DNA of 64,000 nt from Rutstroemia sp. NJR-2017a BVV2 (taxonomy: Eukaryota > Ascomycota > Leotiomycetes > Helotiales > Rutstroemiaceae), in the NCBI GenBank assembly GCA_002946415.1, contig NJPS01000046.1:1054001-1118000 (forward strand), written 5' to 3'. The notes below the pieces were generated by a model, which was not told the DNA's origin, did no database searches, and saw nothing but the letters and a program-made list of their open reading frames with translations. Made by a program: the position numbers and the translations under genes. This document shows, in pieces, positions 1 to 64,000 of this stretch (positions are counted from its first letter, which is position 1; each line of letters opens with the position of its first letter).

Positions 1-998
1 TAATAGGTACGTAAAGTAGACCGTCGGGCCCCAATCTTAGCCCGTTGGGACCGCGGAGGAAAGTCGAATATGCTATTTTGCAGCTGGAAGTAGCTGCATC
101 GCAGAGTCCTATACTGCCGCCTCCGAGGAAAGGATCGAGTTCTCGTCGCTGGTGCCACATTAGTTCTCTTGAATGTGGACAGGAATTTTGAGGAAAGAGC
201 TTACATATCCAACTTTATCACTGTGATCATTTGTAAATGCAAAAGCATCTTCACTAACCCACGCAACACGATTCGGAGTCTTTATCGTTTCGTCTGAATA
301 CGTCTTCACGTGCTTCAATGCGTGACTTCCAACCTTACTCACAAAGTGTTCAATCGTAGAATTTGCGCCAGATTTCTTGGGATTCAGCGCCTCGCCTGTA
401 ACGGGATCGAATGGTGGTCGATGATTAATGAGTATGAAGTGAAGAGAGTCGGTTTCCGGATCCACACGCACATCGAATCCATGAAGATTAAATGTCCCGT
501 CTCCCTGATTCCCTGTGAAACCTTCCGGCTTCATCCACTGAAATCTCGACTCCAAAGATCCTGTACCCCAAGTGTCGAGCACAGCCATGCGATCGCGGAG
601 GCCGCGTCCTGATGTGTTGAATCGATTACCTCTGTTTCCCCACCCGCCATTGTCAGTTATCCCACATCGTCACGTCTTTTCTTCACACATCTTCAAAAGA
701 AATCCCAGATGCAATGAAAAGGGTTCACACACGCAGGAAGCCACTGGAACCGACTTTCTAGGTCGGAACATGCCAGATACAGATACCCCGTAGGCTCATG
801 GAACCACGCATCTTCGCAAGCTTCTAAATCGGGGATATCTAGCTTTTCGCATGATACGTTGTATTTGTCGAGTGTGGTAAGGGAACGCCGGTAGCCGAGG
901 ACGTCGAAGAGGAGAGGGGAGATAACGAATTGATAGAGGGTGGAGAGAAGAATTAGGATGGCGCTGGTCAGGAGGGTTTTGGAGGGGAGGGTGGGCAT
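1..998 (-). CDS. Paraoxonase/SMP-30-like arylesterase family protein, 3' end outside the window
   Basis: I see three exons on the minus strand: 998-733, 631-205 and 148-1, with the last running off the left edge. The frame is continuous across both introns (732-632, branch-like CTGAC; 204-149, branch-like CTAAT). About 280 residues are visible. The N-terminus has a hydrophobic segment (about residues 8-30) that could be a signal anchor. It is followed by the family's early block (YLACSD, then GNRFNTSGRGLRDR), then NLHGFDVR, FTNDHS and FLGGGSIGLCD, in the order of fungal serum paraoxonase/arylesterase-like beta-propellers. Such proteins are calcium-dependent lactonases or esterases, and the substrate here is unknown. 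The start at 998 is the only Met just ahead of the hydrophobic segment. The family assignment is firm, the activity is inferred. Confidence 0.82.
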
Positions 999-2054
999 GA
1001 TGAGGGGATGAGGTTGGGAAGAGGATGGATGAGAAGTGGAATATTTGTAAAGACAGGTTGACGCGAGCGGGGTGGGGAGGGGCTCATATACGGTAGACGA
1101 TAGAGGGGCGGGGGTCGGTGTTCTCGGAGAATACACAGGGTGGAATGTAAGCTTACCGAGGATAAAGACCGATGCGTTGTCAACTAGTATATACGAAGTA
1201 TATCTAGCCAAATATCGCAATGTATCAAAAGTCGTCAATTAGAATAAGTCCAAATCTTATCTGATCCTGATCAATGTTGAAAATGACTATTTGTTACATG
1301 TTCTATTTGCAGATATCTCGCCTACGAAATTCTCCCTCCACCTGGCGAATTCCTTTTATTCCCTTACCTCTTAACTCGAGCAAATCGACTATCTAGGACC
1401 CGTTTTTACCTCTATTCTGTCTGGCAATGCTCTAGGAAGTGATTTTTTCTCTCGCGTTCGTCTATGATCTTATCGAAAAAAGAAAAAAATAGTGAACCTA
1501 GACCATGAATATCGATCACGCTCAGGTATGGCGACGCGGGACTGGCTTTGGAAATAACTTCCTAGATGTTCATTAAATATGGCATGAGTGCTAGGTCACT
1601 TATCGGCTCAGCTACGGAGGAAGTGTAGAGAGCATACTGATACATTTATCCCATCGGAACAAAATAGATCGGAAGCTTAAGAAAGCGATTATGAAAATCC
1701 AAAAACTTCTAATCAAATGCATTATCATTAAGTATATATATCTCTGCTCTGCTCTAGAGACTCTCATCCAACCTAACTGTCTCCCTTTCACCTTATCTAA
1801 CATCTGGAAACCACCATATTAAATTATTCATTAGTTACGTCTCGATCCGCCACTCCTTTCTCTCCACATTTTCCTTCATCGTTAAACCATGGTACATTAC
1901 TGAAGGCTAGTATTACTGCCTGGATTGAGAGTGCCTTGCAGACCCAAACAATTAGAGGCAACCTGATGATATACCTTACTCCTTACACGCCGGCTCACCC
2001 AAGGCATTTTGGAAAAGAAGCCTGGAGCGAAGCGCTGTTGGCCTCTTCACGAGC
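999..2054. other. Intergenic, promoter side of the paraoxonase-like gene
   Basis: No coding sequence is supported here. Short open frames lack splice context or family motifs. The stretch holds the upstream region of the paraoxonase-like gene and the 3' flank of the next minus-strand gene. A TATATATA-like run lies near 1735. Confidence 0.5.
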
Positions 2055-3222
2055 TTAACTGGGTCTGGCGCTGTCATCGAAGCCCTGACCCGGTTCGTTG
2101 GACAGCTTCTCCAAGCCTTCCGCGGTTGGCTGCAGGAGACCAGCAAGAAGTCCTCCTGCGGGGCTATCAGGACTAATCGAGGCATTAAACTCGGATGTGA
2201 CGTGAGCCTTTGGAGGCGCAAGAGGATCCAAAGAACTGGACTCAGGATCCCGAGCTCCGAGGATAACGGAGACAGGTAGACCGTTTATCGTGAGTTCTCC
2301 ATCCACATCTGTGTCCCTCTTCTGAACAACCAGTTAGAACAATAAACACTTTTTACAAAATTGACGGTGTGGTTTTTTGGCAGAATATAAGGATATGATA
2401 GATCTCTGTATATTAGGAGAGCGAGCTTACCGAGGCACCGACTGTACCTTTGTCTTCGTCATCAATAAGATTGGGACGACTAAGAAGATCATTGAGCTTA
2501 TCATGATTAAGACCATTAAGAAGACCATAAAGGGCTTTAGGGATATCTGTAAGTTCGGGTTGAGGATCCTGATCGGGTTGATCGGGTTGATTGGGTTGAT
2601 CGGATTGAGGATCCTGAGCAGAGATGGAGCCGTCTGATTCGGTAGTGATATCTTGAGTCCTATCTCTCTTCTGAATAACTAGTTAGAATAATAAACACTT
2701 TCTACAAAATTGACGGTGTGGTTTTTTGGCAGAATATAAGGATATGATATATCTCTGTATATTAGGAGAGCGAGCTTACCGAGGCACCGACTGCACCTTT
2801 GTCTTCGTCATCAATATGACTAAGAGGACTGGGAAGACCATTAAGACCACCATGACCACCAAAGCCAATATGAATATGAAGGCCACCGTTAAGTTTGGGT
2901 TGAGAATCCCGAGCGGAGATGGAGCTGTCTGATTCGGTAGTAATATCTTGAGTCCTATCTCTCTTCTGAATAACCAGTCAGCACGATGAACGATTTTTTG
3001 AGATTATCAGGCAGAATATCAAGATGTATGTGCACGCCGGAAGAGAGAGCTTACCGTGCTAGTGACTGAGGTTTTGGGGCTGGGGCTGGGGGGAGGGCGA
3101 TGGAAAGGCCTCGTAGGGCCACGAGGTGCGATAGGATTGGGCGAAGGGTCCCGAGGAATGACTGGAAGTGAGGCGGCCAGTTGCAAGGTTGCAAGGCCGT
3201 ATAGGAGAATGGTCGAACGCAT
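2055..3222 (-). CDS. Secreted KR-repeat protein with duplicated exons (KEP-like)
   Basis: Four exons on the minus strand, 3222-3055, 2965-2780, 2670-2431 and 2321-2055, give 286 residues, all joined in phase 0. Exon 1 encodes a signal peptide (MRSTILLYGLATLQLAAS) and a Pro-rich stretch. Exons 2, 3 and 4 each begin with Lys-Arg, a Kex2-type dibasic site. Exons 2 and 3 share the start KRDRTQDITTESD and the end IDDEDKG(A/T)VGAS. Exon 3 also has a QPDQPNQPD-type run. Introns 2 and 3 (both 109 bp) are nearly identical, so a 349-bp intron-plus-exon module was tandemly duplicated. A TATATA box lies about 105 bp upstream of the ATG. I recognise no family. The layout fits Kex2-processed repeat proteins (peptide precursors or secreted effectors), but the units are long and Gly/Pro/Asp-rich with no short core repeat, so the role is open. 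Confidence 0.75.
2322..2819 (-). repeat. Tandem duplicated intron-exon module, 349-bp offset
   Basis: Sequence around 2322-2470 recurs around 2671-2819 with only scattered substitutions. It covers introns 3 and 2 and the adjacent exon ends of the KR-repeat gene. The exon interiors have diverged much more than the introns and exon borders. Confidence 0.9.
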
Positions 3223-3326
3223 CTTGATTCTTGATATGTGGAAGTGGCTGAGACTAATTACTGAAAGCAAATCAGAGGAGAAGTGAATGATGCTGAGTGT
3301 CGATGAACTGACAGCATCTACCACTT

Positions 3327-3336
3327 CTTATATATC
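3327..3336 (-). promoter_or_regulatory. Possible TATA box of the KR-repeat gene
   Basis: The minus strand reads GGATATATAAG about 105 bp upstream of the ATG at 3222. This is a normal position for a fungal core promoter. The call rests on motif and spacing only. Confidence 0.4.
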
Positions 3337-5314
3337 CATTCCTTACGGTGTAAGGCGACAGCGACCATGTGTTGGTGAGACACACAGGCTACTTTATGGT
3401 ATCGGATCTGCAGTGTGAAAGAGACACCGCTAGCGCGAGTCGCTGATCTACAGATCATCTTCATTCTGAGACTATTCGGTGATGCGACAGCAGGAGGAGG
3501 ATGAATAGCAACAACAATAGAGAGGACATACACAAGGAGCTATGAACCCACAATGTCTCTTCATCACCACGGTGTGGTCTTGGCATGTTGAGTCATGAAA
3601 AGTACTGGGACACGGGATAGAAAGCACGGTTCAGAAAGATAATGCAGGGCAGGCTAGCGTACGCAGAAAAAAAGAAGCCGATTCAAAATACCCCGGGTTT
3701 TGCTCACACAAAAGATAACTTCAACTTGAGATTACAATTCGGGATACTCTATTTCAACAAGCCACAGGCTATTTCCTCGACCTTTCGGATTTTCAATTGC
3801 TTTTTCGTTTAAGTGCCCCCAATATTTTTCAGTGCTTTGAAGAACAGCTACAGCATATGTGTCAAGGGTGTCTCAGACATCCGTGCAGATCATGATCCAA
3901 CATGGAAACGCCAGAAGCATATGTCATCACCGCCGTCTCGTCACAGGGCGATCTACGTGGCGCAATAATATCGGGTAGTCAGGAACGCTGCGGTACTGCT
4001 TCCCGCACGCAAGGTACCGTCCTCGCGGGATCACTTAATCTCATTTAAGCTTATGTGGGAGGGTCCTTAGTCCTCTGGAGGTGTGCGATGTGGGTATGAT
4101 GTGGATGCTATGTGGATTATTGGCGGCGATCTGACACGGGAATCTCACTTAATAACGACGACCTGCGTTGCTCATTCAGAGGTTGTAGGGATGTATGAAT
4201 GAGCGAATGGACCAAGAAAATCTATGACAACCCCTTTCCTCACACACATAGTCAAGGAAAGGTGGAGGTAATCGATGTATGAGAATGCTGAGAGCAAGAA
4301 ACAATGAAACAGTGACGATATGAGGTTTTCGCTCTGAATTTCCTTCCGCTGCTATCAGCTTCTAAAACCTGAGATCTCTTGACCGCTGGATCGGAAAATC
4401 TGAGCATTTGTTAGGCCATACCGGCAGCCAATGAACTGGAGTATCAGCTGGGTGAAGAGAAAAAGTACAGTACAAAACCAGAGGCAAAATGAGGTAAAAC
4501 AACTCCAGTCCTGCGGCCTTCAAACTTCGAAGCAAAGAGTAAAGTCGCCGACCTGTCCTGACATCTTTTTCGCATCGTCGTACAGCTTTGATACGAGGTA
4601 ACGGATGTCTTGCTGTCTCTGCAACTATGTTGAGACCAACCACAAGAATGAGGTAACAAGTAAAGTAGACACAAGCAACCAAGTCTCAGCTGACCTCTCT
4701 CACAGCAAGTGAAACAAATCGTGCTCGTCTTTGATTTTGGAATATCACACAGCATGAGATACTTTTCTCGTTAGATAGTTTGGAAGAAGCTGTCATGTTG
4801 TTTATGCTTATTTCAACCAAGCTACGTTTCATCCGCTTGAACTAATCAAATTAACCAAACCATACACCCCACCCCCTTTCCCTTGAACTCCCAAAGAAAA
4901 ATCCAGAATAAACGAGTGAACGCTTCCATCGCCTCCATCCAGTGGAAGAATGTACTATACTTCGTTTCTTTCTGACTATTCCCTAGACCCCGCCAACCAG
5001 CCAGTCCGCGATGAGAAGTCCACAACCCATTCCATACAATCCCGTCATGAAGCGTGCACTTTCTTCTGGGCGAGCGACCCCCACCCGCGCCAGAGACTTC
5101 ATCCCAACTTTTTTTTGGTTCGGATTTTAGAATTCATTTTGGGTGCCAACGGCTGAGGAATGAATCGTTCGTTGGAAAGGTAAACAGAGAGAGATAGCTA
5201 CGATCCACGTGTTAGCGATTCCCTGAGCATCAGACGACCAACTGGGCATCTCACCTTATATCAAGTGTATAGATATTCCATATACACCCGACAGAATCCT
5301 CCTCAGATCCTCCT
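3337..5314. other. Intergenic, about 2 kb
   Basis: I find no supported gene. Minus-strand open frames at 4362-4755 have a few hydrophobic stretches but no start context, splice partners or recognisable motif. Confidence 0.45.
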
Positions 5315-5578
5315 TCACAGCGTTTTTGAAGAGAAACGAACAAACTCCGTCCTAGACAGATTCGCAACGTCATCTCTAGTAATAGCCTCTCGCTTAGATT
5401 CTCCTAACTTCCCCTCGAAGGATTTGAGGACTTTAGTTGGAGAAGGCATGTAGCGTGAATGGTTGTCTGTGTAGATGTATTGCACGGGAATGCGGGTGCC
5501 GCCGGTAGATGTAGCGTGGGAGTGGACGATCTGCTTGATGAGGCGGGTGCCGGTGGTGTCTAGCTTTGCTCTTTGCAT
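5315..5578 (-). CDS. Small hypothetical protein, 87 residues
   Basis: A single open frame from ATG at 5578 encodes a basic protein with balanced composition (MQRAKLDTTGTRLIKQIVHS at the N-terminus). It has no signal peptide, no membrane segment and no motif I recognise. It stands alone between larger intergenic stretches. It reads more like a real small protein than a chance frame because it lacks low-complexity and repeat bias, but conservation would be needed to confirm it. Confidence 0.35.
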   Translation of the reverse strand: MQRAKLDTTGTRLIKQIVHSHATSTGGTRIPVQYIYTDNHSRYMPSPTKVLKSFEGKLGESKREAITRDDVANLSRTEFVRFSSKTL

Positions 5579-6260
5579 TTTGATGGTTGTGGTAGTAGGT
5601 TAGAAAAGGGGTTGATATTGGAAATCAATCTAATTTGTACAGAAAAACGACGGTGGCTAGGAGATTTCTTAGGAAGTAGAGATATGAGACTGAACTGAAT
5701 TGAAGAATGAATGAGCACTGTAGTTGCAGGAGAATGTTAATAGATATATACCTCAACTCGAGGACTCCGAAACTCAATCAGGCAATCCGACTCCGGGCCA
5801 GGAAGGAGCAAGTGGGGTAATAACGTTTGACTTGGGTTCTGACTGCCGAAACTCTTCTAACAGCCTATCGGTTTAATGGAACACGTGAGGTGAGATAAGC
5901 CGCACGTACGGAAAACGACTGTATCAGACAAGGCCCCCCACAGCTCTCATCTTATCTTGGAGGTTACAAACAATGTTTTGGAGTGGGCTGGGCGGATTGG
6001 CGTTCTTGGGGATTGTTATTTTTGTACTTGCCAATGCTTGGGACGTTCTAGCGTTGTGAGAGAAAGCTTGGGGGTCACAGCGTTGCCCCCGCGCTCGCGG
6101 ACACTGCCGTGTGAACTAAAAACGCCCTTGTATCTACCGATCTTTACCGACCTTGCTCTAACCTATATTCTTACATATCTAAAATCTTGCAGCCATTTAT
6201 ATCCAGAGTTAGACCCTCTATCTAGTCTGACATCTGCCTCATAATTTTTCTTGGCCGGGC
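5579..6260. other. Intergenic
   Basis: It holds the upstream region of the small hypothetical gene and the 3' flank of the MFS gene. I see no gene, tRNA or repeat in it. Confidence 0.45.
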
Positions 6261-8072
6261 TTATTCTTCGTTGCTTTTTCGCTTCCCGTACGCTTCTACC
6301 GGTAGAAACTGCAGGGCAACTATCAGGCCTAATGCAACGAGAATCTCAAATATCCAAACGAAATAACCCCATAGAATTTGGTGCGTGGAGCCGTACGCGA
6401 AGATACTGGTGAAGAGAGCGGGAATCACTGTCCTAGCAGCGGAGACGGTAGCTAGTGAAATTGCATTCAAAGTGCCCAAAGTGTCAGAGGACGGTGATAT
6501 ATCGTTGATGACAAGTTGTCCACACGCTGTTTGATATTAGCAATCCACGTAGGGAGAACATTCAGGAGTGTCATCTAAAAAATACGTACTGAAGGCCATC
6601 GATACAGAAAGTCCTATGAACGTAAGACTTGGGTAGAGACACCAAAAAGCTGTTTCATAACCTTGACGGAGAAGGAAGTTCGCGAACGGACAGAGTGCAA
6701 AGAGAAATGGCCAGATGATCGAACAGATCCGTAACACTCCAACAGATCCGATACGCTTGTGCAGTGGTGGGAATACGGCAATCATCCAGAACGCTTGGGC
6801 GAACCCGGAACCAGCCATGAAGATAGAGATCAGCAAAGGTGAGAATTCAAGTCCGCCCCCAGAGACAGGAGTAAACAAAAACACAGTAATTACTGAAGTT
6901 GCGGTCAGTAATGCGCTGGACCAACTTAGGCTGAGAAAATATGAACATCGTACCTGATGTGTAGACTACTGACATGAGGTTCAGATGCCAAGACAGGTAC
7001 ACACAGCGCAGGACACCGGGAAAATTAAGAAGTTGTCTGATGGTCATTTTTTCCTGTGCTCCGGCCTTCGTATAGGATCTCGTTCCTAGAGTCTAGCATT
7101 TAGTCAGCTAGGGTGGTTCATGTGAGACCGACTCAGTTTATACTGACTTCCTTGATGAAGAATATAGCTACGAGCGCTGCGCTAAGTCCTAATAATCCAT
7201 TGCATATCGTCGGTAATGCATAAGGAAAATCTTCAAAGAACTTGATACCACCGAATACAGAAGGATACTGTTTGGCTGGCTCAGACAGGGCGCCACCTTG
7301 ATACTGCCTATCAGCGCCGTGGAGATGTTTGGACCAGATCACACATACCTATTAGGGGCCCAACCAGAATCCCAATATTTCCAGTCACTGAAAAGTAGCC
7401 GAAAGCTCTCGCCTGCGTTTTCGGGGTACTATTCTCCGAGATCATCGTCCTCACCGTACTTTTATATCGTCAGTTTCTGGTTAATATGACTGGGAATGTT
7501 ACCTACACAATTGTCGCGGCGAAAAAGCCCGCGAGACATCTGAGAAGAATCAACTGCCAGATTGCCTGACCGAAACCGAGAACACCCGTAGCCAGACCAA
7601 CTCCAGTCAACGAAATGATTAAGATAGGTTTCCTCCCAAACCTATCAGATGCTTGGCCCCAAGGAATCATCAACAGCATCTCCGCCAGGGAGAAGAGTGA
7701 TGACTATCCGCCGTCAGAATTAATATTTCGTAAAGCAGTAATCAAAGCACGACTCACAACTAATCCGAAGTAGAAGCCCACCTCTTCCTTTTCTATGCCG
7801 CCAATCTCCCATATCATTTGGTTCAGGAATGCAAATACCGAAAAGAACGCAACCGGCTCCATGAGTCTAACATAGCATAAATACAGGATCTGGGCCACGG
7901 GCAAAGGTGTATCGTCGTCATCGTCATTTTCAGGTGCTTTTGGCGGTGTTGCGGTAAGGTCGAGCTGCAGCTCTGGTTCAGCCGCAGTTGGGACGGGTTC
8001 AGAAACAGGCGCAAGCAAAGGTTCCGTTTCATCAATTGCAGACGCGCCGTTGAGAGGTTTAACAGACGGCAT
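6261..8072 (-). CDS. MFS transporter, DHA1-like
   Basis: Seven exons on the minus strand: 8072-7758, 7703-7507, 7458-7349, 7296-7148, 7092-6954, 6892-6590 and 6526-6261. They join in frame to 492 residues. The acidic, Pro-rich cytosolic N-terminus contains a DDDDD run. The membrane region starts at LPVAQILYLCYVRLMEPVAF. The loop after helix 2 carries the MFS signature in the form PWGQASDRFGRKP, and VRTMISEN and GPLIGGALSEPAKQYP follow as in fungal YCR023C-type drug-proton antiporters. Twelve helices are plausible, and the C-terminus is short and basic. A role as exporter is the family expectation. It lies about 7 kb from the RiPP cluster with unrelated genes between, so a shared function is only a possibility. 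Confidence 0.88.
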
Positions 8073-8645
8073 CGTGTTTACTTGTCGCGATTCCCCAAGA
8101 TGATGGAGAAAGATGGGGAACAAAGCGACGATTACAAATTGTGAGAGAATTTATAAGATTAGATTTTATTCTTAATGCCCATGTCACAAAACATAAATGC
8201 CGATCGAGGCACTAAATCAGCGCTAATCGTACAGTGTTTTCGGGCATCGAGCTTGGTCCATCAGAACCAAAAAGAAAAATACCTGAATCAACGATATGAT
8301 ATATAATTTGCTCTATTAGAAATTCGAGGTTCCACCAACAATTGTGTGTCGTTATTCATGTACCGCGGGCCAGATATGCCGGTGAGCTTACAGGTTCGAT
8401 TAACATTAAAATGCCAAGCGAGCGACACCTTCATATCTTGGGGGCCAAGGTTACTTATGTACGCGTCATGGAATACTCCACTCGTGCTTCATTAATGCGA
8501 ACGTACACTGAGTTGTGCTTGATTGATAAAGATAATTATAAATCTGAATACCATCAATTTGCTCAATGCTGCTCAGAGTGCCGTCGCCAGCAGTTCTGCT
8601 TGTGCAAAGGGTTCTTACATCAATTTACGCTGCAGAAACCACCTC
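8073..8645. other. Intergenic between the MFS and sphingomyelinase-like genes
   Basis: It holds the upstream region of the MFS gene and the 3' flank of the phosphoesterase. No supported coding sequence. Confidence 0.5.
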
Positions 8646-10777
8646 TCAGAAAGGTCCATCGGTATATGGACAAGCATAACCCAGAGCCGCGCTTCCACTT
8701 CTGATATAGCATACCTTTTGCCGAGCACAAGCTGCCGTACTGCAGCTCTCCGTCATGTCTGAACTCTTCGTCTCCAAGAAATTGTACACTTCTACAATCG
8801 TGTTGTTTGCGAGCATATTTTCGGTAACACCATGCCAGAAAGCACCATCCAATGGTGCCGTAGCAGACAGCGTTGTGTTGGGATCATATATCTGGCGGGC
8901 ATCGTATTCAAATTCCCAGATTGGCGTAGTCCATGAATTGGCGTTGGACATGTTGGCAAAATAAGTCTGATAATTGACGACAGAGAAAGTTACAGCGTCG
9001 ACTTCGAGATTTACCCATCCTGCGTTGTTGCCGGTCAATGGAGTGATAGAGGGTCCGATGTATGCGACCTGGAGGGGTTGGTTGTAGTCGACCAAGGTGG
9101 TGTTGCGAATGACAGATGAATTATTAGATATAGTTGAGTTTGGTAGGTAATCGTAGTAGATCATCAATTGATCTTCGTGGGTATGTCCAAAGAATATTCC
9201 AGCAATAGTAGAGGGAGAGAAACGTGCAACTATGCTGTAGAATAAAGCCGTAGGGTTCGGAAGTGCGTTGTCGCCATCATAACCAGGTATGACATGGCCA
9301 ATAATCCAAACACGTTGATCGATATCCTCGGATTTTTGTAGCTCATTCGCAAGGAATGTGAGAATCCCCGAGTTGTCCGGATTGGTCATATTGTAGTAGT
9401 TGAAGATGTTACCCGTGTACCAAAAGTCGGTATTTATAGAAATGATTTTGAGACCTTGCGAAGTGACAGTGGCATAGGCACCATAATGATTCGCCGCGTA
9501 CTGAGCCGCAGTCTCGTCGATCCATCCATTGTCGAGCCACATGCTCGATAGAAGGTTGTAGTTCCACGAGAATGCATTGGTCTGACCGGTGGAATTGTTG
9601 ATTGAATTTGGAGAGTTGAACGCTTCTGGGAGCGAATCATGGTTGCCAAGAGTCGCATAAATAGGGGAATTTTTCATCTGAGCTTTGAAAGTTTGATATG
9701 TTACCATCTCTTCATATTCCACATACGCTCTACTCAGTTGATCGTCGTTATCGTGGCTCACGATATCACCAGTGAAGATTGTGAAGTTAATATCGGATTT
9801 ATTGATGAACTGGTCCATCGTAGAGAATGCCGAGAGAGCAAGATCTGGGGGGCTGTCGCAATAGAAATATCCAAAACGTGATGCTTGAATTGATGGGTTA
9901 ATACTCGTTGTGTTCAGATCGGTATTCGTGGAGTACGGTCTGCAGCACAAGTATTGAGAGCAGTTGGCCTCGCTCCCAATGTCATATCGGGGATCAAGAT
10001 GCCAATCTGAGAGATGTAGCACGTTGATGGTCTCATCTATGAAATGATCAGCGTCATGGTTAGATCAGGGAGAATTGGCCAAGACCTACTTGATGGGGAT
10101 GGGGCTATCGTTTTGTTCGCTGGCTTCGGCTTGAAGTATGTAGACTCGTTGATGGGAATGGTTGGTGGTTGACAGCAAGTGTCCCAGACGTAAAAGCAAT
10201 ATCCTTGCATGTCATTTGTAGCCATGCTCATCCTAGCAAATAGCTGAGCAAGATACGGCCCTGTTCCGCCGATTCCGGCGTACTGCTCATAACAGGTTTG
10301 CGCATAGATACTGTCATATACTTTTGGGAATGCTTCACAAGCACGGATGAGTAGGTTCACAATCGTACTCACTGGCTGCGTGATGGCTGCCAGATGCATG
10401 ACTTCAGTCCCAGCAATACATTTTGCACAATCTGTCGTAAGTCCATTTCCATTGGCAATAGCTAGGAGTTCGTTGAAGATATTGTCCTCGGCTTCCTGTT
10501 GACTTCTCTATGTTAGCGATTGAAGTGAAGATTCCAGGGGTCGTCTATACCCTAATGTCGGCAACGGGGCTGGGGCGGGAGACGTCTCATTATATGAGGG
10601 CACGGGACCACTGCCATTGTAATACAATGTCGGTCCGCCAGCAGCATTGGAAATAATGTTGGTAAGGGTCTGATTGAGTGCTTCAGAGCTCGACGGGATT
10701 GATCGTCGTCTGTGACCCTTATGTGCTGCCGTGAGCGACAGAAGGGATATGCCACACAAAAACGATTGGATACGCAT
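8646..10777 (-). CDS. Acid sphingomyelinase-like phosphodiesterase (SapB plus metallophosphatase)
   Basis: Three exons on the minus strand, 10777-10551, 10502-10090 and 10036-8646, encode 676 residues. A signal peptide (MRIQSFLCGISLLSLTAA) is followed by a saposin-B-like Cys-rich region at about 100-190 (CAKC, then further paired Cys). The calcineurin-like phosphoesterase domain follows, with all metal-binding motifs: DWH at 224-226, GD at about 303, GNHD at about 344, then GHV and GHTH. The C-terminus keeps the family's Cys-rich tail (VCYIRSG). The family cleaves sphingomyelin or related phosphodiesters in secreted or vacuolar settings. Fungi make little sphingomyelin, so the real substrate may be another sphingolipid or an external lipid. 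Several NxS/T glycosylation sites fit secretion. A TATATATATA run lies about 80 bp upstream. The exon 1/2 junction is less certain because two AG acceptors are close together. Confidence 0.88.
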
Positions 10778-10852
10778 GATTGTAGAGCGGTCGCGGCAGT
10801 CATACAGTATTCTCAACAATGCAAGATCAGAAATGTCGCTGGGAGAAAACGC

Positions 10853-10863
10853 ATATATATATA
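10853..10863 (-). promoter_or_regulatory. Possible TATA box of the sphingomyelinase-like gene
   Basis: A run of alternating TA lies about 80 bp upstream of the ATG at 10777. The call rests on motif and spacing only. Confidence 0.4.
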
Positions 10864-11580
10864 CTCATGCAGTACAGCCTGCTGGTAAACATGATGACGA
10901 CTCCGATACTGCACGCATGTGGGTGCTGAGAAAATCGGACAATCGTAAGTTAACCAAAAGCTGGAAGGAAGGAAATACGAATTAGGAAGGTCGTTGGCCC
11001 GTACTTGGCAGATAGGTAGACGTTTGTCGGGGTGGGGAAATGTACTGGTTCACCCATCACAAATAAATTTATATCCGAGTCTATGTTTGCCATCTGCGTA
11101 GAGTTCGCGGGACCTGGATCTAGACTTCCATACACGTTGAGTTGAGGAGCGATAAGATTGGCTCACCGAGCCACTGGCCTATCATCTCCATTTCCATCTA
11201 GACGTCGATCATCTGCGTAGTCGCTACGTGGTAGAAATAGTCCGAACGAAGCAGCAAGCCATACCTTCAGTCGTGATTGATTGCTCTCCCTCTTAGTTCG
11301 GACTCGTCGAGAAGACGTCTGAATGAGAGCAAGACAATCCATACATGCCAAGTCTTGATATCCTCAAATTCTGGTAGGGGCTGGTACAGCGGGGTAATGG
11401 ACCTAACCTGCTTGGGGTAAGCGCCCCGACTGCGCCAAGGGATCCGGACGAACCTCGTTTCCTCCCAAAATAAGCAAATATCCGGCTTCGCTTCTGAATT
11501 CTGCCCGTGAACCATTGCAACCACAAATATGGCGTTGAGATCAAATCGGCATCGTATCTCACCAAGGAGCTCCTACAGCC
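10864..11580. other. Divergent intergenic region
   Basis: This is the shared upstream region of the sphingomyelinase-like gene (minus) and the F-box gene (plus). Several open frames cross it on the minus strand, but none has family motifs or splice partners. Confidence 0.45.
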
Positions 11581-13041
11581 ATGGCTGCCTTAAAGATCAC
11601 TGATTTGCCTCCTGAGTTGTTGCACGAGATTATCTCGCATTCGCTGCCAGAAAGCTTCGCGAGCCTAGCTTCGACTTGCAAGAGAATCTACCTGCTATGC
11701 ACACCTTTCATAGAGCATCACAAACACCGCCGTTACCTCTTCAAAAAGGCGAAGTACAAACGGATATGGACGAACGAAATTGCAGGACAAATCGAAACAG
11801 CATTTCAACTCATCACACGGATCGCTTTCGAACCTATAGTAGCGCGGTACATCATAGATGCAGACCTCAGTATGGACAGCTATCCCCCTCGAGCTGAACC
11901 CTCTGTGGCTGTACCGGATATTCACGATGGTGGACCTGTGGTTGCGCTTTTTGCTAGCAGTCCCTACCTGAGAGATGCAGGTCTGGACTGGAAGGAATAC
12001 TACTGCTTGATGAAAGAGGAGCGTGGAGACGTTTCCTCTCACTACTCACAACATGCCGCAACTTTTCTTTTAACGCTTTTGCCGAACGTCAGGACTCTCA
12101 CCCTACCAATATCATGGAAACCGGTCGAAAGTACAAATCGGATTCTAGATGTTATAGTTCGCAAAGCCCGGTTGTCGAATCACCTATGGAGCACGTCCAG
12201 TCTCAACCAAGTCACCATCTTTGAGCCGCTCAGGTTGACGACAGGCATTAGATCCCGATCTGATTTGGACCAGGCAATGCCTTTCCTAGCCTTGCCAAGA
12301 ATGCGGTCGTTCCGTGGCTTCAGTATTGTGGCTGTAAGCAATACTCCCTTGTCATTCGCATCCATAAATCCGTATCTTCACTATGGTACATTTCTGGAAA
12401 CAGTATCTTTTCCAAGTTCTTGTATCGACGAGGTAGCCATTGCCGAATTTCTCAGACATACCCCACATCTCAAGAAATTTAGGTACTCTCATGACACAAG
12501 GGACGAACTCACGAAATGGAACATCTGCGAGTTCGTCACGGCAATTGAACGCGAGGTAGGGAGTCACCTGGAGGAACTCTCTGTCTCTATTAGTAAGCCA
12601 GACGGAGCGGTTACACCCGGCAAGGCGTGTATGCGCGGCTTTAAATGCCTGCGGAAGCTTGAATTTCCACTTGAGATTGCCATCTGCAATCTCAATGACG
12701 CTGCTCGTCAATTGAACACGGCGAACGAAGATCTATCTTACGAAGGACTGGAGGGGTACGATTTGATCGACACCCTTGTGCCTGCTTCAGTAATTGTGCT
12801 ATCATTACTATCGCGTGGACGAGATTGCCATGACAAGGCTCTGCAAGCTATGTTTCGTGGTTTCTCTGCTAAGAAGAGTTCTCGGTATCCCGTTCTTGCG
12901 GAACTCCGCATTTCACGCCCTGCGAGGCCACGCGCACACGCTTCCTACGAAGAAGAATGTAAGAAACTAGCTGGAGAGATGGAGAAGATAGGTGTGGTAT
13001 TGCATGTAAATCCCTGGTCTCACGAGCGAATTGGCATATAG
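11581..13041 (+). CDS. F-box protein
   Basis: One uninterrupted exon encodes 486 residues. The N-terminus is a standard F-box: ITDLPPELLHEIISHSL at about residues 6-22, then SFASLASTCKRIYLLCTP. The rest has no clear LRR or WD repeats, but the spacing of Leu/Ile-rich segments (for example VRTLTLPISW and LRKLEFPL) suggests a degenerate LRR-like substrate-recognition region, as in many fungal F-box proteins. It would bind Skp1 in an SCF ubiquitin ligase. The substrate is unknown. The lack of introns is common for this expanded gene class. Confidence 0.85.
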   Translation: MAALKITDLPPELLHEIISHSLPESFASLASTCKRIYLLCTPFIEHHKHRRYLFKKAKYKRIWTNEIAGQIETAFQLITRIAFEPIVARYIIDADLSMDSYPPRAEPSVAVPDIHDGGPVVALFASSPYLRDAGLDWKEYYCLMKEERGDVSSHYSQHAATFLLTLLPNVRTLTLPISWKPVESTNRILDVIVRKARLSNHLWSTSSLNQVTIFEPLRLTTGIRSRSDLDQAMPFLALPRMRSFRGFSIVAVSNTPLSFASINPYLHYGTFLETVSFPSSCIDEVAIAEFLRHTPHLKKFRYSHDTRDELTKWNICEFVTAIEREVGSHLEELSVSISKPDGAVTPGKACMRGFKCLRKLEFPLEIAICNLNDAARQLNTANEDLSYEGLEGYDLIDTLVPASVIVLSLLSRGRDCHDKALQAMFRGFSAKKSSRYPVLAELRISRPARPRAHASYEEECKKLAGEMEKIGVVLHVNPWSHERIGI

Positions 13042-13547
13042 TAATAGGCAGATGACGAGCACCTGCTTGTCTTAAATGAAAGGGTTCAATCAGAGCAACC
13101 ATTTCTGACGCGGCATTGAAGATCTAATTTTTCTGCCCGGAAATGACGACTCGCAAGCCTTCGAAGTCGAAGTCAACGACAATATCCTTAGCGCGGAAAG
13201 TGCAACAACACCAGGCGTGGGGTTTTTGGAAAGCACAAGGGCCTTCGACTCGACAACTCCGACCCTCCTTGCAGTTCAAATCTGTGTCACGATATGATAT
13301 CTCCCCCAAGACAGCTCCGCGCTCGTAGCTTGCGGAACATGGAGCTTCGACGTAAATTTCCCCACATCCTCATACCCCTTCTTCGCGCCCCTCAACCGAG
13401 CCATTACACGACAGCATCAGCAAAAAAGGATCGCGCCGCGCCAGGTCCGAGCCCACAATTTACTCTTCAAGTCCGCCCTTATGCCATGCTAGAGCGTTGC
13501 TAGAGACCCAGCTCAGTCAAGAGGGTCATCTTCATACCGGTTGAGGC
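13042..13547. other. Intergenic with short decayed-looking frames
   Basis: Short frames occur on both strands, including a Cys-containing minus-strand frame at 13124-13309, but they stop early and show no family motif. I cannot support a gene. Confidence 0.35.
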
Positions 13548-14602
13548 ATGGCAGACGAATTCGAGCTGGTTGACCTTGCGCTCGACCTTCTTCTCATTCA
13601 TGAAGGGGCAAGGAACCAGTAAGAGGTGGAGCAGGAGAAGGGTGAAAGTGGTAGTTACTTGTGGGATGAAGATGAGTGGTCACAGCTGGAGCTGACCATT
13701 TTGGTCTCAGTGGTAACAGTCGAAGGGGTCAATGGAAGCCCAAGGCAGGCCAGCCGAAGGAAGTCGCTTTTAAACCTCGAACCGTCTCCAGAGCCGAATC
13801 ATAACGAGGCAGGAAGCCGAAGCGATCGTGACAGTAACGAGGAGCTGAACAGCACGGATTCGGATGGGGATGATCAGAGGCAACAAATTGCTTCTAAGCG
13901 GGAGCAGACGTCCTCTTTTCACGATAGCGCAACACGCAAGAAGCATCGGCGCGGTCTTCAGCAGAGCCCTTCCCGCCACCGTTGACCTCTTTCCGAACCA
14001 CATCGTCACTATCACAAATTGCACGTGCTTCTCGACCAGTGTTCACTGAGTCGCTGCGAGCTCGAGGTTCAAGTGCCGATTGCCTTCACCAGCGCTGTCT
14101 ATTACTCAAAACATAGATATAGTGATATCACCAAACGACTCTATCACTGGCTACTCACCCAAAGTTACCCCACCAACCCTGACCGAGATCACGTTCCGTC
14201 CGCACTCTGCACACTGCTACTCCTTTATGGCGACGATCCGGGACGGTTATGACGGGCAAGGGATCTCTCTCGGTCAGGTTGCCCAGCTCATCGCAAGTAT
14301 CGGCCATACGGGGAAGATTGATGACTTCACCATGAAGTCGATGGAGCATAATTCGTACCTCTTGACTGGCTTCAGCTAGCATACGTCGTCACATCTCTCG
14401 CTTGGTGGAGCAATCCTATCCACTCCCACGGGAGCAGGTCGTGGTCACGTCGATGCTGTGCGTACCTGGGTCCACGAAGGCAGAGCCGTTGATGCCGGGG
14501 GCTCTGCATTGCGAATGAGTGAGCCATCAAGCCGCAATTACGAGAGGAAAGAGAGGCAAATCCAAAAGCGGGTTTGTAAGCCAGGCGTGAGGGTCAGGCT
14601 TT
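13548..14602 (+). pseudogene. Decayed coding region of unknown family
   Basis: Plus-strand frames follow each other with protein-like composition but are broken by stops and frame changes. The first starts at 13548 (MADEFELVDLALDLLLIHEG) and stops after about 24 codons. An acidic, Ser-rich frame runs to 13985, as in low-complexity linkers. A frame at 14080-14379 (VTPPTLTEITFRPHSAHCYS, later GISLGQVAQLIASIGH) ends in a stop, beyond which the same frame stays open to 14602 with coherent composition (GRGHVDAV, GRAVDAGG). This looks like a relic of one gene. I recognise no domain. Alternatively some pieces are exons of a living gene with introns I failed to place. Confidence 0.35.
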
Positions 14603-14898
14603 AGTTGAGAATCGAGTGAGCTCTATATCACAAGCCTGACATTAATTTCTTTCATTCAGTTCATACAGTTCAGCCAGTTCAATGATTGCGCAAAATTTCA
14701 TCTTTGCCATCTCCATATCTTGTGTGCTGGATGCTGGCCAAAACCGACTTTTGTTTCCCGTCACGAGACCACGGAGGAACCGCAGCAATTGAACCCTTGT
14801 AAAATCATCATCAAATCATTGTGCTATGGTAGAAATAGGGATAAGGTTTTTTCGTTACGATTTAGCTCATGCAATGGATATTGTACAACAGGTGGGAT
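14603..14898. other. 3' flank of the first UstYa gene
   Basis: No supported gene. The stretch separates the decayed region from the first cluster gene. Confidence 0.4.
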
Positions 14899-15971
14899 TC
14901 ACGGTCGGAAATGACCTTCAGCCCAATCGCGGATACGGTTAAAGTTCCGACAAGTGTGAGGCTCTTTCCAATCGGCCACTACTCTGCCAGCATCATCTGA
15001 CCAACTGAAAACCATGGGGGTGAGGTCCCCATGGCACTGTACAGTCTGCCTGAGATAGTCGATGCAGTGGTCTATAGTTGCAATCAGCGGCGCTGTTCTG
15101 TGCGAGGGATATTGACATATTGCATTACTCACCAACGTGCATCCTGTGGATTCTGTGGCTTTCCTTCTCCTGATAATAATCCGGGTCTAAAGCCTTCCTT
15201 ACTTTATTCTAAACCCGTGTCAGTCGTCCTGCTAGGTACATTCAAGGAATCGCAAGTCCTAGACATTTACTCACCACACAATGAAGGGTATGCATCACAT
15301 CGAGACTTTACTTCGTCAGCCTTCATTAGACAGAATTGGGAAAGGTGCTAAACTTACGCAACTTCGTAGTTGCCATGGTCATCTTTCCAAGTCCGTCCGA
15401 CCATACTTGAGGCTTCGTCTCCAACAAGGTTCATATATTGACCTACAACCAGTTAGTTACATATAGCATTCATGACATCTACTTACTTACCCTTGAGTAG
15501 TCGATTCCATGCTGAATCAATCTCTGGTGAGGGTGGTCCGACATACTGAGGCTGCCCTTCGATGGTTTCTCGGTACAATGTCCCGTTCTTGTGAAAGTGA
15601 AGACCGCCGGTGAAACGAACAGTTTCGCTGGCAAGTACACTTTTTATTGGATCTTTGAAATACCGTATGGTTAGCTGGTGGTCTGAGGTATTACTGGGAT
15701 ACACAGATATACCTAACTCGGTAGTGAAGCCTTTGAGGAAACCACTGTTAATGTAGGCGTGTGCGAGACGACCATGTAGCACAAACAGGGCGATAATCAG
15801 GATTGGAAAGAGAGCAAACGAAAATAATGAAGTGAAGTAGAATGACCTAGAAACCGATACAGTTGAAGAATAGCTGCTTCGCACTGGAGATCGATTACCG
15901 TTGTCGGAGCCGTCTTCAACAGAGACATACTTTGCTGTATTTTCGGGCCATAAGGATTTCATGAACGACAT
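14899..15971 (-). CDS. UstYa-like (DUF3328) oxidase 1
   Basis: Five exons on the minus strand, 15971-15491, 15442-15358, 15305-15275, 15208-15133 and 15071-14899, encode 281 residues. A cytosolic N-terminus is followed by one membrane helix at about 44-65. The lumenal domain has the classic family layout: NLVGDEASSMVGRTWKDD, then HTLHC at 194-198 and HVDHC at 223-227. These are the two HxxHC motifs thought to bind copper in UstYa-type enzymes. The end also fits (IDYLRQTVQCHGDLTP, HTCRNFNRIRDWA). UstYa proteins act in the secretory pathway on ribosomal peptide precursors, forming ether or other oxidative cross-links. The tiny 31-bp third exon carries the first motif. It is divergent from the next cluster gene, sharing a 1.1-kb upstream region. 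All key residues look intact. Confidence 0.9.
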
Positions 15972-16438
15972 CTTCGCAACGGAAAATTTGATGAGAAGTT
16001 CGCTGATGAATAGCTGGTGTATGGGTGGGAGACGTTGATGTTGGGGATAGAAGGTATTTCCTGTATCGAAACCGGAGAATCTTTGCAAAGGAATTCCGTG
16101 GCGGTACAATGATTGAAAGCTCAACTTAGATTAATGACACTTCGAGCGGGGTTTCAGGAGCGTGCCCGCATAATGTCACCGGAGGCACGAGTATCGGATG
16201 GCAACTTATTCCATTGAATCGTTCTGGGCGAAAAGTCAAAATAAGACGCCACATCGGAGACATAAGCAGACGCTGACGATTTTCGAAACTATGGAGTGAC
16301 TCTGGTTTCGGTCGTCGGTGAAGGGAATACAAGATGTGCGAGTCCCACTTGAAACCCTCTTCCGTGCTATCTTTCTACGAATAAAAGTTAAACTTTGGGT
16401 GGTAAGACACGTGAATATATTTACCTTTATTTTTCGGG

Positions 16439-16612
16439 AGGGATAGTACGACCGTAGATCGCTCAGCTATTATGTCCCCTTCTTGAATAAAGGTTAAATT
16501 AACCTTTATTCATGGGTAGGGATAGTATACTGTAGTACACCCAAACCCCTTGTAGAGACCCTAGATGCCCCTGTATAGAACAAGACTAATTACATTCTAG
16601 AATACTATCCCT
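16439..16612. promoter_or_regulatory. Three AGGGATAGTA motifs
   Basis: AGGGATAGTA occurs at 16439-16448 and 16518-16527 on the plus strand and at 16603-16612 on the minus strand. The same motif is found in the P4H/precursor intergenic region. It is a candidate binding site for a regulator of the cluster, though transposon ancestry could also explain it. Confidence 0.4.
16485..16511. repeat. 27-bp perfect palindrome
   Basis: Two 13-bp arms, GAATAAAGGTTAA and TTAACCTTTATTC, flank a single central base. It overlaps the start of a longer imperfect inverted repeat whose other arm lies at about 16600-16640 (ACTATCCCT, then AATAAGGTTAATT). It could be a regulatory site or the end of a small inverted-repeat element. 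Confidence 0.8.
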
Positions 16613-17065
16613 CATCGAGGCCCAATGAAATAAGGTTAATTGTTGGCAAGTTACTTGGCAGCTAGTATAAGTTCTCAGCCAAGAAAGTTCTTAGAATGAA
16701 GATTTTAACCTTTGTTAAGGCCTGATTCTGAGTAATTAGGGGATTGGAAGTTGATAAGGTACGGAATAATCGAGTTCCCCAGCCCCTTCGTGACATGCTT
16801 AGTTCGTCGAGTGAGTTATAATTTCTACGGATTCTTCGGGAAGTGGACACTGGCAAAGAAGTGTCTCGAGTCATAACAGAAGTTACCGTCAGGACTCAGA
16901 AGTGTCCTCATCCACATTCTCTGAGAGCCCGCTTTGCTGTTCTATTGCAGTGGATGATCTCCAATCGCTCCTATTGCATTCTACCTACCGTCCAAAAAAT
17001 CCATCACCTAGAAGAATCAAAAGCTTGCTAAAGCTCCTATCGACCACGCCAAACCCTTCAATAAT

Positions 17066-17767
17066 ATGGCTTTTCAAGATACAGATGAATGCAACGTCCC
17101 CATGCTCAGCGAAGAGGAAGATGAAAAGTCGATTCCTTTTACTACCTCACCGCAACCACAACGTCGGCGTAAGATTTGTTCTATCCTACTCATCGGCCTC
17201 GCTACGAGCGTCCTCTTTGCACTTTCAGTCACTTGGGCTTCGCAGTTCATCGTCCTGCCTACCCATAGCCATACTCAACACATCATCAAAAGCCCCTGCG
17301 GAAACTCGTCCAGCGAAGCGAAAGCCCGTGGATGTCATTTTGACGTGCTTTCATTCTGCTGGGTCCCAGAGCAGTGCTTTGATCGGGAGCTGACAGAAAA
17401 GTTCCGCAAGGCCGGGCCGTGGGTGTTCTACACCGATCAGAACAAGACTGCATCGGTCACTGAAGAGCAATTCGGCTCCGATACGCAGCCCGTTTACCTC
17501 ACCAACAAGTTACACAAGACGCATTGTGCCTACAACATTCTCAGATTTCACAAAGCACTGACGGAAGGTCGAATGGTTCATAAGGAAGATGTCTTGACCC
17601 ACACGGAGCACTGTTCGCATGTCTTGACGAGAGTCAACGATCCGGATGATATTGAGGTTAGGGCAAAGATTCAATACCCGGATTGCGGTCACTTCTCGAA
17701 GGACTTTCCGGGGAAAGCAAAGGACGGTGGACATACCCACCATAATGGACACTCGAACATGAGATAG
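17066..17767 (+). CDS. UstYa-like (DUF3328-related) protein 2
   Basis: One exon encodes 233 residues. The N-terminal 37 residues are acidic then basic (QRRRK), and one membrane helix follows at about 38-61. The lumenal part begins with CGNSSSEAKARGCHFDVLSF and a WVPEQCFD block, a variant seen in a subset of DUF3328-like proteins. It has HKTHC at 150-154 and HTEHC at 179-183, with the usual alpha-helical spacing. The C-terminus is His-rich (HTHHNGH). Unlike the other two copies it lacks introns and the canonical DW-type C-terminus, so it belongs to a divergent branch. Oxidative modification of the neighbouring precursor is inferred from motifs and context. Confidence 0.85.
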   Translation: MAFQDTDECNVPMLSEEEDEKSIPFTTSPQPQRRRKICSILLIGLATSVLFALSVTWASQFIVLPTHSHTQHIIKSPCGNSSSEAKARGCHFDVLSFCWVPEQCFDRELTEKFRKAGPWVFYTDQNKTASVTEEQFGSDTQPVYLTNKLHKTHCAYNILRFHKALTEGRMVHKEDVLTHTEHCSHVLTRVNDPDDIEVRAKIQYPDCGHFSKDFPGKAKDGGHTHHNGHSNMR

Positions 17768-18202
17768 TGCTCTTTAATATCTTAGATAGCTCCATAGAAT
17801 ACCTGTAGATACAGCTGCTAAAATGAAACCATACTGTTAGTATGCTGTAACTCATGTTTATGGCTGCTTTTGCCTACCGATTTGGATGTTTGTTGTGCTG
17901 TCTTTTCTAGGCGAGGAAAGAAAGATTATGTAAATATTGGCGCATGAATAATGGCAAAGAGCTATTCTTTCCGAAAAATTGCTCAAATTCTTGTCCGCTG
18001 GTTTGCCATGAAGGTGTTCTTTTCTTTCGGCCGTGCGTCGTAGTTTTGTACTTAGTGATATTTCATTTTCTAGAGTAAAACTTAAAAGGAGTATGCCATA
18101 GGACGTGTTTCAAATTGCGCCAAGAACTTGCAGATGGAGTACTCGATTCAGAATTCTAGCTACTCTTTCGTCAATCGAAAAAACTACAAGCAATTCTTCT
18201 TC
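17768..18202. other. Convergent 3' flanks
   Basis: This stretch lies between the ends of UstYa-like 2 (plus) and UstYa-like 3 (minus). Nothing coding is seen. Confidence 0.5.
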
Positions 18203-19166
18203 TCAATCGGTCACCTTCCAACTTTTGGGTAGGGCTCTCTCTGGCTGCTTTGACCATGCTAGCAAGGCATCAAAATCGTTACAAACATGCATGACCCCAT
18301 GATCAGCCACACGGTGGGGATCTCCTTCAATATGTCCTTCAGCTGTAGAATCAGCAAAACACATCAAAGCCTGCCTGACGTAGTTGAAACAATGCGCCTT
18401 GTGCTCTTCCCATGTCAACGTTACCCCGCTGTGGTAGCCTGGCAATTCTTCTTTGGGAACTCCGGCAGCGAGAAGAACAAAGTCCTCGAGTATAGATGTC
18501 TGTCAAGAGAGGTTAGAAGTCTGAAGTGAAGTCTCGGGAACGGGAAAATGGCTTACTAGACAATGAATTTGATGGAAAGCGGAAATTTCAAACAGATCTC
18601 CTGCAAAGAGCTTTTGAGGTCCGCTGCCATCATACGGCGTGGCTCGCACGAACGCTAAGGGTTTCCGAATTAGACATGTGCATCACGTTGGATAGTTGTC
18701 ATGGAAGTTTTACCATGAGAGAGACTCTGCCAAGAGCTAAGAGTTTGATTGAATAGACCCCGATCATTGAATGCATCAGCAGTTATCTGGTACTGATCTG
18801 GGCCAGAGGGTTTGGGAACCCCCCTTGAGCTAACATCTGTTTTTGAGGTCAGTAACATTCGAGAGATCAGGATAATTCACACGGCAATGAAGACTTACCA
18901 TGGGGTACGAAATGATTGTAATCACTTCCTGCCGGCCAAACCTGCCAACTACCGGCGCCGGCTTTGCTGGTGTCATTCCTCAAAATAAGACCAGTCGTCC
19001 CAAGTAGGCAGACAATGAGAATAACCTCAAGACAACAACGAAGAATCTGAATGCGGGAAAAGGAATTTTCACGATCAGACTTCCGGTCTAGCCTGCCAGT
19101 GAATATTCCATTTTCTGTATCGTCGTCTGACGACGAATTGCGTCCAAGTAGCTTGTTGCCTTCCAT
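18203..19166 (-). CDS. UstYa-like (DUF3328) oxidase 3
   Basis: Four exons on the minus strand, 19166-18899, 18836-18714, 18654-18557 and 18499-18203, encode 261 residues. One membrane helix lies at about 44-62 after an acidic/basic cytosolic tail. The lumenal domain carries FHQIHCL (HQIHC at 158-162, right at the end of exon 3) and HKAHC at 196-200. The terminal block is DHGVMHVCNDFDALLAW, which aligns with the D-H-C-hx-W end of the family. Both HxxHC motifs are intact, so an active enzyme is likely. Its gene lies tail-to-tail with UstYa-like 2 and is followed upstream by the P4H-like gene on the same strand. Confidence 0.88.
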
Positions 19167-19606
19167 GTAGAGTAAATAAAGGAGTACTGCCGTATTAGGG
19201 GTGATTTTGACAAATATGAGAAGGAGCAGAGAAGAGAAGTGAATCGGGATAGCTTACGATTCGAGAGAAATGCATAGTGTGGAGTGCTCTTGAGAGCGTT
19301 AATGTTAGTAGGTAGTACGGAACACTTACATTACTCGGGGGAAAGTAGCAGCGAGGTTCACTTGAACCCTTGCGAGTCGATTAAAGTTTGGCATCCGGAT
19401 TTCGGGAATCCTGGGATTACCCGTACTTCAAGATAATTTAATAAGCTTTAATTGATCATGTAAGCATACAAAAGTACGTTGATTTAAGTTTCTGTTAACT
19501 CTTTCACGTAAAGCACCGAAAAGTGCGAAAATGCGGAATGTAAACCTTAAATCAGGAATGAGACAACGGCCATCTCCCTCCGTGGATGTCAGTGGCAGGA
19601 CTAAAC
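19167..19606. other. Upstream region of UstYa-like 3
   Basis: A 440-bp stretch between the UstYa-like 3 start and the P4H-like stop. It contains one partial copy of the cluster motif (GGGATAG near 19240). No coding sequence. Confidence 0.45.
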
Positions 19607-20426
19607 CTAAACCTCTCGACGTGTCCAGATATTCAGCCCCACCTTTTTCCCGCCGACAGCGGGGAGCCCCGCATGTAGCGTACGCATATCCCCAGTCCCA
19701 TTAGAATGGAGATTCCGCCAGAAAACGGCACTTCCGGCAACCGCCCGAACTGTTAACTCGTCGACGGCCTTGCAATCAACAAACTTGCACCATCTTTTAT
19801 CCTCGACGTCCCAGTCTATTGAGATCTTAGGAAAACGGGTCCCGCAATTGGAGCACTCTACATCGAGGACGGCGAAAAAAGTGGTCTCCCTGTTCGTTGT
19901 CTGATTTCTTGCGGCAGGGTTGGTGGCCCAATCGTAGTGGTTCGTGTATTGCTGTCCTTCTAGATACCGTGTAGCTTGCAGGCTCTCCATCATCTCAAGG
20001 TCGACGTAACCCTGATACTCTGAAGCCCTGGACCTAACGCATTGGACGACAGGATCGTCCGAAGGCAGATATGCAGTGGAACTGGTTCGCTCCTGTCTAG
20101 CTACAGACCGCCCATCAGTTCCGATGGCACGAGAGGGTCGGAAATTAGACTGTCTGCACGACTCATTAACACTATCCACCTGGATTTGCTATCGAAACCA
20201 TGACTTACGCCACTTGGAGCAGGTGATTAGCCTCTCGAGGAGTGATAAAGTTCTCGATGTGTTGGATGAGTGGATCATACGACAAGGTGCGGACAATATA
20301 GCGTGGTTGCGGGCAAGAGTTACCGCCAAAGAAGCTGGGCATCGTTATGGATCGTGAAACAGCGGAGAATACTGCAGCAAGGAGAGCCACAATAAAAGAT
20401 ATGTAAAAGATTTGCCTAAAAGCCAT
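19607..20426 (-). CDS. Prolyl-4-hydroxylase-like 2OG-Fe(II) oxygenase
   Basis: Two exons on the minus strand, 20426-20209 and 20153-19607, encode 254 residues. The N-terminus has a signal anchor (FYISFIVALLAAVF). The P4H alpha-subunit catalytic fold follows: YDPLIQHIENFITPREANHL, then FRPSRAIG and RTSSTAYLP. The iron triad is intact: His145 and Asp147 in GQQYTNHYDWA and His233 in TLHAGLP. Lys243 in GGKKVGLNIW is placed to bind 2-oxoglutarate. Such enzymes hydroxylate Pro, or sometimes other residues, in the ER lumen. It faces the repeat precursor across a 1.1-kb divergent region, and each precursor repeat has two prolines. Substrate assignment is inference. Confidence 0.88.
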
Positions 20427-21511
20427 TTTGTGTAGAGAAGGGTGTGCTAATATTAAGAAGGCCTCGACAAAATCCCGAATTCCGAATGTGAATCACAAAG
20501 AATTGATACACTTTTGCTACATGATGATACCGACAGATATCTGATTCGCTTTATATGCTCGATGGTAATACAATGTCATAAGACAAGGGATGCCAAGTTC
20601 CAACATTGAGATACGCAAAGGACTAAAAAATTGTGAAACAATTTCTGAGATTTCAAGTTTGCCAAGCTCCAAGACTCTCGAACTCCTTCAAGGAGACGTA
20701 CTATCCCTTCCCATTAATATATTTAAACTTTTTATGCGAGGCCCCACCTAAAAATAAACATTTATTCATGGAGAGGGATAGTCATATTGACTTTTCCTCT
20801 GTAGCTGGAGGAATAATACTCCGTAGGCCGACTCTCCGAGTCATGTTTCCCTGCAGCTGATACTATTATGGGGACATCACTTCATAGTACGAAGAGGTGG
20901 TCGATATGCTCTGAAACTTTGTCTATCAGAGGGGGTTGTACGGCTTTCGTCTTGAGGTAATATCGCCAGAACGCCTTGATATGCTCTACAGTGGTACACC
21001 GGTGATATACTTTGCATTACAAGTAGACTAGCACTAGCAACGGATGTACCTGACACTGTCGAATCAACTAACTCAAGTAGTGATACGGTGATATAGTCTT
21101 TATGATAGCTCTGAACTCAGCTAGATTAGGCTAGCAGCTCTAGCGGTGGTCCCTTTACAGGGCTAGTTGAGTATTGAACTGCTGTATCCTAATAGACCTA
21201 TTCGTATACCATTATCGCCTTGATGAGTAAAGCATCTGGAGGCCTTAGCTAGCATAGTTGGTATGGATCATACAGTGATCGCTGAAACTTTGCAGCCGGT
21301 CAAGAAAAGCATCACTCTTCGGCCGAGCGATGTAGTTAACAAAGCAGGCTCAACACGATGCGGTCGCTCCGTGGAAAAGTCTAATAGACAACAATACTTA
21401 AACCTGCTTCTGCCCGCCATTCCACCAGTCTCAGACAACTCACAAGTCACATATTATCAAACGCCTTGCATTTTCATCTTTCAACTCAACATAAATTTCA
21501 CTCAAGCCATC
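20427..21511. other. Divergent intergenic region of the P4H-like gene and the precursor
   Basis: It contains two copies of the cluster motif (minus at 20699-20708, plus at 20774-20782) arranged as an inverted pair about 75 bp apart. The plus copy shares the longer context TTTATTCATGG..AGGGATAGT with the UstYa region. No coding sequence is supported. Confidence 0.55.
20699..20782. promoter_or_regulatory. Inverted pair of AGGGATAGT motifs
   Basis: TACTATCCCT at 20699-20708 and AGGGATAGT at 20774-20782 form an outward-facing pair. They lie 273-356 bp upstream of the P4H-like ATG and about 730-810 bp upstream of the precursor ATG. Confidence 0.4.
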
Positions 21512-21985
21512 ATGCAGATCCTCAAAATCACCGCCATTCTTGCCTTTGCGGCCACCTTTTCTGCCGCCGCCCCTGGTGCAAAGCTCAACGCTGTTACGAA
21601 GCGTCAAACCACTGAGTTTGGCCCATACCCCGAGGATGACTATGCCAACAGCAAGCGCCAGACCACCGAGTTTGGCCCATACCCTGAGGACGACTATGCA
21701 AACAAAAAGCGTCAAACTACCGAATTCGGTCCATACCCCGAGGACGACTATTCAAACAAAAAGCGTCAGACTACCGAATTCGGCCCTTACCCAGAGGACG
21801 ACTATGCCAACAGCAAGCGCCAGACCACCGAGTTTGGCCCATACCCTGAGGACGACTATTCAAACAAAAAGCGTCAGACTACCGAATTCGGCCCTTACCC
21901 AGAGGACGACTATGCCAACAGCAAGCGCCAAACCACCGAATTCGGTCCATACCCTGAGGATGACTATGCAAACAAAAAGGAGTAA
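21512..21985 (+). CDS. Repeat peptide precursor (candidate RiPP, Kex2-processed)
   Basis: One exon encodes 157 residues. A signal peptide (MQILKITAILAFAATFSAAA) and a short leader to TKR at residue 31 are followed by seven tandem 18-residue units. The unit is QTTEFGPYPEDDY(A/S)N(S/K)KR, and the last ends in KE instead of KR. Lys-Arg at every junction is a Kex2 site, so processing would free peptides of up to 16 residues that start with Gln. This is the architecture of ustiloxin, phomopsin and asperipin precursors, whose cores are modified by UstYa-family enzymes encoded next door, as here. Tyr, Pro and Asp in the unit are candidate targets. The ATG at 21512 is chosen because it starts the signal peptide, although the frame stays open upstream to 21263. 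The product is not one I recognise. Confidence 0.9.
   Translation: MQILKITAILAFAATFSAAAPGAKLNAVTKRQTTEFGPYPEDDYANSKRQTTEFGPYPEDDYANKKRQTTEFGPYPEDDYSNKKRQTTEFGPYPEDDYANSKRQTTEFGPYPEDDYSNKKRQTTEFGPYPEDDYANSKRQTTEFGPYPEDDYANKKE
21605..21982 (+). repeat. Seven 54-bp tandem coding repeats
   Basis: The repeats begin at residue 32 and run to the codon before the stop. Units 4 and 6 are identical in DNA, and units 2 and 5 differ by one base. Units 3-4 and 5-6 both follow the order SNK then ANS, which suggests expansion in 108-bp pairs. Confidence 0.95.
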
Positions 21986-23269
21986 CGTAAGAGATCTATG
22001 CACTTTTCGTTTCCGCAAGAATGAACTTCAAGACTAACACTTTAAATCGGTAGCTTCCTTTGTCCAAACGACGAGACCAACAGAAGTCGAAACCAAAGCT
22101 GGCAACTAATGCTTCCTGGCCGATACCTTGGGTTTCGCCACTATATCCACCCTCCATCTGGAGTTGTTTGATATATCGGGAATATCTTCATATTCGTACT
22201 TAGCAACAATTGACAACTTCGAAATACTTCTTTCTTGTACCTGGCCTACAATTCCATATGAAGTGATTTTGATCTGATATGAGTATTTACTGAATGCTCG
22301 AAAACTTGAAAGTGATAATCATCGGTGTGATTGCAAAACAAAATCAAGTAAACTAACTTGTTGTCTGTCAATTCCACAGTTCAGCAGGGGAGATGACTCT
22401 GCCCGACTTTGTGGCGGGAAACTTTCAGCTGAATGTCTAACTTCATAACCTTGACACTTGCTTGCGGGGTAGCCGTGAGGGGCGATTGGACCGACGCCAC
22501 TCAGCTCTTGAGAGTTACAAACCTGCCTTAAGAAAGCTGTGGAACAAGTGCTGTGCTGTGGAAGAGCTTTGATACTGCTTATCACATGACATGCATGCCC
22601 CTTTTCAGCTCGGCTAGCTTCTGGAACGATTGCTGCTGACACACTTCTTCAGCCTTCACTCCTTGAATACACCACCAAGTAGTACCTCCTTCAAAAGGTA
22701 AGGCTGCATCCTTTATGCCGGTGACCTGGCGGCGATGACCGGTCGATACTGATTGAGGTGCTGATTTGGTCCGGATGAGAGTATAGAAGCATCAAAGTTT
22801 GCAGAGTATATACAAAGGAAGTTATCAGATGCACTGTATCCAAGCTTGTAGGACAGTCCTATTCATCTGCCCGCGGTCTGTAGACTGAGGTCGTTGTTCA
22901 TACTCAAGCTTGCCAGCCACGCTATTTCCTGGTAGGTCAAACTATTTTTAAGGTATACTTAGCGAATATACAAGCATGCCAGTAGTACAATATCCTAGGG
23001 CGTACCTAAAATAGTGTGGATGCTAAGAACAGTAGTTCAGTGAGCTTAACCTCTAGCTAAGGATAACTTCATTCTAGTTTAGCCATTGGACTGCCAATAC
23101 AAACTGGTTAGCCGTGCCGATTGGTACGGTATCGAAACATAAGGAAATGGCGACGTGTATCGTAAGAGTATGGTTTTGTAGATGCATACTATGCTCTAGA
23201 TGCATTCGACAGACCAGGAGGCCAGGACTACCCTGGACTTGCCCTTCGATATGCCTCCTATCTAGAGGC
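21986..23269. other. Intergenic, 3' of the precursor
   Basis: About 1.3 kb with no supported gene. It separates the candidate cluster from the DUF3435 relics. Confidence 0.5.
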
Positions 23270-23699
23270 GCTTAGTCGAGACAATAGTAAAGCTCCCGGA
23301 AACGACCTTAGAGAAAGAGCTTCACCGGCGCAACGCTACTATCAATGCGGTCGCTGCCTACTGCAACTTCAAAGAGGCGGGAGTAGCTACCCAACCGTGT
23401 GGGAGGCCGGCTGCGGGGAGGGCAAGTCCGCTGCTGTCAAAGGAGACCATCCCACAGCTGAGAGCCGCGGAAGCCAAGAACCAAGCGCTAAGTATCGCTG
23501 TGGTATTGGTGTTTACAGAAGAGACTAACCATCTGCTTCCTCTGCTTAGGGGAGCAAAGATTACCATTTGACAAGCGCACCAAATCGTTTGCGAGTCCAA
23601 GAGACTTGACAAAACACTTCAAGCGGAAGCATTTGTCTAACATTAAAGAAAGAGATCGAATTGGGCGCAAGGTCGAACTTGACTCCGGAAAGCTGTAGC
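23270..23699 (+). pseudogene. DUF3435 relic, C-terminal part with zinc finger
   Basis: Reading the plus strand with frame changes gives LEKELHRRNATINAVAAYCN at about 23310, and then a Cys2-His2-like block: TICFLCLGEQRLPF, RTKSFASPRDLTKHFKRKHL, ending in a stop at about 23699. This matches the C-terminal tail common in DUF3435 tyrosine-recombinase-type proteins. Stops and frameshifts lie between the blocks and no intact start exists. Orientation is opposite to the N-terminal relic next to it, so the locus has been rearranged. Boundaries are approximate. Confidence 0.6.
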
Positions 23700-23879
23700 T
23701 CGACCTCATTAACGGGTCTCTAGGTCCCACTTGCTTTGAATTTGCTTCAAAAGTGCCGATCTTTTGCCGCTGCCTGGAATTGAAGATCTCATGGCCTAAG
23801 ATTCGGAGCCTCTTTGTGGGCCAAACGCCTCGCGTACGAAAGACCGAAACAGCAGGCGAAGGCAATGAAACCTAAGTAT

Positions 23880-24990
23880 CTTTCATACCGAGATACTCCT
23901 TCGTGAACGCGCACGTGAATTCGATCAGAATCCGATGGGGCCTGCAATTGGGGTCTCGAAGTAGAGTCAAAACAATGTGACGGTACCGGAGGCACAGCAG
24001 TGCCGAAGGTCGATTTCTAGAGAAAGCAGCCAGGTGGTGGAAGAGAGCGAGTTGGATGCGGTGACGGCGGTGCGCATACGTCTTCTTCGTCGTGGTCAAG
24101 TTGTTCTCGAGTGCTCCTGCAAGATACTCGACATAAATTGCTGTCTTCTCGCGCTTCTTCTTTGTCAGGTCCTGTTTCTTCGCCAGCTTCCTCAGGGTCT
24201 GATAAAGTCGCGAACATTTAGCCTCCTACTTGCGCTCATTCGGACAGCATTCAGTGGACAGATGAGAAGTGCTCTTTACCCGATGCGTTTGATGGTTCGT
24301 CTTACCCTTGATCTTCTCACCAGTGGCCCGTTCGTATACGAGGCCGAAGATCTTCCAGTATGTCCCGAGGATGTTGGCCGACTTGATGCCTGCAAGGCTG
24401 CTCCTACCCTTCTTCCGAGGTTGATATAACATGCATTCAAAGTAGGCCTTGAGTGTGCGGCGAGAGATTGCTTGCATTACCCCATCTACTTGCAGTACCT
24501 TGAAGTGTCAGGCCGACTATTTGACAGCTGAAGACAGCAGACAAAAAGAGAATAGGGCCCCACATCGACTGAACTAGTCCCCGATCATATCGCGGAGGAG
24601 GATACTGTTATCGCTGTAGTCCTCATCTTTATCCTCGGATCCGGCAGATTTATCCTCTTAATCGAGGTAGTACTCTGGCGGGTAGGCGTTACTATCTCCA
24701 GCCATCCACTCCAGACCGAGCAGATCTTCCTTGTCTCCATCGCCTCCTTCGACATCGGTATCGGCGTACGGCTCATGTTGTTGTCGGTCTCCTCTTGCAC
24801 ATTCTCTATATCGAAGCAACTCTCGATGTTTGATCTGTCGCTATCAAAAGCGGAGGAAGAAGAGCTAGACTCGGACGAATCATTATGCGCTTGTCCCTGT
24901 TCCTTTTCCTCAAGTTGTTTGGAATGAGCGTTTCGTTAGTAGGTGATATCCGTCCGGTGACTTCGGTTCGGGAACTGTCTTTATATATGC
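23880..24990 (-). pseudogene. DUF3435 relic, N-terminal and recombinase part
   Basis: On the minus strand, several frames together show the ordered landmarks of DUF3435 proteins. An acidic head reads NAYPPEYYLD then DEDYSDNSILLRDMIGD. ISRRTLKAYFECMLYQ and SANILGTYWKIFGLVYERAT follow. Next come KTYAHRRHRIQLALFHHLAA, RPSALLCLRYRHIVLTLLRD and ILIEFTCAFTKEYLGMKD. Stop codons interrupt it at positions where CAA or CAG would fit (TAA after YYLD, TAG after MIGD), as expected after C-to-T repeat-induced mutation. DUF3435 includes the captain recombinases of Starship giant transposons. This copy is dead. Confidence 0.75.
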
Positions 24991-25752
24991 CGCGCGCGAT
25001 TATCATTCGCTGATGATACTGTAATATATGAAATTTGATTTGAGTTAACTACTAGCATATGCCTGTTAGCCAACCGCTCATCTCGAACGTTGAAGATCTG
25101 TAAAAAGAACACCCAATTGGGGCACCCACTTCTTTTGCCCGTTTACCAAATTTGCCAATCTGAATTGTGACCTCATCACTCCGTGTTGAGGTTGTTCTGG
25201 ACTGGATGGACGCATAGCCTACTGCGCGGTCCGATTCCGTAAGAGGAAATGTGCGGATGCATCTCCACATAAACTGCCGGCATTGAGACAGTGATGGAAC
25301 GGTTGCAGGTCTATGACACCTAGCACTCTATCTGCTACTCTGTTCGCTCACCTGTCGTACCTCGAACAAGAAGCCGGTTCGACCTCATGGGTGCATGGCT
25401 GTAAGACGAATTTTCCGAATCATCGTGGTTCAAGCCAAGATACCCCGGATCTTGGCTGCGACGGAAATAGCAAGTCCAAAATCCGAACCACGCGACTCAG
25501 CCAATCACCGTTGAGTCCGCTTTTCAAGCACTTCTCGTCCCGCGACGTTTCTTCTTACCTGGTTTCCGATGGAGGTGCCGGCAATGAGATCATGATAAAT
25601 AGATTTCGAGCAAGACATCATGCACAAGTATCAATCTCTCATATGTCATTTCTTTCCTATCTCCAGTGGTAATTGTATATATATGTGATCCCTCAGCTTA
25701 GGTATCGTATACATTTTTAATAATTAATTCTCTCATATTTCTCTCCTTCATC
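24991..25752. other. Intergenic, promoter of the FMN oxidase gene
   Basis: No supported gene. A TATATATAT run at about 25675-25684 lies about 70 bp upstream of the next ATG and is a probable TATA box. Confidence 0.5.
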
Positions 25753-27258
25753 ATGTCAGACCCAAATAACCCAAATATCAAAAGCAGGAACACTCCACAA
25801 TGGGCTCTGTACCAGAGAGATATGTTTTGGAGAGACAACGAAGGGGAGCTTCCACCATTTAGTACCGAACCGGGAGATCTCGAAGATTTAGCCAAGGAAA
25901 CCTTGTCGAAAGGTGGGTGGTAAGTCTCATTTTGTTTACCAAGACTTCCATTTTCGCTCTGATATTGCGAGAGTCGCACCATGTCAATTGAGTATTGCAT
26001 CTCGAGACCTGGTTCCATAGCAATGATACTGCCATTATATCGCCTAACCATCGCCTGATTAGGTACTATGCATCCTCAAATGCTGGCCAGTCCTACACCC
26101 ATCTCGCGAACCGACAGGCCTTCTACCGACATCGCATTGTTCCTCGAATGCTCGTTGACACAAACAAACGCGATACGAAAACCGAAATATTTGGCCACAA
26201 AGTGAGCGCGCCAATTGGCTTTGCGCCAATCGGTATAAACAAGATCTACAACCCTCAAGGTGAAATTCCGGTCGCCAAGGTTGCCAAAGAGCTCAATCTA
26301 CCATACTGCCTGTCTACTGCAGGCTCGACTTCGATAGAAGAGGTTGGAGAGGCCAATGGTGCAGGACCACGATTCTTCCAGCTATATTCACCCCACGATG
26401 ACGAATTGACCTTGAGCTTGTTGCAGAGAGCGCACGATAGTGGGTTTACGGCATGCATCTGGACATTAGACACATGGCAATTGGCTTGGAGACATTATGA
26501 CACGGCGAACTCAAACTATGCCCCTTACCACGGGCTTCAATACGCAGACCTTGGAGCCTCTGATCCTGTCTTCCAGAAGAGACTGAAGGAAGCCGGCATT
26601 GACCCAAAGAAAGAATCGAACAAAGCTGGTGCTATGTGGATTGATAATGTCTGGCATGGTCGCGCATACTCTTGGGAGAAGCTGCCCTGGATGATGGAGC
26701 AGTGGAAGAGAATCAGTGGCGGTAAACCTTTCTGTCTTAAAGGTATTCAACATGTGGCAGACGCAAAGAAAGCTGTTGAGATGGGTGTTGATGGAATTGT
26801 CGTGAGTAATCACGCCGGCCGCCAAGTCGACGGAGCTTGCGCGAGTTTGGACGCTTTAGAAAAAATCGTTGATGGTAAGCAATAACCTTATTGTCCTTAC
26901 AGCATAGCTCACGGACTCCTTTTCCACCTTTCCACGTTTCAATTAGTGCATCAATTAACTTCTCCTAGCTGTTGGTGACAAAACTTACATCATGTTCGAT
27001 TCCGGTGTCAGAGGAGCATCTGATGTCTTCAAAGCTTTGGCCCTTGGAGCAAAGTTCGTGTTTGTTGGAAGACTCTGGGTTTGGGGACTGAGTATCAAGG
27101 GTGAACTTGGAGTGAGACACGTCATGAAGGCTCTGCTGGCTGAATTCGATATCCTGATGAACGTATCTGGGTATCAGAGCGTGGATCAGATCAACCGGGA
27201 CAGCATTCAGAGCCTTCCCAATTCTGCTAACATGATTTCTGTACGATCTAAACTATGA
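25753..27258 (+). CDS. FMN-dependent alpha-hydroxyacid oxidase/dehydrogenase
   Basis: Three exons, 25753-25919, 26063-26874 and 26969-27258, join in frame to 422 residues. The first exon encodes QWALYQRDMFWRDNEGELPP, and GGWYYASSNAGQ spans the first junction. The fold's landmarks follow: HKVSAPIGFAPIG (FMN and active site entry), LSTAGSTSIEEV, FFQLY, the catalytic VVSNHAGRQVDGACASLDAL, and the phosphate-binding DSGVRGASDVFKALALGAKFVFVGR. The family oxidises L-2-hydroxyacids such as lactate. The form resembles fungal lactate 2-monooxygenase-like proteins and has no cytochrome b5 domain. It is the first of three flavoenzyme genes in a row on this strand. Confidence 0.9.
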
Positions 27259-27493
27259 TGGCCGCTAATAGAATTTTGTCATGTATAATATATAATTTGA
27301 CAATAAACATACAAGAATTAGATTTTACCATTCAATAATTTCTCTTCAGGAGCAAAGTCTTCGCTGCGCTGGTAAAAGTCTGGTGAATTCATTGCTAAGA
27401 ACACTCCTTCATCGAGGGGTAACCCGGTGCCCCGGTGCCCCGCACTCGAGCCTGATCGGTAGGTGAATTTTATATTCACACCACCCATTGATA

Positions 27494-28046
27494 CAACGCT
27501 TTGCATAACTGACTTTAAAAACCTTAAATTTTAAAAACATCGATTTTCCAAAATCGCTATTAATCCCACTCTGTACCCTCAATTAACTCAACAACCACGT
27601 ACTGGATTATAATTATATTTGATCGCAAGATTAATTACTATAGTATCTATCATTTAAAAAAAAGTATAACATCTCTAGGGGCGTAGAAAGTGATCTCAAA
27701 TTTGAAGGGCAAATATTCAACTTTGGGTTCAGTTTTCTGAACCTCGGCTCAACGAAAATCACTTTTTCTCACTTTTTCTCACTTTTTCTCACTTTTTCTC
27801 GCTTTTTCTCGCTTTTTCTCACTTTTTAATAATTATTGAAAAATTTATTTATTTTATAAGATAAATTAAAAAAGAGATAAGATCTGAGTAGACCTCGAAG
27901 AGAGCTTTAAAATCAACTAGCATTTATCATTATAGGCCTAATATTGCAAAAGTAATTAAAGAAACAAGGTTTTTGAAAGAGTGATATTTTTAAAATCGAT
28001 GTTTTTAAAAAATTAAGGTTTTTAAAGCCAGTTATGCAAAGCGTTG
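27494..28046. mobile_element. MITE with 55-bp inverted repeats and TA target site
   Basis: The left end (CAACGCTTTGCATAACTG, then CTTTAAAAACCTTAA and AAAAACATCGATTTT) recurs inverted at the right end with only a few differences over about 55 bp. Both ends abut a TA dinucleotide (27492-27493 and 28047-28048), the target duplication of Tc1/mariner-type elements. The 553-bp AT-rich interior has no coding capacity, so it is non-autonomous. It sits in the intergenic region between two FMN enzyme genes. Confidence 0.85.
27761..27827 (+). repeat. 10-bp minisatellite inside the MITE
   Basis: Six copies of (A/G)CTTTTTCTC and a partial seventh lie head to tail near the centre of the MITE. Confidence 0.95.
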
Positions 28047-28264
28047 TAACGCATCTTGCCGGCAGGCGTGCCGAGCTCGGTGTCAATTGTCACGACCATT
28101 TCAAGCTATAATATCTTAGACGCAGGAGTGGTTGGAGCTGACTCTGCTGGGTAAATATCTCCAATTTCCTATCCACCTCATCTTCAGTGCCGCCGTGTTT
28201 ATCTTTCTTCTGTTCGTTGCCTTTCACATTCAATGAATGCGTTAACCTCATCTTGATTGCCACC

Positions 28265-29860
28265 ATGTCGCGCAGTATATCCGTAGAAGAAGTGTCTCAA
28301 CACAACCAGCTCTCAGACCTATGGATTGTAGTAGAAAACACAGTATATGATTTAACAGATTTTGCACCTGAACATCCGGGTGGCGCAAGCAGTTTGTCTA
28401 TCTCCCATCATCAATTCAATCTGCAATTAACTTGGAAACTAGTAATCCTTAAATATGCCGGTCGAGATGCTACCCAAGCTTACGCCGAAGTTCATGCCTC
28501 CTCTCTTATAGCCTCAACTCTGCCTGCCTCGAAGGTTGTCGGGACTCTCGACCTCTCATCGATTACAGACGAATGGATTAAACCCCCACCCGAAGTCTCC
28601 TCAACGAATGCTCCCGACTCCAAACCCCCTCTTGACACCCTTATAAGTACACATGATTTCGTTGCTGCGGCGGAAATAATACTTACTCCAAAGACATGGG
28701 CTTTCTACTCCTCGGCCGCTACAGATCTAATCACAAAGGGTAGGAATACCTCGGCGTATGCAGAGATTGGTCTCCGACCAAGGATATTGAGGAATGTGAA
28801 GGATGTCAATACGCAAATTACTATGCTGGGCCAGCAATTAGATGTGCCATTCTTTTGCTCGCCAGCAGCGATGGCGAAATTGGTGCATCCGCGAGGAGAA
28901 CAGGAACTGGCGCGGGGATTGAAGTCCGTGGGCTCGGCAATGTGCGTGAGTACAAATGCCAGTTTCCCAATTGCCGAAATATTCGAGAGCATTTCCCAAG
29001 GGCCTTCACATGCGTCGACTGGAAGGGACCTTCCAATCTTTTTCCAACTCTATGTTGACAAGGAGAGAGAGAAATCCGCGAGGCTCCTCAAACATATGGA
29101 AACTCTGGGAGTCAAAGCAATTTTTGTTACTGTCGATGCGCCCGTGCCAGGAAAGCGGGAAGCTGATGAAAGAGTAAAAGCCGACGAGACAATGTCTACT
29201 CCTATGAGTGGCGCAAAGGCTAAGAATGATAAAAAGGGTGGCGCGCTAGGGAGAATTATGGGGGGCTACATTGATGCTACTCTTTCCTGGTCTGATATCG
29301 CCTGGTTGCGACGATGTACCAAGCTGCCTATCTTACTCAAGGGGGTACAGACTTCTTTAGATGCAAAGATAGCAATGGAGCACGGTATAGATGGGATCTT
29401 GGTGAGCAACCATGGTGGTAGAAGTCTAGATACTAGCCCGCCTTCCATACTGGTACTCCTCGAGTTGCAGAAGAACGCGCCAGAGGTATTTGACAAAATG
29501 GAAGTTCTGATCGATGGTGGAATTATGAGGGGCACTGATATATTCAAAGCATTATGCTTGGGAGCTAAAGCAGTAGGCATTGGAAGAGGGTTTCTTTTTG
29601 CCCTAGGCTGGGGTCATGAAGGGGTGGAGAAATATGCCGAGAGTAAGTTTTGTCTAGGGCAGGCGCTTCATTTTGGGATTTTTTGCTGACAATTCATAGT
29701 TCTAAAGGATGAGCTGGAGACGACGATGAGGATGATGGGAGTAACTGATCTCTCACAAGTTCATCCTGGGATGTTGAATACAAGAGCGGTGGATCACTTA
29801 ATTCCAGATGCTGGGGAGGACCATCCGTATGCGAAATGGAGGCCGAAAGCAAGAATATAA
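28265..29860 (+). CDS. Flavocytochrome b2-like FMN dehydrogenase
   Basis: Three exons, 28265-28391, 28443-29642 and 29700-29860, encode 495 residues. The ATG at 28265 sits in GCCACCATG, a good fungal start context. The N-terminal cytochrome b5 domain has DLTDFAPEHPGG and, across intron 1, SIILKYAGRDAT then EVHAS, which supply the two heme His ligands. The FMN domain follows, with PFFCSPAAMAKLVHP, STNASFPI, FFQLYVDK, VSNHGGRSLDTSPPSI and the phosphate-binding IDGGIMRGTDIFKALCLGAKAVGIGRG. The usual GRQLD is GRSLD here. I see no clear mitochondrial presequence. The family oxidises L-lactate and passes electrons to cytochrome c. Confidence 0.9.
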
Positions 29861-30159
29861 CATTTAGCCATTGGAGGCATAACTTGCCGTACTTGCCACG
29901 CCTACTTGATCTCTGACCTACCTTCGCCAGTACAATTCGCAGTTTCCTGATCCGGAAACTCGCCCCAATTACCGGGGATTGCACTGATTGCTGGCAATTT
30001 TTATTCCCGGGCCCGTTCCTACTGGCACTCCTCTGTGGACTTATCTCAGTCACTTATCGCGGGGACCCCGCACCTTACCTAGGTAGAACATTCTCAACCC
30101 GGAAATTCTGTTTTCTAAAATGCGTCGTTTTGTTCAGTATTCTGTGTGATTGTAGTTGT

Positions 30160-32334
<2,175 letters not shown>

Positions 32335-34134
32335 GGTATACAGATCGCTCGAGCTCGGTGTTAGATCTTGTAGTCAGTTGCGCATCGTCTGACGAACTGC
32401 AGATGAGTTGTGAATTAACTTTGCTCAAAACATATGTTCAGACGACAAGATAACCTTTCTGCACTTCGAACACATCGTCATAGCTCACGGTATTCTTCCC
32501 ACGCAGCAGTGCATGATCGCGAATCCGATACAACATATAAGATATCTAATACATGTCCGTGCAAATGTCATGTAAGATTGACAGCTGCATCTGCAAAACA
32601 TCATACAACGTCAGCACTCAATGTCTTACGATTTAGCGTGAACCTTCTTAGCAGACAGCACTCGGACAGTGGGCCGTGTTTGGCCAAAAAGTATGCCGTT
32701 AACGGCCCATATGTTTACTTTTTCCACCTTATCGTGCTGTGCTTCGGACGGCTGAATCGGCACCCTGTACCAAGAGGTATGCGATCGGACCGTTGTGGTG
32801 GATTTGCTTTTTCCATATGTAGCCCGGCAGAGCGTTTCGTACTCCAAGCGTTCCGATATCGCCTGAGTGCTTTCTGAACAATAGGATAATTGCCGTTCAA
32901 TGATTCCAAAGATCGATTGTTTTTGATTGTTGGGCCAATCTCGCCCCAATACCAACCCCAACAGCGCAATGTCCGTAGTTTGGTTATGATTTCCAGAAAC
33001 ATGTAGGTGTGCTTGGCCTTTTCCATATGCAGTCATTTTAGAGAAAATTCGCAAGCATGTGGTGGTTTGGATCTAGTAGACTGATGCATCATGTACTTTA
33101 CTGCATTGATCTATTGTGTTCTTAATTGCTTTTTCGGATTGGCGCATCCAAATATTCAATTTTCTCACGTCTCATGCATCCATATCCAGCAACACTCCAG
33201 GATGTATTGGGGTCTGTCGTGCACCATCTTGAGCACAATGGATGGCACTTGTCATCGCCTCCCGCTCGCTCGCTCGGATAACCTTCTGTGCCGTTTGCCG
33301 ACAGCAAAGAATGCGACAACCACACACTTTAAGTTTCCTAGATCCGAACTTTAGATCTCATCACACCCTGCGGGAAACTTTCCGAGTCCGCAGCGCTGCA
33401 CACCTTTTCGGGGTTTAATATAAGCCCGCTTCTGCTTTTCAGCCCACGTCGTGCCTTATTGGTCGCTTACTCACATCGTCTCCTGGAAGAGGCAGATGGT
33501 CCGAGCGTGCAGCCCTCGGGCTCCCCCTCTCCCTGGGACCACCCTTTCATCCGCGAATATCCCCTTGCCCCCTCTACAATTGTGGCTAAAAACACGTCAT
33601 GTTCCTATCTAAGAACATCGAACACGCTTAATAGAGCACGGTGCATCCAGTAGTATCACCCAGATTATGCTCAGATGTGCATCTGGCCCCGCTCGGATGG
33701 TCCCGAAGGTTTCCTTTGTATGATCTATCACTCGGGCTAAGCTATCGCCGATTCTGAGATCGATGCTGGGACGACCGTGGCTTTGAGCGTTGGCAGCTTA
33801 GCATGGACCCCCATCACCTTTCTGATCGGAAGGCTTGCTGCGTTAAATATCCAGGTAGTGACCCCCGAATGCACACACACCATGCGGAGAAGTGTTTTCG
33901 CGCTTCGCAGTATAGAGCTGGAAATATTCTCGAGCTAGCTCAAGTAACAATGGTTGAGTGAGGGTACTTACTCGTTCTTGCTTGCTCCTTTTTCCTAAGT
34001 ACATACATACTTTCCGCTACAGTTTGAGCTCCCTCCTCCTCGTTCTCTTCCCGTGTCTTGTCTTGTCTATTACATATACAAAACGAATGTAGCCTTGGAC
34101 TCTGTGAGCGAGGCCGTATGCAATAAAGAAGATA
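32335..34134. other. Intergenic, about 1.8 kb
   Basis: No supported gene. Frames at 32434-33054 are short and lack motifs. It holds the 3' flank of the SdhA paralogue and the upstream region of the rhodopsin-domain gene. Confidence 0.45.
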
Positions 34135-35680
34135 ATGCGACTCCCACCACCAGAAGTCATCGCTTCTTGGCCCGCGCCAAACTATATCAATCCAGAAAAA
34201 CACGGAAATGCCGTGATCATCGTCGACGCGGTATTCTTCCCACTGGCGCTTTTGATCCTCCTCATCCGCATATATACACGAATTCGCATATCGAAGAGTT
34301 TTGGACTCGATGACTGGCTCATTGTTGCTGCTATGGTACTGTAATTCATCACCAATCCTTGAATGGTTGAACTGATGTTTGGAAATAGTTCCCCACGACG
34401 GGCTTCGCGGTTGCGGCTCTGCTGTCGGAGACGACTTTGCAGTGGGATAGACATATTTGGGATGTACCATACAACAGGATAACATCCGGTCTACAATTCG
34501 TCATGATCACGCAAATCATATTTACCCTGTCACAAACACTCACCAAGTGCTCTATGCTGGCACTGATATATCGCATTATGTCAAATGGAAAGCGATTCAA
34601 ACGAGCCACGATTGCAGCCACAGCCTTAATCACCGGGCAGGGTTTAATATTCATCATTGTCGTAATATTCCAATGTCGGCAAGTTAATTCAAGTTCATCT
34701 CTCTCCTGCTCGGCTCCCCAAATTCAATGAACGACGAACTAACCGAACAACCAGACCACCCTCTCACTACTGGACTTTGACGTTCCAACCGCAAACCGAA
34801 TGCATCAACCAAGTCGTACACCTTGCCTTTGCAGGCGGCTTCAACACTCTCACCGACCTCGTCGTCGTTCTCTTCCCCGTTCCCACCGTGCTCAAACTCC
34901 AACTCCCCCGCCGTCAACGCATCATCGTCGTTCTTCTCTTCGCCGCCGGCCTGCTCGTCTGCGTCGCCGGTGCGGTCCGAACCTACTACACCTACATCGA
35001 CACCGCCGATCCAGACACGACGTGGAATACTTACTATGTATGGGTGACCAGCTGCATTGAGCTCTACGTTGGAATCGTAAGGCCCCTCCTTCCTTCCTCT
35101 CCCCGCATCCGCACCAGCCACTAACGAAACAAAAAGATCGGCGCATCCATCCCCGCCACCAAACCCTTCTTCAAACGCTACCTCCCGCGTCTCCTCGACT
35201 CCACCTTCATCTCCACCCGCAGCAACACCCACTATGCCATCTCCGACACCGACAAAAGCCCCTTCTCCGCATCCGCATCCGCGACGAACACCAACACAAG
35301 CGGATCCCGTTCGCGACCGCCGTCGCATATGGATGTTGAGCTTGGGACCATCACGTCGCCGCCGCAAGTGGCCGTGAGGAGGATGTCGAGGAATCTCGAT
35401 GCGATTGAAGAGGTGCGGGGGAGCGATAGTAGTATTTCGACCTTTTTGGACGGGGTGGGGGGTGGGGGCGGAGAACGGATGGAAGAAGTAGATGGTGGGG
35501 TGGGGAGTTTAGGGAGTGACGGGACGATTGATATGAGGAGTGGGGGGTCAAATGAAGATTTAATTGAGGAAATGGATATTGCAGTGAGTCCGCCAATCGC
35601 CTTCTCATTCACCAGTACTTTCATGCTAACACGTGTAGGCTCTCTCACATTTCCCGCATCCCAGTATGATTCCTCGGTGA
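34135..35680 (+). CDS. Rhodopsin-domain (Pth11-like/SAT4-type) membrane protein
   Basis: Five exons, 34135-34335, 34389-34678, 34755-35076, 35137-35583 and 35639-35680, encode 433 residues. Seven membrane helices lie at about 25-290, with family landmarks: RIYTRIRISKSFGLDDWLI after helix 1, LTKCSMLALIYRIMSN, the FQCRPPSHYWTL block, and ECINQVVHLAFAGGFNTLTDL. The cytosolic tail is Ser/Gly-rich with a GGGGG run and an acidic end. Intron 2 (34679-34754) starts with GC instead of GT, which gives the only frame that restores FQCRP. Fungal members of this large family are orphan receptors or membrane proteins and the ligand is unknown. Confidence 0.88.
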
Positions 35681-38600
35681 TGAATGTAGGCACTTGAAAG
35701 TTTGGGTTTCCGGCGTTGAACTGGTAGATGTATGAGTCGGAGAAAGGAAAGAATATACCAATGGTCGGCGACAGCCGCGGATAAATTTAGTTCTCTGTTT
35801 TGTAGCATAGTGTAGTAGAACTGTAAACCATCAGTTCTTTTATTTCACAGAAGTCCTTGGTATACTAGCAGCGAGCGTGCAGAAAGAGACATCTCTAGAG
35901 GAACACTAAGTGCCTCGTAGGCAACGTACCGCATCTCCTTAACGCGTATACAAGGAAGATGAGCAATATATATAACTTCAAAGGTCGTCCTTAATTGCCG
36001 CCGACGGTAATGAAGCAGTTCCCTTCTGTTACTTCACCGATGAACCGCATAACCTCCCCAATTCTAATACATATCAAGGACGCAGCTCCTCCCTAAATTT
36101 AACTCCATAGGTTGGTGGCTAGGCAGACGCAAATACCTACACGCGGTAGTTTCGAAGCATACGAGCTAAGGCAGACTGATTTCAGTGCCACAAGATCCTC
36201 ATGGAGCATCTTCTTGGAGAACAGACTCAGAACTATTCATTCTACATCGGCTGCCCAATATGAATGGCCGAAATTTTGTCCCAATGTATGTGGGAAGACG
36301 CGTACATTCGGACAGACTCTTCTCGCAATCCAAAAAGGCCACAACCTATGCTAAGACGCCGATATAGAACACTAGTTTCATCACCTACGTCGAAAGCATG
36401 GATCATGTTTGAGGTTCCAATATGGGTCCGCGGAGATGTTGCTCTCGCATCTCCAAGATGCACACGAAAAAGCCTTTTCTTTGGATAACCTTCATCATCG
36501 GCATGTGTGCACTTACAAGACAGAAGCCTCATAAGTAAAGGACAGGCAATTAGTCCAAATCCGGGGCGATGATGTGTAGCGCTGAAAATATTGTGCGATA
36601 CGTGAAAGCAGGTTCTTTTGAAGGTCACTACATTGATAGCATTATGTATTCGGCAGCCTTGTCCTTCGTCATGCTTACAGTAGGATGCTAGAACAAATGT
36701 TCCAGAACAGCCCTATCAGGATATGGTCACACGATCAAAGCTTCCCCTGCCCCATGCAGTCTTCGCTGGTTGGGACGGTTAGTTTTCAAGAAGGAAGAAC
36801 GATTGTAGCAAGTTATGGCTAATATGCACATGCAGGCTTCATACATTTTATAAGTCATACTAGACTGAGTATCAAGAAGGTTGGAGCTTCAGGAATGTGG
36901 CCCACTTCTCTGATCCCACCTCGCTAAGAGTATCAAATATCTGGTGAAAATCGCCGAGATTGAGATGAATTTTGATATATGTAAGGAGACGCAGTACAAA
37001 TTTTGAAGGAATAAAGATAGGAAGGTTGCTTATTCTCGCCACCCACGTAATCATCATACTTGGAGGGCAAGGAAGTAGAAGTAGAGTACCGCAAGTACAT
37101 GTCAAAGCAGGTATCTGTGTAAGAGACTGTTCATAAATGGCCTTTTGCAATATATACAATAGGACATAGAATGAATTTTGGAGCGGTTGTCAAAATAAAC
37201 ATGTTTCAAGCAGTAGGACAAGCAAATTTCGGAGGAAAAAGATGACGATCCAAGGCTTGCCGAATTCTGCGGTTGAAATCGCAAGACTAACTTTCCGGAC
37301 GACCACGAGATCTCGCGCCAAATATGTGATTACTGATACGACAGAAGCAGTTTCGAAGGACGTGTGTAGTGTACAAAGCCTTTTGGTCGAATAATAACAC
37401 TCAGATGTGCTATTTGAACAATCATGGAAACATGGCTGCACTACAGAAACAGAATAGTATGGCCAAGATAAAGTTTAATATGATTGATGAGCTTGTATTA
37501 CATATTCAGACTGTTCCCCTAGATCGTAAGTTCTTGTGTCGGGCAGAAACTGGGTCTAGACCAAAATGTATATGATTCATCTGAGGCAGGGCGATGATAG
37601 ATAGCGTGGAAATAGTCAGGACCGCAGTGCATACTGAATTGTTGCAATTTTTGAGGCATAATTTCAACAGTAATACAATATATCTAGCCTTTTTCAGGGC
37701 CTAAACGGCGCGTACAGGGTGGAGCACTTGCTTGTCAGATGAAGTTTTGGTCCCGCATAATTCGTCAACGCAGGAAATAGAAATTCATGCCGAACAGCTA
37801 CAAAATATTAGGCATTGAGAATCCGTAGTGTGGAGACTGGAATTTCGACACTGAAAGTCGTTCACACTGGTGGAAAGAACAGATTCGGAAACCTAGAATT
37901 GGAAGTTCATGCGCAACGCAACCGTTCCATCAAGTTTGATAACTTGATGGCTGCTTGACATGCAGAATTGTTTTGAAGCTTGAGGCTCAGGGTAATGCAA
38001 AGATCGAAATCAAATCCGGAATGAGTGACTTTCCTCATAAAATTGGGCCAGTTTGGCTCGAAATTAGATCCATGTTCGTAGATTTGTAGCGAAGACGGTG
38101 GCACCGATATTTGAGGCAAGCAGAATCTGGTCGGTAAGATACAGAATTCCCGGAATCTTGGTTTGTACGAGGAGAAGCTCTATACCGCACATGCAGTGAC
38201 CAAAATGAGCTTCGGAAGCGGTGCTAGAAGGAGAAGTCCTGGATTCCAGAAGGCGCGAAGCTCATAACTGGTCAGGCAAACCTCTCGGCGACACCTCAAG
38301 AGGACGATGATATAGTGAGCTGGAGATCGTTTGATAGATAATTTCCATATGAAGATATGAACATCCTTGGAGGACTGTCAATGAGATAATTAATATAGTC
38401 GAACTTGAGGACGGGGACAGTGTGCTACCTTTAAGTTATCCGATCCAAGGCCAGAGAGGACACCAGGCCAATCGGTTGAGTAACTCAGAGCCTCAACCGC
38501 GCCTGGAGATAATGCCGATATACATTGAGTGCAGTAGACCGACTTTATGTGTTTATCAGCCCATAATGCTAGATATAGTGGGCAGGGAGGATACTTACGT

Positions 38601-39573
38601 GCCTTGGCCGCGTTCGCTCAGCTCTCATCAGGCCATGAAAACTACTGATCGTGAGATGTTTACTGAAATGGCAAACTTAGCGTATGAGATGACTGGTTGA
38701 TAACTGGCCCTATGCGACGTATGCGGCCCATCTGCTTCCTTGCGCCTCGTGCTCATGCTTCGTACCTATGCCTTATGCCTCATGCCTCATGCATCATCCT
38801 TATCGTCTCTGTGACTATTCGCAACCCTTTCTTTGATCTTGTCGAGTCCAGCTGCAATGAATGTCGCGCTGGTATGCATTGTTCAAAAGGCGTTCACAGT
38901 CCCTTGGAAGGGTTCACGGTTTACCGCTGGCCACTGCACTGTGCCGCGGCAAGTATGGCGGTTTCATAACCCACCCGATGCCAATAGCTGCAGTGAACCC
39001 CAGGAGGCAAAATAATGGGGTCAAAAGATGGGGCTGACGTGTGTAAATGCGGAGGAGGAAGATCTTTGGTAGGAAACGGAATGTCCGACATAAGCAGTCG
39101 GGAATAGTCTGTACAGAGTAGGACCACCCAGCTGGGCGAGAAGGCGAGAAGGCGAGGACTCGAGAATACGGTAATTAATCTGCAAAGATACCAGTATTAT
39201 CCCAAGTTGTCGAGGTTGTTAATAATTGTTAGCAATACGAGTACGAGACGTTCTTTCTAGAAGGAAAAAAAGAAAAACCACATTATAGCAATTCTGCACC
39301 AATTCACTAGGCTATTTTCAATTGACCAAACGGATTTCTATTTCCCCATCTCCACCGACCAATTTACTGTATTTACTGTATTAACCTTACGTCTAAGACG
39401 CAACCACCTGGACGTCTCGCTCGCATGCATTTGTACTCATATTCTCACGGTGCACTGGTTTAATCCTCTCTACCTTTATCCCTACATCCCTCTTCTCGTT
39501 ATATCTCCGCGCATGAATGAAGTATAAAGGGTCTGTACTTCCCTCGCCGTCAATTCGCTACTGAGAAAATACT
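35681..39573. other. Gene-poor stretch, about 3.9 kb
   Basis: No supported gene on either strand. Open frames (for example minus 36872-37441 and plus 38422-38700) are short, lack motifs, and do not join through credible introns. It may hold an old decayed gene or a long non-coding RNA, but I see no evidence for either. Confidence 0.4.
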
Positions 39574-39717
39574 ATGAATCTCTATACACACCACCCTGTT
39601 GACTCGGACGGTAACTCCTTCGCTATCACCGACCACCTTGATTCAGGGTCCTTTAATCCAGTCGAACACGTTAGTCCGATACGGAGCGCCTCCTCTAATA
39701 CTAAAACTGCACCCTAG
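39574..39717 (+). other. Upstream short ORF, 47 codons
   Basis: An ATG in the leader region starts a 47-codon frame (MNLYTHHPVDSDGNSF at its start) that ends 230 bp before the next gene. Composition is protein-like. It may be a regulatory upstream ORF, a small protein or chance. Confidence 0.25.
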
Positions 39718-39946
39718 ACACGATACATCGTCCTTCTTCTGCTTGTGCTGGTGGCCGTTCCTGCCGTGCTATCATAACTTTCCGGTGTTCTGCAACTGAA
39801 AGTAAATACTGGTGGTATGGTGTTTTTCCTTTCTTCTGCCACATGCTGCTTTTACTTACAGTATGACGTTTCTCATTCAACACTCGCAACTTGTTTGTGC
39901 ACGAATCTCTGCTAACCCAGGCTCTCGTCGCCCTTGAAGATAGGCA

Positions 39947-40771
39947 ATGGCATACCAGTCTCAGGCAGGTCCATCATCCGAGAATTATCGACATCCTCAA
40001 AGGCATCAAGAGGCTTTCGCAGATTATGATGAGCCTCCTAACGGTGATCGGGATGAGGAAGGTTCTGTTTTCAACACTCTTGATTGGTACAAACATTTTT
40101 TGAGCTGCCAGGAACATTTCCTTGAAAAAGGGCAGCACGATTACGCAGTTCAGGCGATAGCAGCCTTCATCAATATACAGCTACCATTTCAGAAACAACC
40201 GTATCCGGTCAATCGAGCTGATCAGGCTTGGTCCCGCAAGAACCTAGCCGAACGACCCAGTGAGCGACGGGACCGTGAGTGGGACGGGGATGCGGCCCAT
40301 CAAGGCCATCCCGCGTATCAGCAGCAGCATGGAAGTCCAAGCCGTAGTCGACAAGGCAAAGAACCAGGATATCCGCAGCATGTCTCATTGATACCATACT
40401 TACGCCGCCTGATTATTACAAGTCATGATAGTGATGAGATTCTGGAATACTTTTTTGGGGTAAATTGGCGCAAGGGTCTTGGTGCTCTACACGAAGTAGA
40501 GCGACGAAACTACATGTTCGCATCGAAGAGCAAAAACTGGTTGGATGTCAAAACGGCGTACGACATATCTCCAGAGCAGTCGGTACCTTTCTTGACGCCG
40601 CTGAGGGAAGTTCTGGAGGTAGAACTCAAAGCATCAGACGATGCATGGAGTCAATGGATGGCGATGGGAGATTGGATGTTGGGTCCTAGGGAGCCTCCGG
40701 AACTGCAAAATAGATCAAGATCACCTCGGGTGAAGGTGGAGATGGATGGTGAAATGGATGGGGTGCTATGA
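39947..40771 (+). CDS. Conserved fungal protein of unknown function
   Basis: One exon encodes 274 residues. A polar, Gln/Glu-rich N-terminus is followed by NTLDWYKHFLSCQEHFLEKG and, after a low-complexity linker (HQGHPAYQQQHGSPSRSRQG), a well-ordered C-terminal half: SLIPYLRRLIITSHDSDEI, GVNWRKGLGALHEVERRNYM and AYDISPEQSVPFLTPLREVL, then MAMGDWMLGPREPP. There is no signal peptide or membrane helix. It looks like a soluble, probably nuclear protein conserved across filamentous ascomycetes, but I cannot name a function. It is upstream of MED5 in the same direction. Confidence 0.7.
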   Translation: MAYQSQAGPSSENYRHPQRHQEAFADYDEPPNGDRDEEGSVFNTLDWYKHFLSCQEHFLEKGQHDYAVQAIAAFINIQLPFQKQPYPVNRADQAWSRKNLAERPSERRDREWDGDAAHQGHPAYQQQHGSPSRSRQGKEPGYPQHVSLIPYLRRLIITSHDSDEILEYFFGVNWRKGLGALHEVERRNYMFASKSKNWLDVKTAYDISPEQSVPFLTPLREVLEVELKASDDAWSQWMAMGDWMLGPREPPELQNRSRSPRVKVEMDGEMDGVL

Positions 40772-41284
40772 TGGAGTTTATCGCGGGCAGACATGTGTAT
40801 ATAGAATATGGGGATGGGATGTTGAAGGAGCTTCAAGGAGGACGTATTGAAGTGTTAACATCGTTATGATAATGCCTAGGGGTGTATTGATTGTGGCTCT
40901 GGCGTTTCTGAATTTTACACTGTCCTTTGCGGCAAATCAATCTTGTTTCTGGTCATTTTATGGATCTAATTTTCTCGAATGGCATTGTATTCGGGGAGCA
41001 CGCCCACAAAGGCTATGGAGGCTGAATGCAGGAAACACGCTTAAGGTTAAGCTGGTAAAGCTGCGGAACCTCTAACTCGGTCCCCGCAACTTAGGTGCAA
41101 GCTACCCTAGTTCCACGCCGCAATCTGTGCCGATCATTTATTATTTGCTCCTTCTCCAGTATCTATACTATTTGAGTGGTATTTCTTGAACCAGCTCCAC
41201 ATCCAAATCACGACATTTTTATCCTGTATTGTGGTTATGATGATGGCAGTACCCTGAGATGAGCACAATTGATCATCCGACAGA
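40772..41284. other. Intergenic, promoter of MED5
   Basis: About 500 bp with no supported gene. A 69-codon frame with a signal-like start (40866) is probably chance. Confidence 0.5.
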
Positions 41285-44200
41285 ATGGCTACTCAGAGTG
41301 CCATCGCATCATGGCAGAAATTCCTCAATCATAGCCTTGTTACGCGACTCGATCCCGAACCTTTCACTACCTACGTTCGAATCTTATCTTCCAAAAGCCC
41401 CCTCTCTTCGTCGTATATCTGCAGCATCTTCTTAAGACCGCAGAGCCATAACGATACGTCCATTGATCCGCGGATATTGCGCTATCTTCAGATATTACTA
41501 GCTGAGGAACTGGTAGATTGCGCAGGTGTTTTGCGAGCTCTGCTGAAATATTCTTCGCTCTGGACTTTTAGACACGATGGGAACCTGCAACAAGAGGCGA
41601 CTGAGGGGACGGAGAAAGCCAAAGGGGTGAAGGAAGCGGCCCAGAGATGGAAAAACTCTTACTCTGCTGAAGAGATGATGCTTTATCGACTTGCGAAAAC
41701 GGTTTCTAGCGGTGCGGCACCAAAGAGTGCACAAGAGGCAGTGGAAATACTTGTAGTCTGTGTACAATGGATGGAAATGGTTACCACTGCGATGGGACAA
41801 GGAGCACATGAGATGTTGAACCCAGAGTCGCATGCTGAAGAAATCGGTATGCTGGGCATGGCTTTGGGGACTCTGTTGGTTGCAGTTGTTGGAAATGCAA
41901 AGATTCTGGAGGCGCTTGAGAAGGGCCATTGCCAGAAAGGTACTAGGATCTGTCATGACACGGCGGACAATGAATCGCTGACGTTTCTTCAGGAACCGGA
42001 AAAGAGCTAGGAAAAGCCCTAAACGGATTCGTTCCTCTCCTGCTTCAAAACTCACCACAAAATGCTGCGCGTCTGGACGTTTTCCGGACGCAGACACTTC
42101 TGACGATAACACCCGTTGACAAGAAAGAGCAGGCGGCAGACGAAGAGATAAATGAAATAATAGATTCTACCATTGGAATTGACAGCATTGCGGTCGCTGA
42201 TTTACCGATTGTGAACTCAAGGGCCGGCTTATACTTATACCTGAGCTCTCTGGTAGGGACTTCATATGCAGGGAGTCATGAATATTTTGGCTAATAGACG
42301 ATTCCAGCTTGTTGGCAGGCCTCTTATTGATGATAGTGCGATTTTTACGTATCTACAAAACAGATACCAGGTGGGTGACTTAGGTCCATCTTAATTACAA
42401 TGTACTTATCTTCTGGCAGGGCGATATTCAAGCAACTATGATTGATCTCATCCTGGCATCTTTCGATGTCCTGGCGAATGCGACCTTTCGAAACGAGGGG
42501 CAACAGACTACAACTATACTACGCTCATTTCTTATCAACAAACTACCGCTTCTTCTTTCAACACTTGCCACATCTTTATACCCTCCTTTGACGTCAGAGT
42601 ACTGTATAACAGAAGCTTTGGGCCATGTTGACACCAACGCATTTCCTACACTCTCTACTTTATTCGCTGAATCGAGTAACAATGACATGTTTTCTGATTC
42701 CGTCAGACAAGATTTCTGCTTCGCGTGTTGCTTGCATGGTTTAATTCCAGAACCAAGTATAGAAACATTGCTTGGTGATATCCCTATGCAGAGCTTACCC
42801 GCCGGCGGTAGATACTCAAAACATGATCTCGTGCAGCAGTGCCTATCAGACTCGGAACGAACCGAAGGGTTAATATCCGAACTCGAAAATATGGACGGGA
42901 ATGTTGGCGCAGTAAGCCAAGCAATAACAGAGGTACAACATCTTGCCCAACTATATAATGGTTTCTAACAAGCGGCAGGTCATTAGGCACTTATGCAGCA
43001 GTAAGGAGACCATGACCTTAAAAAGCTTGTGTAGCCAACTCGCTCGCAATCCATCGACCTTAGATGTAATGCTACTTTTCGACAAGCCAACTTCGTTTTT
43101 ACAACCGATATGTGACTTACTTGATAATTGGCATTATGATGAGGATCAAGGCGAGTATCAACCCGTATATGAAGAGTTTGGCTCGATATTACTTCTTGTT
43201 GTGTTATTCACCCACCGTTACAACCTTTCAGTCGTGGATTTAGGAATCCGAGCTCCAAACTCATTTGTGGCGAGACTGCTGACCCAGGGTCACTTGAGTC
43301 GTGCTCTTGAGCCTCTGACAGAGCAAGAGCAAAGTCATCTCGATGGCTGGATCAGGGGATTGTTCGAGCCTGAGGGTGGCGGCTTAGGGGACGAGTTGAT
43401 GTCATCTTGCCCACCACAGGATTTCTATCTTCTTGTACCTACACTATTTCATCATATTGTCCTTGCATTAAGTACAAACAACCTTACGGAAGAAGGACTG
43501 AAAGGTGGTCTAGAATTTATGGTCGAGCCTTTTCTTCTTCCTTGCCTGATACCGGGGATAAATTGGCTGTCGGCACACTTATGGGCGTCGCGTGGCGATG
43601 CAAATGCTGTGCTCCAAATTCTGTCAGCATTGATCACGAATCCATCATCGAGTAACGCTGAAGCATCTCAATTGCTCAACTCGATACTAAAGATAATTGC
43701 AAAGAATCTCGAGCACAGTCTAAGGTGGCTTCAACGTGCTGAGCCAGTCCGGCACGATATTGAGCCGATATCGAAAGCTCTGAAACCTAACTTGGGCTGG
43801 GAGCGAAGAGGTGCTAGTGGTCACACCGAATTAGAGTCATGGACAGCAACTCCCGGTGGCGGCCTTGTTGCGAGCATAAAGCATACAATATCGACTCTCG
43901 TGCAGTGGGGTCTGGACCCTGCCATGAATACCATGCCAGCCTCTTATACTCATCGCCAAATACTCATAGGAATGAAAATTCTAGGAGCGAAAAGGCTTCT
44001 GAACGCTATCATCGATGAAGTAAAAACTCAGACAGAAGCAGGGAATGGAAGCGTGGTATTGGATATTGCCACATCTTTAATATGCGCTCCAGATCCGGTC
44101 AGCTTCGATTCAAGCACAGGTGCCGGCATAGACCTCTTAAGTGGCGCCAGCACCTCACCGCAGCCGCTACAGCGTCGGCTGAACCTACGGGAAGCCTTGA

Positions 44201-44532
44201 AAGTGGAAACGGACAAGATGCCAAAAGTCCACAAAACAGACACTTTCCATGCGGAAACTGTGATTAGACTATTCAGAAGAGTCGAAGCACAACTTGCCCA
44301 GCAGCAAAGTTTGTTGCCGCATGACGACGGCTTGGGGGGGCTTAATGCGGTTATGGGTGATGGTGTAATGGGAGACGCCGGTCTAGGAGCGGCGGAACAA
44401 CAAGATATTGATAATATGGTGACGGCTAATGATGATTTGATGAGTGGTTTGATGGGCGGCACTGGACATGGCGATGACTTGTTGGATAGTTTTGGCACAG
44501 GGGATGGGCTTGGTGATGGAATGGGGTTCTAG
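41285..44532 (+). CDS. MED5: Mediator complex subunit 5 (Nut1)
   Basis: Five exons, 41285-41939, 41993-42252, 42308-42370, 42420-42932 and 42979-44532, encode 1014 residues, normal for fungal MED5. Landmarks include WQKFLNHSLVTRLDPEPF near the start, LAEELVDCAGVLRALLKYS and RPLIDDSAIFTYLQNRY. Later come LLFDKPTSFLQPICDLLDNW, YEEFGSILLLVVLFTHRYNL, FLLPCLIPGINWLSAHLW and the Gly/Asp-rich tail LMGGTGHGDDLLDSFG. MED5 is part of the Mediator tail, which links transcription factors to RNA polymerase II. The very short 63-bp third exon is supported by frame and family continuity. Confidence 0.93.
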
Positions 44533-44889
44533 ATTTGAGTTGTCCAGTGTCAAGTTGGGTCACATGTCCTTTCAAGTGCAAATAGATATGGTCAATAGGA
44601 AAAGACGTTGGAATTGTTGGAAAGTATTATTATCCAATTGGTTACAATTTTACGATATGTGATTGACCAATAAAAGCTAATCGTAGAGTATGACTACAGT
44701 GAAAGTGTTGGAAGAGAGAAGAGGCTCAGGGAGGGTAGTGGGACGACAGCAACCAATCTTATCTCCTTCGGCGATAAGCGGCACGCTAAGATAATGAGAA
44801 AAATAATTTTCGACATCGAAGACTTCCAAATTACTTCTCCACAAACAACACTTTGCGCCATCAAGGATTTCCAGCAATAGAACGATACA
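44533..44889. other. Intergenic between MED5 and Sas10
   Basis: Short spacer with no supported gene. It holds the MED5 3' flank and the Sas10 promoter. Confidence 0.5.
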
Positions 44890-46821
44890 ATGGTCTCGAA
44901 AAAGAGGAAGGCATCTGGGCAAGGTGCAAATGGCAAGCGCGACTTCGATAAATCTAATAGCAAACTGGCAATCACCACATATGAAGATATCGCCGACTCC
45001 GAAGACGAATTCCACATCAATAGAGACAAAGTTCTATTAGATGAAGAACCTCATGCGGCGAAACGTCAGAGAAAATCTAGAGACGAAGGTTGGTTATAGA
45101 AAATATGCAGACAAGGTCTTTTTTAACATTTGTCTGCAGACGAACTTATTGAACAGTCGGACGAAGAAATATTAGGATATTCCGAGGAGAGCTCCGAGGA
45201 GGAGGAAGAAGAGGAATTTCAGGCCCCAAAATCCAAGAAAAGCTCCACGACAAAAGAAGCGGACGATGAAGATGGATTTGAGGAGGAGGACGAAGATGCT
45301 GGAGGATGGGGATCTTCGAAACGCGATTACTACGATGCAGATAATATCGAGACCGAAGCCGATGCGTTGGAGGAAGAGGCCGAAGCCAAACGACTACAAC
45401 AGAAGCGACTGCAGAAAATGTCTGAGGCGGATTTTGGTTTTGACGAGAATGAATGGCTTGAGGATGGAAAAGAGGACGAGGATGGAGACGTGGTTACTGA
45501 GGTTCTTAAGGATGTGGAGATTACAGCTGACATGGGCTCGGAAGAGAGACTACGGATATTACAGACACGATATCCAGAATTCGATTTTTTGGCAAATGAG
45601 TTTGTTGAGCTTCAGCCTGTTCTGCAAAGCTTACAGGAGGAGGTAGAGCAGACGTCGGAGAATAAGATAGGAGGTATCTCTACGAGTGTCGTTAAAGCTA
45701 GGGCATTGGCAGCTTATATTGCTGCTTTGAGCATGTACTTTGCAATTCTGACCTCCCCAGCAAAGGATGTGCAAGGAAAGACTCTTGACCCCTTGGAGTT
45801 GAGGGATCATGCTGTTATGGATAGCTTGCTGGAATGTCGCGAACTTTGGTCCAAGGTGAAATCGATCAAGGCTCCACAGGTGGAACCAGTTTCAGCAGAT
45901 GAATCCATGGAGGAAGATATGGATGATACAATTACAAATGGTTTGGCGGCGGCTAAAGAACTCGACACGATCCGATCGACGAAGAAATCTAAGAAAGAAC
46001 TGGCACGTGCAGCGGCAGCTGATAAGGAAGCAGCCAGACGCACGAAACATTTGCAAGAAGCCGAGAAAGAATTGGCCGACCTGAACGGTCTTGTCTCAAA
46101 ATCAAGAAAAGCCGCGCGGAAGGTGTCACAAGCCGTTACGGCAGATGACGACTCGGATTTCGGCGAAGAAGAATCTATGGACGCTAAAGCTGCTGCAGAG
46201 AAGGCTAAAAAGAGGAAGTCACTCAAATTCTATACTTCTCAGATCGCGCAGAAAGCAAACAAGAGAGCTGATGCTGGGAGAGGCGCTGGTGGTGATGAAG
46301 ATTTGCCTTATAGGGAAAGGCTCAGGGACCGCCAAGCACGACTTAATGCTGAAGCTGAAAAACGTGGAAAGAAACTAGATGCATATGGGAGAGGCACGGC
46401 TCTTGGTGGAGATAGTGACGATGATGACCAAGCCATTGCGGGCAAAGTACGAAATGATGAGGATGATTACTATGATATGGTAGCACAAACATCAAAGAAA
46501 CGGAAGGATGACAAGGAGGCGAAGTATGAAGCGATAGCCGAGGCAAAGAGAGCAGGGAAACTGGCGAGAGTAGTAGAAGTAGAGAAGGATGAAGATGGAA
46601 AACGAGCAATTGGATACGTCATCGAAAAGAACAAGGGATTAGCGCCGAAGAGGAAGAAGGAGGTCCGAAATCCGAGAGTGAAGAAGAGGATGAAGTATGA
46701 CGAGAAGAAGAAGAAGCTGTCGAGTATGCGGGCGGTATACAAAGGTGGGGAAGAGAGAGGTGGTTACGGTGGAGAGAAGACGGGTATTAAAACTGGGTTG
46801 GTTAAGAGTAGAAAGTTGTAG
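44890..46821 (+). CDS. SAS10: Sas10/Utp3, small-subunit processome protein
   Basis: Two exons, 44890-45088 and 45140-46821, encode 626 residues. The N-terminus is highly charged (KKRKASGQG, then SDEEILGYSEESSEEEEEEE). A Sas10/Utp3/C1D domain lies near 150-240 (YPEFDFLANEFVELQPVLQS, ALAAYIAALSMYFAIL). The C-terminal Sas10 domain is clear: KFYTSQIAQKANKRADAG, LPYRERLRDRQARLNAEA and VIEKNKGLAPKRKKEVRNPR, then KTGLVKSRKL. The protein acts in the U3 snoRNP/90S pre-ribosome in the nucleolus, processing 18S rRNA. Its expression is expected to be constitutive. It lies head-to-tail with MED5. Confidence 0.94.
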
Positions 46822-47277
46822 ACTATGGTGGACGGTTGTACTATGTGTCGGACAACCTCCTAGGCAGAATCCAGATATGATGTTCTTTTGAGCGAGGGCA
46901 CGATGGCTTGCATGCGGTTGTGCAAGGAAGTCGCATGTTCCTGCATCGATGATCCATCGATATTCCAGCTCTTGGGAATCTCGGTTACTCAGACACAGAG
47001 ATGTCTCGGATGGCGACGTTACTGTGTTCCAGGGAATCTGGAGCTGTCATCTACGAATGACTACAGTGACTTCAATATTAATGGCAAGAATTTCCAGATT
47101 GAGCTGCCTCCGGTCTGCGAAAGTACGGATGGCTCCTTCCCCGCTCAAGTGTTCAATTTGTTAATGCAAAATCCCGCAAATGGACTGGAATCTTTCCTCT
47201 ACATATTCGACCTTGCAGATAATATATCTCCCGTCTCTGTCGGTCTAAATGTCTGGAATCCAATTAGGTTTTCCAAA
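46822..47277. other. Intergenic, promoter of the chitinase
   Basis: An open frame runs through from 46888 into the chitinase frame, but its sequence has no signal peptide, motif or good start, so I treat it as upstream sequence. Confidence 0.45.
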
Positions 47278-48815
47278 ATGCTACTTTTCTTGTTCTTATT
47301 TTGTTGCTGTTCTTTGATTGCTTGCGCCAACACAGATCCACAATGCGGTTCTTCTGCTCCGCAAGGAAGTCAGACTTGCCCACTTAATACATGCTGTAGC
47401 GCTCTTGGATATTGTGGGGTTTGTCTCTATGCCCTGTTCACGTCTTTTCTTGTCATACAACAGAACTTACACAGGTTTACGCGCACAACGTCTGACTTCC
47501 ACTCTCTTCTAGACCACACCAGCATATTGCATCAACGCCGACCCCGTAGGTGGAACCCAACCCTGCCAGCGTGGCTACGGTACATGCGGCGCAATCCAAT
47601 TCCCCAACTGCGGCGTCGGAAGCACAACAGCCAGTCGCGGCCGCCGAGTCGCCTACTGGCAAGTTGCAGGCGTAAATCGCGCTTGCAATGCCCTTCCCGT
47701 CCCATTAATCCCTACTTCAAATCTCACCCATCTCATTTTCGCCTTTATGTCCATCTCGTCGAATGACTATCGCGTGGTGCCGTTTGATCAGACGGCGGTC
47801 CCGTTCATGTATCCGTTTACGGCGCTGGCTTCGACTTCTTTGGCTACGTATATGGCGGTGGGAGGGGGGAGCATGTCGGCGCAGGTTTGGTCGGCGATGG
47901 TTTCGAATCAGGCGAATCGTGCGGTCTTTATAGATAGTGTGGAGCAGTGGCTTTCCGTATTCCGCTTCCAGGGCGTGGATCTTGACTGGGAATTCCCGAA
48001 CTCGGCTGCAGATAAAGCGAATTTCGTAGCGCTGGTGCGCGAAATGAAAGCTTCGTTTAACGCAAAGTACCCCTATCAAAAATGGGGCATTAGCGTTGTG
48101 CTGTTTGTTCTTCACCACTCATACTACTATCTCTATGGCTCTACTAACAAGTCAAGGACCACAGACCACCAGACTTTTATTCCCTAGGGTTCTACGATCC
48201 CGTCGCGCTCGAACCGTACATCGAGTTCTTCAACTTCATGTCCTACGACTTGCACGGCCCCTGGGAAGCCGCCACCCAAGGCGCCATCGTCCGCCCCCAG
48301 ACCGCCATCACCGACATCAACACCGCCATCACGCCGCTCTGGTTCGCGGGCGTCGATCCCAACAAACTCAATCTCGGCCTCGCTGCCTACGGCCGCGGCT
48401 ACACGCTCTCCAACCCCGCGTGCAACACCCCCGGATGTCCGTACTCGGGCTCATCGATGGCAGGCCCGTGTAGTGGCGAGCAGGGCATTCTCAGCATGCG
48501 CGAAGTGCAGGTGCTGGTACAGCAGAAGGCGCTGAGACCGGCGGTTATTGCCGGGCAGATGGTGAAGCAGGTCGTTTATGGGGTGAGGGACGATCAGTGG
48601 ATGGGGTTTGATGATGATGAGACGTGGGGGCTGAAGAGGAGTTGGGCGGATCAGCTTTGTATTGGGGGGACAGTGGTTTGGAGTTTGGATTTGCAGACGG
48701 TTGGCACGTGAGTTGTTCTTTTTGTTCTCTACTCCGCAATGAGTCGTTACTTTTGGTGTGCGCTAACGACTTGGATTCTGGCAGTGGCGATGGCGTTTTT
48801 GGACCGGCGTTTTGA
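47278..48815 (+). CDS. GH18 chitinase with N-terminal chitin-binding domain
   Basis: Four exons, 47278-47418, 47513-48102, 48165-48707 and 48785-48815, encode 434 residues. A signal peptide (MLLFLFLFCCCSLIACA) is followed by a hevein-type chitin-binding domain (CGSSAPQGSQTCPLNTCCSA, then GYCGTTPAYC across intron 1). The GH18 barrel has the chitinase block YMAVGGGS and the catalytic motif FQGVDLDWEFP, with Asp203, Asp205 and the acid Glu207. FMSYDLHGPWE and GLAAYGRGYTLS follow in order. The first Asp of the usual DGVDIDWE motif is Gln here, which still leaves the catalytic triad. Intron 2 ends after a perfect CTACTAAC branch site. Role: secreted chitin degradation or cell-wall remodelling. Confidence 0.9.
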
Positions 48816-49737
48816 AATACTGTTTTTCGAGAACTCGACACTTAGCGTGTCTCTTTTCTATTTCTATGATTCTCTCGAGCATTTCTGGGTTTACTCGTGC
48901 AGTTTTTTGGTTACATGTTCGAGGGAAGCTCGTGGTATTTGCTGGATAAATCATATGCATTCAATTGGTGAATGTTCATACATGTTACAGTGATGCAGTT
49001 GGAAGTTAGGTTGTACACGAATGGATATTTCAAGTCTTTGGTGCACATTTGAAATTGCCTGGCATTGGTTCTATGTGATTGAGTTCCCCTTTCTCCTACT
49101 GGCTTCAATGCGATTGAGTTTCCCCTTTCTCCTCCTGGTATCCACCACTACATCAAAATCCTTCCTGCTTCTTCGTCTTGCCCCTTGCCTGAAAGTGAGC
49201 ACAAACAACGATCCTAAAGGCGTTCCTAATACCCGGAAGGCTCAGGATGCGAGTTGTAAGAGAGTCGATTGCGTGGAAAGGGTAGACGGTGAGGATACAG
49301 TAAACGAGATGGCGAAGTGATGCGAAGTTCTGAGGCGGTGGACGACAATCGAGACAAGTATGAAGGCGAAAGCTGATGCGAGCAGGTAGAAATAAAATGA
49401 TGATATTGAAAAGAGAGGTTTATTGTTGCTGTAATGACAGTGTTTGACGAATAGGTGGCTATTGCTGGCTAGAAAATATGAATGTGCCCAAGCCTAGACA
49501 TCGATATGTAAGAAATACATTTGAAAACTGGGGATTGTTGCTGTAATGACAGTATCTGGTGAGTGGGTGACTGTGCTGAACTGAAAACATGGAGATTCAA
49601 AAGCTGAAAGGTCCCAAGCAAAGACATCTTCGTGGCTCGGAAAGATTTTGAGATTGTCGCCTGGAAGATTGTAACAAAGTCGTGCTAAGAGAACTTGTAA
49701 ATATAGAAATCTCAAGCTCAACAGGGATGTCTTACCA
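48816..49737. other. Intergenic with a diverged 100-bp tandem repeat
   Basis: No supported gene. ATTGTTGCTGTAATGACAGT occurs at about 49424 and 49526 with related flanks, so a unit of about 100 bp was duplicated near the 3' end of the next gene. Confidence 0.5.
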
Positions 49738-50493
49738 TTAATTCGCTGCCGCCGGGATAGCTGCAGGTTGACGCTCGATTCGGAGCTTTTCCAGCTCAAA
49801 ATTGTATTCAGCAACCTTCAATTCTCCTTTCGTTGTCATCAACTGCAACTCCTGGGCGAAACGGATGCGCATCTGCTCTATTTGAGACTGGCTATACCAT
49901 TTATGACCAAGAAAACATAGTGAAGCAGCAACACATAAAGCTATCAAGAAATAACCAGAGCTATTACTTGGTGCTATGAAGTATGCTGTAATAGCAAACG
50001 CCAACAGTCCAAAAAGTGACATAGTTTCTTTGGTAGTTTCTTCGTTGGGGGAGTCTCCGATGAGGCAGACACAGAAAGTTAAGAGAACAATCATAACGCA
50101 ACATGTCAGGATTAATTGATCATGGGGACTAAAAGTCGTTAACACGCAGATTGCGACCAGTGCCACCAAAATGTTGAAATTTGAGCTCGTTCGTCCCACC
50201 CAGAGGTCAGTTAAACCCAAGGCATCAAAAATACCTCCGAGGTATGAAAGCCACATCATGATTAACGAAACTGTCAACCAGATTAGAGACTTGAAGTTTC
50301 GAGTGATGCCAGGTGCGACAGATGCGAAGATAGTTGCGACAGATGTGAAGATAGACGTGAGAAATGTGAAGAAGGATAGGAAGGTAGAAGCCACATACTT
50401 GAAAAAGAGCAAAGCTTGTCCTTTTATGCCCATGGGATTCTGACTTATAGGAGGTTCTTGACCCTCCACTGCCGTATGATTCTCCGATGGCAT
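49738..50493 (-). CDS. Multi-pass membrane protein of unknown function
   Basis: One exon encodes 251 residues. About six hydrophobic segments run from 30 to 200 (for example YVASTFLSFFTFLTSIF, ILVALVAICVLTTF, LILTCCVMIVLLTFCVCLI, YFLIALCVAASLCFL). The C-terminal 50 residues are hydrophilic and helical (QIEQMRIRFAQELQLMTTKG, ELEKLRIERQ), suggestive of a short coiled coil facing the cytosol. No family comes to mind. Position between the chitinase and the sphingolipid gene gives no hint. Confidence 0.6.
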   Translation of the reverse strand: MPSENHTAVEGQEPPISQNPMGIKGQALLFFKYVASTFLSFFTFLTSIFTSVATIFASVAPGITRNFKSLIWLTVSLIMMWLSYLGGIFDALGLTDLWVGRTSSNFNILVALVAICVLTTFSPHDQLILTCCVMIVLLTFCVCLIGDSPNEETTKETMSLFGLLAFAITAYFIAPSNSSGYFLIALCVAASLCFLGHKWYSQSQIEQMRIRFAQELQLMTTKGELKVAEYNFELEKLRIERQPAAIPAAAN

Positions 50494-52538
50494 GATGAAT
50501 GTTGTTCACTGCTGTACCGATTCTGATATTTGTAATGTTGTAACTGACTGGTTCTGATATCCGGAAGATGATGCCTCGACAACAAGTATCGATAAGGGTA
50601 ATATATACATATGTATCGTTAATTGTCCGGGTTAATATAGCCACTGTTCAAGGAGCAAACAAAGACTTCTTGAAATGTTCTGAGGATCGACACTGATGAA
50701 ACAACGACTAGTATCATAGAAACGGAGATAGAACAAAGTCTCAACAATAACTTCACTTTCTGCCAATCACTACCCGTGTCTTGTGTCACTAACCCGTTCA
50801 CATCTGTCGGTCCACTATGGACACGACAGCGCGTTGGCTTAGATAGGCGTCTTCTCTGTACTAGTTGTCCCAACTAGGTATACCTGTATAGCTCTACTAC
50901 GCACGATTGCTTCCCGTGATTCTCTCCTGTAGCCACATCGACTCATACCCGACACTACCATATCCAGGAAGATTTTCCCACAAGACCAACACAACCCACA
51001 TGCACTAAAAAAAGCGTTTATGTAATCTCAATAAACGCCGTCTCGAGCTCATTGGTCACGGGCGTCGACATAGCAGTGGCGTAATGCCTGGCAGGCGCGA
51101 AATGAGAATCGGAGCGACGTATAATTCACACGACTGACGTATTCATCTGTATCAAGAACGAATAGTTCCTTCCGTAGTAGTACTACTACTTACTCCGCCC
51201 ACCCCCCCACCACAGCAGTAGTGCAATTCCCGGCAGGGTAAAGCGAGAATTGAAACAACATATAATTCACGCGACTAGCGTGGTTATGAGTATTAAGAAC
51301 GAATTACTCGTGCCTTGCAGATGCCTCTTCCGTAGCACTATCACTTACTCCGCCTTTTTCAGTATCTATCCTTATCCTTCTGGACACTTCTCCCTTCATA
51401 ATCCCTGTAGCACTACTACACACTCCACGCCCTTCCGTATCAATACTTATCCTTCTGGACACTTCTTACTTGAAGAAACTCCTTTCATTTCCTACACCGG
51501 AAACTTCTCATCCCCCCTCCTCAACCCACTTCCCAATTCACTCCCCAAAGCAACTCCCCCAGAAAACCTCCTGCACCTCGCGCACCACCACAACCTCCCA
51601 CCCCACAGTACTCATACCACCAGCAAACAGTACAGTAAGCAAGCTCTCCACCCCACCACGCCAGACCCTTAACACCCCCAGCCGCCAGCCGCTAGCCGCC
51701 AGCCATCAAACCCCAACTCCCAAACCCAAGTACACTCTTCCCTCTTCCCATTTCCCATTTCAGATTCAGACTCATAACCCATCCCACCCCCATCACCGAC
51801 TCAAAACCACCCATCCTCCAAACCACTCCAAACACCCTCCCCAACCACCCCCAGCAGAACAACAAGCAAACAACCCCCCCTCCCCTCCACCCTCCCCCAA
51901 CCCCAAGTAATCAACGCCCAAACAACGCGCATATAATTCCTTTGTTCCTTATTCCCCATTCTTTATTCTTTGTCCATCACACCATTTTTGCGCTTAACCA
52001 AATAGGAGATACGGGGAACGAGCCGAGAGTGGGGAGCGAGCTCGGTGAATATAGAGAGGAATTAGTCTTAGACCTTGCCTGGGAAAGTTGTCTTGAGGCC
52101 AAAGGGAGATAGGTTAAGTCGATGTGAATGAATGGATGAATGGCTTTTGACCCTTTGTCTGGAGGCGGAAAGAGATAGACTGAGCTAATGTGTATGAATG
52201 AATGAATAGCTTTTGAGCGCTTTCCAGACTGTTGATTCACGCAACTGCGAGAATCTCTCCTTTTTCGCCAAATTCTTCTCCGCGGCTAAGAAATGTGGGG
52301 CTTGAATCAAAGAATGATTCTGAGTGAAAGTCATGCAAAGGAAAATTCGACGGATCGGCTGCTGAGCAAGAAGATTGAACATTTTGTCATGTATAGCCTG
52401 GTCTACTCAGTCCAGGGGTAAGATATATGTGTATAGAGAACAGGATATGCAAAAGAGACTCCCAAGATATTAACAACACCACACATATATAGTCCCCACC
52501 TCACCAACAACTCACCCATTCATACAACCCCCTCCTCC
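50494..52538. other. Intergenic, repeats and a C/A-rich tract
   Basis: No supported gene. The stretch holds two imperfect copies of a 140-bp unit (about 51072-51350), a 76-bp duplication (about 51362-51480) and a strongly C/A-biased tract (51490-51910) whose long Pro/Thr-rich frames look like composition artefacts. Confidence 0.55.
51072..51480. repeat. Nested imperfect tandem repeats
   Basis: A unit containing GCAGT(G/A)G(C/T)G(T/C)AAT and later TATAATTCAC(A/G)CGACT occurs at about 51072 and again about 142 bp on. CTTATCCTTCTGGACACTTCT occurs at about 51372 and 51448. Confidence 0.75.
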
Positions 52539-53698
52539 TCACTTCGCCGACGTCGTCCCCCCTCTCATAAACCCCTTCTCCACCCCCCACTTCTTTACCT
52601 TCCCATCCAAATCCCACCTCACCACCCCCCACACGGCCGCCAACCCACACTCCACGACCCAATCCTTCAACCCAGCATTCCTCCTACTCCCACCCCACGC
52701 ACACGCCCGCATCGCACTCCCCAAAATCCCCGTCGTGATCAAAAACTCGCCCCTCTCCAACCCCGCAATCGCCGCCTTGGCCACCTGATCCGGGCTCTGC
52801 ACGGGATCCGCCTCCTCCAGCAATAGCGTCACCGCCGGCTTCGTGCGATTCTCCCTCTCCAGCCCCGGGCTTGTAATCGTGGCTGGGAACACGACGTGGA
52901 TTTTGGGTGGGTTGGGATACAGCAGGAGTTCCTGGTCGAGAGTGTCGGCGAGGGATTTCAGCGCGGCTTTGGCGGGGGAATACGGCGAGTAGCCGGTGGT
53001 GGAATAGAAGGCTAGCACGCTGCTGGTGAAGATCAGGTGGCGGTCTGCGGGGGTGGCGTCGGGGGAGAGCCAGCGGCTGAGAACGGCGTGAGCCATGTCG
53101 ACGCAGCTCCAGTAGTTCATGTCCATCTGCGAGCGCATCGTGGAGATGGGGGTGTCGAGGAAGAGGGCGGGGTGCGAGGAGCCGGCAATGCACCAGACGA
53201 TGTCGGGGGCTGAGCCGAGGAGGGTGGTGGTTTCGGTGAGGATGCGGGCGGATTCGTTGGCGAGGGTGACGTCGGCGGATAGGTAGTGGAAGCGTTGGGA
53301 AGGAGAGGAAGCTGCGGCCTATAGATTATAATTATATGAGCGATTACAGTTTTCGAGGAAAGTTGGGGATTTGGACAAACGGGGACGAACCTTTATTTCA
53401 AGTAGCGCCGCCTCCAATTTCTCAACACTTCTTGAGACAATCATTAGGTTGGCACCTTTCTGTGCGAGCTGTATAGCAACACTTTTTCCCATGCCCTCCG
53501 ACGCTCCTGTCAGTAGGATTGTCTGTTGCAAATCATCGTCAGCTTTCAGTGTATTGTTGATCAGCCAATGTACAGTTAACATACCTTTCCTTTAACCTCG
53601 AACTTGTTCCCTCCAAAGAACCCCATGATGAAAGGTAACAAAACAGCGAAACCTAACACAAGAGCTGCGATGGTCCAGTAGCTAATTGCTGGAGCCAT
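52539..53698 (-). CDS. TSC10: 3-ketodihydrosphingosine reductase (KDSR/Tsc10)
   Basis: Three exons on the minus strand, 53698-53585, 53522-53391 and 53318-52539, encode 341 residues. An N-terminal membrane helix ([20 protein letters not shown]) precedes the SDR Rossmann fold, with the NADPH site [14 protein letters not shown] at 39-52. The catalytic region has [21 protein letters not shown] (Ser, Tyr at about 195, Lys at about 199). The C-terminus has a weaker hydrophobic segment and a basic tail, typical of the ER enzyme. It reduces 3-ketosphinganine to dihydrosphingosine, the second step of sphingolipid synthesis. The gene body is unusually GC-rich in exon 3. Confidence 0.92.
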
Positions 53699-54555
53699 GC
53701 TGGCAATAATATATGAATTGAGCTGAGGAAGATGATACGTTGTTGACAGAAACGCGCTGGACGCGATAGCCGAAAAGCTATTGCCCGCGCACTTTATTTT
53801 GGGGTGAAGCCAACATGCTGATAGGTGCAATTGATACGAGATAAGAAAATACTTGGGCGCTAAAAGGTACAAGATTTAATTAAGATTTAAATAGCTGGAT
53901 AAAGTTGTAGTTTCTTCAAATATTATATTCTAGTGGATTCACGGAACCGACCGACCTTAAAGTTAATTTGAGGCCGCATTAAAGAAATATTGCTGTCGCC
54001 ATAATGTTCAATCGAGTGAGCTGTGTCACAGTACCTTTCACCCATTGGATCGTACCGTTCCCGGCATCACAGCATTTAAAGGTAAGCTTGTATGTAGATT
54101 TACTTGTATTTCGATTGACTGTAAAACTAGCCACTTGGCTAACCAATGTAGCCAATTCTTGATCTATCTTCATTCATACCGCAGTTCAGTCCAAACCATT
54201 GGATAATAACTTGGAAAATGAATGCTTTTGAAATCAAAGGTAACTCGAATAGCTCATGGCCAACAGCACGGTACGCCAATGTTCCGTCTATCCATGAAGT
54301 TTTTGATGTAATTGCCCCAACATCTCCAGAAAAGGCTCCACGGCGCCTCAGAATATGTTAAATATGTTAAATATGCAAAAACAAAAATGAAAGCACAAGA
54401 ACCGTCCGTCAACGCCATTGTAGTAAACGCAAATATGTATCCTTCCATGTTGCAAAACGCCACGTTTCCGTTTCATGGGTATCATCCGTCCCCCAAAAAC
54501 CAAGTCGCGAATAAACAAAAATGATATATCGTAAAAGATGCGGATATTGTGACGG
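53699..54555. other. Intergenic between KDSR and SCAP
   Basis: It holds the KDSR promoter and the SCAP 3' flank. AT-rich, with no supported gene. Confidence 0.5.
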
Positions 54556-57500
54556 TTAGCTTGTCCTCTTGCGTGTGAGAACCGGTTTTTTCCTCCTAGT
54601 CGCAGCAGGCGCCATACCCACAAAGACTTCATCATTGTCATCATTGGGACGGTCGTAACGTTCGTGACCAACAGTGATGAGCTTGACGACATTGCCTATG
54701 GCTACTACGACACTGTTCATACCCACTCGGATGATAGGCCCAAGTTTGCCAACAAGCAGCAACTGGTCATACTCAGAGTTTAATGGTACTGAACACTCAT
54801 CACCTCTGCCTCCTAGACTCCACACTTCCCAGCCATCTTTCTCGACAGATGGACTTGTTCCCAGTCGGCGATCGCCACCACCACGTCGTCGTAGGCCATC
54901 CCTTCCGAGAGGAGAGAGCGATTGACTAGCCATTCCGTGCTTGTCTTTGTTCCCCTTCTTCCGCACGCCAACAACGTACCCTGATTGCACCACTTGCCAA
55001 TCACCGGGATTGCTAATGCGGTACTTTCGTTCGACTGTCTCGCGCCACAGACAACAAGTCTTAGAGCCTGGAGTGTTCGGATCGCGGAAGCATATCGTAT
55101 CACCATCTCGATGTGGTAGGTAAGACTGCATGACGAGGTCACTAGTCTCGGTGCAAGTATATACAAGGGCAAAAGAGCCTAGGCCAACGGAGCCACATTG
55201 AGGTCTGCGCCTTGTCGAATGGAAGCATTGTAATGTACCTGCTTTGATAGGCTCAGTCACAAAGGAGTGAGTAACGTTGTGCGTAAAAACGTCAACTAGG
55301 TCTACGCTGTGATTTCGTACCGCAAGAAAGGACGAAAGCGCAGGTAACGGTAGAACCGAAATTACATCTTTGTCGTCTGAGACCCAGGGAAATCGTAAGT
55401 CGTTTGAAATCCAACCATTCTCTTGTAGTTCTGCCACATGCACACAGCCGCGCTTCGATGCAGTGATGATCTTTGGGGATGGAATAACACCATTCGTAAT
55501 AACTTTCTCGAGATGTGGTTCAACACAAACCAATGGGCTGCGACAGATCTGGAGGTCCTTGGCGATATTGTCTTCCATGTGAAGTTCTGTCATGAGGCCA
55601 CTTTGTCGCACAATAATGACCGGATCGATAAACTCTGTTTGATCATTACCGAAGAAAAATGCAACAGGAGGGCGACCTTTTAGATCCACAGCCATTACTG
55701 GGCCCCATCTTCTTTCCGGGAGGTTCCAAAGAGAAACTGTGCTCTTTGATAAGATTGCTAGCCAATTCGAGTCACTATCAATCGCCATAGATAAAACTGG
55801 AAAGGGATCTATGTCGGAGCCAGGATCTTCAATGATATAGCTTCGACCGGAGCGTTGCGCGTCCCAAACACGAATCCACCGATCTAACCCAACTGATACA
55901 ATGATGCCATCACGGGATGCTGTCATCAAAACGATATCCAGGGCATGGCCAGGCCCGAAAGTTTTGACAGATAATAGCGGCTCATCGCCATGGCCTTCGT
56001 GGTTTTCGTCATCGGATGGCTCGTCGGAAAGAAGATACTTGATAAACCGATTTACCAACCCTCCAATGAGAATCACAAAAATAAGAGTTTGCAAGGTGTG
56101 ACTTTCGAGAAAGTCATAGAATGCCGGAAGAAACATCCTGACCCCGAGGCGATTGGGAGTGCGATCGGAACCCTTCATGACAAAAATCAAAGGGTCGTAT
56201 ACCTGGGCAATGAAGCTATGTGACTTTGGCTTAATGATACCCATAACTTCATGCACTGTTTCATGGTCCTGTAGACGAAGCCATGCTGTCGGGGTCCTAG
56301 CCTGATGTATGTCAACTTCAAGGACGGATGTAGAACTCGGATTATTCGATCCCAACAAATGTCGACCAATCTGTAAGGCTCCCTTGATAATACCCTCGAA
56401 GTGCCACTGACAACCGAAAACTGCAACAATGACAACAAGTGTACCAACGATCCGTGTAGAAGGCATATTTCCACCGTGAAAAATAAAATGGGTCCAAGAA
56501 CTTGCAAGGGTTCTTTCGGGAGATGAGTAGCGCCTTTCTCGAGAAGCTGCCAGAGTGTCGTTCAGCTGTGGTGGACGTACATCAATGCTCAATATGGGCG
56601 CAAAGAATGTCAGGAGGTAGAAAAAGTCGAAGAATAACGCCAGGACTACAAATATGCAGAAAGTGACAGTTGCTTCCCCGCCAGCCTTGGACCCAAGCCA
56701 TAAGATTACAAGTCTTTGGCAGGTGTTTGTCAAGAGGACATGGCCCTTCCGTCCGAAAGCTTCCGCCATTCTGAGAGTAGGATGATGAGAAGAAGGGGTG
56801 ACAATGACAGCTCTAACGAGCTGCAACATGTTTTCTGTGCCGCAAAAGACCACAATCAAAGGATAGTATTCTCGTGGTATCATTGATAAGTCGATCTTAA
56901 GTATAGCACAGACAGTGAAAGTTGACGTGAATGTGAATGTCAATTGGGTTGTCGCAGCTATGAGTAGCCCGAGTCGCGATTTGAGAGCTCTCAGACCCCA
57001 TAGAGTTGCTGTAAACCACCATACACCTGCGGCATACGCGACGACGAGGATCATGTACTCCCAGTTTGAAGTGGGTTGAAAACGAAACTCATAGGGAGTG
57101 CTTCTAGAGGACCGTCCATTGGAAGGAATGACGCGCCAATCATCGGACCCTATCGCTGCAAGTTCAGCAGCTCTTTCTTCCCAAACCTTTCCAACGGGCG
57201 AATCACGCATATGCAACAAGGTTATGACCAATGCGTCTGCAGCCACAAGGCGGTGGTCCTCGAATCGCTTACCACTGAAGACTATGGAATGCCTCAAGGT
57301 TACATTGACAGATGTCGATCGATGAAAGTTGGTATTGACTGTGTTGATAATATCCTTATCCGCAGCTACAGCTTCCTTTGAACATGACCAGTACTGCAAT
57401 GGTGAATGAAAGAACCATGACGAATTCGTTAAACCATTGGCCGCGTGAAAGCTATCCCGCAAGTCCACCGACATGCCAATCCCAGGGTCGACTACCTGAA

Positions 57501-58031
57501 CCTGGTTCGACACTCTACGAGGATTGAAGTCGATAGTCGGTCCGAGAATTTTATCTTGAATCTCCAATGCAGCTAGAAGAACATGCGGTTCAAGAGCTTT
57601 CATGTAACTCCCTATCCCCATTTTAGCACTTCAATTTCTACCCACCCGAATCCGTTGACGTACCATGTACCCATATTGATCGCATAACCACGTCGGGCAT
57701 TCGTGTGTTGTCCAGTTCATTGAGGGGTTGCGCAGATGTCCACACATGATGGGGAAGGTTGGATGCGCCGTTCGTGAAGCCATTCGTAAAGAGGAAAGGG
57801 AAAGGATAGATGAGAAGAGTTGCGATGACGGCGGAGAAAGTGATGGCAGCAACCGAGTGCTTTGCTACATTGTAACCAAATCGTGTAAACGTGTCTCGAA
57901 TTGGGTTTTTGGGATCGGGGTCTGGAGGCTCGGTCGTTCTGACGATTTAGATTAGTGATATTAACTTTACGCTATCAGGATCCTGTATGGGCTACATACC
58001 CTCTAAACGGATAGAGAAGGTACCAAATCAT
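54556..58031 (-). CDS. SREBP cleavage-activating protein (SCAP)
   Basis: Three exons on the minus strand, 58031-58000, 57938-57664 and 57611-54556, encode 1120 residues. The first 10 codons (MIWYLLYPFRG, across intron 1) match the typical fungal SCAP start, then TTEPPDPDPKNPIRDTFTRF follows. Multiple membrane helices include a sterol-sensing domain at about 285-460 (LTFTFTSTFTVCAI, GTENMLQLVRAVIVTP, LVILWLGSKAGGEATVTFCI). The cytosolic C-terminal half has WD-like repeats (IVSVGLDRWIRVWDAQ and others) that bind SREBP. SCAP escorts SREBP from ER to Golgi when sterols or oxygen are low. A basic tail ends in KKPVLTRKRTS. Confidence 0.92.
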
Positions 58032-61000
58032 TGCAGCGGGACGGTCCTTGATATTTCCTTTGTCTCTGATATTTGCTCGCCAGAAGCAATATAACAAGAA
58101 TACCTTGCGCGCAAGAACGTCGGGCTGGGTTGACGAACGATTGTATGCATGCGCCGACCTGAAGAATTAAGGTTGATAGGATAGCGGTTTCTCCAACGAA
58201 CGGCAATTTCCCAGAGCCTGTGTATGAGCAGTAGAGAGGTGCGAGAGTGAAATGTTTGAGTGAAGGTTCGCGATCATGGTAATCGCAAGTCCAAATCGTA
58301 CACAGGCGTGCGCACCGGATATGTGTGGTGGAAATCTTGAGCGCGAGGGTAAAGAATGTCAATGCCGAAATCCCAGCATATTGTGTGTATGTACGAAGTA
58401 TGTGTGGATAAGTAGCAGGAGTAAGTACCCGGGGGCCAGCCGACGGTAGAATTGATCGACAAATGGGCAATGAAGGCGACGATGGCAGAGGTCCTATCTT
58501 AGCAGAAGATGCTAGTAGATGGTAGTCGGAGGTGAGCTAACCGGCATCTATCAATCAATAGTGCGAAGAGATTTACCTTTGTGCGGACGGTCGATTGTTG
58601 TCATTTTCAGGACAGCAATATTGGGGAAAAGAGCTGAGGTAATTGTCTTTTTTTCCTTGGGCCAAGACAAATCCCCCCCAAGCGAAACCTGAACCCAGTC
58701 GAAGATTCCGAGCTTCCCAGCTCTCCTTGGTTCCCGGCCGTGTGCACGAAAAAGGAAATAAAGTGGATCCTTTCTCCTCGGGATGTGAACCGGACGAATG
58801 CCAGGACTCGATTTGGCGAGCGAATGGAACGTCGGGACCAATGGGAGTGCGGATCGATGGCGTATCAGTGATGTCGAGGATTTCCGGATTGAGTTGTGTT
58901 TAATATTTGGAAGGTGAGCGCGCATTCGATGCCGCGAGTAAGTGCTGGCTGGTAAGGGTGAGCAAGGAAGAGAAGGGGGAGGGCACGTACCGAGGTTAGC
59001 TACAGCAGTCTCTGAGCAGTGAGCAATGATGGTGGTTGTCCTGTAGTAGCCCGCCCGGTCCCCGCTTCTTGCAAATTTTGCCTTGATGATGCTATCTGGC
59101 AATCTTCGATGGTGGGTGGAAATTTATGGATATCCGCGGCAGGCATGGCTCATTGGAATTTTGAGCGGGACGCAAGCAAAGTGTAAAGTGCAAAGTGGTA
59201 AAGTGGACCAAGGCACTGTACTTCGTACGGATGTTACGCTGTGACTTTGTGCAGCCCTAGCCCGGGACCCCTACTTGGTAGACAGGCTCAAATTCGGTCC
59301 AAGGCGAGGAATCGGTGTCCATCGAGCCACAGAGCGCCTTCTTACCTGGACTGCCCGAGAAACGGGAAATGAAGTGGTGTGCACGAAGAGCTACGAAGAG
59401 CTACGAAGAGCCTACGATGGGCAGGACCGATATCAGTTGGTGTTAGCACGACGTCGAATCCGTACTGTAGTCTGTATGCAATACAGCACCTACCTACGAA
59501 GCTACATTCTGTATGCTGCGCCTAGGGTATCAAGGTAAGCCCTCCGCAATGCCGGATGGATACGTAAAGGTATCGCGTGCAAATTGCAAATCACAAATCA
59601 ATACGCGTGACCTGAGTATGAGTGTTCGCCCAGGCCGCCTTTGGTTTGTCGATTTATCATCTCAGGTGTCGCTGCAGCGCTGTCTCGTCGCACAAGGAGA
59701 AAATATCCCTCCTTTTCATATTGGGGGTTCCGCCGCCATTCCAGTGACCCTAGGACAAATGGAATTGAGCTGAGTCAAAGGCTAGATCATGATAGACCTC
59801 TGCCTGCCTCGCCTGCTTGGCCTGCTTGGCCTGTCATAGGTCTCTGAGAGATAAGCGTGAGTGTGAGTGTAAGTGGCTGTTGACTGCCTCTGCTCAATGG
59901 CCGCGCAAACATACCCTGGATGCAAGAGCTGCAGGACGGGGTAGAGCAAAAAGCAGACAAAATACTTTTGCGCCAGAAAAATGTCTAAAGGAAATCAGAT
60001 ATTTGTAGCCAAGTGGGATTTAGCTATCTCTATATATTCGTCTTCTTCCAAAGGCATCCCCTATCTCTGGTTATTCATTTCCATCATCGTATGCTTTTCG
60101 TCGATTCTGACACGTCTTGACGAGATTATCGCCTGATTTCAGCGCCTTTCAACTTTCACCGCCCGCTACGACGGATTCTGGAGCCCCTTTCCAGCAACGG
60201 GATCTAAAAAAAGGCTTTGGGAGCGCTGGTGAATTGCCAATTTGGCTTGCCAATCACCGTTCGCATACGGAGTACTCCGTACCATTTACACTTTCCAACC
60301 AAGTGCGCAGTAGCCTTTGCGGGGTATTGGTGGGGACAGGCTAATGCAGTGACACACAGTTTCCAGAAAATTCTGCTGTGGAATTGCGGAATTACAAGTA
60401 CTTTAGTGCATGTGCAATTGCAAGCTTCAGAATTGGGGGTTGGGGGAAGAAGTGAATGACAGCACAGCACAGCACGATCCGTATCTTGCTTCTACCAGCT
60501 GGGAACCAAGGTAATCCGTGCTAAATAGCATGAAATCAGTCGCTCGATCAGGAGCAGCCATCTTGTTACTTCCTACTCATCAAGCATACGCAATCATTGA
60601 GATAATTCGTCCTTGAATTTGTGCAGTACAGGGTCACGACTGCAGGAAGCCGTGATCCGGGCTTTTTCAGGCTTAGATATTCGGGCCGCAACTCACGCAT
60701 TCTTGTTGTGTAAGGAAGCGGAGCCCCGCACATCTCTTGCTTCGTAGAGTTCAGACTACAGTCCGTCCCTTCAGCAAACAGACGGCTGCCCTTACATGCG
60801 TTGCGAATACGATTGGGCTCAGGTATGCGGCATCACCATCCTTGCGTGAATAACCACTAGCCGCCCTGTATCACTCAAGGACAAAACTCTCTCCAGGAAT
60901 AAGATCCCAAAACCTCTGAACATTCTCCGAGGCTATGTTTCTATCGCGTGGTTTAAATACCCAAGGTCAAGGAAGGGAACAGCAAGTGAAATTATTTTAA

Positions 61001-61836
61001 GCACCGTGGAGCTTACATGCAATGCCGTGCGCCTGCACGTGTGAACGATGGAAACGGCGACCACCCGAAACGGGCGCTCGTGATTCATCAAAGTTGCAAT
61101 ACCGGTGATGTACGGGATTTCGATCTGCCTTTTTCTTCCCAGAAGCTCTGTAACTGCACCTAAAGGACTACATTGACAGCATGTCAATGTGACATAGCCT
61201 GCGATCGGCACTCACTGATCGTCCATGTTGCTGCGACTCTCCATGAGAGTATTCTAGTTTGCCAAGTCCTGCCTTGTCAAGGCTCGGGGCGGTTCACAAG
61301 TGTGTATCTGGAGACTCATATTGGCAGTGCTCTTGTGCCAAGTACCTTTGGATGCCGTCCTGCTCTTCCCAAGTACTTGCCAGGACATGATGGGGGCCTG
61401 CGAAATCCAAATCTTTGACCAAAGCGAAGACGAAAGCCATCATTTCTGTTTCAACATGACCAAAATTCTCTGGGAGACTCGAAGGATATTTTAGCTGCGA
61501 GCTTCTCGCCGACAGTACTTTCCATACTGGGCTGCGGTGTGCTAGCGACAGTATCCAGTCGCTCCTACTTTCTCTGTCTGCAACGCTTCGGGTCTTCCGC
61601 TGCCGTCTGCTGCCTCGAGCTTGGAATTGCTTCTTCTCCAACATCATTCTTATTCGACTTCATATTTCTCGCAAGCATCTGTTCGATGGACACCTTTTAG
61701 TACTCTCTTCTGTCACGATGCCTACAATACACTCTTCGCTATACCTAGAAATTCAATTGCAAGATTCAAATACCAAATCGACCTTCCACAAGTCAGCATC
61801 ATCAGTTCAGAATAGCCGACTTCTTCACAAGCGAGC
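58032..61836. other. Long intergenic region, about 3.8 kb
   Basis: Upstream region of SCAP and of the rhodopsin-domain gene. No supported gene. Short simple repeats include three copies of a 10-bp ACGAAGAGCT-like unit at about 59381-59410 and CCTGCTTGG copies at about 59810-59830. Confidence 0.45.
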
Positions 61837-63156
61837 ATGGAATCATATGCCGCTTCCATCCTCACCGTGGCCATCTTATTCCTAATCCTCGGGGTTACCT
61901 CTGTTGCGCTACGATTCTACACGCGGATAATTGCTGAAAATCTCATCGGCAATGATGATTTTCTCGTACTGGTGGCTCTGGTAAAGTTATGATGATGTCT
62001 GCCCACCTAATCTTGCTCTGATTCGAACTCGCAGATTCTCTATGTCGTAATGGCATCGTTCCTTTTCGTTGGTGTTCAGCATGGTATAGGTCAGCACGAA
62101 GACAATCTGGACGTAGACGATGTGGTGGAAAGCTCAAAGGTAAATCTGTGTGTCGGTCGCCTTGAAGGGCGTTATTAACATTCAACAGTACCTCTGGCTC
62201 ACCATTCTCTTCTACATAAATGTCGTTACTGTTGTTAAAGCATCCATGACCACATGCCTTCTCCGTGTAACATTTGGGAGCCCATACGAATATATCCTCT
62301 GGGGGCGCTCGCCGCGAACTTCATTCTGTGCTTCATCGCAAGCTTTTATATGATCTTCAACTGTCACCCCATTGAGTACGCATGGACGCAAGCCGATGCG
62401 GATGTTGCTGGATACTGCAATTATGATTCAGCCGATGCACTGGGGTACGCTTGGGCTGGATTCTCGATTGCGCTGTATGCGCTGCATGTTCTTATTCCGG
62501 TCTTTCTGGTTTGGAACATGCAAATGCATATCAAGAAGAAGATTTTCGTAGTTACAGTGCTAGGACTGGGATTGATGTAAGAAATCTAACAGCATTCGAA
62601 GCAACTACGGATACTGACTTCATATTAGTGCAGGTGTCGCCGCCTGTGTGCGTATAGGGGTATTCGCCGTAGATCTGGATTATGCAGATCCGCTCTGTAC
62701 GTGTTCTAGTATCTACCCAACTCTCGGAAACTAACACACGAGATAACAGACACCATCTCACCCACATTAATTTCCTCCGTAGCCGAGGCTGGCCTCGGAA
62801 TCGTCGCTATCTGCATGGCAACCCTGCGACCTCTACTACGGCATTGGCGAATCAAAGGCTTCACCGAATGTGAATCAAGCCCAGAAGATGGCCAACCTCG
62901 CCATCATGATGAGCACAAAATGTCAACCGTATCGCGCATTTTGGAAAAGTTCACCGGCGCAGGTGCACACACTGTAACTGTGATAAATCACGGCAGTCAC
63001 GCCACAATCGACTCGCCGAATGGGATTAAGGAGAGGAAAACGTTTCAGGTCAAGACTTATCAAAGAAGGAGCACGGAGATTCAGCGCGAGTGGGAAATGC
63101 AAACGAAGGCTGGAAAGATACCCGATGCGGATGAAGTGAATACTGGCGGATGGTAG
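61837..63156 (+). pseudogene. Rhodopsin-domain membrane protein gene with a frameshift
   Basis: Exons 61837-61980, 62035-62139, 62189-62576, 62629-62696 and 62750-63156 follow good splice sites. Family landmarks are present: ALRFYTRI and NDDFLVLVAL in exon 1, ILYVVMASFLFVGVQHGIG in exon 2, KASMTTCLLRV then NFILCFIASFYMIFNCHPIEYAW in exon 3, and the last helices in exons 4-5 (SSVAEAGLGIVAICMATLRP). Within exon 3 the frame changes at a run of five G at 62301-62305, where the family frame needs one more base. Otherwise the protein would be about 380 residues. This is either a recent inactivation or a homopolymer sequencing error. I found no intron that restores it. Confidence 0.8.
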
Positions 63157-63538
63157 AGTAAGATAGGTTTGTGGGTAAGGAGCAGTTCGTGTGAAATTCA
63201 TCTTTAGACATGGGTGGAGAAGTTGCGTAAAGAGACCGTTTCAGCTTTAGGTTAAATTTCTAGTTCGTTCATTTTAAGACTGTGCTTTATGATCATTCGG
63301 TTTTGATTCCTTATAACCTAAACTGGTAATATCATTTCAACACATGATCTAACTTTGCCCCGATGACTCGTAAGCCATATAGGCATGCCCATGCATTTTG
63401 CCGTACCTGTCATCTCCCATGTTTGTATACCCTCAATGAACCATCCATCACACCCGGTATAATCCTATAATACAATATACCCAACCCAAAATCTTACACT
63501 TCCACCTCCACCACCATCTCCTCCTCTCCTTCCCTCTC
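63157..63538. other. Convergent 3' flanks
   Basis: Between the stops of the rhodopsin-domain gene and the DUF4202 gene. A pyrimidine-rich run precedes 63538. No gene. Confidence 0.5.
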
Positions 63539-64000
63539 CTACCCCCCCAACGCCTTCTCCACCAACCCCCTACTCTTCTCACTCATACCAATCTCCAGCG
63601 CCAACCTCCTGCCCTCCTCACTCATCTTCCCCCACGTCTTCCTCAATATCCCCAGCATCTTCTCCTCCTCCATCCCCTTCTCAAACTCCTCAAACTGATC
63701 ATCCAGAAACACCAAACACGCCACATCCTCCAACACCTGCGTCTCCTCGTTCTCCCGCAGATCCTCCTTCCGTATCAGCGCCGCCACCGCTTCCGCTTCT
63801 TCACTCGTAAAATTACATCCGATACAAATCGCGGCCGCGAGATCGCCCTGCCGTTTCTTGAGGAACGTCCGCCAGGCGAAATACCCGGCTTTGGTCGCGG
63901 GGTAGGATGACCGTGGGATTTCCCATCGGCGGAAGTGTTGGGCGCGGATGGCGACGCGGAGGATGGGGGAGGCGTGGGGCGAGCGCAGGGTGAGGTAGTG
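63539..64000 (-). CDS. DUF4202 family protein, 5' end outside the window
   Basis: An open minus-strand frame enters from the right edge and ends at TAG (63541-63539), giving at least 154 C-terminal residues. It contains HYLTLRSPHASPILRVAIRA, FRRWEIPRSSYPATKAGYFA and WRTFLKKRQGDLAAAICIGC, then LEDVACLVFLDDQFEEFEKG and KTWGKMSEEGRRLALEIGMS, which match the DUF4202 layout. Function is unknown for the family. Fungal members are probably soluble. The His and Asp residues in FRRWEI/VFLDDQF resemble an HD-like helix bundle, but that is only a guess. Confidence 0.8.
   Translation of the reverse strand, partial: HYLTLRSPHASPILRVAIRAQHFRRWEIPRSSYPATKAGYFAWRTFLKKRQGDLAAAICIGCNFTSEEAEAVAALIRKEDLRENEETQVLEDVACLVFLDDQFEEFEKGMEEEKMLGILRKTWGKMSEEGRRLALEIGMSEKSRGLVEKALGG

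Follow-up and report, generated by a model that had tools for sequence, protein, structure and literature searches.

A candidate dikaritin-type RiPP gene set with a putative peptidyl prolyl hydroxylase in Rutstroemia sp. NJR-2017a BVV2

A repeat precursor encoded together with UstYa oxidases is the known plan of the dikaritins, of which five had been reported as of 2022 according to the part of PMC10512285 covered here. Asperipin-2a of Aspergillus flavus, in the passages covered, is made with a Kex2-type repeat precursor and one UstYa oxidase, and its product holds an ether between Tyr-O and Phe C-beta. We know of no prolyl 4-hydroxylase (P4H) in the asperipin-2a cluster. Ustiloxins and phomopsins combine a KEP precursor with several DUF3328/UstYa proteins, and their clusters add a tyrosinase, an S41 peptidase, a methyltransferase and a regulator in the sections of PMC6941272 covered. 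UstY enzymes are dicopper oxidases making Tyr-O to C-beta ethers (PMC12186524, in part), while the passages of PMC10880069 covered also link DUF3328 proteins to desaturation, hydroxylation and chlorination, with phomopsin UstYa proteins desaturating residues that include proline. Epichloecyclins and victorin come from a repeat precursor that is likely Kex2-processed and are classed with UstYa-cyclised RiPPs; no P4H appears in the passages covered. One survey, in the portion covered, counts 1758 genes for repeat precursors that have a DUF3328 gene nearby.

The locus described here lies in a 64,000-nucleotide stretch (the window), part of one contig of the Rutstroemia sp. NJR-2017a BVV2 assembly (43.4 Mb, 79 contigs). 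Five intact gene models, A to E, are packed between positions 14899 and 21985, and the five-gene set proposed in an initial annotation was recovered in full. The splice models of A, C and D were made by hand from the DNA alone, and hydropathy analysis placed a single N-terminal hydrophobic segment on each of the four enzymes A to D. The gene set is similar to the systems above in its repeat precursor and UstYa proteins, but it has two UstYa proteins, a further HxxHC protein and a P4H where asperipin-2a has one UstYa, and its repeat is longer, acidic and proline-containing. In contrast to the ustiloxin and phomopsin clusters, genes A to E include no recognisable tyrosinase, peptidase, methyltransferase, transporter or regulator. 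The ustiloxin and phomopsin core is unrelated to that of E, and the cores of epichloecyclins and victorin differ from it.

Gene A (15971..14899, minus strand; exons 15971-15491, 15442-15358, 15305-15275, 15208-15133 and 15071-14899) encodes a UstYa (PF11807) membrane oxidase of 281 aa in five exons, with a PF11807 match at E 1.4e-40 and 140 bits (cut-off 25). Its membrane segment covers approximately residues 47-65, and its paired motifs are HTLHC at 194 and HVDHC at 223, the second formed only by splicing. Comparison of A against solved structures returned nothing relevant (best E 0.39). Gene C (19166..18203, minus strand; exons 19166-18899, 18836-18714, 18654-18557 and 18499-18203) encodes a second UstYa (PF11807) membrane oxidase, of 261 aa in four exons, with E 1.2e-20 and 74.8 bits (cut-off 25) and the motifs HQIHC at 158 and HKAHC at 196. 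By sequence comparison, exons 2-4 of C match the C. chlorophyti protein P0027. Both A and C exceed the curated PF11807 cut-off and carry the paired HxxHC motifs of UstYa proteins. The initial annotation had counted three UstYa-type proteins; A and C hold up by PF11807, while B matched no Pfam family. Its description of the catalytic motifs as intact agrees with our models, in which the paired HxxHC motifs of A, B and C and the HxD, His and Lys residues of D are all present.

Gene B (17066..17767, plus strand) is a single-exon gene for a membrane protein of 233 aa, with one membrane segment and the motifs HKTHC at 150 and HTEHC at 179. No Pfam family was found at E up to 10, and the PF11807 cut-off was not reached. 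When a B profile was compared with ten UstYa sequences, the hhalign probability was 0.3%, yet the two HxxHC motifs were aligned. Identification of B by structure was dropped, as the model was weak (pLDDT 63.1) and no PDB match reached E 0.001 or better. The Rutstroemia orthologue, P0004, is annotated as an MFS protein; a transporter function for B was rejected on account of its one membrane segment and paired HxxHC motifs. We found 13 orthologous proteins, nine of them from named organisms (Botrytis/Botryotinia, Rutstroemia, Colletotrichum and Diaporthe), and all of the aligned sequences (14/14) keep the six HxxHC residues unchanged.

Gene D (20426..19607, minus strand; exons 20426-20209 and 20153-19607) encodes a 2OG-Fe(II) oxygenase of 254 aa in two exons, with a prolyl-4-hydroxylase fold and an N-terminal hydrophobic anchor; plant type 1 P4Hs also have an N-terminal signal anchor (PMC11275109, in part). 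The PF13640 score is 30.8 bits (cut-off 27), and the iron ligands, HYD (HxD) at 145-147 and His233, align with those of the Chlamydomonas P4H, in keeping with the P4H-like enzyme annotated initially. The predicted model of the B. cinerea D orthologue, 85% identical, has the P4H fold, and its nearest structural match is 3gze, an enzyme whose structure was solved in the presence of a proline peptide. D has the features by which a P4H is recognised, HxD...H ligands and a 2OG-binding lysine (Lys243) in a P4H fold, and shares them with the type I prolyl 4-hydroxylases (Chlamydomonas P4H, 3gze, 2jig). It is 28% identical to the Chlamydomonas P4H, whose structure 3gze holds a proline-peptide substrate, whereas D is encoded beside a RiPP precursor, its putative substrate. 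Among 120 relatives of D, 13 are 71-89% identical and the others at most 57%; eleven of these 13 are from named organisms, of the same groups as the B orthologues. In the 38 of the 120 relatives that were aligned, the HxD and His residues are invariant (38/38) and the lysine is at least 90% conserved. A tree of 41 rows, built from these 38 relatives, D itself and two paralogue pieces, places D with Rutstroemia (98/92) and unites the cluster type as 12 short-branched members with a support of 93/99, just below the starred threshold.

Gene E (21512..21985, plus strand) encodes a repeat precursor of 157 aa, consisting of a signal-peptide-like start, judged from hydropathy only and not by a signal predictor, a short leader with a terminal KR, and seven repeats. 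The tandem repeat at 21599-21979 comprises seven 54-nt units with the sequence QTTEFGPYPEDDY(A/S)N(S/K). KR precedes each of the seven QTTEFGPYPEDDY units, as in the KR-separated precursor of the initial annotation, and it follows the first six units, with KE after the last (end KKE). E has the multi-repeat layout with Kex2 (KR) separators of a dikaritin precursor, and the UstYa/DUF3328 genes A and C are less than 7 kb away. In the 39-nt core, every nucleotide column that varies (9/9) is a third codon position; the chance of this is 3.4e-6 given independence, and repeats under gene conversion are not independent. Since all variation in the 13-residue core falls at third positions, the DNA drifts without altering the peptide, and the core shows a purifying pattern. 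The computed [M+H]+ of the linear QTTEFGPYPEDDYAN is 1746.713. A search of the own genome with E gave one match only. The protein search at E up to 10 returned three relatives, none of them from Botrytis or Rutstroemia: P0001 comes from C. higginsianum and P0002 from C. sidae, and P0003, a weak match at E 10, is metagenomic and has a single core. Comparison of five core variants, leaving out a degenerate P0001 unit without FGPYP, revealed QxTEFGPYPxDxY in common, with both prolines, one Phe and two Tyr invariant.

The lists of B and D orthologues have six species in common, and in four of the six, equal listed contig sizes place B and D apparently on one contig. In B. cinerea and D. helianthi the two genes are on differently sized contigs, a difference that other strains or fragmented assemblies could explain. 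In B. globosa, the tags EAF00_011371 and _011373 have space for one gene between them, as for C in the window, and P0027 of C. chlorophyti, which fuses D and C sequences in window order, looks like a merged gene model. The contigs of the three E relatives (sizes 3543404, 117862 and 5863) match none of those listed for B or D, so that E is seen next to these genes in the window only. The initial annotation would have given up its reading if the genes did not co-occur in related species; B and D, and in one genome C and D, do recur together.

Elsewhere in the same genome we obtained 79 UstYa matches, counted at exon level and some on duplicated contigs. Twenty stretches were examined, 19 around UstYa matches and one around a P4H relative, and six of them carry another repeat ORF with dibasic separators. 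One such cluster, on contig C59, contains a repeat, UstYa matches, B-like proteins and a P450, together with a 2OG oxygenase that differs from D and weakly matches WelO5. Two of its B-like proteins are clear (E 7.7e-23 and 2.8e-18) and one is weak (0.0014); the two tested against Pfam gave no family. With a repeat and B-like proteins in one cluster, C59 provides a second link between a repeat precursor and the B family. A further B-like place lies on C2, with a copy on C71; the 3.3 kb loci examined there contain no repeat ORF. Contig C46, with four UstYa places and a distant P4H paralogue (32% identity), was rejected as a twin cluster and retained as a lead; two of its loci hold no precursor-like tandem repeat, and its P4H has a very long branch in the D tree. 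A third P4H relative, on C24, has no UstYa match on the same contig.

Because a KR-repeat precursor, UstYa proteins and a P4H-fold enzyme are adjacent, and because B and D, once C and D, recur together, the interpretation of the locus as a RiPP cluster, already given in the initial annotation, is well supported. That the set would be complete and its product cyclic, as also stated there, we infer from the sequence. We consider it likely that A to E form a RiPP pathway of the dikaritin type that has its own peptidyl prolyl hydroxylase. The signal-peptide-like start, the N-terminal hydrophobic segments and the Kex2-type sites suggest that the whole pathway operates in the secretory system; this compartment, Kex2 cutting and UstYa oxidation we infer from known families. 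E would enter the secretory pathway through its signal peptide, and D, anchored in the same membrane system, would hydroxylate one or both GPYP prolines (Pro7 and/or Pro9 of the core) using Fe(II), 2-oxoglutarate and oxygen; as a putative activity of D, peptidyl proline hydroxylation is probable. Kex2 would cleave after each KR, a carboxypeptidase would remove the basic residues, and the membrane-anchored A and C, probably with B, would oxidise the released or still-tethered core. The likeliest outcome of these oxidations would be Tyr-O to C-beta ethers or dehydro residues involving the Phe and the two Tyr that are conserved, and the secreted end product would be a small acidic peptide. The choice of linked and hydroxylated residues, the order of steps and any biological role are guesses on our part.

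P4H-fold enzymes are able to act on residues besides proline, and 2OG-Fe(II) enzymes switch substrate readily. The locus could then be a conventional dikaritin cluster whose core chemistry falls entirely to A and C, with D oxidising another residue (for example Asp, Tyr or Phe C-beta) or acting on an unrelated secreted protein. The C59 cluster argues in this direction, since its different 2OG oxygenase indicates that the 2OG partners of such clusters are not always P4Hs. We nevertheless regard this explanation as unlikely, given the resemblance of the D orthologue model to the enzyme solved with a proline peptide, the two core prolines invariant in all five variants, and the recurrence of D with B in several genera. 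Far less probable is that the repeats yield linear signalling peptides of the pheromone/KEP kind while the neighbouring oxidases act elsewhere. Linear KEP products do exist, for example yeast alpha factor, and about 78% of 7878 KEPs have no DUF3328 neighbour in the part of PMC7329392 covered. According to the same passages, however, pheromone precursors almost never adjoin DUF3328 genes; here E has two PF11807 genes as neighbours, less than 7 kb away, and the two conserved Tyr and the Phe of its core are residue types found in known crosslinks.

The initial annotation knew of no system with this repeat unit, a claim that the relatives in C. higginsianum and C. sidae contradict. It is further weakened by Umemura 2020, which lists a possibly identical type, partly DUF3328-linked. 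The E repeat may correspond to KEP type #24 (G-5/P-1) of that work, whose genus list fits in the portion covered; the prospect that E belongs there, and that novelty is confined to the P4H link and the B family, is to us nearly an even one and is compatible with the preferred dikaritin-type pathway. Type #24 includes 19 genera, among them Botryotinia, Botrytis, Coleophoma, Rutstroemia, Sclerotinia and Colletotrichum, and it is Y-rich with several D and has a DUF3328 gene near 16 of its 35 members (PMC7329392, in part). The assignment is based on this genus list and these counts, not on the sequence logo, and the type, which also includes basidiomycetes and a chytrid and has 19/35 members without DUF3328, may be a mixed group (PMC7329392, in part).

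Literature searches with the E core letters and with the Botrytis locus tags gave no match. Among the matches listed, none paired UstYa with prolyl 4-hydroxylase or DUF3328 with 2OG-Fe, and one article, PMC12299000, mentions UstY and 2-oxoglutarate once each in the part covered. Searches on dikaritins, on Botrytis/Colletotrichum RiPPs and on UstYa copper likewise gave no description of the cluster in the covered parts of the matches listed. As far as seen in this literature, novelty lies in the dedicated P4H and in the conserved B family. More tentatively, and with some doubt, we propose a dikaritin subclass defined by hydroxyproline, in which a P4H recruited from the secretory pathway would hydroxylate the prolines of GPYP either ahead of copper-oxidase crosslinking or in its course. 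In this reading, B would found a second family of HxxHC oxidases or of partner subunits, distinct from PF11807 and also serving C59, and members of the subclass would occur in Botrytis, Rutstroemia, Colletotrichum and Diaporthe. The compact gene set, the clear core and the orthologues of B and D in Botrytis cinerea would make hydroxyproline in crosslinked ribosomal peptides directly testable. In addition, the cluster would assign a function to the conserved B family, at present represented in Rutstroemia by an orthologue annotated as an MFS transporter.

Within the same genome, five more repeat ORFs with dibasic separators were found near UstYa matches. The separators are KR in the ORFs at L017 7498-7875, L030 6613-6963, L032 1457-1720 and L033 7734-8894, and KK in that at L027 8073-9068 (L-numbers denote contig stretches, each with its own coordinates). 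A repeat-precursor cluster occupies contig C59 (L021 7218-9530 and L022 426-9500); the precursor has the repeat unit GTDADAANKVY, and the cluster also holds UstYa matches, HxxHC proteins resembling gene B, a P450 and a 2OG oxygenase with a weak resemblance to the WelO5 halogenase.

Contig C46 carries a second UstYa group with an adjoining distant P4H (L014 5694-8993 and L015 977-4029), where an aspartyl protease ORF is also present and no precursor-like tandem repeat was found in L014 or L015. One small ORF there (L015 5916-6059) could be a one-core precursor: its 47 residues begin in signal-like fashion and include two tyrosines flanking a proline.

Stretches L037 and L038 are identical, and several UstYa matches are repeated at equal scores across the genome's contigs, so redundant or alternative contigs are present in the assembly. 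Duplicated stretches were observed on contigs C2 and C71, and on C25, C50 and C74.

The window contains a short, MITE-like element at 20700-20782 with imperfect inverted ends of 33 nt, ACTATCCCT...AGGGATAGT. The interval separating genes A and B carries related arms (16416-16531 and 16599-16641), and contig C53 contains a copy (76%). Three consecutive flavoenzyme genes (window 25992-32334) encode two FMN-dependent dehydrogenases, the second carrying cytochrome b5, and a fumarate-reductase-like flavoprotein; the trio is probably not part of the RiPP block.

Two public annotations are likely in error. The C. chlorophyti protein P0027 appears to represent a merged D-C gene model, from which the distal His of the oxygenase is missing, and P0004, the Rutstroemia orthologue of gene B, is labelled an MFS transporter.
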